Below are positions 1 through 64,000 of a stretch of DNA of 64,000 nucleotides, in pieces; positions within the stretch are counted from its first letter, which is position 1, and every line of letters begins with the position of its first letter. The stretch is from assembly GCF_000689395.1 (NCBI RefSeq), contig NZ_HG966617.1:2640721-2704720 (forward strand), in the 5' to 3' direction. Position numbers and translations under genes: made by a program. The notes under the pieces were generated by a model. It did not search any database, was not told the origin of the DNA, and saw only the letters and a list, made by a program, of their open reading frames with translations. The DNA comes from Candidatus Phaeomarinobacter ectocarpi (GTDB taxonomy: Bacteria > Pseudomonadota > Alphaproteobacteria > CGMCC-115125).

Positions 1-33
1 AGGGCGGCTCAAACGAGCCGCCCTTTCTTTTTG
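1..33. terminator. Rho-independent terminator-like hairpin next to clpB
   Basis: Arms at 1-10 and 15-24 are perfectly complementary around a 4-nt loop, and a T-rich run follows at 25-33. The T-run gives it plus-strand polarity. It lies 15 bases past the clpB stop, so it may also serve clpB on the minus strand if an A-run precedes base 1, which is outside the window. Confidence 0.75.
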
Positions 34-47
34 TCTGATACGCGACG

Positions 48-2711
48 CTAGTGCACGACGGGCCCTTCCGGGTCGTCACCAACCGGTGGGACGGTCGGCA
101 AATCGGAGCCAAGCCCGCCAAAATCAGCGCTTACATCGCGGCCATTGATGATCAGGCCACCTTCGCCCGCATCCACCTTGACGGTTTCGCCATCATGGAC
201 AGCGCCCTCAAGCACAAGCTCTGCAAGGGGGTCCTGCAGGGCGCGCTGGATGACACGCTTCAAGGGACGTGCCCCATAGGCGGGGTCATAGCCCTTCTCA
301 GCCATCCACAGCTTGGCAGCTTCTGTCAGCTCCAGCGTGATCTTGCGGCCCTCCAGCAGGCGCATGAGGCCGCCCATCTGGATATCCACAATGCCGGACA
401 TCTGATCGCGTCCCAGACGATGGAACAGGATGATCTCGTCCAACCGGTTGAGGAATTCAGGCCGGAAATGCATCCGCACAGACCCCATCACCTGCTCACG
501 CACGGCTTCGGAGTCTTCGCCATCGGCCTGCGCCACCAGATACTCAGCGCCCATATTGGACGTCATGATGATCAGCGTGTTGCGGAAGTCGACGGTGCGG
601 CCCTGCCCGTCTGTCAGGCGTCCGTCATCGAGCACCTGCAGCAGGACGTTAAACACGTCTGGATGCGCCTTCTCGATCTCGTCAAACAGCACGACCTGGT
701 AGGGCCGCCTGCGAACGGCTTCGGTCAGTGCGCCGCCTTCCTCGTAGCCCACATAGCCCGGAGGCGCCCCGATCAAACGGGCAACCGAGTGCTTCTCCAT
801 GTATTCGGACATGTCCATGCGAACGATGGCGCTGTCATCATCAAACAGGAAGCCCGCCAGAGCCTTTGTGAGCTCCGTCTTGCCGACGCCCGTTGGCCCG
901 AGGAACATGAAGGACCCAATCGGCCTGTTGGGGTCCTGCAGACCCGCACGGGCCCGCCGCACGGCACGGCTGACGGCCGCCACAGCTTCCTTCTGGCCAA
1001 TCACGCGATTTGCCAGTGCAGACTCCATCTGCAGCAGCTTCTCGCGCTCACCTTCCAGCATCTTGTCGACGGGAATGCCCGTCCAGCGCGAGACGATGCC
1101 CGCCACATGCTCGTCGGTCACTTCTTCGTCCAGCATCGCGCCGGCGTCCACGTCTTCAGGTTCCGCCAGCTTCTTTTCAAGCTCGGGAATGATGCCGTAA
1201 GCAAGCTCACTGGCCTGTTCCAGATTGCCCGCACGCTGCGCCTTCTCAAGGTCACCGCGCGCCTGATCCAACTGCTCTTTCAGCTTCTGGGAGCCCGCGA
1301 GTTTTTCCTTCTCGCCTTCCCAGCGCGCTGTCAGCTCAGACGCCCGCTGTTCAAGCTCAGCCAGGTCCTTCTCAAGCGTTTCAAGACGATCCTTGGACGC
1401 TGAGTCGGTTTCCTTCTTGAGGGCTTCACGCTCAATCTTAAGCTGGATGACACGCCGGTCGAGCTCATCAAGCTCTTCGGGTTTGGAATCCACCTGCATC
1501 CGCAACCGGCTGGCGGCTTCATCCACGAGGTCAATCGCCTTGTCCGGCAAAAACCGCTCGGTGATGTAGCGATCACTCAGCTGGGCCGCAGCCACGATGG
1601 CGCTGTCGGTGATTCTCACCCCGTGATGCAGCTCGTATTTTTCTTTCAGCCCACGGAGAATCGAAATCGTGTCTTCGATTGTCGGCTCGTTGACCATCAC
1701 CGGCTGAAAGCGACGGGCCAGAGCAGCGTCTTTTTCAACGTGCTTGCGGTACTCGTCCAGCGTGGTGGCGCCGATACAGTGCAGCTCACCGCGCGCCAGA
1801 GCAGGCTTGAGCAGGTTTGAGGCATCCATCGCCCCGTCTGTCTTGCCGGCACCCACGAGCGTGTGCATTTCATCGATGAACAGGATGATCTGGCCATCAG
1901 CGGATGTGACTTCGTTGAGAACCGCCTTGAGGCGCTCCTCAAACTCACCGCGATATTTGGCACCAGCAATCAGCGAGCCCATGTCGAGCGCCAGCAGAGA
2001 CTTCTGCTTGAGGCTCTCGGGCACGTCTCCATTGACGATTCGCAGCGCCAGACCTTCCGCAATGGCAGTCTTGCCGACGCCCGGCTCACCAATGAGCACG
2101 GGATTGTTCTTGGTCCGGCGGGACAGAACCTGGATCGTCCGGCGAATTTCTTCGTCGCGGCCAATCACCGGGTCGAGTTTGCCGTCCCGCGCAACCTGCG
2201 TCAGGTCACGGGCATATTTCTTGAGCGCGTCATACTGGTCCTCAGCCCCGGCACTGTCGGCCGTGCGGCCCTTGCGCAGATCCTGAATTGCGGTGTTAAG
2301 CCCCGTGGGCGTCACGCCCGCTTCCTTGAGCGCTTTGCCGGCATCAGTCTGTGTCGCCATGACGAGGGCAAGCAGCACCCGTTCAGCGGTGACAAAACTG
2401 TCGCCTTCCTTCTTGGAGATTTCTTCCGCCGTATCGAACACGCGCGCGGTTTCCGGCGCGAGATACAGCTGTCCGGCACCCGTCCCTTCCACCTTGGGAA
2501 GCTTGTCGAGTGTCAGTTCAATGGCCTGCAGCGCCACATCAGGGCGTCCACCGGCTTTGCGAATAAGATTTGCAGCCAGACCTTCCTCGTCATCGAGGAG
2601 GACCTTGAGCATGTGCTCCGGCTTGAATTGTTGATGGCCTTCGCGAACGGCCAGCCCCTGCGCAGATTGCAGAAAGCCTTTTACGCGATCTGTATAGCTC
2701 TCGAGATTCAT
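48..2711 (-). CDS. clpB: ATP-dependent disaggregase ClpB
   Basis: ClpB is a hexameric cytosolic AAA+ chaperone that pulls aggregated proteins apart with DnaK/DnaJ. The 887-residue product has the full family layout. It starts with an N-terminal Clp repeat domain (about 1-145), followed by a first AAA+ module with Walker A GEPGVGKT at 208-215. A long coiled-coil middle domain (about 405-525) is rich in E, K and L. A second AAA+ module carries GPTGVGKT near 610, and a ClpB D2 C-terminal domain ends the protein. Length matches the usual 850-870 plus a short tail. The middle domain separates it from ClpA and ClpC. It is a classical heat-shock gene, and an RpoH2-type sigma factor lies at the far end of the window. 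I could not fix its promoter by eye. Confidence 0.98.
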
Positions 2712-2999
2712 CGAGGTCCCTCTTTTCAGCCCTTATTGGCACTGTATGAAACGTCCCCATTCGGGCAACGTTCCGGAGTTATGTTTGACGCAAGATCGCC
2801 CAAAAGAGGCACGTTCCTGCCCATTACATGTGGTGTGCCATTTGAGCCACACAAGTGCCCAGCTTCACAAAGCAGCAAAAAATCGAGGCGAAAGCCGCTG
2901 ATTTGACAAGGCTACCCCATCAAGGTTGCCATGACGTTCACACGAAGATGACCTTCACAACACGCCGGCCACCTCACGAGTTTGGAGAAACGACCCAAA

Positions 3000-3794
3000 A
3001 TGGCTGATTCCCGCGTTACAGCGCTCTACCGCTACCCCGTCAAAGGCCTGTCACCGGAGGAACTGCCAAAAGTCAGCCTCAAAGCGGGCGGCACCATGCC
3101 CTGGGATCGCGCATTTGCCATTGAAAACGGGACAACGGACTTTGACCCCGCCGACCCGCAATACTTCCCGAAGACCAAGTTCCTGATGCTGGCAAAGAAC
3201 GAGCGGCTGGCGACACTGGAAACCCGTTTCGACGATGACAGCGGCACGTTGACGGTCCTGCGCCGCGACAAGGGCGGGAAAGCCAAGCAGGTGGCCAAAG
3301 GCGACATCACCTCACGCATTGGCCGTCAGCTGATCGAGCACTTTTTGACCAGTTACATGGAAGACGATCTGCGCGGACCACCGCGCATCGTGACAGTGCC
3401 GGACGCTGCGGGCGCCGGATTTTCGTTTTCTGATGTGCCGATGAAAGTTCTGTCGCTCATCAATTTAGCAAGCGTGCGTGATCTGGAGCGGGTCACCGGC
3501 GAACCGGTGGATCCACTTCGTTTCCGCGGCAATGTCTATGTGGATGGGTTGCCCGCCTGGAGCGAGCTGGAGTGGGAGAACAAGACGTTCTCCATCGGGT
3601 CGTTAAAGGTAAAAGGGATTCTGCGCACCCAGCGCTGCGCCGCGACCAACGTCAATCCAACGACCGCCAAGCGGGACATGAATGTGCCCCAGACCTTGCG
3701 CATCGGCTATGGCCACATGGACATGGGGCTGTATTGCGAAGTGTTGGAAGACGGAAATCTTGCGACCGGTGATGTTCTGACACCACCGGCCTGA
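3000..3794 (+). CDS. MOSC domain-containing protein
   Basis: This product of about 264 residues has an N-terminal MOSC beta-barrel (motif YRYPVKGLSPEEL near the start) and a C-terminal MOSC domain. That domain includes the family's RFRGNVYVDG and the late Cys in TQRCAATNVNPTT that is typical of sulfur-carrying MOSC proteins. Members act in molybdenum-cofactor-linked sulfur transfer or reduction of N-hydroxylated compounds, as in YiiM, YcbX and mARC. The substrate here is unknown. I chose the ATG at 3000 over an upstream TTG at 2982, because GGAG at 2984-2987 can serve the ATG. It is a single gene, divergent from clpB. Confidence 0.88.
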   Translation: MADSRVTALYRYPVKGLSPEELPKVSLKAGGTMPWDRAFAIENGTTDFDPADPQYFPKTKFLMLAKNERLATLETRFDDDSGTLTVLRRDKGGKAKQVAKGDITSRIGRQLIEHFLTSYMEDDLRGPPRIVTVPDAAGAGFSFSDVPMKVLSLINLASVRDLERVTGEPVDPLRFRGNVYVDGLPAWSELEWENKTFSIGSLKVKGILRTQRCAATNVNPTTAKRDMNVPQTLRIGYGHMDMGLYCEVLEDGNLATGDVLTPPA

Positions 3795-3821
3795 TCAACG
3801 TGCAGGCGAATAATACCTGCC

Positions 3822-4409
3822 TTAAGCAGGCTCACTCACCGCATCATCCGTATCGCCCTCAGGTGCCGGCGCAGGCTTCAGCTTGATGACTTCCGCCTCA
3901 TTGGGGGATGAATCGTCATCATCACCGCCTGTATCAGCATTTGTGTCCGCATCCGCACGATTGCCATCCACTTCTGCGGCTTCGGTCTTCTCCTGGACGT
4001 TGTCGCGACGCCGGCGGCCCCGGCGACGATTGCCGCCATCACGTCCACCGTCAGACTTTTCAGCGTTTCCGTCTGCGGAGTCGCCATCGCCATTGCCGTT
4101 GGCTTCCGCTTCTGCCGCCGCACGTTGCTCGCGTTGCTCACGCTGTTGCTGGTTTTGCTGCTGCGTCTCAAGCACCATGCGGTAATAGTGTTCCGCGTGC
4201 TGAAGATAGTTTTCAGCACCCACACGGTCTCCGCTGGCTGCCGCGTCGCGGGCAAGCTGCTGGTACTTTTCGCTGATGTGGCTCGCGTTACCGCGAATCT
4301 TCACATCCGGCCCGTTACTTTCATACGACCGGTTGGCATTGTTGCCACCGCCACCACCAGGCTTGCGCCCACGGCCGCGTGATCTGTTGTTCTGCTTGTT
4401 ATTCGCCAC
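3822..4409 (-). CDS. DUF4167 domain-containing protein (RNA-binding-like, disordered)
   Basis: The 195-residue protein begins with a basic Arg/Gly/Asn-rich stretch. A short conserved helical segment follows at about 37-85 (GNASHISEKYQQLARDAA then ENYLQHAEHYYRMV), which is the DUF4167 signature of alphaproteobacteria. The rest is low-complexity Gln, then Arg (RRRGRRRR), then a strongly acidic tail. The function is unproven; the composition suggests nucleic-acid or ribonucleoprotein binding. The start codon is GTG with GGGA about 8 bases upstream. It sits between clpB and prmC, an arrangement I associate with related alphaproteobacteria from memory. Confidence 0.9.
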   Translation of the reverse strand: MANNKQNNRSRGRGRKPGGGGGNNANRSYESNGPDVKIRGNASHISEKYQQLARDAAASGDRVGAENYLQHAEHYYRMVLETQQQNQQQREQREQRAAAEAEANGNGDGDSADGNAEKSDGGRDGGNRRRGRRRRDNVQEKTEAAEVDGNRADADTNADTGGDDDDSSPNEAEVIKLKPAPAPEGDTDDAVSEPA

Positions 4410-4877
4410 TGTGTGTTCCCATTACGTGGTCAAAACATCTGTCAGGGTCGGCACATCGCATGGCGACATGCCGTACCACTGAAATTTTGGACGAGCCGGG
4501 ATCACTCTCCCGGCGTCATCATGTGTCGTCTTGCTTTTGGCGGTTTTTCAAGCGCGCTGGGCCCATATGGCCGCGCCGCTCAGTTTCTGCCGCAAAACTG
4601 CTATTCCCGATATTGACCCTGCAAGCCGCTGCCACCGCATCCATTCAAACTCAGCCTGCGCATGAATCGGCGCGGGCAAAGTACATGTCACCAACCGCTT
4701 TATTCCTGAGGCCTGTGACAATCACAGGGTTCATTTTCGCGGTCTGTGGTGGGCAGGAGAGCGCCTCAAAAGGCCGGAGCGCACATATGCGCGTATCCCC
4801 TTGACTTCAACCTAGCCCCTCACCCGGCCCAAACCAAGCCCTTTTTGGTTAAGGCGGAAAACACCGTAAACCAGCCG
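4410..4877. other. 468-base intergenic region between DUF4167 and prmC
   Basis: No credible coding frame is seen here. It holds a perfect inverted repeat, CCTGTGA (4712-4718) and TCACAGG (4722-4728), with a 3-base centre, which has the geometry of a dimeric regulator site. A weak AACCAA/TTGGTT hairpin near 4829-4848 lies just past the prmC stop but lacks a T-run. The stretch should carry the DUF4167 promoter on the minus strand, which I could not identify. Confidence 0.4.
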
Positions 4878-5759
4878 TCAATGGCGTGGCGCGCGGGCCA
4901 CAATGACCCGGGGACGCCCCGCCAGGTCGCGCAGCATGCCAAGACCCGGGCCAAACACGCTGGCCCCGACACCGGACAGGATCCCTTGAACAGCGGCAGC
5001 CTGAGTCGGCCCGATTTCAAAAGCCAGGAGCGCGCCAGGCAACGCAACGAGCGGCAACTGTCCAGCGATCCGCCGATAAGGCTCCAGACCATCAGCGCCC
5101 CCGTCCAACGCTCGCATCGGGTCATGCCCGCGCACGTCACGCATCAGACCCGGCAACTCCCCGCGAGCGATATAGGGGGGATTGGAAACAACCACATCCG
5201 CCAGGCGGGTCGGCACCCGCCCCCAGTCAGACAGGACGAACGCCGCCCGATCATCAACCCCGATTGCTCGGGCATTGGCCCGCGCCATCCGCAGCGCGCC
5301 GTATGACAGATCAGACCCCAGCCCGCGTGCCTGCGGCAAAGCGGAAAGCAGTGCCAGCAATATGGCGCCGGCCCCCGTTCCCAGATCGCGAATGAAAGGA
5401 CGCCGTCGCCCACCCACACGGTCCAGCACGGCAGCAACCAGCGTTTCGGTATCAGGGCGCGGATCCAGCGTGTCGCCGGACACACCAAGCTCCAGCCCCC
5501 AGAATTCACGGCGGCCCAGGATGCGCGAGACAGGTTTTCCCTGAGATCGCGCGTCCAGAAACATCTGAAATGTCTGTCCGGCCTCGGGCGCAATGGCGTC
5601 ATCGCCATGCATCACCAGTGCTTCATGGCTCAACCCAGAAGCAGCCTGAAGCAGCACGCGCGCATCAAGCGCCGCTGTTTCAATGTCATGCTGAGTGAGA
5701 AACGCCCGCCCTCGCGATAGCGCCTGCGACAGGGTTTCACCTGTCACATGGGCACTCAC
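4878..5759 (-). CDS. prmC: Peptide chain release factor N5-glutamine methyltransferase
   Basis: PrmC (HemK) methylates the glutamine of the GGQ motif of RF1 and RF2 using SAM, which raises termination efficiency. The 293-residue protein has an N-terminal helical domain and a Rossmann methyltransferase fold. The SAM loop is [13 protein letters not shown], and NPPYIARGE is the diagnostic glutamine-binding motif. The GTG start at 5759 overlaps the prfA stop by four bases (GTGA), so it is translationally coupled to its own substrate gene. It is the last gene of the prfA-prmC pair. Confidence 0.96.
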
Positions 5760-6841
5760 GCGTCTTCAGGCTCGTTGATGGCAGCAAGGCGCGCGGCCTG
5801 ATCTTCCGTAATCAGCGCATCCACAACTTCATCCAGCGCATCGCCGGCAATCACCTGATCCAGCTTGTACAGCGTCAGATTGATCCGGTGATCCGTCACG
5901 CGGCCCTGGGGAAAATTATATGTCCGAATGCGCTCGGACCGGTCGCCAGAGCCAACCTGGCCACGCCGTGCTTCGGCGCGTTCCGCATCCACCTTGGCGC
6001 GCTCTGCATCAAATATCCGGGCCCGGAGAATCTTCATGCCCTTGGCGCGGTTCTTGTGTTGCGATTTTTCATCCTGCTGCGACACCACAATGCCGGTGGG
6101 AATATGGGTAATGCGCACGGCACTGTCCGTCGTATTGACTGACTGGCCACCGGGGCCTGAGGCACGGAACACATCAACGCGCAGATCTTTTTCTTCGATC
6201 TGGACGTCCACTTCTTCGGCTTCGGGCAGCACGGCAACGGTCGCTGCCGACGTATGGATGCGTCCTGATCCTTCCGTCTCCGGCACCCGCTGAACACGGT
6301 GCACGCCGGATTCGTATTTCAACCGGGCAAACACGCCTTCGCCCTTGATGCCGGCAATGACTTCCTTGTAGCCACCAACGTCGCCTTCGGACACGGAAAT
6401 GATCTCCAGCTTCCACCCGTGCAATTCCGCGTAGCGCTGATACATACGAAATAGGCTGCCGGCAAAAAGAGCTGCTTCATCACCGCCAGTGCCTGCGCGC
6501 ACTTCAAGAATGGCGTCGCGGGCGTCTGCAACGTCTTTTGGCAGAAGCAGGATGGAAATCTCATGCTCGATGTCGGGAATGCTAGCCTCAAGCTCAGCGC
6601 GCTCTTCACTCGCCATCTCGCGCATGTCCGCGTCGAGACCCTCGTCGTCAAGCATGACCGAAAGATCGGCCAGCTCTGTGCGCGCGCTCTGTAGCTTGCG
6701 CGCAGCGGCAACCACCGGCTGGAGTTCAGCAAACTCCTTCGACAGCGCCACATAGGCGTCAGGATCCGGATTGTCAGACATCTTAGCTTCAAGATCAGCC
6801 TGACGGGCCAGCAATTGTTCGATTTTTTGCTCGGAGAGCAT
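5756..6841 (-). CDS. prfA: Peptide chain release factor 1
   Basis: RF1 recognises UAA and UAG in the ribosomal A site and triggers peptidyl-tRNA hydrolysis. The reading frame from the ATG at 6841 gives 361 residues, the usual RF1 length. An in-frame TTG at 6850 would add three residues and is less likely. The GGQ catalytic loop ([17 protein letters not shown]) is intact, and an RF1-type codon-recognition domain precedes it. prmC follows with a four-base overlap. Confidence 0.97.
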
Positions 6842-6898
6842 GGGGGCCAACGCTACTTGAGGGAAACGAGAGACGGCTTGTTAGGCTGCCGCGTATCG

Positions 6899-8104
6899 CT
6901 ACTGCCCTGAAAGCGTGGCCGGATCAAGGGGCATGTCCGCAAGGACCTTCCCGTTTGGACCCGCAGCACCCGCCGATTTGCCATCTACGAAGAGCTGCAA
7001 TGCGCCTGCATTGCGCGTGGCCAGTACCATGCCGGTGCGGTTTGGCGCCCGATAGCTTTCACCTGCCCGAAGCGTGCGCGACAGTAATACGTTGCCATCC
7101 CCATCTTCGACCCGGACCCATGTCTGCGCATTGGCACGAATGAAAATGCGGCTGTCATGGTTCTGCTGACCGTAAACAAAGCCTTCCCAGGCACGCTCGG
7201 CACCGGTTTCAAGCGGAGATACCTGGTCTTCAGAAGGGGTCGTCGCTGCGGGAGCAACTGTTGGTTCTTGTGCAGCTGCTGTTTCCGTCGCCGCTTCACC
7301 TTCACCCCCGGAGGCCTCATCGGAGATTGCGCCCGGAGTGCCATCAGCACCTGTCTGGGCAGCTGTGTCCACCTCAGCGGTCGTATTGGTTTCACCAGCT
7401 GCATTATCAGTTTGAGGTGCCGCTGCACCAGACACGTCGCCCGTAGCACTTGCTGCCGTACCACCGTCGGTTGCCTCAGCAGATTCACCGCCGTCAGGAC
7501 CTGTCTCGGCGGCACCTGCCGCAGCTGAACCACGTTCTACAGCCGTGCGCGGCAGCGATGCCGGACGTACGACTGGCGCGACGCGCGTTTCAGGAACCAC
7601 GCTTGGCACACCTGTTGTGCGTTCTTCAACGACACGGTCAGCCGACACCGTCAGTGTCCACACACCGTAGAGGGCCGCCAGCGCCAAAACGGCAACCACC
7701 ACAAATGCGCCACGCGGTATCCGCGATTCTTCTTCAGCTTCAGGGAACACCAGCGCGGGACCAGAAGTCTTTGCGGCATCAAACTCGGCCTTGAAAGCCG
7801 TCACGATCTCAACTTCATCGAGACCGAGATACTCTGCATACGTCCGAACAAACCCGATGGAGTAAGCACGGCCAGGCAGCGCATCAAAGTCGCCGCCTTC
7901 GATGGCTTCAATCTGATCACGGCGAATGCGCAACTGACTGGCGACGGCAGAAATGTCCTCGCCCAATGCAAGTCGAGCCGCATGCATCTGAGCACCGGTA
8001 GTTCCGCGCGGTTCGGGATTGTCATCCTGAATGTCGCGCAGGTGCAGCCGTCGCGTCGAACGAACCGATGCGTCTTCCAGATTGAGTTTAGTCACTTTGC
8101 CCAT
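6899..8104 (-). CDS. RodZ-like helix-turn-helix / DUF4115 membrane protein
   Basis: The architecture is that of RodZ-type proteins. A cytoplasmic HTH_25 domain (about residues 39-105, motif MHAARLALGEDISAVASQLRI) is followed by one transmembrane segment (about 135-155, FVVVAVLALAALYGVWTLTV). Next comes a long Ala/Thr/Glu/Gly-rich periplasmic linker, and then a C-terminal DUF4115 domain (RIFIRANAQTWVRVEDGDG). RodZ links MreB to the cell-wall elongation machinery. Not every HTH/DUF4115 protein has been tested, so I leave the symbol blank. I prefer the ATG at 8104 (MGKVTKLNL); an upstream ATG at 8164 would add 20 residues without family character. Confidence 0.82.
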   Translation of the reverse strand: MGKVTKLNLEDASVRSTRRLHLRDIQDDNPEPRGTTGAQMHAARLALGEDISAVASQLRIRRDQIEAIEGGDFDALPGRAYSIGFVRTYAEYLGLDEVEIVTAFKAEFDAAKTSGPALVFPEAEEESRIPRGAFVVVAVLALAALYGVWTLTVSADRVVEERTTGVPSVVPETRVAPVVRPASLPRTAVERGSAAAGAAETGPDGGESAEATDGGTAASATGDVSGAAAPQTDNAAGETNTTAEVDTAAQTGADGTPGAISDEASGGEGEAATETAAAQEPTVAPAATTPSEDQVSPLETGAERAWEGFVYGQQNHDSRIFIRANAQTWVRVEDGDGNVLLSRTLRAGESYRAPNRTGMVLATRNAGALQLFVDGKSAGAAGPNGKVLADMPLDPATLSGQ

Positions 8105-8320
8105 AATTACGGCCTGCGTGTCCCCATTGGCGCCTGGATGCCGTGCCCTACCAGGGCATCTCATGTCGCCGAAACCAATATGTGTCCCGTACCTGCGCGC
8201 CTCGAAGCATATCCAAATACAACCCAGGGACCGCGCAGCTTGTGGATAACTACCCCTCAGGATGTCAGAAGATGGTTACTAAACAAAAAACCACCCGTAA
8301 CTGCAATGGTTTAGGGCTGT

Positions 8321-10585
8321 TTAGAGCGGAATCTTGTTGTCGAAGGCAAATTCGGCCAGCTGCGAGCGAAGGCTGCTGTCCGGCAGGCTGAGACGCTCAT
8401 TCACAAAGTCCGCGAGCTTGCCCGCGTCCAGTTCCAAGATCATGGCCTTCACCGGCCCAACCGCAGCAGGCGGAATGGAGAGCGTCCGGAAGCCAAGTGC
8501 GACCAGCGTCATGGCCTCAAGCGGGCGACCGGCCATCTCCCCGCACAGGGATACCGGCACATCGTGAACACCGCACTGGGCCACCACATGCTGCAAAAAC
8601 GACAGAACTGCGGGACTTAGCAGGTCATACCGGTCGCCGACCCGGGGATTCCCCCGGTCGCTGGCAAAGAAGAACTGCAGCAGGTCGTTCGAGCCGATGG
8701 AAATAAAATCCACCAACGGCAGCAGGGCATCCAGCTGCCATGCCAAAGACGGCACCTCAAGCATCGACCCTACTTTGATGTCCAACGGTCTGGGATGGCC
8801 AAGCCGCTGCAGGCGCGCGAGCTCCTTGTCTAGAAGCTCCCGCGCCGCCTGAAATTCACTCACCTGCGCAACCATGGGAAACATCAAACGCAGATTACGC
8901 CCGGCTGCCGCCTGCAAAAGAGCCCGCAGCTGATACCGCAACAGCCCCGGCCGATCGAGCGCAATACGGATCGCCCGCCAGCCCAGAGCCGGATTTTCTT
9001 CTTTGGCATGAGCCAGATAGGGCAGCACCTTGTCGCCACCCACATCAAGGGTGCGGAACGTCACCGGCTTGTCGCCCGCCTCGTCCAGCACTTCCGTATA
9101 GAATGCCTGCTGCTCGGACAGTTTGGGCATGGCGGATGCAATGAGAAACTGCAGCTCGGTCCTGAACAGGCCGATGCCATCCGCACCTGCTTCGTGCAGA
9201 TGCGGCAGATCGACCATGAGGCCTGCATTGATCGTCAACGACACAGCGATGCCGTCCTTCGTCACCGCCGGTTTGTCGCGCAGCTCGCGGAACTGCGCCT
9301 GCCGCTTGGCCCGAAAACGCGCTTTTTCAGAATATGAATCGACGATTTCCGAAGACGGCAGAGCGTAGACTTCGCCAGTGTCACCATCGGCAATAACAGC
9401 ATCACCTGCTTCCAGCAGATCCGTAATGCCTTCCACGCGGCCAATCATCGGGATGCCAAGCGCGCGGGCCACGATGGACACATGCGCCGTCGCAGATCCT
9501 TCCTCCAGTACCAGGGCACGCAGCTTGTCGCTGTCATAATCCAGCAGTTCAGCGGGGCCCATGTTGCGCGCAATGATGATGGCGTCGGTCGGCAGATCGT
9601 CACCGGCCGCGGTCAATGGCACACCAACAAGATGACTCAACAGCCGGTTGGCGAGATCATCAAGATCGTGAAGCCGCTCACGCAGATAGGGGTCGGTCTG
9701 CCGCATGAGCCGCGCGCGGGTTTCGTTCTGCACCCGCTCAACAGCCGCTTCAGCCGTCAGACCGCTCTCAATCGCTTCACGCAGACGCGCCAACCACCCG
9801 CGGTCATTCGCAAACATGCGGTACGTTTCGAGGATTTCACGATGCTCGCCTGCCCGCCCCAGATTGTCTCCCGACAACATGGCGTCAACCTGCGCCCGCA
9901 ACTGGCCGATGGCCTCTTCAATACGGCCAAGCTCCTCGCCGGTATCCTCGGCAATGATCTTGGTGACGTGAAATCTCGGCTGGTGCAGGACCGCATGGCC
10001 AAGGGCGATGCCTTCAGAGATTGCAACGCCGTGGTGATGCATGGCGCGGTCATCAACCAGTTCGGCTTCATGCAGCGCCGCCAGGTTCACCAGCTCGCCG
10101 GACGCCACCATCTCCGCCAGCACCATGGCCACGGTTTCGAGCGCTTCCATCTCTTCCAGCTTGTAGGCGCGCGTTGTGGCGTTTTGAACCGCAAGCACGC
10201 CAAGCACACGCCCGGACCGCAGCAGCGGCACACCGAGATAGGAAAGATAGGGGTCTTCGCCGGTCTCAGGGCGATGGGCAAAGGCCGGGTGCTGCTGCGC
10301 ATGGGACAGAGCTAATGGTCGCGCTGTTTGCGCAACCGTACCGACCAGACCTTCGCCAAGCGCCAGGAACGTATTGTGTACGGCTTCGGCACGCAGTCCT
10401 TCAGTCGCAAACAGCTCCAACCGGTTGTCGGGCTGCAGCAGGTAGATGGAGCACACTTCTGCCACCATATTGGAGGCAATCAGGCGCACTACAGCCTGCA
10501 GCCGGTCATCAGCTGACCCGGACTGTGCCATCACTTCCCGAAGGCTTCTCAATAATGTGCGCGGACCGTGCGCTGTCGCTACCAC
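8321..10585 (-). CDS. ptsP: PEP-protein phosphotransferase PtsP (EI-Ntr)
   Basis: This is enzyme I of the nitrogen phosphotransferase system. It takes phosphate from phosphoenolpyruvate and passes it to NPr and then EIIA-Ntr, signalling nitrogen and carbon status rather than importing sugar. The 754-residue product has an N-terminal GAF domain (about 15-160). EI domains follow: a swivelling domain with the phospho-histidine in GSATAHVSIVARALGIP, and a PEP-binding TIM barrel (GADGIGLFRTELQFL, SIGSNDLLQF). The GAF domain separates it from sugar-type PtsI. The start is GTG. The palindrome TGATCT-N7-AGATCA at 10675-10693 lies upstream. Confidence 0.95.
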   Translation of the reverse strand: MVATAHGPRTLLRSLREVMAQSGSADDRLQAVVRLIASNMVAEVCSIYLLQPDNRLELFATEGLRAEAVHNTFLALGEGLVGTVAQTARPLALSHAQQHPAFAHRPETGEDPYLSYLGVPLLRSGRVLGVLAVQNATTRAYKLEEMEALETVAMVLAEMVASGELVNLAALHEAELVDDRAMHHHGVAISEGIALGHAVLHQPRFHVTKIIAEDTGEELGRIEEAIGQLRAQVDAMLSGDNLGRAGEHREILETYRMFANDRGWLARLREAIESGLTAEAAVERVQNETRARLMRQTDPYLRERLHDLDDLANRLLSHLVGVPLTAAGDDLPTDAIIIARNMGPAELLDYDSDKLRALVLEEGSATAHVSIVARALGIPMIGRVEGITDLLEAGDAVIADGDTGEVYALPSSEIVDSYSEKARFRAKRQAQFRELRDKPAVTKDGIAVSLTINAGLMVDLPHLHEAGADGIGLFRTELQFLIASAMPKLSEQQAFYTEVLDEAGDKPVTFRTLDVGGDKVLPYLAHAKEENPALGWRAIRIALDRPGLLRYQLRALLQAAAGRNLRLMFPMVAQVSEFQAARELLDKELARLQRLGHPRPLDIKVGSMLEVPSLAWQLDALLPLVDFISIGSNDLLQFFFASDRGNPRVGDRYDLLSPAVLSFLQHVVAQCGVHDVPVSLCGEMAGRPLEAMTLVALGFRTLSIPPAAVGPVKAMILELDAGKLADFVNERLSLPDSSLRSQLAEFAFDNKIPL

Positions 10586-10777
10586 CGGCGGCTAACCTCT
10601 ATCGCTATATGTCGCTGGACTGGAGACGCGAGCGCGTCGCCAAATACAAGTGCCGCAAAAAAGCGGCTCAAATTTGATCTACAAATAAGATCATCATGAA
10701 TGCAGCACTTATAGCATGGGCAGGAGTGCCCGACGCGCTATTGACCCTACTAGGTCCGCCACACCTGTTTACCTGTG

Positions 10778-12049
10778 CTAGGCCGCTTCGCCGTCAAGGC
10801 CGTAGGCCGTATGCAATGCACGCACCGCAAGCTCCGTGTATTCCGCATCAATGAGCACACTGACCTTGATCTCGGATGTGGAGATCACATGAATATTGAT
10901 GTTGCGGTCAGCAAGGGCACGGAACATTTTTTGTGCGACGCCTGTGTGACTGCGCATACCAACGCCGATCACAGAGATCTTCGACACATCACCATCTGCA
11001 ATGAGGTGCTGGTAGCCGATCTCGTCCTTGGCTGCTTCGATGACGGCGCGTGCCTTGTCCAGCTCCGCATGGCTGACCGTAAACGTCAGGTCAGTCATCG
11101 AGCCATCCTCGGACACATTCTGCACGATCATGTCGACATTCATGCCGGCATCGGCCAGCGGGCCAAAAATGGCCGCTGAAACACCCGGCTTGTCAGCCAC
11201 TTTCACCAGCGTGATCTTTGCTTCATCGCGCGAATACGCAATGCCGGTTACGAGTTCCTGTTCCACAATTTCCTCCTCGTCGCAGACGAGCGTTCCTGGC
11301 AGGTCTGAATTGCCGTTTGTCGCAGCCACAAGTTCGGGCGCGTCGGGATCATCAAAGGACGAGCGCACAAGCACCCTGACCTGATGGGTCATCGCCATGC
11401 CAACGGATCGCGTCTGCAGCACCTTGGCACCCTGGCTGGCCATCTCCAGCATTTCTTCATAGGTGATCTTGCCAAGCTTACGCGCACGCGGCGTCATCCG
11501 CGGGTCAGTCGTGTAAACCCCGTCCACATCCGTATAGATATCACACCGGTCAGCATTCAATGCGGCGGCGAGCGCCACGGCGCTGGTATCAGAGCCACCG
11601 CGCCCAAGCGTTGCGATGCGATTGTTTTCGCCAATGCCCTGAAAGCCTGCGACCACGGCTACGCGGCCTTCGGCAAAGGCCTGCTCCATGGCATCCGTCT
11701 CAATCGCCTCGATGCGCGCCGCACCATGCACACCGGTTGTGCGAATGGGGATCTGCCACCCAAGCCAGGAGCGCGCGGGGACGCCCATGTCACTCAGCGT
11801 GATGGCAAGCAGGCCGGAGGTGATCTGTTCACCGGCCGATACAACGGCATCATATTCGCGCGCATCATGAAGCGGGGCTGCTTCCTTGCACCAATCCACA
11901 AGCTGGTTTGTGGTCCCCGCCATGGCAGACACGACAACGGCCACTTCATTGCCCGCGTCCACTTCGCGCTTCACATGCGCCGCCACCACGCGGATACGTT
12001 TAATATCCGCGACGGACGTTCCGCCGAATTTGAGCACCAGACGCGCCAT
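10778..12049 (-). CDS. lysC: Aspartate kinase
   Basis: Aspartokinase phosphorylates aspartate, the first step towards lysine, threonine, methionine and diaminopimelate for the cell wall. The 423-residue product starts MARLVLKFGGTSVAD, the family's ATP-binding opening. It contains GRGGSDTSAVALAAAL and ends in two ACT domains (about 265-420), which usually confer feedback control by lysine and/or threonine. The frame stays open to 12382, but the family start is unambiguous at ATG 12049. It is divergent from ubiG with 190 bases between. Confidence 0.97.
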   Translation of the reverse strand: MARLVLKFGGTSVADIKRIRVVAAHVKREVDAGNEVAVVVSAMAGTTNQLVDWCKEAAPLHDAREYDAVVSAGEQITSGLLAITLSDMGVPARSWLGWQIPIRTTGVHGAARIEAIETDAMEQAFAEGRVAVVAGFQGIGENNRIATLGRGGSDTSAVALAAALNADRCDIYTDVDGVYTTDPRMTPRARKLGKITYEEMLEMASQGAKVLQTRSVGMAMTHQVRVLVRSSFDDPDAPELVAATNGNSDLPGTLVCDEEEIVEQELVTGIAYSRDEAKITLVKVADKPGVSAAIFGPLADAGMNVDMIVQNVSEDGSMTDLTFTVSHAELDKARAVIEAAKDEIGYQHLIADGDVSKISVIGVGMRSHTGVAQKMFRALADRNINIHVISTSEIKVSVLIDAEYTELAVRALHTAYGLDGEAA

Positions 12050-12239
12050 GTGACCTGTCAGCACACCGGCCAGCCATCGCTGGACCAATTGGCTCGGTGC
12101 GCCATATCCTTGTTGAAACTGATAGATACACGCCTTGAAACCGGCTCTGTGAACCGCCAAAACGCGGCGTACACATACAGGCAGCGCCATCCGGCTGCAA
12201 CCAGCCCGGCTCAACTCGTGCACATTTGAGGAACACCCC

Positions 12240-13019
12240 ATGGCAGCTATGCCAGAGGCTTCATCGAAGACCGATAGTCCCCAGAATGGGACCGTAGATG
12301 CGCAGGAAATAGCCAAATTCTCCGCAATGGCGGCTGAATGGTGGGACCCGCACGGCAAGTTCCGGCCATTGCACAAATTCAATCCGACCCGCCTGGCCTA
12401 CATTCGCGAGCATGTTTCGGCCCATTTTGGCCGCGCCGCTGACGTTCCCCAGCCTCTTGAAGGTCTGCGCCTGCTGGATATCGGCTGTGGCGGCGGCCTG
12501 CTGTCAGAACCGATGACCCGCCTTGGTGCTAAAGTCACAGGGGCAGACGCTGGCGAAAAAAACATCAAGACAGCATCCGTCCACGCTCAAGAGCAGGGTC
12601 TTGAGATCGACTACCGGCACACCACGGCAGAAGCGCTGGCGCAAGCCGGAGAGCAGTTCGATGTCATCTTGAACATGGAAGTCATCGAGCATGTCGCCGA
12701 CACACAGGTTTTCATGAAGGAATGTGCGGCCTGCCTGAAACCAGGTGGTCTGATGATTGTTGCCACCCTCAACCGCACGGCGCGCGCCTTTGCGCTGGCT
12801 ATTGTCGGCGCTGAATACGTACTGGGCTGGCTGCCGCGCGGCACCCATGAGTGGAGCAAGTTCATCACGCCCGACGAAATGCGTCAGATGATGGTCACGT
12901 CCGGCCTCACGCCTGGAGAGTTGACCGGCGTGAGCTTCAATCCGTTGGCGGACAAATGGTCCACGTCGCACGACACTGCAGTGAACTACATGCAGACGGC
13001 AACCAAACAGTCAGCTTAG
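12240..13019 (+). CDS. ubiG: Ubiquinone biosynthesis O-methyltransferase
   Basis: UbiG performs both SAM-dependent O-methylations of the ubiquinone ring. The 259-residue protein matches the family in length and order: [17 protein letters not shown] near the N-terminus, and the SAM loop [20 protein letters not shown] at about 77-96. [13 protein letters not shown] and the late [14 protein letters not shown] follow. It faces away from lysC, and its stop is only 7 bases from the convergent small secreted gene. Confidence 0.97.
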
Positions 13020-13026
13020 GCGACCG

Positions 13027-13395
13027 CTATTCTTCGGTGAACTCGTACTCAGCGACTTCGCACACATCAACGTCCTCATCGGTCACTTCATCGCCGTCCA
13101 GAAACACGGCTTTGAAATCATACCGGCAGGCATTGCTGCCATCATCGATGTTGATGACTACATTATCCCCCGGCACGAGAACGTCCTGACCCAGAATATC
13201 TTCTTCCCAGGTCTTGGATGCGATGGAAGACGCATAAAACTCCATCATGGCCACGCTGGTATTGTTCACGATGCGCACCCTGCGGTCTTCGTCATCAGCG
13301 CTTGCGGCGGATGAAACACCCAGCACCAGCCCCACCGCAACAATCGCGGCCAGATTGGCGTTGGCGACAGATTTGACAATCGATCTGAAATTCAT
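13027..13395 (-). CDS. Small secreted protein of unknown function
   Basis: The 122-residue product has a clear Sec signal peptide (about 1-33, hydrophobic ANLAAIVAVGLVLGVSSAASA, cleavage after ASA). The mature domain is small and acidic, with the pattern VRIVNNTSVAMMEFYAS, DVLVPGDNVVINIDDGS and CRYDFKAVF. Two cysteines (in NACRYDF and DVDVCEV) could form a disulfide. It resembles a periplasmic beta-rich family found widely in alphaproteobacteria, with no role I can name. It is a stand-alone gene. Confidence 0.8.
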   Translation of the reverse strand: MNFRSIVKSVANANLAAIVAVGLVLGVSSAASADDEDRRVRIVNNTSVAMMEFYASSIASKTWEEDILGQDVLVPGDNVVINIDDGSNACRYDFKAVFLDGDEVTDEDVDVCEVAEYEFTEE

Positions 13396-13426
13396 GATTT
13401 GCCCCCAAATATTGGCGGCTTAGGCC

Positions 13427-13894
13427 CTAATTCGACTTCCTGCGCTTGGCGGGAATTGGCGCGACCGCAACCCCATCTTCAATCAGGTCACGGGCTTCTT
13501 CAAGGGTGGCTTCACCGTAGATCTGCCGCATCTCGGTTTCCTTGTTATGGATCGCGCGGGCCTCATCAGCAAAATTATCGCCGACATACTCGGCATTTGC
13601 CTCCACGTGAGAGCGGACTTTGTCCATGAAAGCCGCAAGTTCCTTGGCCGCCTTCAACGCCTCACCACCATCTCCCTTGAGTGCAAGAGGCGGAGGTGTT
13701 GCTTCGGCCGCTCCGGATTTCTGGTTGCTCTTGCGGCCAATGGCGGGCGCCATCAATGACTTTTCAACCTTGGGCGTTCCACACACGACACAGGACAGAT
13801 GGCCCTGCTCGGCCAAGGCATCGAAGGCATCGCTTGAGGCAAACCAGGATTCAAATTCATGGCCGTCGGCGCATATGAGGCTGTAGCGGATCAT
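13427..13894 (-). CDS. DUF1178 family protein
   Basis: The 155-residue protein begins with the DUF1178 signature MIRYSLICADGHEFESWF and then SCVVCGTPKVEKSLMAPAIG, a zinc-ribbon-like Cys arrangement. A variable linker follows, then a helical C-terminal domain (VGDNFADEARAIHNKE, then GEATLEEARDLIEDGV). The function is unknown. Its start overlaps the nitrilase stop by four bases (ATGA), so the two are translationally coupled in the comF-grxC-nitrilase operon. Confidence 0.92.
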   Translation of the reverse strand: MIRYSLICADGHEFESWFASSDAFDALAEQGHLSCVVCGTPKVEKSLMAPAIGRKSNQKSGAAEATPPPLALKGDGGEALKAAKELAAFMDKVRSHVEANAEYVGDNFADEARAIHNKETEMRQIYGEATLEEARDLIEDGVAVAPIPAKRRKSN

Positions 13895-14751
13895 TGCGCC
13901 GACAATGGTGCGACTTCAGACGCATGCCGCAATGCAAAATCGCGATCATGCGTGAGCGATGGAATGCGCGATCGCGCCTCCTCGACTTTTGCAGGATCGA
14001 TATCTGCGCACACAAAACCAGTCTCTAGGCCACCATCGACAAGCACCTCACCCCATGGGTCAATGATCAGACTGTGCCCGTAGGTCTTGCGGCCGTTCTC
14101 ATGGGTGCCGGATTGCGCCGCGGCAAACACAAATGCGCCTGTCTCAATTGCCCGGGCCCGCAGCAAGACGTGCCAATGCGCTTCGCCCGTCACCTGCGTA
14201 AACGCCGAAGGGACGGTCAGGTACTCAGCGCCCGCCTGCGCCAGCGTGCGGTAGAGATCAGGAAAGCGAAGGTCGTAGCAGACGGTCAGTCCAACAGTGC
14301 CAAACCCCGTCTGGGCCAACACGGCATCACCGCCTGGCCGATAACTCTTGGATTCAAGATAGCTCTCCCCATTGGGCAGAGACACGTCAAACATATGGAT
14401 CTTGTCATAGCGCGCATGAATGCGCCCATCCGGTCCCATCAGAAAGGAGCGGTTGGCAACCTTGTCTTCGGACACCTTGATGGCTAGGGACCCGACGCTC
14501 AACCAGATGCCCAGATCCGCCGCGAGAGCCGCGAGATCGCGAACCGCCGGCGTGTCGTCTTCAGGTTTCACAGCTGCAAGCAGATGTTTGCCACCGGATT
14601 CCATCAGCAAGGTGTTTTCAGGCGTGCAAATAAATCCGGCTCCGTTGCGCGCGGCGTCACGCACAAGGTCGCTTGCAGCCTCGATGTTGGTGGCGGGCTC
14701 ACGGCCAGAGCACAGCGTTACACAAGCGGCGCGGAACGGAGCGGCGCTCAT
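13891..14751 (-). CDS. Carbon-nitrogen hydrolase (Nit1/Nit2-like amidase)
   Basis: This nitrilase-superfamily enzyme has 286 residues. The catalytic triad is visible: Glu in ICTPENTLL, Lys in RYDKIHMFDV, and Cys in LTVCYDLRFPDLYR. The closest group is Nit1/Nit2, which hydrolyse deaminated glutathione or omega-amides. The neighbour grxC, three bases upstream, fits a glutathione-related repair role, although this is inference. It is coupled to the DUF1178 gene by a four-base overlap. Confidence 0.92.
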   Translation of the reverse strand: MSAAPFRAACVTLCSGREPATNIEAASDLVRDAARNGAGFICTPENTLLMESGGKHLLAAVKPEDDTPAVRDLAALAADLGIWLSVGSLAIKVSEDKVANRSFLMGPDGRIHARYDKIHMFDVSLPNGESYLESKSYRPGGDAVLAQTGFGTVGLTVCYDLRFPDLYRTLAQAGAEYLTVPSAFTQVTGEAHWHVLLRARAIETGAFVFAAAQSGTHENGRKTYGHSLIIDPWGEVLVDGGLETGFVCADIDPAKVEEARSRIPSLTHDRDFALRHASEVAPLSAQ

Positions 14752-14754
14752 GGC

Positions 14755-15009
14755 CTAGCTGGCCAGCAACGGGTCGAGGGCACCCTTGGATTCAAGCGCA
14801 TAGAGGTCATCGCACCCACCCACATGGGTATCGCCGACAAAGATCTGAGGGACGCTGGTACGGCCGGTGCGGTCAATCATCTTGTCGCGGGCGCCGGGGA
14901 TGGCCATGACGTCCACTTCTTCATAGTCCACGCCCTTGTCGCGCAGCAGCGCCTTGGCCCGGTGGCAATAGGGGCAGATCTGGGTGGTGTAAATCTGGAC
15001 TTTGCTCAT
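14755..15009 (-). CDS. grxC: Glutaredoxin 3
   Basis: This is a small dithiol glutaredoxin of 84 residues, the standard length. The active site CPYCHRAK lies at 12-19, the TSVPQIF cis-proline segment is present, and the GGCDDLYAL glutathione-binding loop follows. It reduces disulfides and glutathione adducts in the cytosol. AGGTGA upstream of the ATG is a good ribosome site. It is in an operon between comF and the nitrilase. Confidence 0.97.
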   Translation of the reverse strand: MSKVQIYTTQICPYCHRAKALLRDKGVDYEEVDVMAIPGARDKMIDRTGRTSVPQIFVGDTHVGGCDDLYALESKGALDPLLAS

Positions 15010-15069
15010 GAATTCACCTGCATGTGCAGCAACTTGGCTGCTTGTCTGGAATCTCTCAATTGTTGGGCA

Positions 15070-15870
15070 TCATATGGTGGCGTCCTGCGGCGCGACAACC
15101 CGCGCAAGGGTCAGAACATCCACCTGCGCAGCGCCCGCCCGGCGCAGAACCGCAGCGCAGGCCTCAACGGTGGCACCGGAGGTGAGCACGTCATCGATCA
15201 AAACAATGTGTTTTCCAGCAACCGCGTGCTGCCCTGCCGCCGCTGAAGACAATTTGGGCGACAGCTTGAACGCCCCACGCACATTGCGTCGCCGCCCTGC
15301 CCGGCTCAGCCCAACCTGGCTTTGAGTGGGTTTTGACCGCTCCAGCAACATGACATCCGCCGGCACGGAGGTCTGCCTGCTGATGGCTTTGGCCAATGCA
15401 GCAGCCTGATTGAACCGGCGCCAGATGAGCCGCCGCCGATGCAAGGGCACCGGCACCAGAAGGTCAGCGCCATCCAGAAGCTCGCGACCGGCAATCACCA
15501 TCCATCGGGCCAACAGCCCGGCCAGATCCATCCGGTCGCTGTATTTGAGCTGATGCACAAGCCTGCGCGCGGTGCCGTCATAAAGCATGGCGGCCCGCGC
15601 CCGATCAAAAGCCGGCATGCGGGCACTGGCCGCCGCGCTGATGGCCCCCACGCCCACATCTCGCTCAAATGGCACCCCGGTAACCGCACAAAGCGGGCGG
15701 GTAATGAAACTCAGATCCGCCCAGGCATCCGGCGACAGCGTGCCATGCTCGGCCACGCGGTCACCCGTGATGGGGCACACCGGCGGCAAGGCAAACTCCA
15801 CCACTCCTCGGACAAGCTGCCCGATGGATCGCCCCGTCGCCTTGCCAAGTATCTGAAACGCTTTGCCCAT
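15070..15870 (-). CDS. ComF family phosphoribosyltransferase-like protein
   Basis: From the ATG at 15870 the product has 266 residues. It shows the ComF pattern: an early cysteine motif (LPPVCPITGDRV and LCAVTGVPF), LVPVPLHRRRLIWRRFNQA, and the PRPP-binding loop HIVLIDDVLTSGATVEAC. In naturally competent bacteria ComF acts in DNA uptake. In most alphaproteobacteria its role is undetermined. The usual four-cysteine zinc site appears reduced. It is the first gene of the operon with grxC and divergent from a methyltransferase, with 27 bases between. Confidence 0.9.
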   Translation of the reverse strand: MGKAFQILGKATGRSIGQLVRGVVEFALPPVCPITGDRVAEHGTLSPDAWADLSFITRPLCAVTGVPFERDVGVGAISAAASARMPAFDRARAAMLYDGTARRLVHQLKYSDRMDLAGLLARWMVIAGRELLDGADLLVPVPLHRRRLIWRRFNQAAALAKAISRQTSVPADVMLLERSKPTQSQVGLSRAGRRRNVRGAFKLSPKLSSAAAGQHAVAGKHIVLIDDVLTSGATVEACAAVLRRAGAAQVDVLTLARVVAPQDATI

Positions 15871-15897
15871 AGGCACAGGGTAAGCTATTTCAGCCCT

Positions 15898-16809
15898 GTG
15901 ACCGATCCCAATCCACAGACCCCGTTCGATACGGCCCTGATCCGCCAGCGGCGCAACCGCGCGGCAGCGGACTATGGCGCATTTGATTTCCTCAAGACGC
16001 TCGTCGCCACACAAATTGCCGAGCGGCTTCTGGATTCAAACCGGTCGTTTGAAACAGGCGTCGACATCGGCAGCCACCACGGTCAGGTCCGCGCACCATT
16101 GATTGCATCCGGCAGGCTTGACCGGCTGATCCACACCGACAGTGCACCGGACATGCTGCGGCATGCCCAGGGTCCACGGCTGGTCATGGATGATGAGCGG
16201 CTGGCATTTGCAAATGGCAGCGTCGATTTTATCACTAGCGCGCTGGTGCTCCATCGCCTCAATGACCTGCCCGGGGCACTCATTCAGATCCGCCGCTCAC
16301 TGAGACCCGACGGCCTGTTCATCGGCGCCATGTTTGGCGGTGAGACACTGATGGAACTGCGCACAGCATTTTCCGAAGCCGAAGCAGAGATAGAGGGCGG
16401 CATAAGCCCCCGGGTGGCACCCTTCGCCGACGTACGGGATATGGGCGGCCTCATGCAGCGCGCAGGATTTGCCCTGCCGGTCGTTGATGCGGATCGCCAC
16501 ACAGTTACATATGAGAGTCCCTTCGCCCTGCTCCGCGACTTGCGCGGCATGGGAGAGACAAACGCCCTCAATGCCCGACGGCGACAACCATTGCGCCGGG
16601 CGACTCTGATGCGCATGGCGGAAATCTACACACAGCGATACGCGACCCCGGAAGGACGCGTGTCAGCAACGTTTCAGATTGTGTATCTGGCTGGCTGGGC
16701 GCCTGACGACAGCCAGCAAAAGCCGCTCAGGCCGGGTAGCGCAAGACAACGCCTTGCCGATGCATTGAACACCGAAGAAATCAGCACGGGCGAAAAGCCT
16801 AGCCAGTGA
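15898..16809 (+). CDS. Class I SAM-dependent methyltransferase (BioC/NDUFAF5-like)
   Basis: This 303-residue protein has a degenerate SAM site, GVDIGSHHGQVRAPLIASGR, and the later VDFITSALVLHRLNDLPGALIQIRRSLRPDGLF. That spacing is typical of the group related to BioC and to mitochondrial NDUFAF5, which modifies complex I. The frame is open upstream across comF, but that part is antisense. I place the start at the GTG 15898 just after the divergent comF start. The substrate is unknown. Confidence 0.85.
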   Translation: MTDPNPQTPFDTALIRQRRNRAAADYGAFDFLKTLVATQIAERLLDSNRSFETGVDIGSHHGQVRAPLIASGRLDRLIHTDSAPDMLRHAQGPRLVMDDERLAFANGSVDFITSALVLHRLNDLPGALIQIRRSLRPDGLFIGAMFGGETLMELRTAFSEAEAEIEGGISPRVAPFADVRDMGGLMQRAGFALPVVDADRHTVTYESPFALLRDLRGMGETNALNARRRQPLRRATLMRMAEIYTQRYATPEGRVSATFQIVYLAGWAPDDSQQKPLRPGSARQRLADALNTEEISTGEKPSQ

Positions 16810-16836
16810 GCGAAAGTGAATGGCGCGCTGAACGGC

Positions 16837-17004
16837 TTAACTGAAGCCGTCGGTTACTGTGCCAAACAGTCCGGCTACATCCACACCGAGCGTATTGACT
16901 GCCGTGATGATCGCAACGGCAATGCCACCGGCAATTAGCGCATACTCGATGGCTGTTGCACCGCTTTCGTCTGCCATAAGGCTTTTAGTCAGAAATTCTT
17001 TCAT
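16837..17004 (-). CDS. Flp/Fap-type type IVb pilin (orphan)
   Basis: This 55-residue gene is too short for most gene lists. It reads [15 protein letters not shown] then [20 protein letters not shown]. That is an Flp pilin: a short charged leader, a prepilin-peptidase site after Gly15, Glu at position +5 followed by Tyr, and a single hydrophobic helix. Its ATG overlaps the mutT stop (ATGA), so it is probably made by translational coupling. No tad/cpa assembly genes are in the window, so assembly would rely on genes elsewhere. It may instead be a pseudopilin or a relic. Confidence 0.85.
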
Positions 17005-17435
17005 CCTAAAAAGTCTCTCACTAGGGCGACCAGCGGAACATCCGCAGGCGGCATGTCATAGTCTCTCATGCGCACAGGCCGGACCCACTCCAGCGCTTCG
17101 TGCTCCACCGCTGTGACCGTTCCCGACCATTTGCGGCATACAAACAGCGGCATCAACAAATGCCACTCATCTTGTCCGGCGTCACTGGAACCAGCGTTGC
17201 CGGAATATGTGTGACTGGCGAATGTCAGAGGCGCCAGACAGGCAGCCGTTACATCGATTGCCAGTTCTTCTTTCAGCTCACGAATGAGCGAACATTCGGG
17301 CGTCTCCCCTGCTTCGACCTTGCCGCCGGGAAACTCCCAGAGTCCAGCCATTGCCTTGCCCTTTGGGCGCTTGGCCAGCAACACCCGGCCATCCACATCA
17401 ACAAGAGCGCAGGCCGCAACAAGAACAATCCGCAT
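17001..17435 (-). CDS. mutT: 8-oxo-dGTP diphosphatase (MutT/Nudix)
   Basis: MutT hydrolyses oxidised dGTP so that it is not built into DNA. The 144-residue product (ATG 17435; an in-frame TTG lies at 17447) begins [24 protein letters not shown]. It carries a complete Nudix box running from [20 protein letters not shown] into EL. Length and ends match short MutT proteins. Its stop overlaps the start of the Flp pilin gene by four bases, an odd functional pairing. Confidence 0.93.
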
Positions 17436-17571
17436 AAAAAACGCCAATCATTTGCAACGCAGTCTGGCACCACGCCGTTAAGAGAACATGAGGACAATAC
17501 TACACACACGGCATAACGGGCCGCACATGGGCGACAGCGTTAATGATTGCTTACCCGAAAAGGAAAGCGGC

Positions 17572-19044
17572 CTAGCTGCGGTAATCCGCGTTGATGGAGA
17601 TATATCCATGGGTCAGATCGCAGGTATAGACCGTGGCCTCGCCCTGCCCGACACCCACATCGATATCAATGGCAATGTCCTGACCCTTGAGGTGCTTCGC
17701 GACCGGCGCTTCATTATAGCCGTCAACCGCACGGCCAGCTTTGGCCACTTCCACGCCCCCAAACCCGATGGAGAGTTTGTCCCGGTCGGCAGGCTCACCG
17801 GCCTTGCCGACAGCCATGACCACGCGCCCCCAATTGGCATCCTGACCGGCAATGGCGGTCTTCACCAAGGGTGAGTTGGCCACAGCCATCGCGATACGGC
17901 GGGCCGAGTTGTGGCTCTCGCCACCCTTCACCGTGATGGAAATGAACTTGGAAGCCCCCTCGCCATCACGCACCACCTGCATGGCTAGATCATGCATGAC
18001 CTCGGAAAGCGCCTGACGGAAGGCCCGCAATTTCGGGTCCCCCGGACGCGTAATCTGCGCATACGGCGCCGTGCCGCCATCCGGGCCACGCCCGGTTGCA
18101 AACAACAGCACTGTATCGCTGGTGGACGTATCGCTATCCACAGTGATGGCGTTGAAGCTGTCACGCAGATTGATATCCAGCAGGGCACCAAGTGTGCGCT
18201 GGGAAATCGACGCATTTGTAAAAATGTAGGACAGCATCGTCGCCAGATCCGGGGCGATCATGCCTGACCCCTTGGCGATGCCGCTGATCACCACCGGGCT
18301 GCTATCTATTTCAACCGTCCGCGATGCTGCCTTCGGAAAAGTATCCGTCGTCATGATTGACCGGGCGGCCATTTCAAACCCGCCGGGCTTCAGCGCGTCA
18401 AATGCAGCTGGCAGCGCCCCGGTGATCTTGTCGTTGGGCATGGTTTCGCCAATGACACCGGTGGAGCCGATGAACACGTCCTTCTGACGAACGCCTGCAA
18501 GCTTGGCAGCTGCAGCCGCGGTAACCTTCACGGTCTCCATACCCGCCCGGCCGGTAAACGCATTGGCGTTGCCCGACGTGGACACAAGAACACGGCCCTC
18601 GCCGCTTTCAAGATTGGTCCGGCACCAGTCCACCGGAGCAGACGCCGTGCGCGAACGTGTCAGCGCGCCGGCCACGGTGGTGCCAGGCGCCATGACAGCA
18701 AGGAGCAAATCCTCACGGGCCTTGTATTTGATCTCCGCCCGCGACGTTGCCATTTCGAGACCCGGCACGTCCGCCACATCGGGAAAGTGCGCAGGGGCCA
18801 AAGGGGAAACCGGCAGGCCTGATTTGTTCTTTGGCTTGCTTGCGGGTTTCTTGCCGGCACCCGACGGCTTTGCGACAGCCGTCTTCTTGCGGGCAGGCTT
18901 TTTGGCGGACGCCTTGCGTTGAAGTGTTGCGCGCGCGGGTGATGCCATTTTACGTGCGGACTTTACAGCCTTGCGCGCTTTGCCTTTCACCTTTGACGTT
19001 GCCGTCTTGCCTTTGGATGTGGATGACCGAGATTTGATCGCCAT
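17572..19044 (-). CDS. argJ: Glutamate N-acetyltransferase / amino-acid acetyltransferase ArgJ
   Basis: ArgJ recycles the acetyl group from N-acetylornithine to glutamate in arginine synthesis and cleaves itself into two chains. The catalytic self-cleavage site is present as IAPDLATML, with Thr269 as the new N-terminus, and the family core runs from about residue 77 to the end. The oddity is an N-terminal extension of about 75 residues containing 26 Lys/Arg and no acidic residue, resembling histone H1 or AlgP-type tails. ArgJ is normally about 400-410 residues; this one is 490. Met33 is an alternative start but would still leave a basic tail. Confidence 0.95.
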   Translation of the reverse strand: MAIKSRSSTSKGKTATSKVKGKARKAVKSARKMASPARATLQRKASAKKPARKKTAVAKPSGAGKKPASKPKNKSGLPVSPLAPAHFPDVADVPGLEMATSRAEIKYKAREDLLLAVMAPGTTVAGALTRSRTASAPVDWCRTNLESGEGRVLVSTSGNANAFTGRAGMETVKVTAAAAAKLAGVRQKDVFIGSTGVIGETMPNDKITGALPAAFDALKPGGFEMAARSIMTTDTFPKAASRTVEIDSSPVVISGIAKGSGMIAPDLATMLSYIFTNASISQRTLGALLDINLRDSFNAITVDSDTSTSDTVLLFATGRGPDGGTAPYAQITRPGDPKLRAFRQALSEVMHDLAMQVVRDGEGASKFISITVKGGESHNSARRIAMAVANSPLVKTAIAGQDANWGRVVMAVGKAGEPADRDKLSIGFGGVEVAKAGRAVDGYNEAPVAKHLKGQDIAIDIDVGVGQGEATVYTCDLTHGYISINADYRS

Positions 19045-19104
19045 GGTGCCCGCCGCGCTGGAAAGTGTGCCTGTGCGTTCTCTAGCTGGAGTTGCCGTCA
19101 GGCG

Positions 19105-20064
19105 CTACTGCTGAGGGACGATTTGCGGGCGCGCGCCCGCCTCATCTTCGCCGGTGAACTTGATGTCGGCTTTCTGGCGGACACTATCGATGAAAGGCGC
19201 GGCCTTCTCATCACGCAGCTGCCCCTTGATGCTTTCTTTCACATCATCAAAGGCCACCAGCTGCTGCTGGCGGCGATCTTCGACCTTGATGACATGCCAG
19301 CCAAAGTCGGATTTGACGGGCGCTGAGACCTGGCCTGGATCAAGGGCAAAAGCCGCAGTTGAGAACTCCGGCACCATGCGGTCCTTCACGAAGTAGCCAA
19401 GGTCACCACCGTCCTTGCCGCTGGGGCCTGTCGACACCTCCTTGGCGAGCTCCACAAAGTCTTCGCCGCCATTGATGCGTTCAATCACGGCAAGCGCGGC
19501 CTCCTCAGTCTCCACCAGAATATGGCGGGCACTGACTTCTTCCTGCACTTCTACTTCGCTGATCTGCTTGTCGTAATAGGCCTTGGCCTCTTCATCGCTG
19601 ACCGCATCCATGAGCGAGCGATTGAGGTACACATCGGCCAGTACTTTTTCCGCGTAATAGGCCATCTGGCGTTTGACCTCTGGGTCTTCTTCAAGCCCAT
19701 CCACACGGGCGGCAGCCGCAAGCGCCTTACGGTCCACAATCAGGTTGGCCAGATACTCGAATTTCACCTCTTCAGGCACGCCTGACAGCTGGGACCCAAG
19801 ATCCCGCTCGGCCAGAACCACATCTGAATAGCGAACCTCTTCGCCGTTGACGGTTGCAATGACTGCATCCTCGACCTGTTCGGCCGCTGCCTCTGAGGCA
19901 GCTTCAGTGGCGGGTACCGGAGCCGCTTCAGGCTCCTGAGCAACAGCGTTGGCCCCAAAAGCTGCAAGACCTGCAACAACAAACCCAACAAAAAACAGGG
20001 AAGGCAGGGTCAGGCGCGGCAAAGTCACAAGGTTTGGCGCACGGTCCAGCTTAAGGCCGATCAT
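19105..20064 (-). CDS. Periplasmic parvulin-type peptidyl-prolyl isomerase
   Basis: From ATG 20064 the product has 319 residues, with GGAG at 20075-20078 ten bases upstream; an in-frame GTG at 20085 is less likely. A signal peptide or anchor lies at about 20-43 (LFFVGFVVAGLAAFGANAVAQ). A SurA/PrsA-like helical domain follows, then a parvulin domain with ARHILVETEEAALAVIERI and GDLGYFVKDRMVPEF. It probably helps outer-membrane or secreted proteins fold. It lies divergent from secA, which fits an export role. Confidence 0.92.
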   Translation of the reverse strand: MIGLKLDRAPNLVTLPRLTLPSLFFVGFVVAGLAAFGANAVAQEPEAAPVPATEAASEAAAEQVEDAVIATVNGEEVRYSDVVLAERDLGSQLSGVPEEVKFEYLANLIVDRKALAAAARVDGLEEDPEVKRQMAYYAEKVLADVYLNRSLMDAVSDEEAKAYYDKQISEVEVQEEVSARHILVETEEAALAVIERINGGEDFVELAKEVSTGPSGKDGGDLGYFVKDRMVPEFSTAAFALDPGQVSAPVKSDFGWHVIKVEDRRQQQLVAFDDVKESIKGQLRDEKAAPFIDSVRQKADIKFTGEDEAGARPQIVPQQ

Positions 20065-20227
20065 CAGCGTATCACTCCGGTTCACAAGTCATTCAGGCGG
20101 ATCGGGCGAGAACCGCCCTCAAGATGCATCTTCACCACGAAGATCGCCCTGCCACAAGCCGCATTTATGACGGATTTTCAGGCATTTATGGGGCATAAAC
20201 ATTACCGAACCTCCATGGTCCGCCGCG

Positions 20228-20256
20228 TTGACACGTCCCATGGCCACCACTATCTC
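20228..20256 (+). promoter_or_regulatory. Sigma70-type promoter for secA
   Basis: A perfect -35 TTGACA (20228-20233) and a -10 TATCTC (20251-20256) are separated by 17 bases, pointing to secA. The predicted 5' leader is about 130 bases. The rest of the 331-base gap between the isomerase and secA shows no reading frame. Confidence 0.55.
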
Positions 20257-20395
20257 TCGTGCGCCTGTATCCTGCGCTCAAATGCCTTGATATATGCACG
20301 CCCTACGGCCTGATCCGCAGCCCTGCGGCCCGGGCCACCACAATGCCGTCATCCAGCCCAATGCCGTCACTCAATAAGTTAAGGTCACCCCATTC

Positions 20396-23173
<2,778 letters not shown>

Positions 23174-23196
23174 CTACCGCACCAGAAAACCAAACG

Positions 23197-23233
23197 AAAA
23201 AAGCCCCGGCCTGAATTAAGGCCGGGGCTTTTT
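23197..23233 (+). terminator. Strong Rho-independent terminator after secA
   Basis: A perfect GC-rich stem with arms at 23198-23212 and 23219-23233, a 6-base loop, and A- and T-runs on the two sides. It can terminate secA on plus. By symmetry it can also terminate the MFS gene ending at 23250 on minus. Confidence 0.92.
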
Positions 23234-23249
23234 GTTGGCATTGTCTGCC

Positions 23250-24587
23250 TTACGCGGGTGTTGCTTCTGACCGCGCCTTGATGCGGATCAGATGGCGACC
23301 GGCCAGATAGTAGTGCCAGCCACCCCACACAGCGGCAAACGACAGAACAAGCAGCGAGTACCGCAGCGAGTCCTTGCCGTAGTCAGTCGCAAACACATCA
23401 CTCAGGATACCGACGGCCTGTGGACCAAGCCCCATGCCGACAAGGTTGACGATGAAGAGCATGATGGCTGAACACAGCGCCCGCATCTTGATAGGCGCGC
23501 GCGTCTGGATCGTCGCAAAGCTTGGTCCCAGGTAAAACGCACCGAGCACCAACGTTGGCAGATACACAATGAGTGCAACTGTGAGGTTCGATTCAAGGAA
23601 GAACCACACCACCAAAGGTGCTGCGGCAAACATCCCGATCGCCACAACCCACATGCCGCCGGCCACATGCTTTTGCGCCGCCCAGTCGGACAGGCGACCG
23701 CCGAGATACGCACCCAGCCCGCCAAAGATGCCAATGGCGAATGCGAGATAAGTACCAACCTCCAGCAGTGACATGCCGTGACTGCGGATGAAAAACGCTG
23801 CAATCCAGGTTGTGCCGCCATAGCCCACAAAGGCGACGAGCATGATCCCGAAAATGACGTTGCGTGACACCGGATCGGACAGCAGATGCTTGAACCCTGC
23901 AAGGATCTCAACCCACATCTGCGACCAGTCGATGGGTTCAGGTTCTTGTGGCTCAAGGCCGTCTGCAGCGCCGCGCTGCGGTTCGATCATCGTGTACCGC
24001 ACCAGCACCGCAATAATCAGACCTGGCAGGCCAACAACGAAGAAGGCGGCACGCCAGCCATAATACTGAGCCACATAGGCCCCCACGAGAAAGCCGATCA
24101 TCACGCCGAAATAGATACCCAGCGAGTAGATGCCCAAAGCGCCTGCGCGCTCTTTTTCCGGGTACAGATCAGCAATCATGGAGTGAGCCGGCGGACTGGC
24201 CCCGGCTTCGCCGACACCAACGCCGATACGGGCTGCCGCCAGCGTCCAGAAGCCAATGGCAAAACCGCCAAGAGCAGTCATCAGGCTCCAGACGGCAACC
24301 GCGATGGCGATAATGTTTCGCCGGTTGATCCTGTCCGCCAGAAACGCCACAGGCATACCCAGCGTCGCGTAGAACAACGCAAATGCCAGGCCCGTCATGA
24401 AGCCCATCTGCGTGTCGCTCAGAAGCAGATCATTTTTGATGGGCTCAAGCAGAACCCCCATGATCTGCCGATCAACAAAGCTGGAGGTATAGACAACCAC
24501 CAGCATGAAAAGCGCATAGCGTCGGTATTGCGGGGTAATAAGCCCCCCCACCCCGGAAGCCCCTCCAGGGGAAGTTGATTCAGACAT
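23250..24587 (-). CDS. Spinster-type MFS transporter (copy 1)
   Basis: This 445-residue protein has about 12 membrane helices. It opens with YRRYALFMLVVVYTSSFVDRQIMGVLLEPIK, has the motif A region FLADRINRRNIIAIA, and GIGVGEAGASPPAHS-like residues of the Spinster family (RIGVGVGEAGASPPAHSMI). In eukaryotes Spinster proteins export sphingolipids or lysolipids. Bacterial substrates are mostly unknown. A strong GGAGGAG lies about 6 bases before ATG 24587, so nine residues of the longer frame are excluded. It is a close paralog of the next gene upstream, most likely a tandem duplicate. Confidence 0.9.
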   Translation of the reverse strand: MSESTSPGGASGVGGLITPQYRRYALFMLVVVYTSSFVDRQIMGVLLEPIKNDLLLSDTQMGFMTGLAFALFYATLGMPVAFLADRINRRNIIAIAVAVWSLMTALGGFAIGFWTLAAARIGVGVGEAGASPPAHSMIADLYPEKERAGALGIYSLGIYFGVMIGFLVGAYVAQYYGWRAAFFVVGLPGLIIAVLVRYTMIEPQRGAADGLEPQEPEPIDWSQMWVEILAGFKHLLSDPVSRNVIFGIMLVAFVGYGGTTWIAAFFIRSHGMSLLEVGTYLAFAIGIFGGLGAYLGGRLSDWAAQKHVAGGMWVVAIGMFAAAPLVVWFFLESNLTVALIVYLPTLVLGAFYLGPSFATIQTRAPIKMRALCSAIMLFIVNLVGMGLGPQAVGILSDVFATDYGKDSLRYSLLVLSFAAVWGGWHYYLAGRHLIRIKARSEATPA

Positions 24588-24650
24588 AAAGACTCCTCCA
24601 GGCACCCGGGTCACACCCGAAGTGCCGTCTAATTCCCCCGGATGAATAGG

Positions 24651-25964
24651 CTACTTGGCGTCTGCACTGACCAGGTGCTTGCCTGCCAAATAGTAGTGAT
24701 AACCACCCCACACACTGATGAAAGACAGCAGCAGCAAGGCATATCGCAAGGACTCCTGCCCATAGGTTGGCGCAAGCGCATCACTCAGCACACCCACAGC
24801 CTGGGGCCCAAGGCCCAGACCGATGATGTTGAGGATGAACAACATGATCGCAGAACAAAGCGCCCGCATATGCACCGGCGCGCGCGTCTGGATCATGGCG
24901 AATGATGGACCAAGATAGAAGGCCCCCAACAGCACTGTCGGGATGTAGATGATCAGCGCAGTGCTCGTGTCCATTTCAAGGAAGAAGAACACGATGATGG
25001 GTGCCGCAATGAACTTGGCAAAGGCCACGATCCACATCGTCCACCGCGGGTCCTTGGCGCCCAGCTTGTCCGCCAGACGTCCCCCGGTAATGGCGCCGAT
25101 GACGCCGGCACCGCCAATAACCGCCGCAAGATACTGACCCACCTCGATCAACGACATGCCGTGGCTACGAATGAAGAAGGCAGCACCCCAATAAGCGCCG
25201 CCATAGCCCACAAAAGAAACCAGCGTCACCCCGATAACCACGTGCAGGGAAACTCTGTCCTGCCACAGATGGGCAAAACCCTCTTTGACCTGTGCCTTGG
25301 CAGCAGCCCACTCGATGGGACCAACTTCAGCCGGCGCCGTGCCGTCCGAGTGACCGCGCGGCGGTTCTTTAAGGGTAAAGCGCACAAGCAGCGCAATCAG
25401 AAGACCGGGTGCACCAACGACGATGAACGCCATCCGCCAGCCATAGTCATGCGCCACATACGCACCAACCAGGAAGCCGAGCATGATGCCGATGTAAACG
25501 CCCAGCGCGTAAATCGCCAATGCCCCCGACCGCTCTTCCGCCGGGTAGAGATCCGCAATCATGGAGTGAGAGGGCGGGCTGGACCCAGCCTCACCAATGC
25601 CAACGCCAACGCGCGCAAAGGCGAGAGACCAAAAGCCTACCACAAACGCACAGGCAACAGTCATGAAGCTCCAGGCCGTGACCGCAGCTGAGATAATGTT
25701 CCGACGGCTCCAGCGGTCCGCGAGGAAGGCAATGGGAATGCCCAACGTTGCGTAGAAGATGCCAAAGGCAATGCCGCCCAGAAAACCCATCTGGGTATCC
25801 GTGAGCAGGAACTCGTTACGGATAGGCTCAAGCAGTACGCCCATGATCTGCCGATCCACATAGCTGGACACATAAGCCAGCAGCAGAATGAAGAGGGCGT
25901 AGCGTCGATAGGCAGGCGTAATCTCAACAGCGGGCGTAGCGCCATTCTGCGTTGTGTCGGTCAA
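24651..25964 (-). CDS. Spinster-type MFS transporter (copy 2)
   Basis: This 437-residue MFS protein is alignable by eye along its whole length with its downstream neighbour, sharing YRRYALF, SYVDRQIMGVLLEPI, VGIGEAGSSPPSHSMIADLYP and ILNIIGLGLGPQAVGVLSDAL. It starts with TTG at 25964, supported by GGGGAGAG eight bases upstream and the absence of any other Met before residue 41. A 63-base gap to copy 1 suggests one operon. The epoxide hydrolases on the other side may act on the same class of compound, but that is a guess. Confidence 0.9.
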   Translation of the reverse strand: MTDTTQNGATPAVEITPAYRRYALFILLLAYVSSYVDRQIMGVLLEPIRNEFLLTDTQMGFLGGIAFGIFYATLGIPIAFLADRWSRRNIISAAVTAWSFMTVACAFVVGFWSLAFARVGVGIGEAGSSPPSHSMIADLYPAEERSGALAIYALGVYIGIMLGFLVGAYVAHDYGWRMAFIVVGAPGLLIALLVRFTLKEPPRGHSDGTAPAEVGPIEWAAAKAQVKEGFAHLWQDRVSLHVVIGVTLVSFVGYGGAYWGAAFFIRSHGMSLIEVGQYLAAVIGGAGVIGAITGGRLADKLGAKDPRWTMWIVAFAKFIAAPIIVFFFLEMDTSTALIIYIPTVLLGAFYLGPSFAMIQTRAPVHMRALCSAIMLFILNIIGLGLGPQAVGVLSDALAPTYGQESLRYALLLLSFISVWGGYHYYLAGKHLVSADAK

Positions 25965-26153
25965 TTGTCTCTCCCCACGGGGACAAACAGGCCCTCCTGA
26001 CGGAAGACTGACCTGACCCCAGCAATGTTGGGCCCGAAGGCCCCGCGGCAGTTTTGTGCCGTTCTGGCGTTAACTCTAGGGGTTTCCCCGGAAAAACGGT
26101 AGGGGGATCGTGCGCCCTATATACACCCCATTAACCGCATAGGTTTAGGCTGG

Positions 26154-26176
26154 CTGGGTCAAGCTAGGAGACCCAG
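26154..26176 (+). promoter_or_regulatory. Leader hairpin presenting the ribosome site of the PAS-like gene
   Basis: CTGGGTC (26154-26160) and GACCCAG (26170-26176) form a perfect 7-base stem. The AGGAG Shine-Dalgarno sequence (26166-26170) lies in and at the edge of the 9-base loop, just before ATG 26183. This geometry could modulate translation. Confidence 0.4.
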
Positions 26177-26182
26177 TATCAG

Positions 26183-26815
26183 ATGATACGCCTCACAACC
26201 GGCAATCAGACACTTCTGGACATATGGCGTGGGCGCCGCGACAGGCATGCGGTTCCCCGCATTGGCGCAACCACTTTCATCCGCGATCCGAATATCGGCA
26301 AAAGTATCTGTATCCAGTTCAAGTCACCGGATGGCTCTGTACGTGTGGCTCATGCTGGTGGAAACATCGAACGCCTGATCGGCATTGATCTGACGGGCAT
26401 GGTGGTCTCAAAGGTATTCAACGGCTCCGAGCAGGATGAACTGGCCGACATGCAGCGCGCCAAATTTCTTCACCCGATGGTCATCCACTCGCACAGCAAT
26501 ACGAACACCCTTGCCGGGGAAATGATTCAGTTGGAAATGCTGCAACTGCCCTTCATCAATCAGGCAACTGAAGATGTGATCTACGTGATCGGCGCATTTG
26601 AATGGACCCACGCCAACAGCCGTTCCAACCTTGGCGGCGCAATGAAAGACCGTTCCTTGTTGTCGCGCACGATCCTCGACATCAAGACACTCAAGCCCGT
26701 TGAGAACGAATTCACTTTCCCCCCTGTAAAGGGCGCACAGAAACTCAAGGCCGTGTCGGCTCAGGAAGTGAATCGAGCCGGCAATCATGAGGATGCAGAG
26801 CGCGTCGAGCTCTAA
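26183..26815 (+). CDS. PAS_5-like protein of unknown function
   Basis: The 210-residue soluble protein opens with LLDIWRGRRDRHAVPR and continues with ERLIGIDLTGMVVSKVF. That pattern resembles the alphaproteobacterial PAS_5 family (formerly a DUF), where a short alpha-helical start precedes a PAS fold. QATEDVIYVIGAFEW would be the last PAS strand. No output domain is attached. The last 50 residues look disordered. The family assignment is by pattern only. Confidence 0.6.
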   Translation: MIRLTTGNQTLLDIWRGRRDRHAVPRIGATTFIRDPNIGKSICIQFKSPDGSVRVAHAGGNIERLIGIDLTGMVVSKVFNGSEQDELADMQRAKFLHPMVIHSHSNTNTLAGEMIQLEMLQLPFINQATEDVIYVIGAFEWTHANSRSNLGGAMKDRSLLSRTILDIKTLKPVENEFTFPPVKGAQKLKAVSAQEVNRAGNHEDAERVEL

Positions 26816-26903
26816 GCGCTTGAAGACCTTCCCCTCCCTGCCATAATGCCGCGCCACGTTTTCCTGATTGTGTTTTGGGAAATGGCCAGCAGGGAAATCA
26901 CAG

Positions 26904-28085
26904 ATGAGTATGCCTACCCCTTTCACCATCTCGATACCGCAATCCAAGCTCGACGCCATCGCCCGCAAGGTGCGCGACTTCGAGTGGATCGATGTGCCGG
27001 AAGGCAAAGACGCAGGGGATGGGTGGTCTTACGGTGCGGACCAGGACTATCTGAAGGAGTTCTGTGCGTACTGGCTGGACGGCTATGACTGGCACCACTG
27101 GGAAGCTCAGCTGAACACGCTGCCGCAATTCATTGCGACCGTGAACGACATCGACATCCACTATGTGCACATCAAAGGCTCCAACCCGAAAAACCCACCC
27201 CTGTTGATCACCCATGGGTGGCCAGGATCCTTTTTCGAGTTTGTTGATGTTCTCGACCGCATCGCCAACCCGGCTAGTTATGGCGGCGAGGAAGCAGACG
27301 GGCGGGATGTGATCGCCCCGTCCATTCCCGGTTACGCTTTCTCAGGTCGCCCGCAAAAGCCCATGGGCCCACGCGCTGTTGCAGCGCTTTGGAATGCCTT
27401 CATGCGCGATGCCCTGGGCATTGAAAGCTACATCGCCCAGGGCGGTGACTGGGGCGCCATCATTTCCGGCTGGATAGCGTTTGATCACAGCAAGGACAAA
27501 CAGGGCGGCTGCCTTGCGGTTCACCTGAACTTTCTGGGTGTGCGCGGGCACATGGAACCAAAGACGGAAGAAGATCAGGCATGGATGCAGCATTCAGCCG
27601 GCATGCAGCTGTTTGAGACGGCGTATTTGCAGATACAGGGCACCAAGCCGCTGTCACTGACCATGGGCATGTCGGATTCGCCTGTCGGTCAGGCAGCTTG
27701 GATACTCGAAAAATTCTACACCTGGGGTGACGTGAAGAATGGTGACATCGAAAGCGCTTTCACCAAGGACCACCTTCTCACCAATCTGATGCTCTACGTC
27801 GCGACTGACACCTTCAATACCGCCACGTGGATGTATCGCGGCGTGTTTGAAGAAGGCGGCGTCAACCTGCCGCCAGGCGAGACAATCGACATCCCCACAG
27901 GCATCGCAAATTTCCCCGGTGACACCGTCTATTCGTGGCCACCGCGCAGCATGGTGGAAGCCGGCTACAGCAACATTGTTCAGTGGACGGACCATGAAAA
28001 AGGCGGCCACTTCGCGGCCCTGGAACAACCAGACGCCTTCGTTGCCGACGTCATGGCATTTCTGAAACAGGCGCCCACAGAATAG
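26904..28085 (+). CDS. Epoxide hydrolase, EHN family (copy 1)
   Basis: This alpha/beta-hydrolase-fold epoxide hydrolase has 393 residues from ATG 26904. The N-terminal EHN domain (about 5-110) wraps the core. HGWPGS at 104-109 forms the oxyanion region, the nucleophile is Asp182 in GGDWGA, and the catalytic His369 lies in KGGHFAALE. It opens epoxides to diols by an Asp-ester intermediate. It lies 11 bases upstream of a second family member, so an operon is likely. Confidence 0.93.
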   Translation: MSMPTPFTISIPQSKLDAIARKVRDFEWIDVPEGKDAGDGWSYGADQDYLKEFCAYWLDGYDWHHWEAQLNTLPQFIATVNDIDIHYVHIKGSNPKNPPLLITHGWPGSFFEFVDVLDRIANPASYGGEEADGRDVIAPSIPGYAFSGRPQKPMGPRAVAALWNAFMRDALGIESYIAQGGDWGAIISGWIAFDHSKDKQGGCLAVHLNFLGVRGHMEPKTEEDQAWMQHSAGMQLFETAYLQIQGTKPLSLTMGMSDSPVGQAAWILEKFYTWGDVKNGDIESAFTKDHLLTNLMLYVATDTFNTATWMYRGVFEEGGVNLPPGETIDIPTGIANFPGDTVYSWPPRSMVEAGYSNIVQWTDHEKGGHFAALEQPDAFVADVMAFLKQAPTE

Positions 28086-28096
28086 AGGCAGGACCC

Positions 28097-29314
28097 ATGC
28101 ACCCCAGTATCGCTGCAGATCCCTTCACCATTTCAGTCGCTGACCATGAACTGGCTGACCTGAAGCAGCGGCTCGCCAATACCCGTTTCCCCAACGAGCC
28201 GGACGGCAATGACAGCTGGGACTACGGCACCAACCTTTCCTACATGGAACGGCTGATTGAGTACTGGCGCGACGACTATGACTGGCGCGCGGCTGAAGCG
28301 CGGCTCAACCGGTTTGACCATTTCCGCGCCACCATCTCGGGCGATGATCTGGGTCTGCCGGACGAAGACCACCAGATCCATTTCATCTATGAACGCGGCT
28401 CCGGCAAAAACCCGCGCCCGTTGATCCTGACCCATGGATGGCCATCAACCTTTGCTGAATTCGAGCACGTCATTGAACCCCTCGCTCACCCGGAAAGGTT
28501 CGGTGGCAGGGAAGAAGACGCATTTGACGTGATCGTCCCTTCATTGCTGGGCTTCGGGTTTTCCTCCAAGCCGCGCACACCGGTTGGACCATCCGCAATC
28601 GCCGAGTTGTGGCACTGCCTGATGACACGGGTGTTGGGTTATGACCGCTATTGCGCGCAGGCGGGCGACTGGGGCTCTTACGTAACGTCACGGCTCGCGC
28701 TCCAACACGGCGACCAGCTGGATGCCATCCACCTCACCATGTTGCCGCTGCGCCCTGCCATTTCAGGCGGCGGCGAGCCGGTAACACAGGAAGAAGCTGA
28801 CTGGATCAAGAACATGCGCGGCTGGTGGGCGCAGGAGGAAGGCTATCGCGTCATCCAGGGCACCAAGCCCATGGCGCTGGCCTTTGCTGTAACGGACAGC
28901 CCGGCAGGCCTCGCCGGCTGGCTGGCAGATAAATACTACCGCCTGGGCGACACCGAAAAATCCCATCCCTACGAAGGTATGGATCAGCGCTTTCCCATGG
29001 ACATGATCCTGACCCAGCTTTCCATCTACTGGTTCACCGGCACCATCAACTCCGCCAACACGCTCTACAAAGCCGGACCGATGGAACGCACAGACAAGCT
29101 CAAGCCCGGCGAACGGGTGACGGTGCCAACAGCTTATTCAGAATACCCAATGGATGTGTTGCCCCGCACGCCGGAAAGCTGGGGCAGCCGCTGCTACGAC
29201 ATAAAGCGCTGGCGCTTCATGGAAAAAGGCGGCCACTTTGCGGCCTTGGAAGAACCGGAAATCTTCACGCGTGACGTCCAGGACGCCTTCCGCGAGTTGC
29301 TTGGAAAAATCTAG
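28097..29314 (+). CDS. Epoxide hydrolase, EHN family (copy 2)
   Basis: This 405-residue paralog of the preceding gene has HGWPST at 113-118, the nucleophile Asp191 in AGDWGS, and the catalytic His380 in KGGHFAALE. Divergence between the two is considerable outside the motifs, so this is an old duplication or two separate acquisitions, with different substrates likely. GAGGCAGGA precedes the ATG. The stop is 22 bases from the convergent accA. Confidence 0.93.
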   Translation: MHPSIAADPFTISVADHELADLKQRLANTRFPNEPDGNDSWDYGTNLSYMERLIEYWRDDYDWRAAEARLNRFDHFRATISGDDLGLPDEDHQIHFIYERGSGKNPRPLILTHGWPSTFAEFEHVIEPLAHPERFGGREEDAFDVIVPSLLGFGFSSKPRTPVGPSAIAELWHCLMTRVLGYDRYCAQAGDWGSYVTSRLALQHGDQLDAIHLTMLPLRPAISGGGEPVTQEEADWIKNMRGWWAQEEGYRVIQGTKPMALAFAVTDSPAGLAGWLADKYYRLGDTEKSHPYEGMDQRFPMDMILTQLSIYWFTGTINSANTLYKAGPMERTDKLKPGERVTVPTAYSEYPMDVLPRTPESWGSRCYDIKRWRFMEKGGHFAALEEPEIFTRDVQDAFRELLGKI

Positions 29315-29336
29315 GCGCAGGCCAGATCAAAACCGC

Positions 29337-30296
29337 TTAGGCGATGCCTTCACGGCCCATCGCCAGGAACTTCTGGCGACGCTGCGCAACCAGCTCGTCA
29401 CCGGACAGGGGGGCAAGAGCGGCCAGCTCTTCTTCAATCGCTTTACCGGCCTCAGAAATGATCTGCGCCGTTTCGCGATGCGCGCCGCCAATCGGTTCAG
29501 GCAGAATGCGGTCAATGACACCAAGCGACAGCAGATCCTGCGCGGTGATGCGCATCGCCGCGGCCGCGTCCTGTGCCTTGTCCGAAGAGCGCCATAAAAT
29601 GGATGAGCAGCCTTCCGGCGAGATCACCGCGTAAATCGAATGCTCTAGCATCAGCACCTTGTTGGCGGCTGCAATGGCTACCGCGCCGCCGGACATGCCT
29701 TCGCCAATGATGACGGAGATGAGCGGCACCTTGAGAGACAGCGACCGGTCGATGGAGCGCGCAATGGCTTCAGCCTGGCCGCGGGCTTCAGCATCCTTGC
29801 CCGGATAGGCACCGGACGTATCCGCCAGCGTGATCACCGGCATCTGAAAACGCTCGGCCAGCGACATCAGACGGACGGCCTTGCGATAGCCTTCCGGGTT
29901 TGCCATGCCAAAATTGTGCTTCAGGCGGGACTGGGTATCGGACCCCTTTTCCTGACCGATCACGACGACTCGGCGCCCATTGAGACGGCCAAGGCCGCCT
30001 TCCACCGCATGGTCTTCACCAAAGGAACGGTCACCCGCAAGCGGGGTGAAATCCGTGATCAGACGGCTCACATAGTCTTTGAAGTGGGGCCGGTTTGGAT
30101 GACGGGCCACAAGTGTCTTCTGCCACGGCGTCAGCTTCGCGTAGGTATCGGTCAGCAACTGCGACGCCTTGGTTTCAAGACGCACGACCTCGTCGCCAAT
30201 CTGCATGGTCGGGTCTTCTGCCGCCATCCGGCGAAGTTCCTGGACCTTGCCTTCCAGCTCTGCGACCGGCTTTTCAAACTCGAGATAACTATGCAT
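29337..30296 (-). CDS. accA: Acetyl-CoA carboxylase carboxyltransferase subunit alpha
   Basis: AccA pairs with AccD to move the carboxyl group from biotin to acetyl-CoA, giving malonyl-CoA. The 319-residue protein has the usual length and motifs: MHSYLEFEKPVAELEGKV at the start, then GRRVVVIGQEKG, TLADTSGAYPGKDAEARGQAEA and GEGMSGGAVAIAAANKV. It is a single gene, divergent from the ECF41 module. Confidence 0.98.
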   Translation of the reverse strand: MHSYLEFEKPVAELEGKVQELRRMAAEDPTMQIGDEVVRLETKASQLLTDTYAKLTPWQKTLVARHPNRPHFKDYVSRLITDFTPLAGDRSFGEDHAVEGGLGRLNGRRVVVIGQEKGSDTQSRLKHNFGMANPEGYRKAVRLMSLAERFQMPVITLADTSGAYPGKDAEARGQAEAIARSIDRSLSLKVPLISVIIGEGMSGGAVAIAAANKVLMLEHSIYAVISPEGCSSILWRSSDKAQDAAAAMRITAQDLLSLGVIDRILPEPIGGAHRETAQIISEAGKAIEEELAALAPLSGDELVAQRRQKFLAMGREGIA

Positions 30297-30421
30297 TGGA
30301 AGTGTTTGCGACCCTTTGATGAAGACGCGGCAAACTGGCGCGGGACCCTTGGATTGTCAACAAATTCGCACGTCGAGGCTTAAGCCGGGCGCGCCTGCGC
30401 CAGTGAATTTTCATATGGGAG

Positions 30422-30448
30422 TGTCACAAACCCGTTGAAAGGACCGTC
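30422..30448 (+). promoter_or_regulatory. ECF41-type promoter upstream of the AhpD-like / sigma operon
   Basis: TGTCACA (30422-30428) and CGTC (30445-30448) are separated by exactly 16 bases, which is the published ECF41 promoter pattern. It lies 55 bases before ATG 30504 of the partner gene and reads towards the sigma gene, so the module very likely controls itself. Confidence 0.85.
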
Positions 30449-30503
30449 TTTAGGGAAAATCGCCCGGTTTTGGGCCATTTCACTTTCTTTCAAGGAGTAT
30501 GAC

Positions 30504-31082
30504 ATGACACAGAACATTGGTCCCATCTCATGGTTCGCTGAACGTAGCCTGCGCAAGATGGAAAAACGCTACGACTACAGTTTCGATTATGTCCGCTATC
30601 TCTGGCATGTCTCGCGCCCTGCATTTCGGCGATTCACCTTCGGGTTCATGTGGTTTGCCACCGGCCGCGAGGTGCTGCCTGCGGATGCCAGTGCCGTCGC
30701 AGGTATCGTCAGCACACTGCATGCCGATTGCGGCCCCTGCACGCAGATCACGGTGAACATCGCCGCAGAAGCGGGCGTATCGGCAAGCGTTCTCAGTGCC
30801 GCCGTGTCAGGTGATCTCAATGCATTGCCGGAAAACCTCGCGCTGGTGTACCGGTTCACGCACGCAGTGGTGAATGCGGATTACAACGCAGGTGAGATGC
30901 GCGAGGAAGTCATCAAGCTCTATGGCGAAAAGAGCCTTGCTGACATGGCCGCCGTCATTGCGGCCGGCCAGGTGTATCCCTCGCTGAAGCGAACGCTTGG
31001 CTTTGGTGAAACCTGCCTCAAGGTAACCGTCAACCAGCATGACGTTGACGCGCACCGCCTTGGAGCCAAAGCTGCGGCATGA
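30504..31082 (+). CDS. AhpD/carboxymuconolactone-decarboxylase-like protein, ECF41 partner
   Basis: The product has 192 residues from ATG 30504, which is preceded by AAGGAG. Cys76 and Cys79 in ADCGPCTQ form a CxxC pair as in AhpD-type CMD folds, which points to a redox role. ECF41 sigma genes are known to travel with 'COE' genes (carboxymuconolactone decarboxylase, oxidoreductase or epimerase), and this is such a case. Its stop overlaps the sigma gene start by four bases (ATGA). The physiological substrate is unknown. Confidence 0.85.
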   Translation: MTQNIGPISWFAERSLRKMEKRYDYSFDYVRYLWHVSRPAFRRFTFGFMWFATGREVLPADASAVAGIVSTLHADCGPCTQITVNIAAEAGVSASVLSAAVSGDLNALPENLALVYRFTHAVVNADYNAGEMREEVIKLYGEKSLADMAAVIAAGQVYPSLKRTLGFGETCLKVTVNQHDVDAHRLGAKAAA

Positions 31083-31984
31083 CCATGGCTGAAGAAACAG
31101 ACGCCTTCGAGCAGGTCCGCCCGGACCTGCTGCGGCTCGCCTATCGCATGACAGGCGGCCGCGCGGAGGCTGAGGACATCGTGCAGGACGCGTGGCTGCG
31201 CTGGAACCGCGCGGACACGTCAGACGTGATCAATCCCAAGGCATGGCTCTCGCGAACCGTGGCACGACTTTCCATCGACCATCTGCGCAAGGTCAAAACA
31301 CGCCGGGAGACATATGTCGGCCCGTGGCTGCCAGAACCGGTGGTAACTGACATGCCGACACCAACACCTGACGACCCAGGTCACGCTGTTGAACTGGCGC
31401 AGGACGTCTCGCTTGCCCTGATGTCGGTTCTTGAAACCCTCAAACCGGAGGAGCGGGCGGCCTTCCTGCTGCGCGAGGCATTCGAGATGGATTATTCCGA
31501 TCTCGCCTCAACACTGGGCAAAAGCGAAGACGCCTGTCGTCAGATGGTGTCGCGCGCCAAGACACGCCTGCGCAGCAATCGCCCCCGGTTTGAAGCGTCA
31601 GACGAGGAACACGAGGAATTGCTGCTGGCGTTCGCAGCAGCGGCTCAGGCCGGAGACATCTCGACCCTGACACGGTTGCTCACCCCCAATGCCAGCCTGA
31701 CATCAGATGGAGGTGGCAAAGCGACCGCCGCCCTGCGTGTGGTCAGCGGTGCGGAAGAAGTGGCCAAGCTCACCGCCCACATTGCAACGAACAAGGACGC
31801 CATGAAGGGCGACATCGAAGCCCTGCGCATCAACAACCGGCCCGGCTTCTACATCACGCTCGACGGCAAAATTGAGGTCAGCTACTCTATCGATGTGGAA
31901 GACGGGCGCATTGCGGCGCTTTACATCATGCGCAATCCGGACAAGCTGCAACGCCTGCTGGACCCACCGCTGGGCAACGCCTGA
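31079..31984 (+). CDS. ECF41-family RNA polymerase sigma factor
   Basis: This 301-residue sigma factor has region 2 (AEDIVQDAWLRWNRA), the linker WLPEP at 83-87 and region 4 (YSDLASTLGKSEDACRQMVSRAK). A SnoaL/NTF2-like C-terminal extension follows, with the ECF41 hallmark motifs DGGGK at 210-214 and NPDKL at 286-290. In this group the extension takes the place of an anti-sigma factor and both activates and restrains the protein. No anti-sigma gene is nearby, as expected. It is translationally coupled to the AhpD-like gene. Confidence 0.95.
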   Translation: MTMAEETDAFEQVRPDLLRLAYRMTGGRAEAEDIVQDAWLRWNRADTSDVINPKAWLSRTVARLSIDHLRKVKTRRETYVGPWLPEPVVTDMPTPTPDDPGHAVELAQDVSLALMSVLETLKPEERAAFLLREAFEMDYSDLASTLGKSEDACRQMVSRAKTRLRSNRPRFEASDEEHEELLLAFAAAAQAGDISTLTRLLTPNASLTSDGGGKATAALRVVSGAEEVAKLTAHIATNKDAMKGDIEALRINNRPGFYITLDGKIEVSYSIDVEDGRIAALYIMRNPDKLQRLLDPPLGNA

Positions 31985-31990
31985 TGTGAC

Positions 31991-32986
31991 TTAGGCCTTT
32001 TTGGCTTTTTCGCGACGCGCAATCTCACGGGCCTTGTCCACAATCACATTGGCCTGCTTGATGGACGCCGCATCAATCAGCTTGCCATCCAGAGACACGG
32101 CTCCCGCACCGGCCTTCTGACTGGCCTTCATCTCCTTCAAGATCCGCTTGGCCTGCTTCACGTCATCGGCAGGCGGCGTATAGAGCTCATTGCCAAGCGC
32201 AACCTGGCTTGGATGAATTGCCCATTTGCCTTCACAGCCAAGAATGGCCGAGCGACGCGCCTGCGCGCGATACCCATCCGGATCAGAGTAATCGCCAAAC
32301 GGCCCGTCCACCGGGCGCAGACCATTGGCCCGCGCAGCAGCAATCATCTGCATCATTGGTGTGTGCCACAAATCCTGCCAGTGGAAATCCCGCTGCCCGT
32401 TTTCGTCCGGGTCCAGAAGAATGCCGTAATCGGGGTTCGGCCCACCGATGTTCGTCGTGCGCATACCCATAGAGGCTGCAAAGTCAGCGGCGCCAAAATG
32501 CAGCGCCTCAAGACGTGGGCTCGCCGCAGCGATTTCATTGACGTTGGCCAGACCCATGGCGCTTTCGATGATCACTTCCAGCCCAAGTTTCTTCTTCCGG
32601 CATGTCGCGGTTTCGATCTGCGTCACCAGCATATCGATGGCATAGATGTCTGACGCGGTGCCGACCTTGGGGATCATGATCAGGTCCAGCCGCTCACCGC
32701 CCTGCTCCATGATGTCCACCACATCGCGATAGCAGTAATGGGTATCCAGCCCATTGATGCGCAGCGAGAGCGTCTTGTCGCCGAAATCCTCTTCATTGAG
32801 AGCCTTCACGGCCTTTGCGCGGGCATCCACCTTGTCGTCAGGGGCCACCGCATCTTCAAGGTCCAAGGAGATGACATCAGCAGGGCCCTGAGCAGCCTTC
32901 GCAAAGAAATGTGGGCTGGAGCACGGCACAAACAACTGAGAGCGGTTGAGACGGGATGGCGCGGCCTGAATGGACGTGAAGCTCAT
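31991..32986 (-). CDS. CoA ester lyase of the malyl-CoA lyase type
   Basis: This 331-residue HpcH/HpaI-CitE fold enzyme has ISLDLEDAVAPDDK, the Mg-site Glu in LEVIIESAMGLANV, and FGAADFAASMGMRTTNIGGPNP. That set is close to the malyl-CoA/beta-methylmalyl-CoA lyases of alphaproteobacteria. It could cleave or form malyl-CoA, methylmalyl-CoA or citramalyl-CoA; the exact substrate cannot be told from sequence. GGAG lies upstream of ATG 32986. It converges on the ECF41 gene with a 6-base gap. Confidence 0.85.
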   Translation of the reverse strand: MSFTSIQAAPSRLNRSQLFVPCSSPHFFAKAAQGPADVISLDLEDAVAPDDKVDARAKAVKALNEEDFGDKTLSLRINGLDTHYCYRDVVDIMEQGGERLDLIMIPKVGTASDIYAIDMLVTQIETATCRKKKLGLEVIIESAMGLANVNEIAAASPRLEALHFGAADFAASMGMRTTNIGGPNPDYGILLDPDENGQRDFHWQDLWHTPMMQMIAAARANGLRPVDGPFGDYSDPDGYRAQARRSAILGCEGKWAIHPSQVALGNELYTPPADDVKQAKRILKEMKASQKAGAGAVSLDGKLIDAASIKQANVIVDKAREIARREKAKKA

Positions 32987-33091
32987 GGCGGAAGGCTCCG
33001 GACTGGCTGAAACTCAAAAGGGTGGAGTGAGTCATGCGTTACCGGCCCAACGTCGTCAACCAGTCACAGCCGGGACCCTGCTGCCCCTACG

Positions 33092-34066
33092 TCAGCTTCG
33101 TTTTCGTGTGGCCAGCGGATGATGATCCTGCACAAGCGCTGCCATGCGGGCGTCCAGCACATGCGTGTAAATCTGCGTTGTCGAGATGTCCGCATGGCCC
33201 AGCATCTGCTGCACGGACCGCAGGTCAGCGCCGTTGGCCAGCAGGTGCGTTGCAAAGGCATGGCGCAGGGCATGCGGCTTGACCGCTGTCATATCCACAC
33301 CTGCATCAATCGCCAGTTGCTTCAACAACTGCCCAAGCCGCTGCCGTGTCATGTGCTGATCGGGATCGGTGCCGGGAAACAACCAGCGGCTCTCTTGATT
33401 GCGCGCTGACAATGCAAGCGTGCGCGCAGGTATCCACTCGCGGATCGCATCAAAGGCTGCCGGCGTCAGCGGCACCATGCGTTCCTTGTTGCCCTTGCCA
33501 CGGATCAGCAGGACCCGGTCGTTCCCACGCGCTGCTGCGAGCGGCAGCCCCACAAGCTCGCTGACCCGCATGCCGGAGGCATACAGCACTTCAACAAGCG
33601 CCAGCAGCCGCAATGCCTTTCCACGGGCCGAACCCTCAGACGCGATAGCTGCTTCACGGGCTGTTTCAAGCAGCCGGGTGACGTCTTTCTCGCTCAATGT
33701 CTTGGGCAGGGGACGACCAAGCCTTGGAGCATCAACAACGCCGGTCGGATCATCATCGCGATGACCTTCGCCCAACAAAAAACGATGGAATTGCTTGAGC
33801 GCAGACAATCGACGCGCCTGCGTCCGCGCCGACAGCCCCTGGTCGGCCAGCGAAGCGAGATAAGCCCGCACCTGCCCGCTGTCTGCGTCGCCCACGCCAC
33901 CCGGCGCTACAAACCGCGCAAACTCATCAAGGTCATGAGCATAGGCGGTGAGCGTGTTTGCAGCAGCGCCGCGTTCAGCCACCAGCATTTCAAGAAAGGC
34001 ATCCGCCAAATGGGCCCCGGGCCCGCGCAGTCGTCGGTTTGCGGCTTTGCCCTTAGCCTTCGCCAT
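33092..34066 (-). CDS. xerD: Tyrosine recombinase XerD-like
   Basis: This 324-residue recombinase would resolve chromosome dimers at dif with XerC and FtsK. A SAM-like N-terminal core-binding domain (about 20-105) precedes the catalytic domain with Arg in YASGMRVSELVGL and Lys in RGKGNKERMVPL. HALRHAFATHLLANGADL, then LGHADISTTQIYTHV, supplies the remaining His/Arg and the tyrosine nucleophile. XerD versus XerC is decided by overall look only. The ATG at 34066 overlaps the end of the large upstream gene by 14 bases. Confidence 0.9.
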   Translation of the reverse strand: MAKAKGKAANRRLRGPGAHLADAFLEMLVAERGAAANTLTAYAHDLDEFARFVAPGGVGDADSGQVRAYLASLADQGLSARTQARRLSALKQFHRFLLGEGHRDDDPTGVVDAPRLGRPLPKTLSEKDVTRLLETAREAAIASEGSARGKALRLLALVEVLYASGMRVSELVGLPLAAARGNDRVLLIRGKGNKERMVPLTPAAFDAIREWIPARTLALSARNQESRWLFPGTDPDQHMTRQRLGQLLKQLAIDAGVDMTAVKPHALRHAFATHLLANGADLRSVQQMLGHADISTTQIYTHVLDARMAALVQDHHPLATRKRS

Positions 34067-36038
34067 GCGCCCGCACAATCAGGGCCTCAACAGCAATGCG
34101 CCGCGCATCTTCTTCAAGGCCCGAGCGTACCAAGGCCGTTATGATGGCGGCGAGTGACCCAGGCGTCAGGTCAGCTGGACCGGTCTGGGCCAAGGCGCCG
34201 TCACTTTCGATGGACGACAAGGCGGTGAGTGTCGCGAGGGCCGCTTCACCTGCCCGCCTGTCCTGCGCTGCAATCCGCAAAGCACGCAGCGCCTGCTCGT
34301 CAAGGCGCACACCGGGCATTTCAGCATCGTCAAACTGCGCCCACACGACCTGCGGCACAGGCACACCAAGGGACGCCAGGGCCTGCATCTCAAATGCTGT
34401 CAGCCATTTGGCTTCCCGGTCATCTTCCCCAAGACGCACTTCAATGGAGCGCAGGGCCACGTCCGGGTTCCATGGCAGGACAAATGACGATTGCGCAGGT
34501 GTGGCAATGCGCACCAGCGTCTCAAGCCGGGCAATCTCACCCGGCTCGGTTGTTGTTGCGATACCGATCCACCCATCTGCCCGGGCAGCATCACCAAGCA
34601 AAGCCAGCGCTTCAGTCATGAACACTGAATTGTCCGCATGCGCCATTGTTGGTGCAATGGCGCGCAACGAACCCGCAAAGGCCGGCAATGTGGCTGGCCA
34701 CAGATCAACCGGCGTTTCATCAAAGGCGGACGCGATGGCGCCAAGGCGTGTTGTCTGGTCCGGCGCTTCAAGGGAAACAGCAAACGCACTTACGCGCGGA
34801 TTGCTGTCGCCCGCCCCCGCAACAATGGCCTGCCGATAGATCTCGGCCAGATCACGGGCTGAAAGCAACGACCGCGCAGCTGCTGCTTCTGCGGCATCCA
34901 GACGATCCTCCCACGGCAAGCCCTTGTCGTTGGCAAGGGGCGTCAACAATGCGGGCTCAACGCGCGCGACAATGCCTGCTTCAAGAGGAACACCGGCCTC
35001 CCGCGCCAATGCCAGATGCAGGCTTGAGAAAATTTCGTCGTCCGGCACGTCAAGCGCCGGTCCACCGGCCGCGCGCGTGGCGAGCGCCACAAAAGCCGTG
35101 TCCCCCACTTCATATTCACGCACCAGATCAACAGACAGCAAAGCGGCAATGTCCATGCCTGCCCGCGCCTGACACAGGGCACCCAACTCAAGGGCAAATC
35201 GGGCATAGTCATTTCCCGCATCACCTTCAGTTGGCAGCCGTGTGAGATACCCACACGCCTTGTCTGTGAGATCAAGCGACAAAGCAGCCTTCGCGGCAGG
35301 TGTCGCTGTCTGCGCGGCAAGGTCTCCGGCAGGCACAAGACCCGCCAGACGATCTACGTCTAGGCCAAAGCCCGCGCCATAGAGCGCCGCAAGCCGAAGC
35401 CCCAAAATAGAGCGGCCACCACTGGCGCCCTGAGGCAAATCTCCGCGCGAAATCAAAAGCCGTCGAAACAGATTTCCGATGGCCGCAGAGCGCGGGGGCG
35501 GCGTCAATGCAGCCAGACCATCTTCAACGATTAACCGGCGGCTTCCGGCCCACAACATGGGTGACAGCCCCCCTTCGACGGGACCAATAAGGCCGATGCC
35601 TTCATCCGCCACACTGGACAACCGCGACACTTCGATGCCTGTGCCTTCTTCGCCGGGTCGCGCTGCAAGGGATTGTGATCGCTGAACAGGCGGGACCACG
35701 ACCCGCTCACCGGAGGGAAAGAACACGTCCGGCGTGCTGTCACCAAACACTTCCGGCGCTGCGAGTTCCGGTGGAAGTGCACCATCCTGCGCGCCTGGCG
35801 ATGCCGCACCGGACGGGGGCAACAATGACCGTGGGCCGTCGGAGCGTGCCAGCGGTGTTTGATTGGGATCAAGAAGCTGTTCAGTGAGACTTTGGCCGGG
35901 CGGCGGTGTTGCTGGCGGGCTGCCATCAAGCGGCACCGGCTGTGCCATCGCGCCTATGCTCCACGCGCCTGCAACAAGCGTAAGCGCGGTCACAAGCCCA
36001 AGTGTCTTGGACGACACTTTATTCGGCGAAGCTGTCAT
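34053..36038 (-). CDS. Large secreted or periplasmic protein of unknown function
   Basis: The 661-residue product has a signal peptide or anchor (about 12-32, LGLVTALTLVAGAWSIGAMAQ). A Pro/Ser/Gly-rich stretch follows at 33-135. Next comes a long, Ala/Leu-rich, probably all-helical repeat-like region, punctuated by terms such as CGYLTRLPTEGDAGNDYARF and ALELGALCQARAG. It recalls tetratricopeptide-type solenoids without a clear consensus. I know no function. It overlaps xerD downstream and a tiny membrane-protein gene upstream, so the three are probably transcribed together. Confidence 0.8.
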   Translation of the reverse strand: MTASPNKVSSKTLGLVTALTLVAGAWSIGAMAQPVPLDGSPPATPPPGQSLTEQLLDPNQTPLARSDGPRSLLPPSGAASPGAQDGALPPELAAPEVFGDSTPDVFFPSGERVVVPPVQRSQSLAARPGEEGTGIEVSRLSSVADEGIGLIGPVEGGLSPMLWAGSRRLIVEDGLAALTPPPRSAAIGNLFRRLLISRGDLPQGASGGRSILGLRLAALYGAGFGLDVDRLAGLVPAGDLAAQTATPAAKAALSLDLTDKACGYLTRLPTEGDAGNDYARFALELGALCQARAGMDIAALLSVDLVREYEVGDTAFVALATRAAGGPALDVPDDEIFSSLHLALAREAGVPLEAGIVARVEPALLTPLANDKGLPWEDRLDAAEAAAARSLLSARDLAEIYRQAIVAGAGDSNPRVSAFAVSLEAPDQTTRLGAIASAFDETPVDLWPATLPAFAGSLRAIAPTMAHADNSVFMTEALALLGDAARADGWIGIATTTEPGEIARLETLVRIATPAQSSFVLPWNPDVALRSIEVRLGEDDREAKWLTAFEMQALASLGVPVPQVVWAQFDDAEMPGVRLDEQALRALRIAAQDRRAGEAALATLTALSSIESDGALAQTGPADLTPGSLAAIITALVRSGLEEDARRIAVEALIVRAHGEG

Positions 36039-36159
36039 CAGGCAGGGTCACTTCCACGGTGGCCGTCTGGGGTTCAAGGCTGGAGCCCATCACAACCAGC
36101 GCCGCAAAACCGGCGCCGAGCAAAACAAGAACGATAAGAAGAATGCGCAACGCGGTCAT
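36019..36159 (-). CDS. Candidate 46-residue single-pass membrane protein
   Basis: An ATG at 36159 opens a frame that starts MTALRILLIVLVLLGAGFAALVV, a single strong membrane helix at about 4-23. A short acidic periplasmic tail ends in LPDDSFAE. Its stop lies 20 bases inside the next gene in another frame, an overlap typical of coupled genes. Ribosome binding is weak (CCCGGA). It is probably real given the clean membrane helix and the overlap, but unproven. Confidence 0.55.
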   Translation of the reverse strand: MTALRILLIVLVLLGAGFAALVVMGSSLEPQTATVEVTLPDDSFAE

Positions 36160-36399
36160 GGAAATCCGGGGCCTTTTTGCTTTTGTTCAAATGGAACGTC
36201 GACATCACAGGACCCAGCCTGCCAAATCATCAATTCACATTCATGAACCATATCATGCGGGGCGCAATCACCTACACTCCACACACCTCTTAGATCGGTG
36301 ATTTGGCCGAATTACGGCATATCTGGCGCTCACCCCTCGTCTCGGCATAGATTGCTGGTTCGATTGATCCTGTAGCCTTCAGCACCCGACACGGACGAA

Positions 36400-36993
36400 A
36401 TGCCCTCTGAGACCACACACGCACCTGCGACGCCCTCTCCTTCTAGCGACGGCGCAAGCGATGGCTCTGACCAGCCTTTTGGCGGCAAGGCCATTGTTCT
36501 TGTTGGACTAATGGGCGCTGGCAAAACCACGGTCGGCCGCCGACTGGCCAACCGTCTGGGCCTGCCCTTCGTGGACGCGGACACCGAAGTGGAAGCCGCC
36601 GCAGGCCTAAGCATCCCTGAGATTTTTGAAGCCCATGGCGAGCCAGCCTTCCGTGACGGCGAGCGCAAGGTCATTGCCCGGCTTCTGGCCAACGGGTCAC
36701 AGGTGCTGGCAACCGGCGGCGGAGCCTTTATGGATCCCGAAACCCGCGCCACGGTGGCAGACCGTGGCATTTCGGTCTGGCTCAAGGCTGATCTGGACGT
36801 CTTGATGCGCCGTGTCGGCAAACGCCCGACCCGCCCGCTCCTCAAGGCGGATAATCCGCGCGCGGTGATGGAAAAGCTCATGCGTGAGCGCAACCCCGTC
36901 TATGCAGAGGCAGACGTGACGCTTGAGACCGGCGATGGCCCTCATGAAGACGTGGTGGACCGCCTGATGGAGCTTCTGGAGCCCCTCAAGTGA
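36400..36993 (+). CDS. aroK: Shikimate kinase
   Basis: It phosphorylates shikimate at the 3-hydroxyl with ATP, on the way to chorismate. The 197-residue product has a disordered N-terminal stretch of about 28 residues. Walker A GLMGAGKTT follows, then the shikimate-binding DAD in PFVDADTEVE, FRDGERKV, the ATGGGAF loop, and the RPLL lid. aroB follows after 46 bases. Confidence 0.96.
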   Translation: MPSETTHAPATPSPSSDGASDGSDQPFGGKAIVLVGLMGAGKTTVGRRLANRLGLPFVDADTEVEAAAGLSIPEIFEAHGEPAFRDGERKVIARLLANGSQVLATGGGAFMDPETRATVADRGISVWLKADLDVLMRRVGKRPTRPLLKADNPRAVMEKLMRERNPVYAEADVTLETGDGPHEDVVDRLMELLEPLK

Positions 36994-37039
36994 CCGGCCA
37001 TTTACCAATCCGCTGGACGCAGCGCGCTTTTACGACCAT

Positions 37040-38179
37040 ATGGCTGCCATCATGACCAACACCCACACTGTTCCCGTCAGCCTTGGCGACCGCTCCTATG
37101 ACGTGCTCATCGGCGCGGACCTGCTTGCACGCGCCGGTGAAACCATTTCACCGCTGCTCAAACGCCCCTATGTGCCCATCGTTAGCGACGAAACCGTTGC
37201 GGCCCTCCACCTTGAGACCCTGACCCAAAGCCTGGAGGCCAGCGGCATTGAGTGTGGGCCGATCATTCTGCCGCCCGGCGAAGCAACCAAGAGCTTCAAA
37301 CATCTCGAGGAGTTGTTGTCCGCACTGATGGATGCAGGCGTCGAGCGCACGGACATGGTCATTGCCTTTGGCGGCGGTGTCATCGGCGATCTGGCCGGCT
37401 TCGCAGCTGCCGTCCTGCGGCGAGGCGTGGACTTCATCCAGATCCCGACAACGCTGCTGGCGCAGGTGGACAGCTCCGTTGGCGGCAAGACAGCCATCGA
37501 TGTACCACAGGGCAAAAACCTGATTGGTGCCTTTCATCAGCCACGGCTGGTCCTCGCAGACACAAGCGTGCTCGGCACCCTGACCATGCGTGACCTGCGC
37601 GCTGGCTATGCCGAAGTGGTGAAGTACGGCCTCATTGACGATTTCGATTTCTTCGAATGGCTTGAAAAAAACGGGCCCGCACTCATTGACGGTGACCAGG
37701 ACCTGCGCGCCGAAGCCGTGCGCCATAGCGTGGCCGCCAAGGCCCGCGTTGTGGCGGCCGATGAACGCGAAGACGGCCAGCGCGCCCTGCTCAATCTCGG
37801 CCACACATTCGGCCACGCGCTGGAAACCGCCGCAGGCTACTCCGGCGACCTGCTGCACGGCGAAGCCGTGGCTGCAGGCATGGGCATAGCGTTTGATGTC
37901 TCCGTGCATCTGGGCCTGTGCCCCGCTGACGATGCGGCGCGCGCCAAGGCGCATATGCGCGCGACCGGCCTGCCCGCAAGCATCAGTGACCTTGAAAAGC
38001 GCAACAGCCTGAGTGTTCCCGACACTCAGGAACTGATCCGGCTGATGGGTCAGGACAAAAAGGTGTCGGGCGGCAAGATTACATTCATATTGACGCGCGG
38101 CATCGGTAAGTCGTTCATTGCAAGTGATGTAGACATGGATCAGGTGGCACAAGTGCTATCAAAGAGGCAGGCCGCGTGA
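37040..38179 (+). CDS. aroB: 3-dehydroquinate synthase
   Basis: It converts DAHP to 3-dehydroquinate with NAD and a divalent metal. The 379-residue protein shows GGGVIGDLAGFAAAVLRRG, the metal-ligand region PTTLLAQVDSSVGGKTAID, and LNLGHTFGHALE with the metal histidines. ATG 37052 is an alternative start four codons in. The stop overlaps the GTG start of the CBS-domain transporter gene (GTGA). Confidence 0.97.
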   Translation: MAAIMTNTHTVPVSLGDRSYDVLIGADLLARAGETISPLLKRPYVPIVSDETVAALHLETLTQSLEASGIECGPIILPPGEATKSFKHLEELLSALMDAGVERTDMVIAFGGGVIGDLAGFAAAVLRRGVDFIQIPTTLLAQVDSSVGGKTAIDVPQGKNLIGAFHQPRLVLADTSVLGTLTMRDLRAGYAEVVKYGLIDDFDFFEWLEKNGPALIDGDQDLRAEAVRHSVAAKARVVAADEREDGQRALLNLGHTFGHALETAAGYSGDLLHGEAVAAGMGIAFDVSVHLGLCPADDAARAKAHMRATGLPASISDLEKRNSLSVPDTQELIRLMGQDKKVSGGKITFILTRGIGKSFIASDVDMDQVAQVLSKRQAA

Positions 38180-39462
38180 GTGAAACATCCATACTGATCT
38201 CTGTGGGATCTGTTTTCTTCCTCCTCATCTTTTCTGGATTTTTTTCAGGCTCTGAAACAGCGCTCACAGCGACCAGTCGCGCGCGCATGCACGCCCTTGA
38301 ACGCGATGGCTCAAAACGCGCCGGCGTCGTCAACGGATTGATAGAGTTTCGCGAACGGCTGATCGGCGCGATCCTGCTGGGCAACAACCTCGTCAATATT
38401 CTGGCGTCCGCCATTGCCACCAGTGTCTTTCTCGATCTGTTTGGTGAAGCAGGCGTGGTCTACGCCACTTTGGTCATGACGGCCCTGGTGCTGATCTTCG
38501 CTGAGGTGCTGCCAAAGACGTATGCCATTACCAATCCAGACCGTATGGCGCTGGCCGTGGCGCCTCTTATTCGCATCGCCGTATTTACCTTTGCCCCGGT
38601 TACGGCTGCCGTGCAGTTCATCGTCCGGCGCACCTTGCGTATGGTTGGTGCGAACATCGAAGACGGTGCAGAAGTGCTGTCTGCTCACGAGGAATTACGC
38701 GGCGCCATCGACCTGCACCACAAGGAAGGCGGCATGGGCAGCCATGACCGCCATATGCTCGGTGGGATTCTGGACCTCCGCGATCTGGAGGTGGACGACG
38801 TGATGATCCACCGCAAGAACATGCAGGCACTGAGCCTTGACGACGACCCCAAGGACATCGTTGAACAGGTCCTGGCCAGCCCCTACACCCGCATCCCCCT
38901 GTGGGAAGAAGATCCCGACAACATCGTCGGCGTTCTCCACGCCAAGGATCTGTTGCGGGCGCTTATTTCTCATGACGGTGACCCCACCGAGCTGGATATC
39001 AAAGGCTTGGCGACAGAAGCCTGGTTTGTGCCTGAAACGACCTCACTAGTCGAACAGCTCAACGCCTTCCGTCGGCGCAAATCGCACTTTGCTCTGGTTG
39101 TGGATGAGTACGGCAGCATGATGGGTCTTGTGACGCTGGAAGACATCATCGAGGAGATCGTTGGCGAGATTTCCGATGAGCACGATGTGGAAGTCAAAGG
39201 CCTGCGCCCGCAGCCCGACGGCACCTGCAATGTGGACGGCACGCTCGCCGTGCGCGACCTGAACCGGGCCCTGGACTGGGAACTGCCAGAAGAGGAAGCC
39301 ATCACCGTGGCCGGCCTCGTTATCCACGAAGCCCAGACAATCCCTGAGGTTGGCCAGACATTTTCGTTTTATGGCTACAAATTTCAGGTCCTGCGCCGCC
39401 ACCGCAACCAGGTTACAGCGATCAAGATCACGCCGCCGCGCAAGGCGCAGGTCGCTGAGTAA
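38176..39462 (+). CDS. HlyC/CorC family CNNM-type transporter or membrane protein
   Basis: The 428-residue product has an N-terminal DUF21/CNNM membrane domain with about four helices. VSVFFLLIFSGFFSGSETALTA-like residues open it (FSGFFSGSETALTATSRARM). Two CBS domains (about 205-335) and a C-terminal CorC/HlyC domain follow. Relatives act in magnesium or cobalt efflux; the hemolysin label is historical. It is coupled to aroB by a four-base overlap, a common but functionally unexplained arrangement. Confidence 0.93.
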   Translation: MSETSILISVGSVFFLLIFSGFFSGSETALTATSRARMHALERDGSKRAGVVNGLIEFRERLIGAILLGNNLVNILASAIATSVFLDLFGEAGVVYATLVMTALVLIFAEVLPKTYAITNPDRMALAVAPLIRIAVFTFAPVTAAVQFIVRRTLRMVGANIEDGAEVLSAHEELRGAIDLHHKEGGMGSHDRHMLGGILDLRDLEVDDVMIHRKNMQALSLDDDPKDIVEQVLASPYTRIPLWEEDPDNIVGVLHAKDLLRALISHDGDPTELDIKGLATEAWFVPETTSLVEQLNAFRRRKSHFALVVDEYGSMMGLVTLEDIIEEIVGEISDEHDVEVKGLRPQPDGTCNVDGTLAVRDLNRALDWELPEEEAITVAGLVIHEAQTIPEVGQTFSFYGYKFQVLRRHRNQVTAIKITPPRKAQVAE

Positions 39463-39465
39463 ACG

Positions 39466-39741
39466 CTATTGCCATTCTTCAGCAGGCGTTATCGCCTTGA
39501 TCTGAAGCATATGGATGGGACCGCGCAGCTCTTCTGCCAGCGCCTCATTCACCAACATGTGACGCTCAATGCGGGACTTTCCCTCAAAAGCGTCAGACAC
39601 GACGGTTACCTTGAAATGCGATTCGCCCGCCTGGGCTGCGCCGGAATGTCCTGCGTGCCGGGCGGAGTCATCTGTGATATCCAGCCGGGTCGGCGAAAGC
39701 GCATTGTTTAGTTTTTGCTGGATGGTTTCTGCAACACTCAT
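39466..39741 (-). CDS. BolA family protein
   Basis: This 91-residue BolA-fold protein has HFKVTVVSDAFEGKSRIERHMLVNEALAEEL, including the conserved R-x-x-x-H that can help ligate an Fe-S cluster with a monothiol glutaredoxin. It is likely involved in iron-sulfur handling or stress morphology. GGGGACAGG precedes the ATG. It is divergent from the DnaJ-like gene, with 36 bases between starts. Confidence 0.95.
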   Translation of the reverse strand: MSVAETIQQKLNNALSPTRLDITDDSARHAGHSGAAQAGESHFKVTVVSDAFEGKSRIERHMLVNEALAEELRGPIHMLQIKAITPAEEWQ

Positions 39742-39777
39742 AACGCCTGTCCCCTAGGATGGGTTGTTTCCTGACCG

Positions 39778-40443
39778 ATGGGTTTACATAATCAGATCAT
39801 GAGTTCCTGGGACAAATACAAAGACTTCGTCAAGGTGCCACCCCGCTCGCGCAATGCGGCCGAGGAGGCTGCAGCCGCCCGACGCGCCCGCAAACACGAC
39901 TGCGCGTGGCCAAACTGCGACAAGGAAGGCAAGCACAAAGCCCCAACGGACAAAGCCTCAACGGGCGATGCCCGCCGCTACCGTTGGCTGTGCGCGGAGC
40001 ACATCAAGGAATTCAACAAGTCCTGGAACTATTTTGAGGGCATGACGGACGCTGATGTCCGGCGGTTCCAGAAAGAAGCTTCAACCGGCCACCGCCCGAC
40101 CTGGAGCATCGGCTCCAACCGGGGCGCGGCTGCGGCCAGCAAGTTCGGCTTTGTCGGATCAGAGGCCGACCCGACCGTATATGACCCCCATGGATTCGCT
40201 GTTGATGGCGGCACCACAAAGACCGACGGCAAGGCTCGCCGCCGCCTGCGCCCCAAGGAAGGTAAGGCCCTTGCCACGCTAGGCCTTGACGGAGAGGCCA
40301 CTGCGAACGAGATCAAGGCTAAGTACAAGCGGTTGGTCAAAAAGCATCACCCCGATGCCAATGGGGGTGACCGGTCCACAGAGGACCGTTTCCGTAGCGT
40401 CCTTGAGGCCTACAACTACCTGAAATCAACAGGTTACCTCTAA
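39778..40443 (+). CDS. DnaJ-domain protein with N-terminal Cys/His motif
   Basis: The 221-residue product carries its J domain at the C-terminus (about 160-221: LGLDGEATANEIKAKYKRLVKKHHPDANGGD, with intact HPD). An N-terminal part contains CAWPNC and then CAEH, which could hold a zinc ion. That places it among the type III J proteins that recruit DnaK to special clients. The start could also be ATG 39799. It precedes cobS-cobT, whose assembly or turnover it might assist (inference). Confidence 0.9.
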   Translation: MGLHNQIMSSWDKYKDFVKVPPRSRNAAEEAAAARRARKHDCAWPNCDKEGKHKAPTDKASTGDARRYRWLCAEHIKEFNKSWNYFEGMTDADVRRFQKEASTGHRPTWSIGSNRGAAAASKFGFVGSEADPTVYDPHGFAVDGGTTKTDGKARRRLRPKEGKALATLGLDGEATANEIKAKYKRLVKKHHPDANGGDRSTEDRFRSVLEAYNYLKSTGYL

Positions 40444-40729
40444 CCCGCAAGGTGGGTTCCAGCGGGCCTCAAGATTTTGCTAGAGTGCCGCGCGTTCTGG
40501 ACGCCATTTGCCCATGTTGCAGATACGCAAATACATGGGTCGCATGCATAGCCGCTATTTCGGATGTGCTATTGGCGCTGACCGGTCAATATGTTGCCTT
40601 AAACCCTTCCGGGTTGAGACAATCGCCCGGACAAATCACTTTCCGCGCGGGGGATCACCCCAGGCGCGGTCCCGCGTGTGTGGCAACCGCCACATTCAAT
40701 GTTGTTGAAGAAGAGCAGTTGCTAGTCCC

Positions 40730-41722
40730 ATGACGGAAACCACTACCGGAAATATGCCGACCCACGGTCCAGACACTGAAGTGTCCGCCAAAGAAGTATT
40801 CGGCTTCGAGACAGATCTGATGGTCCCTGCCTTCAAGGAGCGCAGCGACTACGTGCCTGATCTGGACGAGGACTACCTCTTCAACAAGGAAACCACGCTG
40901 GCGATCCTTGCGGGCTTTGCTCACAACCGCCGCGTCATGGTTCAGGGCTATCACGGCACCGGGAAATCCACCCACATCGAGCAGGTAGCGGCACGTCTGA
41001 ACTGGCCGTGCATCCGCATCAACCTCGACAGCCATGTCAGCCGTATTGATCTCGTCGGCAAGGACGCCATCGTTCTCAAGGACGGCAAGCAGGTCACCGA
41101 ATTCCGCGAAGGCATTCTGCCATGGGCGCTTCAGCACCCCGTCGCACTCGTGTTTGACGAGTATGACGCCGGGCGTCCGGACGTGATGTTTGTGATCCAG
41201 CGTATTCTGGAAGTTTCCGGCAAGCTGACGCTGCTCGATCAGAACAAGGTCATGCGCCCGCATGACTCCTTCCGCCTGTTCTCCACCACCAACACCATTG
41301 GTCTGGGCGATACGTCGGGCCTCTATCACGGCACGCAGCAGATCAACCAGGGCCAGATGGACCGCTGGAACATCGTCACGACCCTGAATTATCTGGATCA
41401 TGACCGTGAGACGGACATCGTGGTGGCGAAGGCCAAGCATTACCAGACCGAAGAAGGCAAGAAGACCGTTGCGGCCATGGTGCGCGTTGCGGACCTGACG
41501 CGTAACGCCTTCATGAATGGCGACATCTCAACCGTGATGAGCCCGCGTACGGTGCTTACATGGGCTGAGAACGCGGAAATTTTCCATGATGTTGGCTTTG
41601 GATTCCAAGTGACCTTCCTCAACAAGTGCGATGAGCTGGAACGCGCCACTGTGGCCGAGTTCTATCAGCGCTGCTTTGGCGAGGAACTGCCTCAGTCCGC
41701 AGCCAACCTTCAAATCGCATAA
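40730..41722 (+). CDS. cobS: Cobaltochelatase subunit CobS (AAA+)
   Basis: CobS is the AAA+ motor that with CobT drives insertion of cobalt by CobN in aerobic cobalamin synthesis. The 330-residue protein has the helical N-terminal tract, Walker [10 protein letters not shown] and Walker [14 protein letters not shown]. The family pattern is clear to the end. The 286-base gap upstream shows no cobalamin riboswitch core that I can identify. No cobN is in the window. Confidence 0.97.
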
Positions 41723-41763
41723 CGCCGACGGCATAAAGCAGTCCGCAAACCAGCAGGCATTCC

Positions 41764-43710
41764 GTGTCGAACACCAAGGAAAATCCGGTCGAGCCCTTCA
41801 AGAGGGCAGTAACCCAGGCGTTGCGCTCCATAGCGGGCCGCGACGACCTGACGGTGAATTTCGGCACTGAGCCTGCCAGCCTGCGCGGCACCAATGTGCG
41901 CCTGCCCCTGCCAAGCCGTGAGCTGCCCGATGGAGAAGTCGCTAATTGTCGTGGCTCTGCTGACTCGATAGCCCTGCGCATCGCTCACCATGATGACGGG
42001 ACACATCAGCAGCTTCTGCCAACCGGCGGCACCGCCCGCGCAGTATTTGAAGCGGCCGAAACCGCACGCGTTGAGGCCCTCGGCGCCAACGCCATGAAGG
42101 GTGTCGCCAACAATCTGACGGCAGCCCTTGAAGACAAATGCGACAAGCGCGGCTTTTCAACCATCACCGACCGCGTGGATGCTCCCATTGAAGAAGTGGT
42201 GAGCATGCTGGTGCGCGAACAGCTGACCGGCGCACAGCCACCCGACGCCGCCCGCAACATGGTCGACATGTGGCGGCCGTGGGTCGAGGAAAAGGCCGGC
42301 GAAGACTTGGCCAAGCTGAACGACCTCTGCCACGACCAGGAAGCGTTCGCCCGCGCCACGCGCGACATCATTGCTGACCTCGACATGGCGGATGAACTCG
42401 GCGACACGCCCGATCAATCCGACGAAGACAGCGACGACAACGAAGACGGTGACGCCCCCGGCGAGGAAAATGTCGAGGGCGGCGAAGCCGAGCAGGCCGA
42501 AGGCATGTCCGCTGAACAGCTTGAGATGGCTGACGGCGAGCAGGAAGACGGCGAAGAACAGGCCGTTGAGGTGGAGGCCGAAGACCAGCAGGTTGAAGGC
42601 GAGCCGGATGACAGCTCGGAGGGCCAGCAGCCATGGCGCCCGGACGGCACCGCCGACAACAATCGCGGTGTCGGCTACAAGGTATATTCTGCGGCCAATG
42701 ACGAAGTGATTTCAGCCGAAGACCTGTGCGACACCGAGGAGCTTGGCCGCCTGCGCCAGTATCTCGATCAGCAGCTGCAGCAGATGCAGGGCGTCGTTGG
42801 ACGCCTCGCCAACCGCCTGCAGCGCCGCCTGCAGGCCAAGCAGAACCGCACATGGGAGTTTGACCTTGAGGAAGGCATGCTGGATGCAGCGCGCCTGAGC
42901 CGCATCGTCATCGACCCCATGCATCCCCTGTCCTTCAAGATTGAAAAGGACATGAACTTCCGCGACACGGTTGTGACCCTGCTGCTGGACAATTCAGGCT
43001 CCATGCGCGGTCGTCCGATCACGGTTGCGGCCATGTGTGCAGATATTCTCGCGCGCACGCTCGAACGGTGCTCGGTCAAAACTGAAATTCTCGGCTTTAC
43101 GACGCGCGCCTGGAAGGGCGGCCAGTCCCGCGAGCACTGGCTCTCCGCCGGCAAGCCTGCCTCGCCGGGTCGCCTGAATGACCTGCGCCACATCATCTAC
43201 AAGGCTGCTGACGCCCCCTGGCGGCGCGCACGGCGCAATCTCGGCTTGATGATGCGCGAAGGCCTGCTGAAGGAAAACATCGACGGCGAAGCCCTCATCT
43301 GGGCGCATAATCGCCTGCTGGCCCGCCCGGAGCAGCGCCGCATCCTGATGGTCATCTCTGATGGCGCACCTGTGGATGACAGCACTCTGTCCGTGAACTC
43401 CGGCAACTATCTTGAGCGTCACCTGCGTGAGGTCATCGAGCAGATTGAAACCAAGTCGCCCGTTGAACTGATCGCCATCGGCATCGGCCATGACGTCACG
43501 CGCTACTACAAGCGCGCCGTCACCATTGTGGATGCCGAACAGCTGGGCGGTGCCATGACCGAAAAGCTGGCCGAGCTATTTGAAGACGACCCCAAGGCCA
43601 TGAAGGCCCCGCGCCGGTCCGACGGCATGCCCAAGGTACCACCACAGACCGTGCCAACGCCCAAAGCCCCACCTAAAGCAGTGCCCAAGGCGGCACCTGC
43701 GGCTAAGTAA
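41764..43710 (+). CDS. cobT: Cobaltochelatase subunit CobT (VWA domain)
   Basis: This 648-residue partner of CobS has an N-terminal helical part. A highly acidic linker (about 220-290, rich in D and E) follows. A C-terminal von Willebrand A domain carries the MIDAS motif DNSGSM (near 411-416), which bridges motor and chelatase. A Pro/Lys tail ends it. The GTG start at 41764 follows cobS by 41 bases. Such pairs occur without CobN nearby in many alphaproteobacteria. Confidence 0.97.
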
Positions 43711-43723
43711 TCAGGAACACCCC

Positions 43724-44770
43724 ATGCCCATGAGCCTCTGTCGTGCAGCTCCCTTTCTGGTGCTGATGGCAGCGTTTCTGCCTGCCTGCGCGCAGGCGGA
43801 CGATCTTGCGTCAGATGCAAATGCCGGCGCGGCCACGTCGCCCGTTTCGTTTGGTCAGCTGGCGCTCAATCCCTCCGACGCAGACGACACCCTGCGCGCG
43901 CCCGCTGGCGACAGCACATTGTCCTATCGCGGCGGATTGGTGGTGAGGTCTGATGACAATGCGTTCGGCGGCATCTCCGGTCTGATCGTCAGCGCTGATG
44001 GCAGCAGCCTGATGGCGATCACTGACACGGGCTACTGGTTGACGGCGTCGCTGATGTACGAAGCCAATACGCTTTCAGGCATTGGGAGCCTGACGCTCGC
44101 GCCTATGCTAGACCCTGACGGCCAGTCGGTCGCAGGCAACAAGCGTCAGGGCGACGCCGAAGCTATGACACTTCTGGCGGACGGACGCATCGCGGTCTCT
44201 TTCGAGCGCAACCACCGCGTATGGGCCTACGATGTATCAACCGACGGCTTTGAAGCGACGGCGCAGCCGATCATCATCAGCCCCGACCTGAAGGACGCTG
44301 TGAACAACAAGGGCCTTGAGGCGCTCGCAAGTCTGCCGGATGGATCCCTGCTTGCGATGACTGAAGGCACGATGGTCGCCGAGGACCAGATCAAAGGCTG
44401 GAGGGTCAGCAGTGCGGCAACGGCCGAGGTTAGCCTCAGGCGCATTGCCCCCTTTGATCTCACGGACATCGCGCTACTGCCCTCGGGCGACCTCCTGACG
44501 CTGGAGAGACGCTTCAGCACCCTTGGCGGTGTCGGCGCACAGATCCGGCGCATCAAAGCCGACGCGCTTGAGGAGGGCGCTCCGCTGGACGGAGACATCC
44601 TCTATCGCTCAACGGCAGGTCAGACGGTGGACAATATGGAGGGTATCTCCATCCGGACGGCGCCGGATGGCAGAACGTTTGTGTATGTGGTTTCAGACGA
44701 CAACTTCAATCCGCTGCAGCGGACTCTATTGCTCATGTTTGAGTTGCACGAGGGCGCGACGCCGAACTAG
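43724..44770 (+). CDS. Esterase-like phytase domain lipoprotein or secreted protein
   Basis: The 348-residue protein has a signal peptide (about 1-24) ending in LPACAQ, which may be a lipobox. A beta-propeller esterase-like phytase domain follows: SYRGGLVVRSDDNAFGGISGL, then ALADTGYW-type residues (MAITDTGYWLTASL), KGLEALASLPDG and TVDNMEGISI. Family members are predicted to hydrolyse phosphate esters, but few are tested. It lies 14 bases after cobT and ends overlapping the convergent membrane gene by four bases. Confidence 0.85.
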   Translation: MPMSLCRAAPFLVLMAAFLPACAQADDLASDANAGAATSPVSFGQLALNPSDADDTLRAPAGDSTLSYRGGLVVRSDDNAFGGISGLIVSADGSSLMAITDTGYWLTASLMYEANTLSGIGSLTLAPMLDPDGQSVAGNKRQGDAEAMTLLADGRIAVSFERNHRVWAYDVSTDGFEATAQPIIISPDLKDAVNNKGLEALASLPDGSLLAMTEGTMVAEDQIKGWRVSSAATAEVSLRRIAPFDLTDIALLPSGDLLTLERRFSTLGGVGAQIRRIKADALEEGAPLDGDILYRSTAGQTVDNMEGISIRTAPDGRTFVYVVSDDNFNPLQRTLLLMFELHEGATPN

Positions 44771-45465
44771 GCCCCGCCGTACCCGGACCGTGGCTGAATG
44801 ATCGACCGCAGGGCGTGATAGACGACCAGCATCAACAGCGTTGCCAGCACCACGATCACGAAGTGCGATACGACCTTGTCTGCATATGTGCCCGCAAGCG
44901 CATCGCCTGCCAGCCCGTGAAACAGCGCTACCATCGCAGCGCCGCCAAACAGCGGTGCCAGCAAAGGTGCTTTCCACCAAGGGCGGCCGCGTACCAGATC
45001 AAACACCACAATGTTCACCAGCAGACCCACCATGACGGAAAGGGCTACAGCCAGCACCATGGTCTGGTTGCCAAGGGCGGCAATCATGTCCGCCGGCATG
45101 ATGATGTGGGCATCGCCATAGGCCGCATAGGCCCACACAAGCGCGAGAAGAGCACCCGCTGCAGCAACGGCTGCAAAGGCCACTGACGCGCCGTGTCGGC
45201 GTCCTGTGAGGTTAACAACCATGAACAGCGCAAAGACCCAGACATGTCCTATGCTGAACCAGGATCCCGGGTCAAAACGCAGACCGGTGAAGGAAAGCGA
45301 CCCAAACAGCGACACTGGCGTGGAACGGTCCAAAAAGCCCGCAACAGCCGCTGCAACAAGCAGCACCGTTGGAAGCATCAGATACCCCAAAAAACGCATA
45401 AACTCAGCCATTACACTCGGCTTTTGGTCCATAGATTCATGAAAACGACCTTCTGCCATGACCAT
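44767..45465 (-). CDS. VUT-like (queuosine precursor transporter-like) membrane protein
   Basis: From ATG 45465, backed by GGAG at 45473-45476, the product has 232 residues with about six membrane helices. The stretch VNIVVFDLVRGRPWWKAPLLAPLFGGAAMVALFHGLAG resembles the VUT/YhhQ pattern in which a charged loop follows a helix. VVNLTGRRHG matches the family's NLTnkr-like motif. Such proteins import queuine or preQ0-type bases or vitamins. The assignment is tentative. A 277-base gap separates it from rpmB and holds a palindrome. Confidence 0.55.
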   Translation of the reverse strand: MVMAEGRFHESMDQKPSVMAEFMRFLGYLMLPTVLLVAAAVAGFLDRSTPVSLFGSLSFTGLRFDPGSWFSIGHVWVFALFMVVNLTGRRHGASVAFAAVAAAGALLALVWAYAAYGDAHIIMPADMIAALGNQTMVLAVALSVMVGLLVNIVVFDLVRGRPWWKAPLLAPLFGGAAMVALFHGLAGDALAGTYADKVVSHFVIVVLATLLMLVVYHALRSIIQPRSGYGGA

Positions 45466-45571
45466 TGCTGCTCTCCGCGCGTCAGTTACCAAAATGATTT
45501 GGTGGAAGACGATGCAGACGCCATGCCATGTGGTGCCACCCCAAATGGCACGCCCCCGACGACCCCAATTG

Positions 45572-45598
45572 ACCTGATCATACCCCATCAGATCAGGT
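45572..45598. promoter_or_regulatory. Inverted repeat upstream of the VUT-like gene
   Basis: ACCTGATC (45572-45579) and GATCAGGT (45591-45598) are a perfect 8-base inverted repeat with an 11-base spacer, 107 bases upstream of the VUT-like start. There is no T-run, so it looks more like an operator than a terminator. Confidence 0.4.
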
Positions 45599-45674
45599 AT
45601 TCGGCCAAAAAAGGTCCGCGATCTGATTGCCGACAAAGAGTAGAATCTCTGGGAGAAGCCTGCAAATCAGGCAT

Positions 45675-45712
45675 GAAAAAGGGCCCGCCTCCCAACAGAA
45701 GCGGACCCTTAA
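45675..45712 (-). terminator. Rho-independent terminator after rpmB
   Basis: On the minus strand AAGGGTCCGC pairs with GCGGGCCCTT, with one G-U pair, around a 12-base loop. A T-run follows. It starts about 32 bases past the rpmB stop. Confidence 0.8.
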
Positions 45713-45743
45713 TCAGTTTTGCTACTGAAATGCGTGAGGCCGG

Positions 45744-46037
45744 TTAGGCCGCAGCAGCTGCCTGCGCTTTGACAATCTCGCGACGCATGCGCTGAAGGTT
45801 CAGCGACAGGTTTTCTTCGCGGGAGCCGGCAAGGAAGGCATCAAGGCCACCCTTGTGCTCAACGGAGCGAAGCGCTGCAGCACTGGCGCGCACCTTCACT
45901 GACCGGCCGAGCACGTCGCTTGACAGCGTCACGTTGCAGAGATTTGGCAGAAAGCGACGGCGGGTCTTGTTGACCGCGTGGCTGACATTGTTGCCCGTAA
46001 GGACACCCTTGCCCGTAAGTTCGCAGCGGCGAGCCAT
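45744..46037 (-). CDS. rpmB: 50S ribosomal protein L28
   Basis: The 97-residue ribosomal protein L28 starts [21 protein letters not shown], with AGGAGG upstream of ATG 46037. [16 protein letters not shown] and a basic C-terminal helix are standard. A matching promoter and terminator frame it as a single-gene unit. Confidence 0.98.
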
Positions 46038-46080
46038 GCCCACCTCCTGAATTCATGTTTCACATCGAATAAGAGGCGCG

Positions 46081-46110
46081 GGTATAGGGCCGCGATGCCC
46101 TTTGCGTCAA
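46081..46110 (-). promoter_or_regulatory. Sigma70-type promoter for rpmB
   Basis: On the minus strand, -35 TTGACG (46105-46110) and -10 TATACC (46081-46086) are separated by 18 bases and lie 44 bases before ATG 46037. Confidence 0.6.
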
Positions 46111-46299
46111 GCCCATGAAGCCCGTTTGACGCTGATTTGAGCGCGTTTGAGGCTCAAAAACCGACATTTGCAGCAAGGCCCCTTCCGTTCAGGAACGGTT
46201 CACCCGGCAAATCCCCTAATGCTCCCCATAGCCGCCTGAAGGCAACACAACAAAAGCTGACAGCCAGGACAGCACTCAAATTCTGGTGGAGGGCATAAA

Positions 46300-47247
46300 A
46301 TGACAAGCAATCAAGCCGTTTTTCCTGAAGTGGACATGGAACAACCAGCCGCGAAAGCACCCAAAAGGCGCCCGGTACCCCTCCATCTGATTGCGATTCT
46401 GACAGCCTTTGCCACGCTCGGTGTTGCAGCCATTGCCATGGCGGCGCCGGCGTCGGCCGCAACAAACCCGACACCCGCTTCAGCCCCTGCTGATCCAGGC
46501 CAGACGACCCATGTCGACATCCACATGGATGCAAGCCTGGGCGGCCTGAACTTTGGCTCGATCACCATGCAGGCAAAGCTTGGAACGACCAGCTACTCCG
46601 CAAGCAGCACGATCCGGACCGAGGGCATCACCGATCACCTGTTCAAGACTGTCTACAACCTCAAGACCGAAGGCACCCGCGGCAGCAAACAGATGCAGAC
46701 CGCAAAGTACTATTCCTTCAGCCACAGCGACGACGACAAGCAGCAGGTCGACATGACCTATGGGCCCAACGGCCTTCCCCTGGTGGCCGCCCAGCCCGCC
46801 TATGACAATTCAGCCCGCGTGACCGCGACGGCCCGCCACCTGAAGAACTCCATTGATCCGCTGTCCGCCATGATCGTTCCCGTGGCGACACCGTCGGCAG
46901 AAGCCTGCAACCGGCGCATTCCCGTTTATGACGGTCGCCGCCGCTACGACTTCGTCATGTCGTTTGAGCGCATGAGCCCGCTTGAGGATCGCAAGGGCTA
47001 CTCAGGCCCCGCTGTGCGCTGTGAGGCCTATCTGCGGCCGATCGCCGGCTACAAGCGCAAGTCCATTCGTGAAATGCGCCAGGACCCGATGCCTATCACG
47101 GTCTGGCTCGTACCGGTTGAAGGCGCGGATGCTCTGGTACCCGCCCGAATTGAAGTTTCGACGCCGATTGGCCGCATGGTGGCCCGCAGCACGCGATTCA
47201 CCGTTTCCAAGGCAAATCCAAGCCAGGCAGCCTTGTCCGGCCAATAA
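46300..47247 (+). CDS. DUF3108 protein (first of three)
   Basis: The 315-residue protein has a long N-terminal region with one hydrophobic segment (about 25-52, LHLIAILTAFATLGVAAIAMA), so it is exported or anchored. The DUF3108 body contains IDPLSAMIVP, RRIPVYDGRRRYDF, GYSGPAVRCEAYL and the end TPIGRMVARSTRF. Two cysteines, before the DGRRRY motif and after GYSGPA, recur in its neighbours. GGAGG lies upstream of the ATG. The function is unknown; the fold is expected to be a periplasmic beta-barrel-like lipid or envelope protein. Confidence 0.9.
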   Translation: MTSNQAVFPEVDMEQPAAKAPKRRPVPLHLIAILTAFATLGVAAIAMAAPASAATNPTPASAPADPGQTTHVDIHMDASLGGLNFGSITMQAKLGTTSYSASSTIRTEGITDHLFKTVYNLKTEGTRGSKQMQTAKYYSFSHSDDDKQQVDMTYGPNGLPLVAAQPAYDNSARVTATARHLKNSIDPLSAMIVPVATPSAEACNRRIPVYDGRRRYDFVMSFERMSPLEDRKGYSGPAVRCEAYLRPIAGYKRKSIREMRQDPMPITVWLVPVEGADALVPARIEVSTPIGRMVARSTRFTVSKANPSQAALSGQ

Positions 47248-47380
47248 GATACACCGCCAGGCCGGATTAGGCTGTAAAACCGACACTCAACCGCGCTATG
47301 CCTGCGCTCCGGCAGGTAAGCGCTTCAGCGTCCAGCACGCTTGGCGAGGACACGCGCCCAGACTCACACGAGGTTTGATA

Positions 47381-48145
47381 ATGCGAGCACTAGCGATAGC
47401 AGCCGTGCTGACAGGTGGGCTGATGCCAATGACGGCACAGGCCGCGGTCACCATCGACTACGTGATGTATGTCGGTGGGGCCAAGATCGGCACCATGTCC
47501 CTGGCCGCAGACGTGGACCCACAGCGCTATCAGCTTGAAACACAGATCAAGACCGAAGAAGTCGCCGGCGCCACGGAAGATGCAACGCTGACGCTCTTCG
47601 CGGCAGGCGCGCAGGAAGACAAATCTGTCAAACCTCAGATTTTCACGTCTGACTATGTGAACGCAGGTGGCCAGTCGAGCCAGCTTCAGATCACTTTCAA
47701 CGAGACGGGCCCCGCAAGCGTGCTGGCCCTGCCTCCCCCCCAGAAGAAGCCCGGCACACTGTCGGATTTCCACAAGAAGGGCGCCCTCGACCCGGTCAGT
47801 GCCCTGCTGGCTCTGGCAGCGTCTGGCGGCGCGACGCCTTGCGGCACAACTGTGCCCGTTTTCGACGGGTGGCGCCGGTTTGACATCACCGTTGCCTATG
47901 GCGGCGAGACCACCATTGAGGCAGATGAAGGCTATTCCGGCCCCGCGCATAAATGTGAAGGGCGGTTGACCCCGGTTGCAGGCTATAGTGCCAAGGCAAT
48001 GACCGAGTTGAAGGAAGACCCGCAAAAGGTCGAAGTCTGGCTCGCACCCATGGAATCTGCCGGATTCCTTGTGCCCGTCCGCATTATTGCCCCCACGCCT
48101 TATGGTGGTGCGGTGATCCGAAGCACGGCCATTCGCGAAGACTAA
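47381..48145 (+). CDS. DUF3108 protein (second of three)
   Basis: The 254-residue product starts at ATG 47381 after ACGAGG; the upstream frame overlapping the previous gene is not family-like. A signal peptide lies at about 1-21 (LAIAAVLTGGLMPMTAQA). DUF3108 features are LDPVSALLALAA, VPVFDGWRRFDI, GYSGPAHKCEGRL and a TPYGGAVIRSTAI end. It aligns well with the first copy and shares its two cysteines. It is a stand-alone signal-peptide form, so it is secreted to the periplasm. Confidence 0.9.
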   Translation: MRALAIAAVLTGGLMPMTAQAAVTIDYVMYVGGAKIGTMSLAADVDPQRYQLETQIKTEEVAGATEDATLTLFAAGAQEDKSVKPQIFTSDYVNAGGQSSQLQITFNETGPASVLALPPPQKKPGTLSDFHKKGALDPVSALLALAASGGATPCGTTVPVFDGWRRFDITVAYGGETTIEADEGYSGPAHKCEGRLTPVAGYSAKAMTELKEDPQKVEVWLAPMESAGFLVPVRIIAPTPYGGAVIRSTAIRED

Positions 48146-48227
48146 AGATATGGGGCGTCTATCCTGACCCCCATCTCCACGTGTTGCCGCCTTTTGGCAG
48201 CCATAGCGACTGGTACGGGAGAGATCC

Positions 48228-49214
48228 ATGGCGTGGACTTTTGCAACGCGGGACACTGAACGCTCAGACCGAGCATCTGTTCTGGCCACCCGACAAATGC
48301 CTGGCACTGTGACCGGCACGCGTATCCTGGCATCTGCTGCACTCGCAAGCGCGCTGCTATCAGCGCCGCTCGCAGCCGCCACACAGCCGGGTGCAGAACC
48401 TGAAGCGCAATCCGAACTGCCGGTCATTGCGGAGACCAGCAGCACCATTGAGCCCATCACACTGGTGTATGAGTTTTACGCAGCCGGGTTCCACCTTGCG
48501 ACTGTGGAAACCAGTGCGACGCTCTCCAATGAGGCTTATGAGATTTCCACTAAGGGCCAATCATCAGGCATTGCCGACAGTCTCATCAGAGCCCGTTTTG
48601 AATCGAGTGCCGTGGGCGCACTTACAAGCGATGGGCCGACACCCAAAAGCTTCCGCAACTTCTCCGACACGCGGTTTGGTGTGCGTGAACTGGAGATGAC
48701 GCGCGCGACAGACGGCACGTTTGATGTGACAGCCGAGCCGGAGCTTGAACCACATCAGGCCGCGGCCCTGCGGTCCGGCCTCGCGGACGGCACCGTGGAC
48801 CCTCTGACTGCCAGCCTCTACTCGGCTCTGCGCCCCGCAAATACAACGTGCACCGAAAAAGTCCGCGTGTTTGACGGCCGTCGCGTGTTTGCGCTGGCCT
48901 ATTCGCGCAAGGGAACAGAGATCCTGAGCCCCGTGGACGAGTCGTTTTTTACCGGCAACGCCATCAAGTGCAATTTGCGCTACCTGCCGCTTGCGGGCCA
49001 AACCCGCGAGTGGAAACTGGAACAGGCAAAAAATCCGACACCACCCATCGAGCTGTGGATGGCTGAGTTCAAACGGCCCAACGAAGACTCTGATGTCGTC
49101 ATCCCGGTCCGCATGAAACTGCAAAGCGATTGGGGCACTGCAGTGGCCCACCTCACCTCGGTGACCATGGGCGGCAAAGTGCTCAACCAGGCCAGCCTGC
49201 AGCCTGCCCAGTAG
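48228..49214 (+). CDS. DUF3108-like protein (third, divergent)
   Basis: The 328-residue protein has a hydrophobic segment at about 33-51 (ILASAALASALLSAPLAAA), likely a signal. It keeps the frame of the two upstream copies (VDPLTASLYSALRP, VRVFDGRRVFALAY, then FFTGNAIKCNLRYLPLAG). It has lost the GYSGPA form and the two ends diverge. GGGAGAG precedes ATG 48228. The cysteine pair is retained. It is an older duplicate, perhaps with a changed ligand. Confidence 0.8.
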   Translation: MAWTFATRDTERSDRASVLATRQMPGTVTGTRILASAALASALLSAPLAAATQPGAEPEAQSELPVIAETSSTIEPITLVYEFYAAGFHLATVETSATLSNEAYEISTKGQSSGIADSLIRARFESSAVGALTSDGPTPKSFRNFSDTRFGVRELEMTRATDGTFDVTAEPELEPHQAAALRSGLADGTVDPLTASLYSALRPANTTCTEKVRVFDGRRVFALAYSRKGTEILSPVDESFFTGNAIKCNLRYLPLAGQTREWKLEQAKNPTPPIELWMAEFKRPNEDSDVVIPVRMKLQSDWGTAVAHLTSVTMGGKVLNQASLQPAQ

Positions 49215-49346
49215 CGAATATCCCGCCGCTCGGCTGCAAATTGGCAGTTTGCAAGGCCTTTCGCCGTTAGCGTGCAATTTACGTGTTACCGCCATACTTG
49301 CCAGTCCGGATCCGCGTTTGGGGCGCAGACCGGCAAGGAGACTGGC

Positions 49347-51725
49347 GTGGGACAAAGGCCCGAAGCACTAAGGCTGGACAAGCTACATTCCGGAGGCGCG
49401 CAATCTGCGGGCCACGGCGATGCCGTGAAGCTTGCCATGTTCAACCGCATCATGAGCAATCATCGCGGTCTGCCTCTGCTTTTCCCATTGATTGCCGTCC
49501 TGGTGCTGGCAACCCTGGAAACCCACGTGTCCTCAACAACCATCGGCTTGTGGATGCTGGCCGTTATCTGCGTGTGGATAGAGATCGCGGTCTTCGCGTT
49601 TCGCTACTATTCCGGGCGCCTCTCCTCGGACGCAAAAAAGCTCACCACATCGCTGACCGTCAGATATCTGAACGCCAACATTGTCTGGTCGGCAATGCTG
49701 TTGATCTTCTGGTCCCCGGACAACGCGTCACAGGATTTCTTTTTGCTGCTCCTGTTTGTGGCGCATCTGTCCGTCGCGACAGCCACAACAGCCTATGAGT
49801 GGCGCATCTATCTCGCCTGCACCATGCCGATCACCGGCGCGATCGTCACAGCATGCCTGCAGTCCAATGAATCCATTTATCTGGGCGTCGGTGCCCTCGT
49901 CGTTCTGGTCTACCTCTTCATGCTTGCAGTAACCAAGCAGGTCATCGCCCAGGGCGAGTCCGCCATCTCGCTGAGGCTGGAACATGACGATCTCATTCGC
50001 GATCTCGCAAAAGCCAAGGCGCAGTCCGATAGCGCCTTGAAGGAAGCAGAAGCCGCCAATAGTCAGTTGACCATCAGCGAGCGCAGGTTCCGCGCCCTGG
50101 TTGATCATGCCTTTGATGGCATCGGCATCATTTCCGACGACGGCCGTATTCAGTTTGCCACCGAGACCGTTGCGCGCATGTTTGATGCGACACCAGAACA
50201 ACTCATCGGGTATCGGGTCGATCATCTGGCAACCCCTGAGTTCCGTCCTGAAGTCCAGGATGCGTTGGGAACTTTGCTCGCCAAAGCTGGGAACACGGCG
50301 AGCATGTCGGGCTGGGCAGAAACATTCTCCGGTCGCAAGATCTGGATTGAGACCACCGCCCGCAACATGCTGCATGACGAAAGCGTCAATGGCATGGTGC
50401 TGAACGTCCGTGACGCCACCGCACGCATGAGTGCCGACAGTGAGCTCAAGATGCACCTCAGTGTTCTTGAGAAGCTCGCAACCGGCACCACCATGCCGGA
50501 GGTCCTGTCCGAATTGACCAGCGCCATGGAGGAGCAAAAGCCAGGCATGCGCGCCTCCATTCTGCTCCTCGATGAGGAAAGCACATTGCGCTATGGCTCT
50601 GCTCCCTCGTTGCCGCCGCTCTACAAAGATATCTTCGATGGCATGCTGGCAAATGAGGAATCAGGGCCGTGCGGGATTGCCGCCTCAACCGGCGAACCGG
50701 TGATCGTTACAGACACATCCAACCACCCCATCTTCGCCGATCGCCAGGACCTCGTTGCCAAAATGGAAATCGGCGCGGTGTGGTCCTTCCCCGTCAAGTC
50801 CCGAGACGGTCGTGTGCTTGGCTCTGTTGCCATGATCTACCGCACCCCTCGCGCTCCAAGCGATAGCGATCTGACTTTTATCAATGGCGCCGCAAAGCTT
50901 GCTGCTGTTGCCATCGAACGCCGTCGTGCTGAACAGCGTCTGGCCGAAGCCTTGCGCACGGCGGAAATTGCCAACCACTCCAAGAGCCAGTTCCTGGCCA
51001 ATATGAGCCATGAGCTACGCACACCGCTCAACGCCATCATCGGCTTTTCGGAGATGATCCGCGAAGAAATGTTCGGGCCCATCGGCACACCGGAATACAT
51101 CGAGTATATCGGCGATATTCACTCCAGTGGCCGGCACCTGCTTGAGTTGATCAACGACATTCTGGACATCTCGAAAATCGAGGCCGGTCAGTTCGAGATC
51201 GACGAGACATGGTCCGACCTCAAGATCCTGGCCAGGTGGTCTGCTGATCTTGTGCGCCCCCGGGCCCAGGAGAACCAGGTGACGCTCGTCATCGATATTG
51301 CGGACAACATTCCGCAAGCCTATGTGGATGAGCGCGCTGTCAAACAGATCATGCTGAACCTCCTGTCCAACGCGACGAAGTTCACACCCGCCGGTGGCGA
51401 CGTGACCCTTTCAGCTCGCCTTGCAGACGATCACGATCTCATCCTCAGCGTGACGGATACCGGCATCGGCATTGAACCGCACCTGATCGCAAAAGTGATG
51501 GAACCTTTCGGCCAGGCAGAAGGTCCCATGGCGCGCAGCCACGGTGGTACCGGCCTGGGTCTCCCGATCACGAAGTCTCTGGCCGAGATCCATGGCGGCA
51601 CGCTGATCCTTGAAAGCGAACCAGGCGTCGGCACTACTGTGACCGTCCGCATGCCAGCCTGGCGCACGACACGCGAAGGGCCTGACCAACATACAGATGA
51701 TCAGGCCCAGGTCGCCGCACAGTAG
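49347..51725 (+). CDS. Membrane sensor histidine kinase (PAS-GAF-HisKA-HATPase)
   Basis: From GTG 49347, with AAGGAG six bases upstream, the product has 792 residues. An upstream frame to 49272 lacks support. About five membrane helices (40-185) lead into a coiled coil. A PAS domain (about 245-365), a GAF domain (about 380-535) and HisKA follow, with the phospho-acceptor His555 in [18 protein letters not shown]. The HATPase domain comes last (N box [12 protein letters not shown] boxes DTGIGI and GGTGLGL). HisKA most resembles PleC-type kinases. No response regulator is adjacent. Ligand and partner are unknown. Confidence 0.93.
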
Positions 51726-51738
51726 AACGCGTGTCGTG

Positions 51739-53040
51739 CTACTTGGTCACAGCCTCCGGACGCTTGCCGCCCGACTTGCCGATATAACCAAACATGTGCC
51801 CACCGACCTTGCGGATCTGAATTTCTTCAGCCCCTTCGGTAATCCGGTAGCGACGATGATGCCGGTAGATATGCTCAAACGGTTTGTGCCGCGAATAGCC
51901 AATGCCACCATGCACCTGCATCGCCGTATCTGCCGCCTGACAGACCAGACGGTTGGCGCGGTAGTTACACATGGACACTTTGTCTGACAGCTGCCGCGCC
52001 ACATCCTGCTTCGACATCTGGTCCATCTGCCAGGCCGTCTTGTGGACCAGCGTCCGGATCATTTCACAATCCGTGTGCAGCTCAACAAGGGGAAACTGGA
52101 TTGCCTGATTGGTGGCAAGCGGCTTGCCGAAGGGTTTTCTGTCTTTGGCGTATTGCACGCTTTCGTTGACGCAGAACTGTGCCGCACCAACGCTGGATGC
52201 AGCCTGGCGAATACGGTTCTCATGCACAAAGTGCTGAGCCAACTGCAGGCCATGATCAATACCGCCGAGATTGTCCTCAGCTGGAACCCACACATCCTTG
52301 AACGCAATGCGCGGATGGTCTGTCGGCATGTTGAAGGTCCATAGATACTCTTCAATGTTCACGCCCGGTGCATCCATCGGCACGATGAAACAGGTGATGC
52401 CAATGGCTGACCCGTCATCCCCTGAGGTGCGCGCAAACACAAAGTCATGGGTCGCCACATGCACACCCGTGTTCCACATCTTCATGCCATTGATGAGATA
52501 GCCATCCACGCCATCGCGGGTTTCAGGCTTGGCCACAGTCTCCATCCAGGTCGCATCAGACCCGTGGTCAGGTTCGGTCAGTCCAAAGGCAACGCGGACA
52601 TCCCCCTTGAGGGAGCCTTCCATGTATTTGGCTTTTTGCTCTTCTGTCCCAAAGTCACGGAACATCAGGACCGTCGGAAAGTTGCCGACGATGGAGCTTT
52701 CATTCTGCAAGTCATTGTGCAGACCAAGGCCCTTGGCCGCGAGATGTTCGCGGATCACCGCCATGCCCAGATTGGTGCCGTCCTGACCACCATATTCCTT
52801 CGGCAGCGCGTAGCGCAGATGCCCGGCAGCGTCCGCACGCTTGCGCATTTCGCCCAGCAACTCTTCCCACTCATGGCGCGGCAAGCCCTGATTGTCCCAG
52901 TCCGTGCGCGCATGTTCGCGGCGATGGTCAAAGAAACGGTTGTTGTCGTCCTGCTCCTGCAGCGGCTTGATTTCCTTCTCGATGAAATCATCGAGCACAG
53001 CAAGATAATCAGTGATCTCTCGTGGAATATTGAAATCCAT
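51739..53040 (-). CDS. Acyl-CoA dehydrogenase family protein
   Basis: This 433-residue FAD-dependent enzyme performs alpha,beta-dehydrogenation of an acyl-CoA. Visible family features are the substrate region GLTEPDHGSDATWM, the FAD-binding YLINGMKMWNTGV, RKPFGKPLATNQAIQFPL and QVHGGIGYSRHKPFEHIYR. The length and REHARTDWDNQGLPRHEWEEL start fit a medium/long-chain or ACAD10/11-like member. GGAAGG precedes ATG 53040. It lies downstream of a TetR gene on the same strand, with 70 bases between, so it is probably TetR-controlled. Confidence 0.92.
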   Translation of the reverse strand: MDFNIPREITDYLAVLDDFIEKEIKPLQEQDDNNRFFDHRREHARTDWDNQGLPRHEWEELLGEMRKRADAAGHLRYALPKEYGGQDGTNLGMAVIREHLAAKGLGLHNDLQNESSIVGNFPTVLMFRDFGTEEQKAKYMEGSLKGDVRVAFGLTEPDHGSDATWMETVAKPETRDGVDGYLINGMKMWNTGVHVATHDFVFARTSGDDGSAIGITCFIVPMDAPGVNIEEYLWTFNMPTDHPRIAFKDVWVPAEDNLGGIDHGLQLAQHFVHENRIRQAASSVGAAQFCVNESVQYAKDRKPFGKPLATNQAIQFPLVELHTDCEMIRTLVHKTAWQMDQMSKQDVARQLSDKVSMCNYRANRLVCQAADTAMQVHGGIGYSRHKPFEHIYRHHRRYRITEGAEEIQIRKVGGHMFGYIGKSGGKRPEAVTK

Positions 53041-53110
53041 GGGGTCAGTCCTTCCTGAGTAGCTTTTTCACAGGAAGTTTAACGCGCTGATTGACGCGAT
53101 TGCACGTGTT

Positions 53111-53779
53111 TCAGGTAGCAGAGCCGACAGGGGGAAAGCTTGATGGCGCTGGAAGCCCCGCGCGCGCTGCGGAAGTCTCCACATAGGCGCGAACGATTTG
53201 TGTGCCTTCATCGTCATCAAGGCCGGTCGCCATCTGAATGGCACTGCCGGAAAGGTGTGTGATCAGCAGGACATCTGCCACGACCCTTGCCCTGTCATCA
53301 TCATCAACCGCGCCCACCCGCACCATGGCATCCACGATCCAGTCCACGTTGCGGCGGCTGTCCTCCAGATCGAGCGCGGCCAGCTCCCGGTCCGCTTGCA
53401 TATGCGCCCAGATTTCGCGCAACTGCGGGCGTTCTTTCATGGTGCCGTAGATACGCCACAGGATATGCGCGATGGCGTCAGACAGTTCTTGAGGTGTCGT
53501 GGCGCGGGACATGAACCGCTCGATGTCGCGCCGCCACTCACTCAGAAAACGATCGGCCAGCGCACGCAGCAGGGCCTGCGGTGTTGGGACATACTGGTAC
53601 AGCGACCCGATTGAGATCTTTGCCCGGGATGCCACATTGCTCATGGTCAGATGCGCCATCCCATCCACCGCAATCAACCCTTCGGCGGCATCCAGAATAG
53701 CTTCAAGCCGCGCTTTGCTGCGCGCCTGTTTGGGTTGGCGCACCGTGAGCGGGTCGGGGCGGGGTGTGTCCTTGGCCAT
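53111..53779 (-). CDS. TetR family transcriptional regulator
   Basis: The 222-residue protein has an N-terminal HTH (about 20-70: RLEAILDAAEGLIAVDGMAHLTMSNVASRAKISIGSLYQYVP). A variable ligand-binding helical domain follows. It diverges from a flavin monooxygenase gene, and the perfect palindrome between them is its probable operator, so it likely represses both units in the absence of a ligand. The ligand class is unknown. Confidence 0.92.
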   Translation of the reverse strand: MAKDTPRPDPLTVRQPKQARSKARLEAILDAAEGLIAVDGMAHLTMSNVASRAKISIGSLYQYVPTPQALLRALADRFLSEWRRDIERFMSRATTPQELSDAIAHILWRIYGTMKERPQLREIWAHMQADRELAALDLEDSRRNVDWIVDAMVRVGAVDDDDRARVVADVLLITHLSGSAIQMATGLDDDEGTQIVRAYVETSAARAGLPAPSSFPPVGSAT

Positions 53780-53813
53780 GATGCAAGTGATGCCGCAGTT
53801 GACAACAATTGTA

Positions 53814-53834
53814 AATATGAGGAATCCTCATATT
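53814..53834. promoter_or_regulatory. Probable TetR operator, perfect 21-base palindrome
   Basis: AATATGAGGA (53814-53823) and TCCTCATATT (53825-53834) are perfect inverted arms around a single central base. It sits between the divergent TetR and monooxygenase genes, next to TTGACA at 53799-53804, where it could block both promoters. ACAATTGT at 53805-53812 is a second small palindrome. Confidence 0.75.
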
Positions 53835-53861
53835 AATCGCACCGTCAGCCTGGAGAACCCC

Positions 53862-55220
53862 ATGTCCCTGTCATCGACCTGCATCATCGGCGCCGGCCCC
53901 GGCGGCCTCGCAGCGGCCCGTGCCCTCAAGCGCTATGGCGTGCCTTATGAGCAGTTTGAGCGGCACAGCGATGTGGGTGGATTGTGGGACGCACAAAATC
54001 CCGGCACGCCGCTTTATGACAGTGCCCACTTCATTTCCTCCAAGACCCAGTCAGCCTTCACCGACTGCCCGATGCCCGAGGAATACCCTGACTATCCGTC
54101 CGGTAAGGAAATTCTCGACTACGTGCACCACTTTGCAGACCAGTACGGCCTGCGTGACGCCATCCGCTTCAATACCGGCGTTGAGTCAGCGACGCCCGAC
54201 GGCAAAGGTGGATGGACCATCAAGCTCACAAGCGGCGAAACAAAGTCATTCGCCAATCTGATTGTTGCCACCGGCACAAACTGGCACCCCAACCGACCAT
54301 CCTACCCCGGCACGTTTTCCGGCGACGCCATCCATGCGGTGGACTATGCCAGCCCTGACAAGTTCCGTGGCAAGCGCGTCATGGTCGTCGGCGCGGGCAA
54401 CTCGGGCTGTGACATCGCATGTGACGCGGCCATCCATGCGGACAAGGCTTTCATCAGCGTGCGGCGCGGCTACCACTTCATCCCCAAGCATATCTTCGGC
54501 ATGCCGGCAGATGTCTTTGCCCATGGCGGCCCCAAGCTGCCCATGCCGATCCAGCAATGGGTGATGGGAAAAATGCTCCGTCTACTGATAGGTGACGTCA
54601 CCCGCTATGGGCTACCGCAGCCCGACCACAAGGTGTTCGAAAGCCACCCGATCGTGAATTCAGAGCTGCTGCACCATCTGGGACACGGCAACATCCAAGC
54701 AAAGCCGGACATGGAGCGCTTTGACGGGCGCAGCGTTGTCTTCAAGGACGGCAGCCGCGAAGAACTGGACGTGATCGTCTACGCGACCGGCTACAATTAT
54801 TCGATGCCCTATCTCGCAGAAGGTGCCGTTCCGTTTCGCGCCGGACGTCCCGACCTTTATCTGACGGTCTTTGGTCGCGACCTGCCCGGTTTCTACGCCA
54901 TGGGGTTTGAGGAAACCAATTCCGGCGGCTACTTCCTCTATGACGAGATGGCCAACTGCATCGCCAATGCCATCCAGGACCGGGATCGGGCTCCTGCCCG
55001 CGCAGAACAGTTCCGCCAGGAAACAACAACCGACCCGGATCTGTCTGGCGGCATCCGCTTCATCGAAAGTCCCCGCCACGCCAATTATGTGGACAGCCCG
55101 ACCTTTCAGGCCGCCCTCAAGAAGCTGGCGAAACGCTATGACTGGGCCCCGGTCGATGAAGCCGCGTTTACCGCTATGCGCACACCAGCACCCACCCCTC
55201 AGGCAACCCGGGCTGCCTGA
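53862..55220 (+). CDS. Flavin-containing monooxygenase / Baeyer-Villiger-type oxidase
   Basis: From ATG 53862 (GGAG upstream) the product has 452 residues. The FAD site GAGPGGLAAARAL lies at 9-21. TFSGDAIHAVDYAS matches the FMO/BVMO fingerprint (FxGxxxHxxxY), the NADPH site GAGNSGCDIACDAA follows, and VIYATGYNYSMPYL is the late FAD motif. Such enzymes oxygenate amines, sulfides or ketones. It may act with the acyl-CoA dehydrogenase in the same regulated unit, although the substrate is not known. Confidence 0.92.
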   Translation: MSLSSTCIIGAGPGGLAAARALKRYGVPYEQFERHSDVGGLWDAQNPGTPLYDSAHFISSKTQSAFTDCPMPEEYPDYPSGKEILDYVHHFADQYGLRDAIRFNTGVESATPDGKGGWTIKLTSGETKSFANLIVATGTNWHPNRPSYPGTFSGDAIHAVDYASPDKFRGKRVMVVGAGNSGCDIACDAAIHADKAFISVRRGYHFIPKHIFGMPADVFAHGGPKLPMPIQQWVMGKMLRLLIGDVTRYGLPQPDHKVFESHPIVNSELLHHLGHGNIQAKPDMERFDGRSVVFKDGSREELDVIVYATGYNYSMPYLAEGAVPFRAGRPDLYLTVFGRDLPGFYAMGFEETNSGGYFLYDEMANCIANAIQDRDRAPARAEQFRQETTTDPDLSGGIRFIESPRHANYVDSPTFQAALKKLAKRYDWAPVDEAAFTAMRTPAPTPQATRAA

Positions 55221-55560
55221 TTCACTCACAGCGAATGGCAGTTAAGAGGCTGCCTCAAAACACGCGCACCAGGTGCGTATACCTATGGTCCACATCCCCG
55301 GTGCCCACCACATATTGCCGTGAACGAACCCGGAATCAGGCGGAGTCAGCGATTCGGACCCGCTTCGTTCACGGCTTGATCCCAAAAATTAATTGGGCCG
55401 TCGAACGGCGCAGATGCTGACCTCTCGCAAGCACATATTTCCACAACTTTTTTCTGGCTTATCGGCGAGGCTGCCCTAGGTCGCCGCTTGGAGGGGAAGT
55501 AGCGATCCACAATCCAACGAGGTTCAGATCGCAAATGGCAAAATAAAAAGGGACCAACCC
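55221..55560. other. Gene-poor stretch with two inverted repeats
   Basis: No supported reading frame is seen. The composition is less GC-rich than the neighbours. It holds CGCACC/GGTGCG around one base (55265-55277) and a long hairpin (55317-55375). No terminator T-run follows, and no known RNA family is recognised. Confidence 0.4.
55317..55375. repeat. Perfect 12-base inverted repeat with 35-base loop
   Basis: GCCGTGAACGAA (55317-55328) and TTCGTTCACGGC (55364-55375) pair perfectly. The loop contains a second small pairing, GAATC with GATTC, giving a two-tier stem-loop. It could be a structured RNA, a protein site or a former attachment site. Confidence 0.6.
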
Positions 55561-55764
55561 ATGAACGACCAACAGCCCACGAGACTGCCGAAATCGATCG
55601 AAGAAATACCCGTGACAGCTCGCAAGAGGGTCGTAGATAACCGGACACCGACTTATGCCAGTGCCATCGTAAGGCTGCTTGATGCCTTTGATGGCTTGGG
55701 CAGCGACGCGGAAAGGCTTGTGCTGGCTGCACACGCTGAATCACTGACAGGCATACAAAAGTAG
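55561..55764 (+). CDS. Small hypothetical protein
   Basis: The 67-residue soluble protein starts MNDQQPTRLPKSIEEIPVTA and ends in a probable amphipathic helix (SAIVRLLDAFDGLGSDAERL, then VLAAHAESL). AGGGA lies about 8 bases before the ATG. I recognise no family. Composition and ribosome site suggest it is expressed, but it could be chance. Confidence 0.45.
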   Translation: MNDQQPTRLPKSIEEIPVTARKRVVDNRTPTYASAIVRLLDAFDGLGSDAERLVLAAHAESLTGIQK

Positions 55765-55823
55765 TCAATCAACGGCGCGACATCCTTGCGTTAGCGGAAC
55801 TAAACCGCAATTGTTCGCTCGAA

Positions 55824-58898
<3,075 letters not shown>

Positions 58899-58903
58899 GG
58901 CAT

Positions 58904-59293
58904 TTGGGCAGCAAGTCAGACGACAACGACATCCGCCAGCGTATTGATCGCTGGATGTGGTGCGCCCGGTTCTTCAAGACCCGGTCCATCGCAGCGCGCT
59001 TTGTTGGCACCGGAAAAGTGCGGGTCAACGGAACCCGTGTCACCAAAGCCGCCCACCAGGTGCGGCCCGGCGACGTCCTGACCTTTCCCCTGGGCGACCG
59101 CATCCGAGTCATCGAGGTGGTGACTTTTGTGGAGAAGCGCGGATCCGCAACCATTGCAGCCACGCTTTACGATGACCAAAGCCCGCCGCCTCCGCCAAAA
59201 GGCAAAGACAAGCCGAAGGCTGTAAACCCCAGCCCGGACGCCGCGCCGGACAGCCGCGCCCGCGCCAAACTGCGTGAGTTGAAGGCGCAATAG
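58904..59293 (+). CDS. S4-domain RNA-binding protein (HslR-like)
   Basis: This 129-residue S4-type protein has RIDRWMWCARFFKTRSIAARFVGTGKVRVNGTRV and VRPGDVLTF. It is related to Hsp15/HslR, which rescues stalled 50S-tRNA complexes after heat shock. The start appears to be TTG at 58904, with GGG-containing purines just upstream. It lies five bases after the helicase stop, so it is part of one operon and fits RNA quality control. Confidence 0.9.
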   Translation: MGSKSDDNDIRQRIDRWMWCARFFKTRSIAARFVGTGKVRVNGTRVTKAAHQVRPGDVLTFPLGDRIRVIEVVTFVEKRGSATIAATLYDDQSPPPPPKGKDKPKAVNPSPDAAPDSRARAKLRELKAQ

Positions 59294-59393
59294 CTGGTGC
59301 CAATATGAAAGATGCGGGTTAGGCCCCTATTCCCTCGCTTTTTTGTGAATTACAGACCTGCAGCCATGTGGCATTTACAGGGGGAGACGGGGC

Positions 59394-59423
59394 TTGCGGG
59401 CTTGCCCGTCATATTCGTATAAG
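59394..59423 (+). promoter_or_regulatory. Possible sigma70 promoter for fdxA
   Basis: TTGCGG (59394-59399) and TATAAG (59418-59423) are separated by 18 bases and lie about 75 bases before ATG 59499. No other good element pair is seen in the 205-base gap. Confidence 0.4.
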
Positions 59424-59498
59424 CGCAGCGGAAATTTATGACTGCGGCCTACGTGGCGGGCATCCGGCCTGCACGTCGACCATCTGGAGCACCACCGA

Positions 59499-59837
59499 AT
59501 GACCTATATCGTCAACGACCTCTGCATTAAGTGCAAATACACCGACTGCGTCGAGGTTTGCCCGGTGGACTGCTTCTACGAAGGCGAGAACATGCTCGTC
59601 ATCGACCCGGACGAGTGCATTGACTGCGGCGTGTGCGAGCCGGAATGCCCGGCAGAAGCCATCAAGCCCGACACCGAGTCCGGCCTTGAGAAATGGCTGG
59701 AAGTGAACGCCAAATTTGCGGCCACTTGGCCCAATATCACGGTCAAGAAGGACGCCCCGGCTGACGCGGACGATTTCCTCAATGTCGAAGGCAAGTTCGA
59801 GAAATTCTTCACCGAAGCGCCCGGCACTGGCGACTAG
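59499..59837 (+). CDS. fdxA: 7Fe-8S ferredoxin FdxA
   Basis: This 112-residue electron carrier has [24 protein letters not shown] and [16 protein letters not shown], the Cys spacing of FdxA with a [3Fe-4S] and a [4Fe-4S] cluster. A C-terminal extension rich in Trp, Lys and Asp is standard for the type. Its partners are unknown. It is followed by a long leader region and carD. Confidence 0.97.
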
Positions 59838-60305
59838 CCCCTCGATCAGGCTCAATTGCGGGTCCTCATTAACCGTCAAACAGCGCTGATTGGCTTGTCT
59901 GCAGGCAGATCATCCCTGTGCTGACGGCTGCCCCGCTTTATTTTTGGCCAATTTTGGTGTATGGTTTTTGAGAACAGTGGGATTTATCCCACGCTTTGAC
60001 TGGGCGTATCCAGTTGAAGGCTTGAGACGTTTTACCGACTTTCCTGGCGTAAATGCTGCCTGAAACCGGTTTTCTGCGGAAAATTAGGGGTTTTTGGGCA
60101 TTTGCCCCTGTAGCATCCGATGATCAGGAAGCCCGGTGCCGTCATACTCGCGACCAGTCCTCCCACACGGGCTCAGATGCTGATCTGGGCCGAGGGTCAT
60201 GATTGCGGGCATAACGGCACGTCTTTTTGCCAATCGTGTTGACCCGTGCGGGGTTGCCGGAGCACAGAGCCGGCACCGTCCCCGTCACGCAGTTTGGGAC
60301 TGAGC
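59838..60305 (+). other. Long leader region upstream of carD
   Basis: These 468 bases have no credible gene. They hold GTGGGA/TCCCAC around TTTA (59977-59992) and GGGCATTTGCCC near 60,100 within a T-rich tract, plus several TTGA-like boxes. The stretch is a candidate for the carD promoter, a small RNA or a leader. No known RNA family is recognised. Confidence 0.35.
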
Positions 60306-60869
60306 ATGGCCGCGAAGAAGAAGACCGCCTCAAAGAAATCCGAATTCAAAGCGAACGAATTCGTCGTTTATCCCGCCCATGGCGTCGGCAAGATCACCGG
60401 CATCGAGAAGCAGGAAGTCGCCGGACACAAGCTGGAACTCATCGTTATCAACTTTGAAAAAGAGAAGATGACCCTGCGCGTACCTGTCGCCAAGGTGCAA
60501 TCTGTCGGCATGCGCCGCCTCGCCAACGACGATGTGGTGGGCCAGGCCATCAAGACCCTTAAGGGCCGCGCCCGCGTCAAGCGCACCATGTGGAGCCGTC
60601 GCGCGCAGGAATATGAAGCCAAGATCAACTCCGGTGACCTGATCGCCATTGCGGAAGTTGTTCGCGATCTTTATCGCTCCGACAAGCAGCCTGAGCAGTC
60701 CTATTCAGAGCGTCAGCTCTATGAACAGGCTCTCGAACGCATGGCCCGCGAAGTGGCAGCTGTTGAGAAATCAACAGACGACGAAGCCGTCACCAAGATT
60801 GAAAGCACGCTTGAAAAGGCACCAAGCCGCAACAAGCCTGAAAAGGAAGACGAAGAAAAAGCCGCCTAG
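60306..60869 (+). CDS. carD: CarD family transcriptional regulator
   Basis: CarD binds RNA polymerase beta and stabilises open promoter complexes, notably at rRNA genes. The 187-residue product from ATG 60306 has a Lys-rich start. The Tudor-like RNAP-interacting domain follows (FVVYPAHGVGKITGIEKQEVAG), then a helical DNA-binding domain (RAQEYEAKINSGDLIAIAEVVRDLYR). A charged tail ends it. A strong terminator follows. Confidence 0.96.
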   Translation: MAAKKKTASKKSEFKANEFVVYPAHGVGKITGIEKQEVAGHKLELIVINFEKEKMTLRVPVAKVQSVGMRRLANDDVVGQAIKTLKGRARVKRTMWSRRAQEYEAKINSGDLIAIAEVVRDLYRSDKQPEQSYSERQLYEQALERMAREVAAVEKSTDDEAVTKIESTLEKAPSRNKPEKEDEEKAA

Positions 60870-60892
60870 GCGTCTTCGCTTCCCCAAAGATC

Positions 60893-60932
60893 AAAGGCCC
60901 GGATCCAGACACATGGACCCGGGCCTTTTTTG
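60893..60932 (+). terminator. Rho-independent terminator after carD
   Basis: A long stem (AAGGCCCGG with CCGGGCCTT, extended inward by TCCA/TGGA with one mismatch) is followed by six T bases, about 24 bases past the carD stop. Confidence 0.88.
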
Positions 60933-61150
60933 TGGCCAGATCGCGACGCAGCATTTGCGAACCATGCGCACTATCATCTACGCAAGACCAAACGCCAGGC
61001 CTTGCAAATTCGCAAATCCATTGGCCCCGTTGCACCTGCTGCAGATGATCCAACCAGCATCCAGAGCCGTATCCCCTAACAAGCAATTCATTACCTGCCC
61101 TTGCGTTCGTAAAGTCTGAGGGCAGGCACTGCGTGGGGAGTGCGCATCAC

Positions 61151-62050
61151 ATGCCGGCAACGTCTGCAGTTTCGTCTCAGGGTTCTGAAAGAAAATTCAT
61201 TCGCACGGCCATGAAAGCGCCGTTGCTTGAGGCCGATCACGAACTCGATCTGGCCCGTGCTTGGCATGACCACAAGGACGAAGATGCCCTCCACGAGCTG
61301 ACATCCGCCTATATGCGCCTGGTGATTGCCATGGCGGCCCGCTTCCGCATCTACGGCCTGCCCATGGGCGACCTCGTGCAGGAAGGCAATGTCGGCCTGA
61401 TGCAGGCTGCCCAGCGCTTTGACCCGGAACGCGGCGTCCGCTTCTCAACCTATGCCTCCTGGTGGATCCGGTCTTCCATCCAGGACTACATCTTGCGCAA
61501 CTGGTCGATCGTCCGCACCGGGACGACCGCTGCCCAGAAATCTCTGTTCTTCAATTTGCGTCGCCTGCGCGCCCTCATCAACGATGGCGGAAGCGCGACC
61601 ATGTCGCCTGAAGGGCGCACCTTCGTAGCGACCCAGCTGCGCGTCCCCATGCGCGATGTTGAAAACATGGAGTCCCGCCTGTCGGCCTCCGACCGGTCGC
61701 TCAATGCGGCCGTGCCGGGCATGGATTCAGGCGAAGGCGGCTCCATGGAATGGCAGGACCTGCTGGCCGATGAGCGTCCCGACCCGGAAGACGAAACAAC
61801 AGACGCCCATGACGCGGATGTGCGTCGTCGCTGGCTGGCCCGGGCGTTGGAGACACTGTCTGAACGGGAACTCTTCATCATCAAGCGTCGCCGCCTGAGC
61901 GAAGACGGGGAGACGCTGGAATCCCTTGGCAAGGAACTCGGTATCTCAAAGGAGCGTGTCCGCCAGGTGGAACACCAGGCGCTGAACAAGCTGCGCGCGG
62001 CACTCCTCAAGGAAACCGATGATGTTGATGCCCTGGTGGACGGCGCCTAG
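61151..62050 (+). CDS. rpoH2: RpoH-type sigma factor (RpoH2 group)
   Basis: This 299-residue sigma-32-type factor starts at ATG 61151, with GGGGAG ten bases upstream; GTG 61133 is a longer alternative. Region 2 (LVQEGNVGLMQAAQRFDPERGVRFSTYASWWIR) and the RpoH box (QKSLFFNLRRLR) are intact. Region 4 (LESLGKELGISKERVRQVEHQALNKLR) closes it. Alphaproteobacteria carry two RpoH forms, and this one resembles RpoH2, which controls oxidative and heat stress. clpB is a plausible target. It follows fdxA and carD. Confidence 0.93.
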   Translation: MPATSAVSSQGSERKFIRTAMKAPLLEADHELDLARAWHDHKDEDALHELTSAYMRLVIAMAARFRIYGLPMGDLVQEGNVGLMQAAQRFDPERGVRFSTYASWWIRSSIQDYILRNWSIVRTGTTAAQKSLFFNLRRLRALINDGGSATMSPEGRTFVATQLRVPMRDVENMESRLSASDRSLNAAVPGMDSGEGGSMEWQDLLADERPDPEDETTDAHDADVRRRWLARALETLSERELFIIKRRRLSEDGETLESLGKELGISKERVRQVEHQALNKLRAALLKETDDVDALVDGA

Positions 62051-62062
62051 AACACCCGTCGC

Positions 62063-63523
62063 CTATTCAACCACCAGCTTGACCCGCTGTCCCGCCTGCA
62101 CCTGTTCACCATCACCCAGACCATTGAGCACCCGAAAACGCTTCTCTTCGTCGGTGAAGTAAGCAGCATTTGCCGCCAGTGACGCGACTGTCTCTCCGCG
62201 TCGGACCGTGTGCACTTCGATGCGCCGCGGGGCGACATCGGCAGCCTCGGCAGCATTCAGACGCGTGAAGCTGCGCACCATCTCCTGCAATCCCGGCTTG
62301 AGACTGCTTGTCTGGCGCGGCGGTGTGGCAAAGAGAAAGCGGAACACATTCTCCTTGTCACCCGCATCATAGGCCACAAGCCGCACGTCTTTGCCTTTGA
62401 CCCGGGTAATGCCCGTCGCTGCGGGAATGCCATTCACGTCGAGGGCTTCAATCTGGCTGAGCGTTGCATCCCTGGACCAGACCCGTGTCAGATATTCCGC
62501 CATGCTGCCTGCGCTGCGGCGCGGAGCGCTGTCGAACTTGATCTGCGCACCTGACGGGTGCCGGGCTGTGACAGATGTGGACGCGTTCGTCATTGTGAAG
62601 CCGTCAGGCACTTCAAACGCAAACCGCATGTCCGGATGAATGAAGCGCTGCCCACGCACAAACCCTTCCTTGGGATCATCGCCGTGGAGCATGCCGTCAA
62701 CGGCCGCAAAGTGAGCGTCCTCACCACCGGCACGCACGCCCGGTGCGACACCGGTGTCCTGCGCCTGCTTCAGAGTATCACGCACGCGCTGTCCGGTGGC
62801 CGGGTGCGATGCCAGCCAGTCCACCCGGTTTGCGTCATATCGTGCGCCGCGCAGCTGGGCATGCAAGGCACTTTGTGCCCCCAACGACTCCAGAAACGCG
62901 GGTGCGGCAAAGGGGTCATACCCGGCCATCACCAGCATGTTGAGCCCGACACTGTCTGCTTCATTCTCCTGATCACGCGAGTAGTCCGCAAGAAAGCCCG
63001 AGGCGCCCACGCTGAAGATCTGATTGACCAGGTCACTGCCGACCGCCACCCCCAGCACCGCGCCCAGCAACCCGGCACCAATGGCCCGGTTCTGCCGTCC
63101 CTGTCCATGCCGCATCGTGACGTGAGCGATCTCATGGCCGATGACGCTGGCAAGCTCGGCTTCCGAATTGGCAAGCGCAACCAGCCCGCGCGTCACATAG
63201 ACATACCCGCCAGGCAGGGCGAAGGCATTGACCACCGGGCTGTTGAGCACGGTGACACGGAATTGTTCATTGGGCATCGATGACGCGCCGGCCATACGCG
63301 TTGTCACGCGCGCCACATAAGGCCCAACCTCGGGATGATCATAAACACCGCCATATTGGGCAACGATCTGCTCATGAGCACTTGCACCCTGGCGGCGTTC
63401 ACTGTCGCTGATCTGCGCCTGCGCGGGCGCCAGAGGGATAAGCGCCAGCGAGAGTGTAGCGGCGGCAAAGAAAGCCCAGCGCCCTAAAACAACCTCACCT
63501 AGCCACCGCCCAATCGCCTTCAT
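62063..63523 (-). CDS. M48 family metalloprotease with C-terminal LysM-like domain
   Basis: This 486-residue periplasmic protease has a signal peptide (about 12-37). The zinc site HEIAH lies at 130-134 in IGHEIAHVTMRHG, and ENEADSVGLNMLVMAGYD gives the third ligand. A central domain follows, and the end (EVHTVRRGETVASLAANA) resembles LysM peptidoglycan binding. It is BepA/LoiP-like and likely works in outer-membrane quality control. The start overlaps the nuclease gene stop by four bases (ATGA), and it converges on rpoH2. Confidence 0.93.
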   Translation of the reverse strand: MKAIGRWLGEVVLGRWAFFAAATLSLALIPLAPAQAQISDSERRQGASAHEQIVAQYGGVYDHPEVGPYVARVTTRMAGASSMPNEQFRVTVLNSPVVNAFALPGGYVYVTRGLVALANSEAELASVIGHEIAHVTMRHGQGRQNRAIGAGLLGAVLGVAVGSDLVNQIFSVGASGFLADYSRDQENEADSVGLNMLVMAGYDPFAAPAFLESLGAQSALHAQLRGARYDANRVDWLASHPATGQRVRDTLKQAQDTGVAPGVRAGGEDAHFAAVDGMLHGDDPKEGFVRGQRFIHPDMRFAFEVPDGFTMTNASTSVTARHPSGAQIKFDSAPRRSAGSMAEYLTRVWSRDATLSQIEALDVNGIPAATGITRVKGKDVRLVAYDAGDKENVFRFLFATPPRQTSSLKPGLQEMVRSFTRLNAAEAADVAPRRIEVHTVRRGETVASLAANAAYFTDEEKRFRVLNGLGDGEQVQAGQRVKLVVE

Positions 63524-64000
63524 CTCAACACCTCGATTTGCTCCGGATGCGTTGCATCGATGCTGGGGCCGTTGAACAATCGAACCCAGCCACGCGCACG
63601 CACAATGCGGCCCTCATAGTCTGTCGGATCAATGCCCGCATCACGGAAGAGTTTCATATCGCGTGGGCTGATCGTGACGGTGAAATCATCGCGGTAGTTT
63701 GTGCCGAAATTGAGATAGACCCGGCCATTGATGTTCTTGGCCTCGCGGACCCGCCCCTCAATCAGCTCATAGGAGCCTTCACGGCTGTTGAGACGGTCAA
63801 GCTCATTGGCATTGACGATGCGGTAGGTATCAAGGCCCCACATACCTAAACCTTCTTCGCGAGCTGCCGCTTCTTGTGCGAGCAGGTCAGCGACACAGGC
63901 CCGGTTGTCAGGGAAGGTATAAACACGCGCGAGGCCACGCCTCAGCATCTCACCTTGAAACCAGATGGTGCCGCCCTGCCCGTCGCGCACATAGGTATGA
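63520..64000 (-). CDS. Thermonuclease-like (SNase) domain protein, 5' part outside window
   Basis: The reading frame continues past base 64000 with no stop, so the N-terminal part is missing. The visible 160 residues include MLRRGLARVYTFP, a pattern of the staphylococcal nuclease fold. A C-terminal OB-like domain follows (VNGRVYLNFGTNYRDDFTVTI-like, RVRARGWVRLF-type). The active-site arginines would lie upstream. It is translationally coupled to the protease gene. Confidence 0.75.
   Translation of the reverse strand, partial: HTYVRDGQGGTIWFQGEMLRRGLARVYTFPDNRACVADLLAQEAAAREEGLGMWGLDTYRIVNANELDRLNSREGSYELIEGRVREAKNINGRVYLNFGTNYRDDFTVTISPRDMKLFRDAGIDPTDYEGRIVRARGWVRLFNGPSIDATHPEQIEVLR

Follow-up and report, generated by a model that had tools for sequence, protein, structure and literature searches.

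A probably autoregulated ECF41 sigma-factor operon with a divergent AhpD-fold partner gene in Candidatus Phaeomarinobacter ectocarpi

Introduction

ECF41 sigma factors form a widespread group. The founding study identified neither the signal that induces them nor their physiological role. The closest described modules are ecf41Rsp-RSP_0606 of R. sphaeroides, ecf41Bli-ydfG of B. licheniformis and rpoE9-SMb20029 of S. meliloti, in each of which the sigma factor is accompanied by a CMD/AhpD partner. The WLPEP motif is a hallmark of the group, and truncation work in two species showed that ECF41 activity is controlled by the C-terminal extension of the sigma factor (PMC3426412). In the same study, the partner had no detectable role in signaling in B. 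licheniformis or R. sphaeroides, and the full-length sigma factor worked in B. subtilis, which has no ECF41. Peroxides and paraquat revealed no phenotype in the published mutants, and phenotype arrays gave none that was reproducible (PMC3426412). The neighboring partner operon is the single target of ECF41 in B. licheniformis and R. sphaeroides (PMC3426412), and S. meliloti RpoE9 likewise controls its neighboring partner operon only (PMC6180224). This single-target behavior appears not to be universal, since an Azospirillum ECF41 is reported to control lateral flagella.

Here, we describe an ECF41 locus in a 64 kb window (the whole stretch of DNA that was analyzed) from the 3.42-Mb single-contig genome of Candidatus Phaeomarinobacter ectocarpi. 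The core of this operon is of the known ECF41 kind and matches the design of Wecke et al. 2012. It resembles the three modules above in the architecture and motifs of the sigma factor, in the promoter TGTCACA-N16-CGTC and in an apparently single-target regulon, and its partner-then-sigma order is the commonest published two-gene ECF41 arrangement. While this type of switch has been known since 2012, the partner family found here and an optional membrane protein, which we call X, are little described. We found no description of the partner subfamily or of the X-containing form in the ECF41 literature searched, the coverage of which was incomplete.

Anatomy of the operon

The predicted promoter lies on the forward strand at 30422-30448 (TGTCACAAACCCGTTGAAAGGACCGTC) and matches the ECF41 consensus exactly, with a -35 element of TGTCACA, a 16-bp spacer and a -10 element of CGTC. 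It is the sole copy without a mismatch in the window. Fifty-five bases separate the end of CGTC (30448) from the ATG of the partner gene (30504), confirming to the base the placement given in the initial annotation. The partner gene (30504-31082, forward strand, 192 aa) is preceded by a good ribosome-binding site, AAGGAG, at 30492-30497, and was identified as a divergent AhpD-fold gene from a family alignment, an AlphaFold2 model and fold matches. It is followed by an ECF41 (SigJ-type) sigma gene (31079-31984, forward strand, 301 aa), identified through Pfam, the NCBIfam SigJ model and an alignment to 5xe7. The two open reading frames have the four bases ATGA in common, as had been noted previously. 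A possible, weak intrinsic terminator, consisting of a six-pair stem and a T-rich tail, is found at the operon end (31979-31996, forward strand); across the region, such structures are mildly in excess (6, compared with 3.3 in shuffled sequences).

The operon is flanked on the minus strand by accA (29337-30296) and by an HpcH/HpaI-type lyase gene (31991-32986), and no anti-sigma gene adjoins it. A block at 30354-30365 (TTGTCAACAAAT) is conserved across the four genomes of the genus and may contain, as TTGACA on the minus strand, the -35 element of the divergent accA. Upstream of accA, two tandem genes of the epoxide-hydrolase type (EHN domain and alpha/beta hydrolase) occupy 26868-29314.

The sigma factor scores 345 bits against the NCBIfam SigJ model (cut-off 271), and its residues 6-290 align with M. 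tuberculosis SigJ (5xe7), a member of the same family, with E=3e-58. Pfam places sigma region r2 at residues 10-72 and r4_2 at 112-164. Beyond these two regions, the only sigma domains present, the protein runs to residue 301 in an extension of approximately 130 aa, which exceeds the minimum of 100 aa that defines ECF41; it is missed by Pfam and recognized through the SigJ match. All three hallmarks listed in the initial annotation are present: WLPEP in the linker (residues 83-87; 31325-31339, forward strand), and DGGGK (residues 210-214; 31706-31720, forward strand) and NPDKL (residues 286-290; 31934-31948, forward strand) in the extension. Among 66 sigma relatives of sufficient length, NPDKL or NPEKL is retained in 65, WLPEP in 64 and DGGGK/R in 54. 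The ECF41 gene and the partner gene each occur once in the genome.

Conservation of the promoter

A single string of this kind is expected occasionally in a genome, and the operon could in principle be read from an ordinary sigma-70 promoter, with the ECF41 match arising by chance. The significance of the promoter lies in its position and its conservation across species. We gathered partner relatives by a class-wide protein search and a peptide-pattern search, both blind to the upstream DNA, and assembled a footprint set of 75 non-redundant loci (529,587 bases). An ECF41 gene lies directly downstream of the partner relative in 71 of these. TGTCAC and CGTC at consensus spacing occur on the sense strand within 650 bp upstream of the partner relative in 67 of the 75 loci (68 sites in all), and no further copy exists on either strand elsewhere in the 529,587 bases. 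The promoter-bearing loci carry the full TGTCACA-N16-CGTC in 62 of 67 cases and a spacer of 16 in 66, and in seven of the remaining eight loci a site with one or two mismatches occupies the expected position. Furthermore, no sigma-70-type site was found upstream on the forward strand. We thus regard a chance match as highly improbable, and the site as a probable ECF41 promoter, defined as TGTCACA-N16+/-1-CGTC upstream of the partner or sigma gene.

The order is represented in the genome collection by four genomes, all of one genus, and the operon promoter is conserved in each of them. In one (G001), the spacer is unrelated and TGTCACG replaces TGTCACA, with TGTCAC and the -10 element intact. 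One locus (L027) has an in-frame TAG in the partner, DFGPC for DCGPC and a truncated sigma match, and is probably a decaying copy of the module.

The partner has a divergent AhpD fold

The partner had been annotated as AhpD-like, which holds at the level of the fold. The AlphaFold2 model (pLDDT 90.8) matches AhpD-fold structures in Foldseek with a probability of 1.00, TM scores of ~0.6-0.67 and a best E of 0.004. A profile of 55 partner relatives finds the Bmp8 debrominase at E=6e-5 and AhpD-like proteins to 0.02, and matches the canonical AhpD proteins that accompany other ECF41 genes at E=5e-6 (probability 86.5%). Bmp8 (6ohi/6ohj), S. pneumoniae AhpD (6e8l) and P. aeruginosa PA0269 share the fold and the position of the CxxC at ~14-18% identity. 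In the partner, the CxxC, a feature of the AhpD branch of PF02627, is C76-G-P-C79. By sequence alone, we rejected membership of Pfam CMD (PF02627), as the protein scores 13.9 bits against a gathering cut-off of 23; of its relatives, 10 of 55 match PF02627 at E<=0.01. The locus has the lack of an anti-sigma gene and the kind of partner (CMD, oxidoreductase or epimerase) expected of ECF41, with the partner assigned by its fold and below the cut-off by sequence.

The likeness to AhpD does not extend to the catalytic residues. The AhpD relay comprises five residues, Glu, Cys, His/Tyr, Cys and His (PMC3141380), and in the alignment the equivalent positions of the partner are A64, C76, P78, C79 and T83. 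Three of the five are replaced, namely the Glu and both His/Tyr positions, which also distinguishes the partner from Bmp8, 6e8l and PA0269. The partner therefore lacks the relay of a functional AhpD peroxidase. Unlike canonical ECF41 partners, it has no CxxCxxxH, carries an additional Lys162 and Cys171, and is ~190 aa long compared with ~150 aa for the canonical partners that were read. The DCGPC motif spans residues 75-79, with its cysteines encoded at 30729-30731 and 30738-30740 on the forward strand, and the codon of Cys171 is at 31014-31016 on the same strand. D75, C76, G77, G141, P159, K162 and G166 are invariant in the alignment (n=55) and C171 is nearly so; P78, C79 and Q81 are also kept by the family. 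In 29 loci sampled without motif bias, DCGxC and the C-terminal cysteine are each found in 27.

Were the partner nevertheless to act like a standard AhpD, as a peroxidase or as the reductant of a peroxiredoxin, the operon would serve in peroxide defense. The AhpD fold, the retained CxxC and the profile matches to AhpD-like proteins are consistent with this; the replaced relay residues and the score below the CMD cut-off argue against it, as does the finding that published ECF41 mutants showed no sensitivity to H2O2, to cumene or t-butyl hydroperoxide, or to paraquat. We consider a peroxidase role unlikely. We read the partner as a cytoplasmic thiol protein, which, judging from its conserved cysteines, would most likely carry out thiol-disulfide chemistry through DCGPC and the third cysteine and not through the AhpD relay, although this chemistry is a guess.

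Autoregulation and the role of the partner

We consider it likely that the locus is a self-contained, autoregulated ECF41 operon, in which the sigma factor is gated by its own extension and the partner is an output thiol protein and not an anti-sigma factor. The sigma factor would be mostly inactive, held by its C-terminal SnoaL-type extension, until released by a signal, for which a small molecule is our guess. The released sigma factor would guide RNA polymerase to TGTCACA-N16-CGTC and transcribe the partner gene and itself, creating positive feedback, with translation of the two probably coupled at the ATGA. Recognition of the promoter, gating by the extension and the role of the partner as a target are what we infer from comparison with the described systems. 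The autoregulated unit proposed in the initial annotation is supported by the operon having its own promoter, two genes and no other conserved target that we could find. The same annotation held redox sensing to be very likely, which fares less well: the published partners showed no signaling role, and the published mutants have no oxidative-stress phenotype with peroxides or paraquat (PMC3426412), which leaves a redox role as hypothetical rather than likely.

A sensor role for the partner would require its cysteines to sense redox and the protein to hold and release the sigma factor in the manner of an anti-sigma factor. The invariant DCGPC, the near-invariant Cys171, the tight gene linkage and the ATGA coupling would all fit such a role. 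It is at odds with the activity of the full-length sigma factor in B. subtilis, with the lack of an oxidative-stress phenotype (both PMC3426412), and with the lack of a detectable signaling role of the partner in B. licheniformis and R. sphaeroides, although the partners there are canonical CMD/AhpD proteins and not of the divergent family. The linkage itself is broken in two genomes, G213 (locus L026) and G267 (L029), where a divergent partner gene with an ECF41 promoter has no adjoining sigma gene and the ECF41 gene of the genome lies elsewhere, beside a canonical AhpD. The simplest reading is that these partner genes are controlled in trans, and hence that the partner is a target and not a cis-linked regulator. 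A sensing partner is therefore an improbable alternative to the partner as output.

By coordinate matching in a class sample, the divergent partner adjoins the sigma gene in 27 of 64 ECF41-bearing genomes; for ECF41 genes without it, the gene that follows the same promoter mostly encodes a canonical AhpD with the GCxxCxxxH motif. A search of plasmids found the partner family in four records only, from Rhizobium and Sinorhizobium fredii, and in none of the S. meliloti plasmid records.

Candidate targets elsewhere in the genome

A genome search for further TGTCACA-N16-CGTC sites, as the initial annotation had suggested, returned four exact sites in total, the operon site included. The relaxed pattern TGTCAC-N17-CGTC yielded 12 sites, compared with five for a reversed control pattern; across the four genomes of the genus, the surrounding context is shared at the operon site alone. 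All but two of the others lie inside open reading frames or just at a gene end or start. The better of these two candidates (G000:C1:1828842) precedes a 90-aa open reading frame; it was dropped because the nearest relative keeps the -35 element but has lost the -10 element (CATG). The second (L160) has a C after TGTCAC. Since no other site tested is conserved, the operon is probably the sole target of its sigma factor. A separate conserved block at L007:1501-1527, with a counterpart in G003 (L162), lies upstream of a gene for a small membrane protein and reads TGTCACA-x-CxGCCATGCGTCACGC. It is probably unrelated to ECF41, as the -35 element is kept and the -10 element is not.

An optional membrane protein

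Unlike the three modules named above, operons related to that in the window often include a gene for the membrane protein X (~127 aa), which lies between the promoter and the partner gene in 58 of the 75 non-redundant loci. In these operons, the promoter is ~440-500 bp before the partner. The operon in the window and those of its genus are of the two-gene form without X. The partner tree shows at least four gains or losses of X on branches with good support, a count to which long-branch caution applies. The protein is His-rich and has four predicted long helices (model pLDDT 96.8), and N16, W27, P32, G33, G38, N41, H43, F44, D47, H83 and H87 are invariant. Comparison with solved structures found no credible relative, and Pfam gave only weak matches, to DUF4345 and DUF6790. 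X may already be drawn, unnamed, among the hypothetical genes that Wecke et al. note for some ECF41 loci.

X and the partner might act together at the inner membrane as a two-component thiol/electron pathway. The partner would contribute the pattern DCGPC...PxxK...LG....C, and X would bind a cofactor or metal through the invariant His43, Asp47, His83 and His87, with the state of the pair acting as the signal of this ECF41 branch. We regard this as a speculative and quite unlikely scheme; if it were true, the genus of the window would use an unlinked X homolog or a variant confined to the cytoplasm. This ECF41 branch, with its non-standard AhpD partner and, often, a conserved membrane protein bearing candidate ligand histidines, thus offers defined residues, and in X a defined second protein, for testing.

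An unlinked X homolog is present in the genome of the window (L092:1489-1869, minus strand; G000:C1:1294030-1294401; E=5.5e-26). No exact ECF41 site was found near it. It retains the conserved His/Asp pattern and belongs to a same-strand run with genes for a TetR-type regulator, a hexapeptide-repeat protein and a GST-like protein, as named from reading of their open reading frames.
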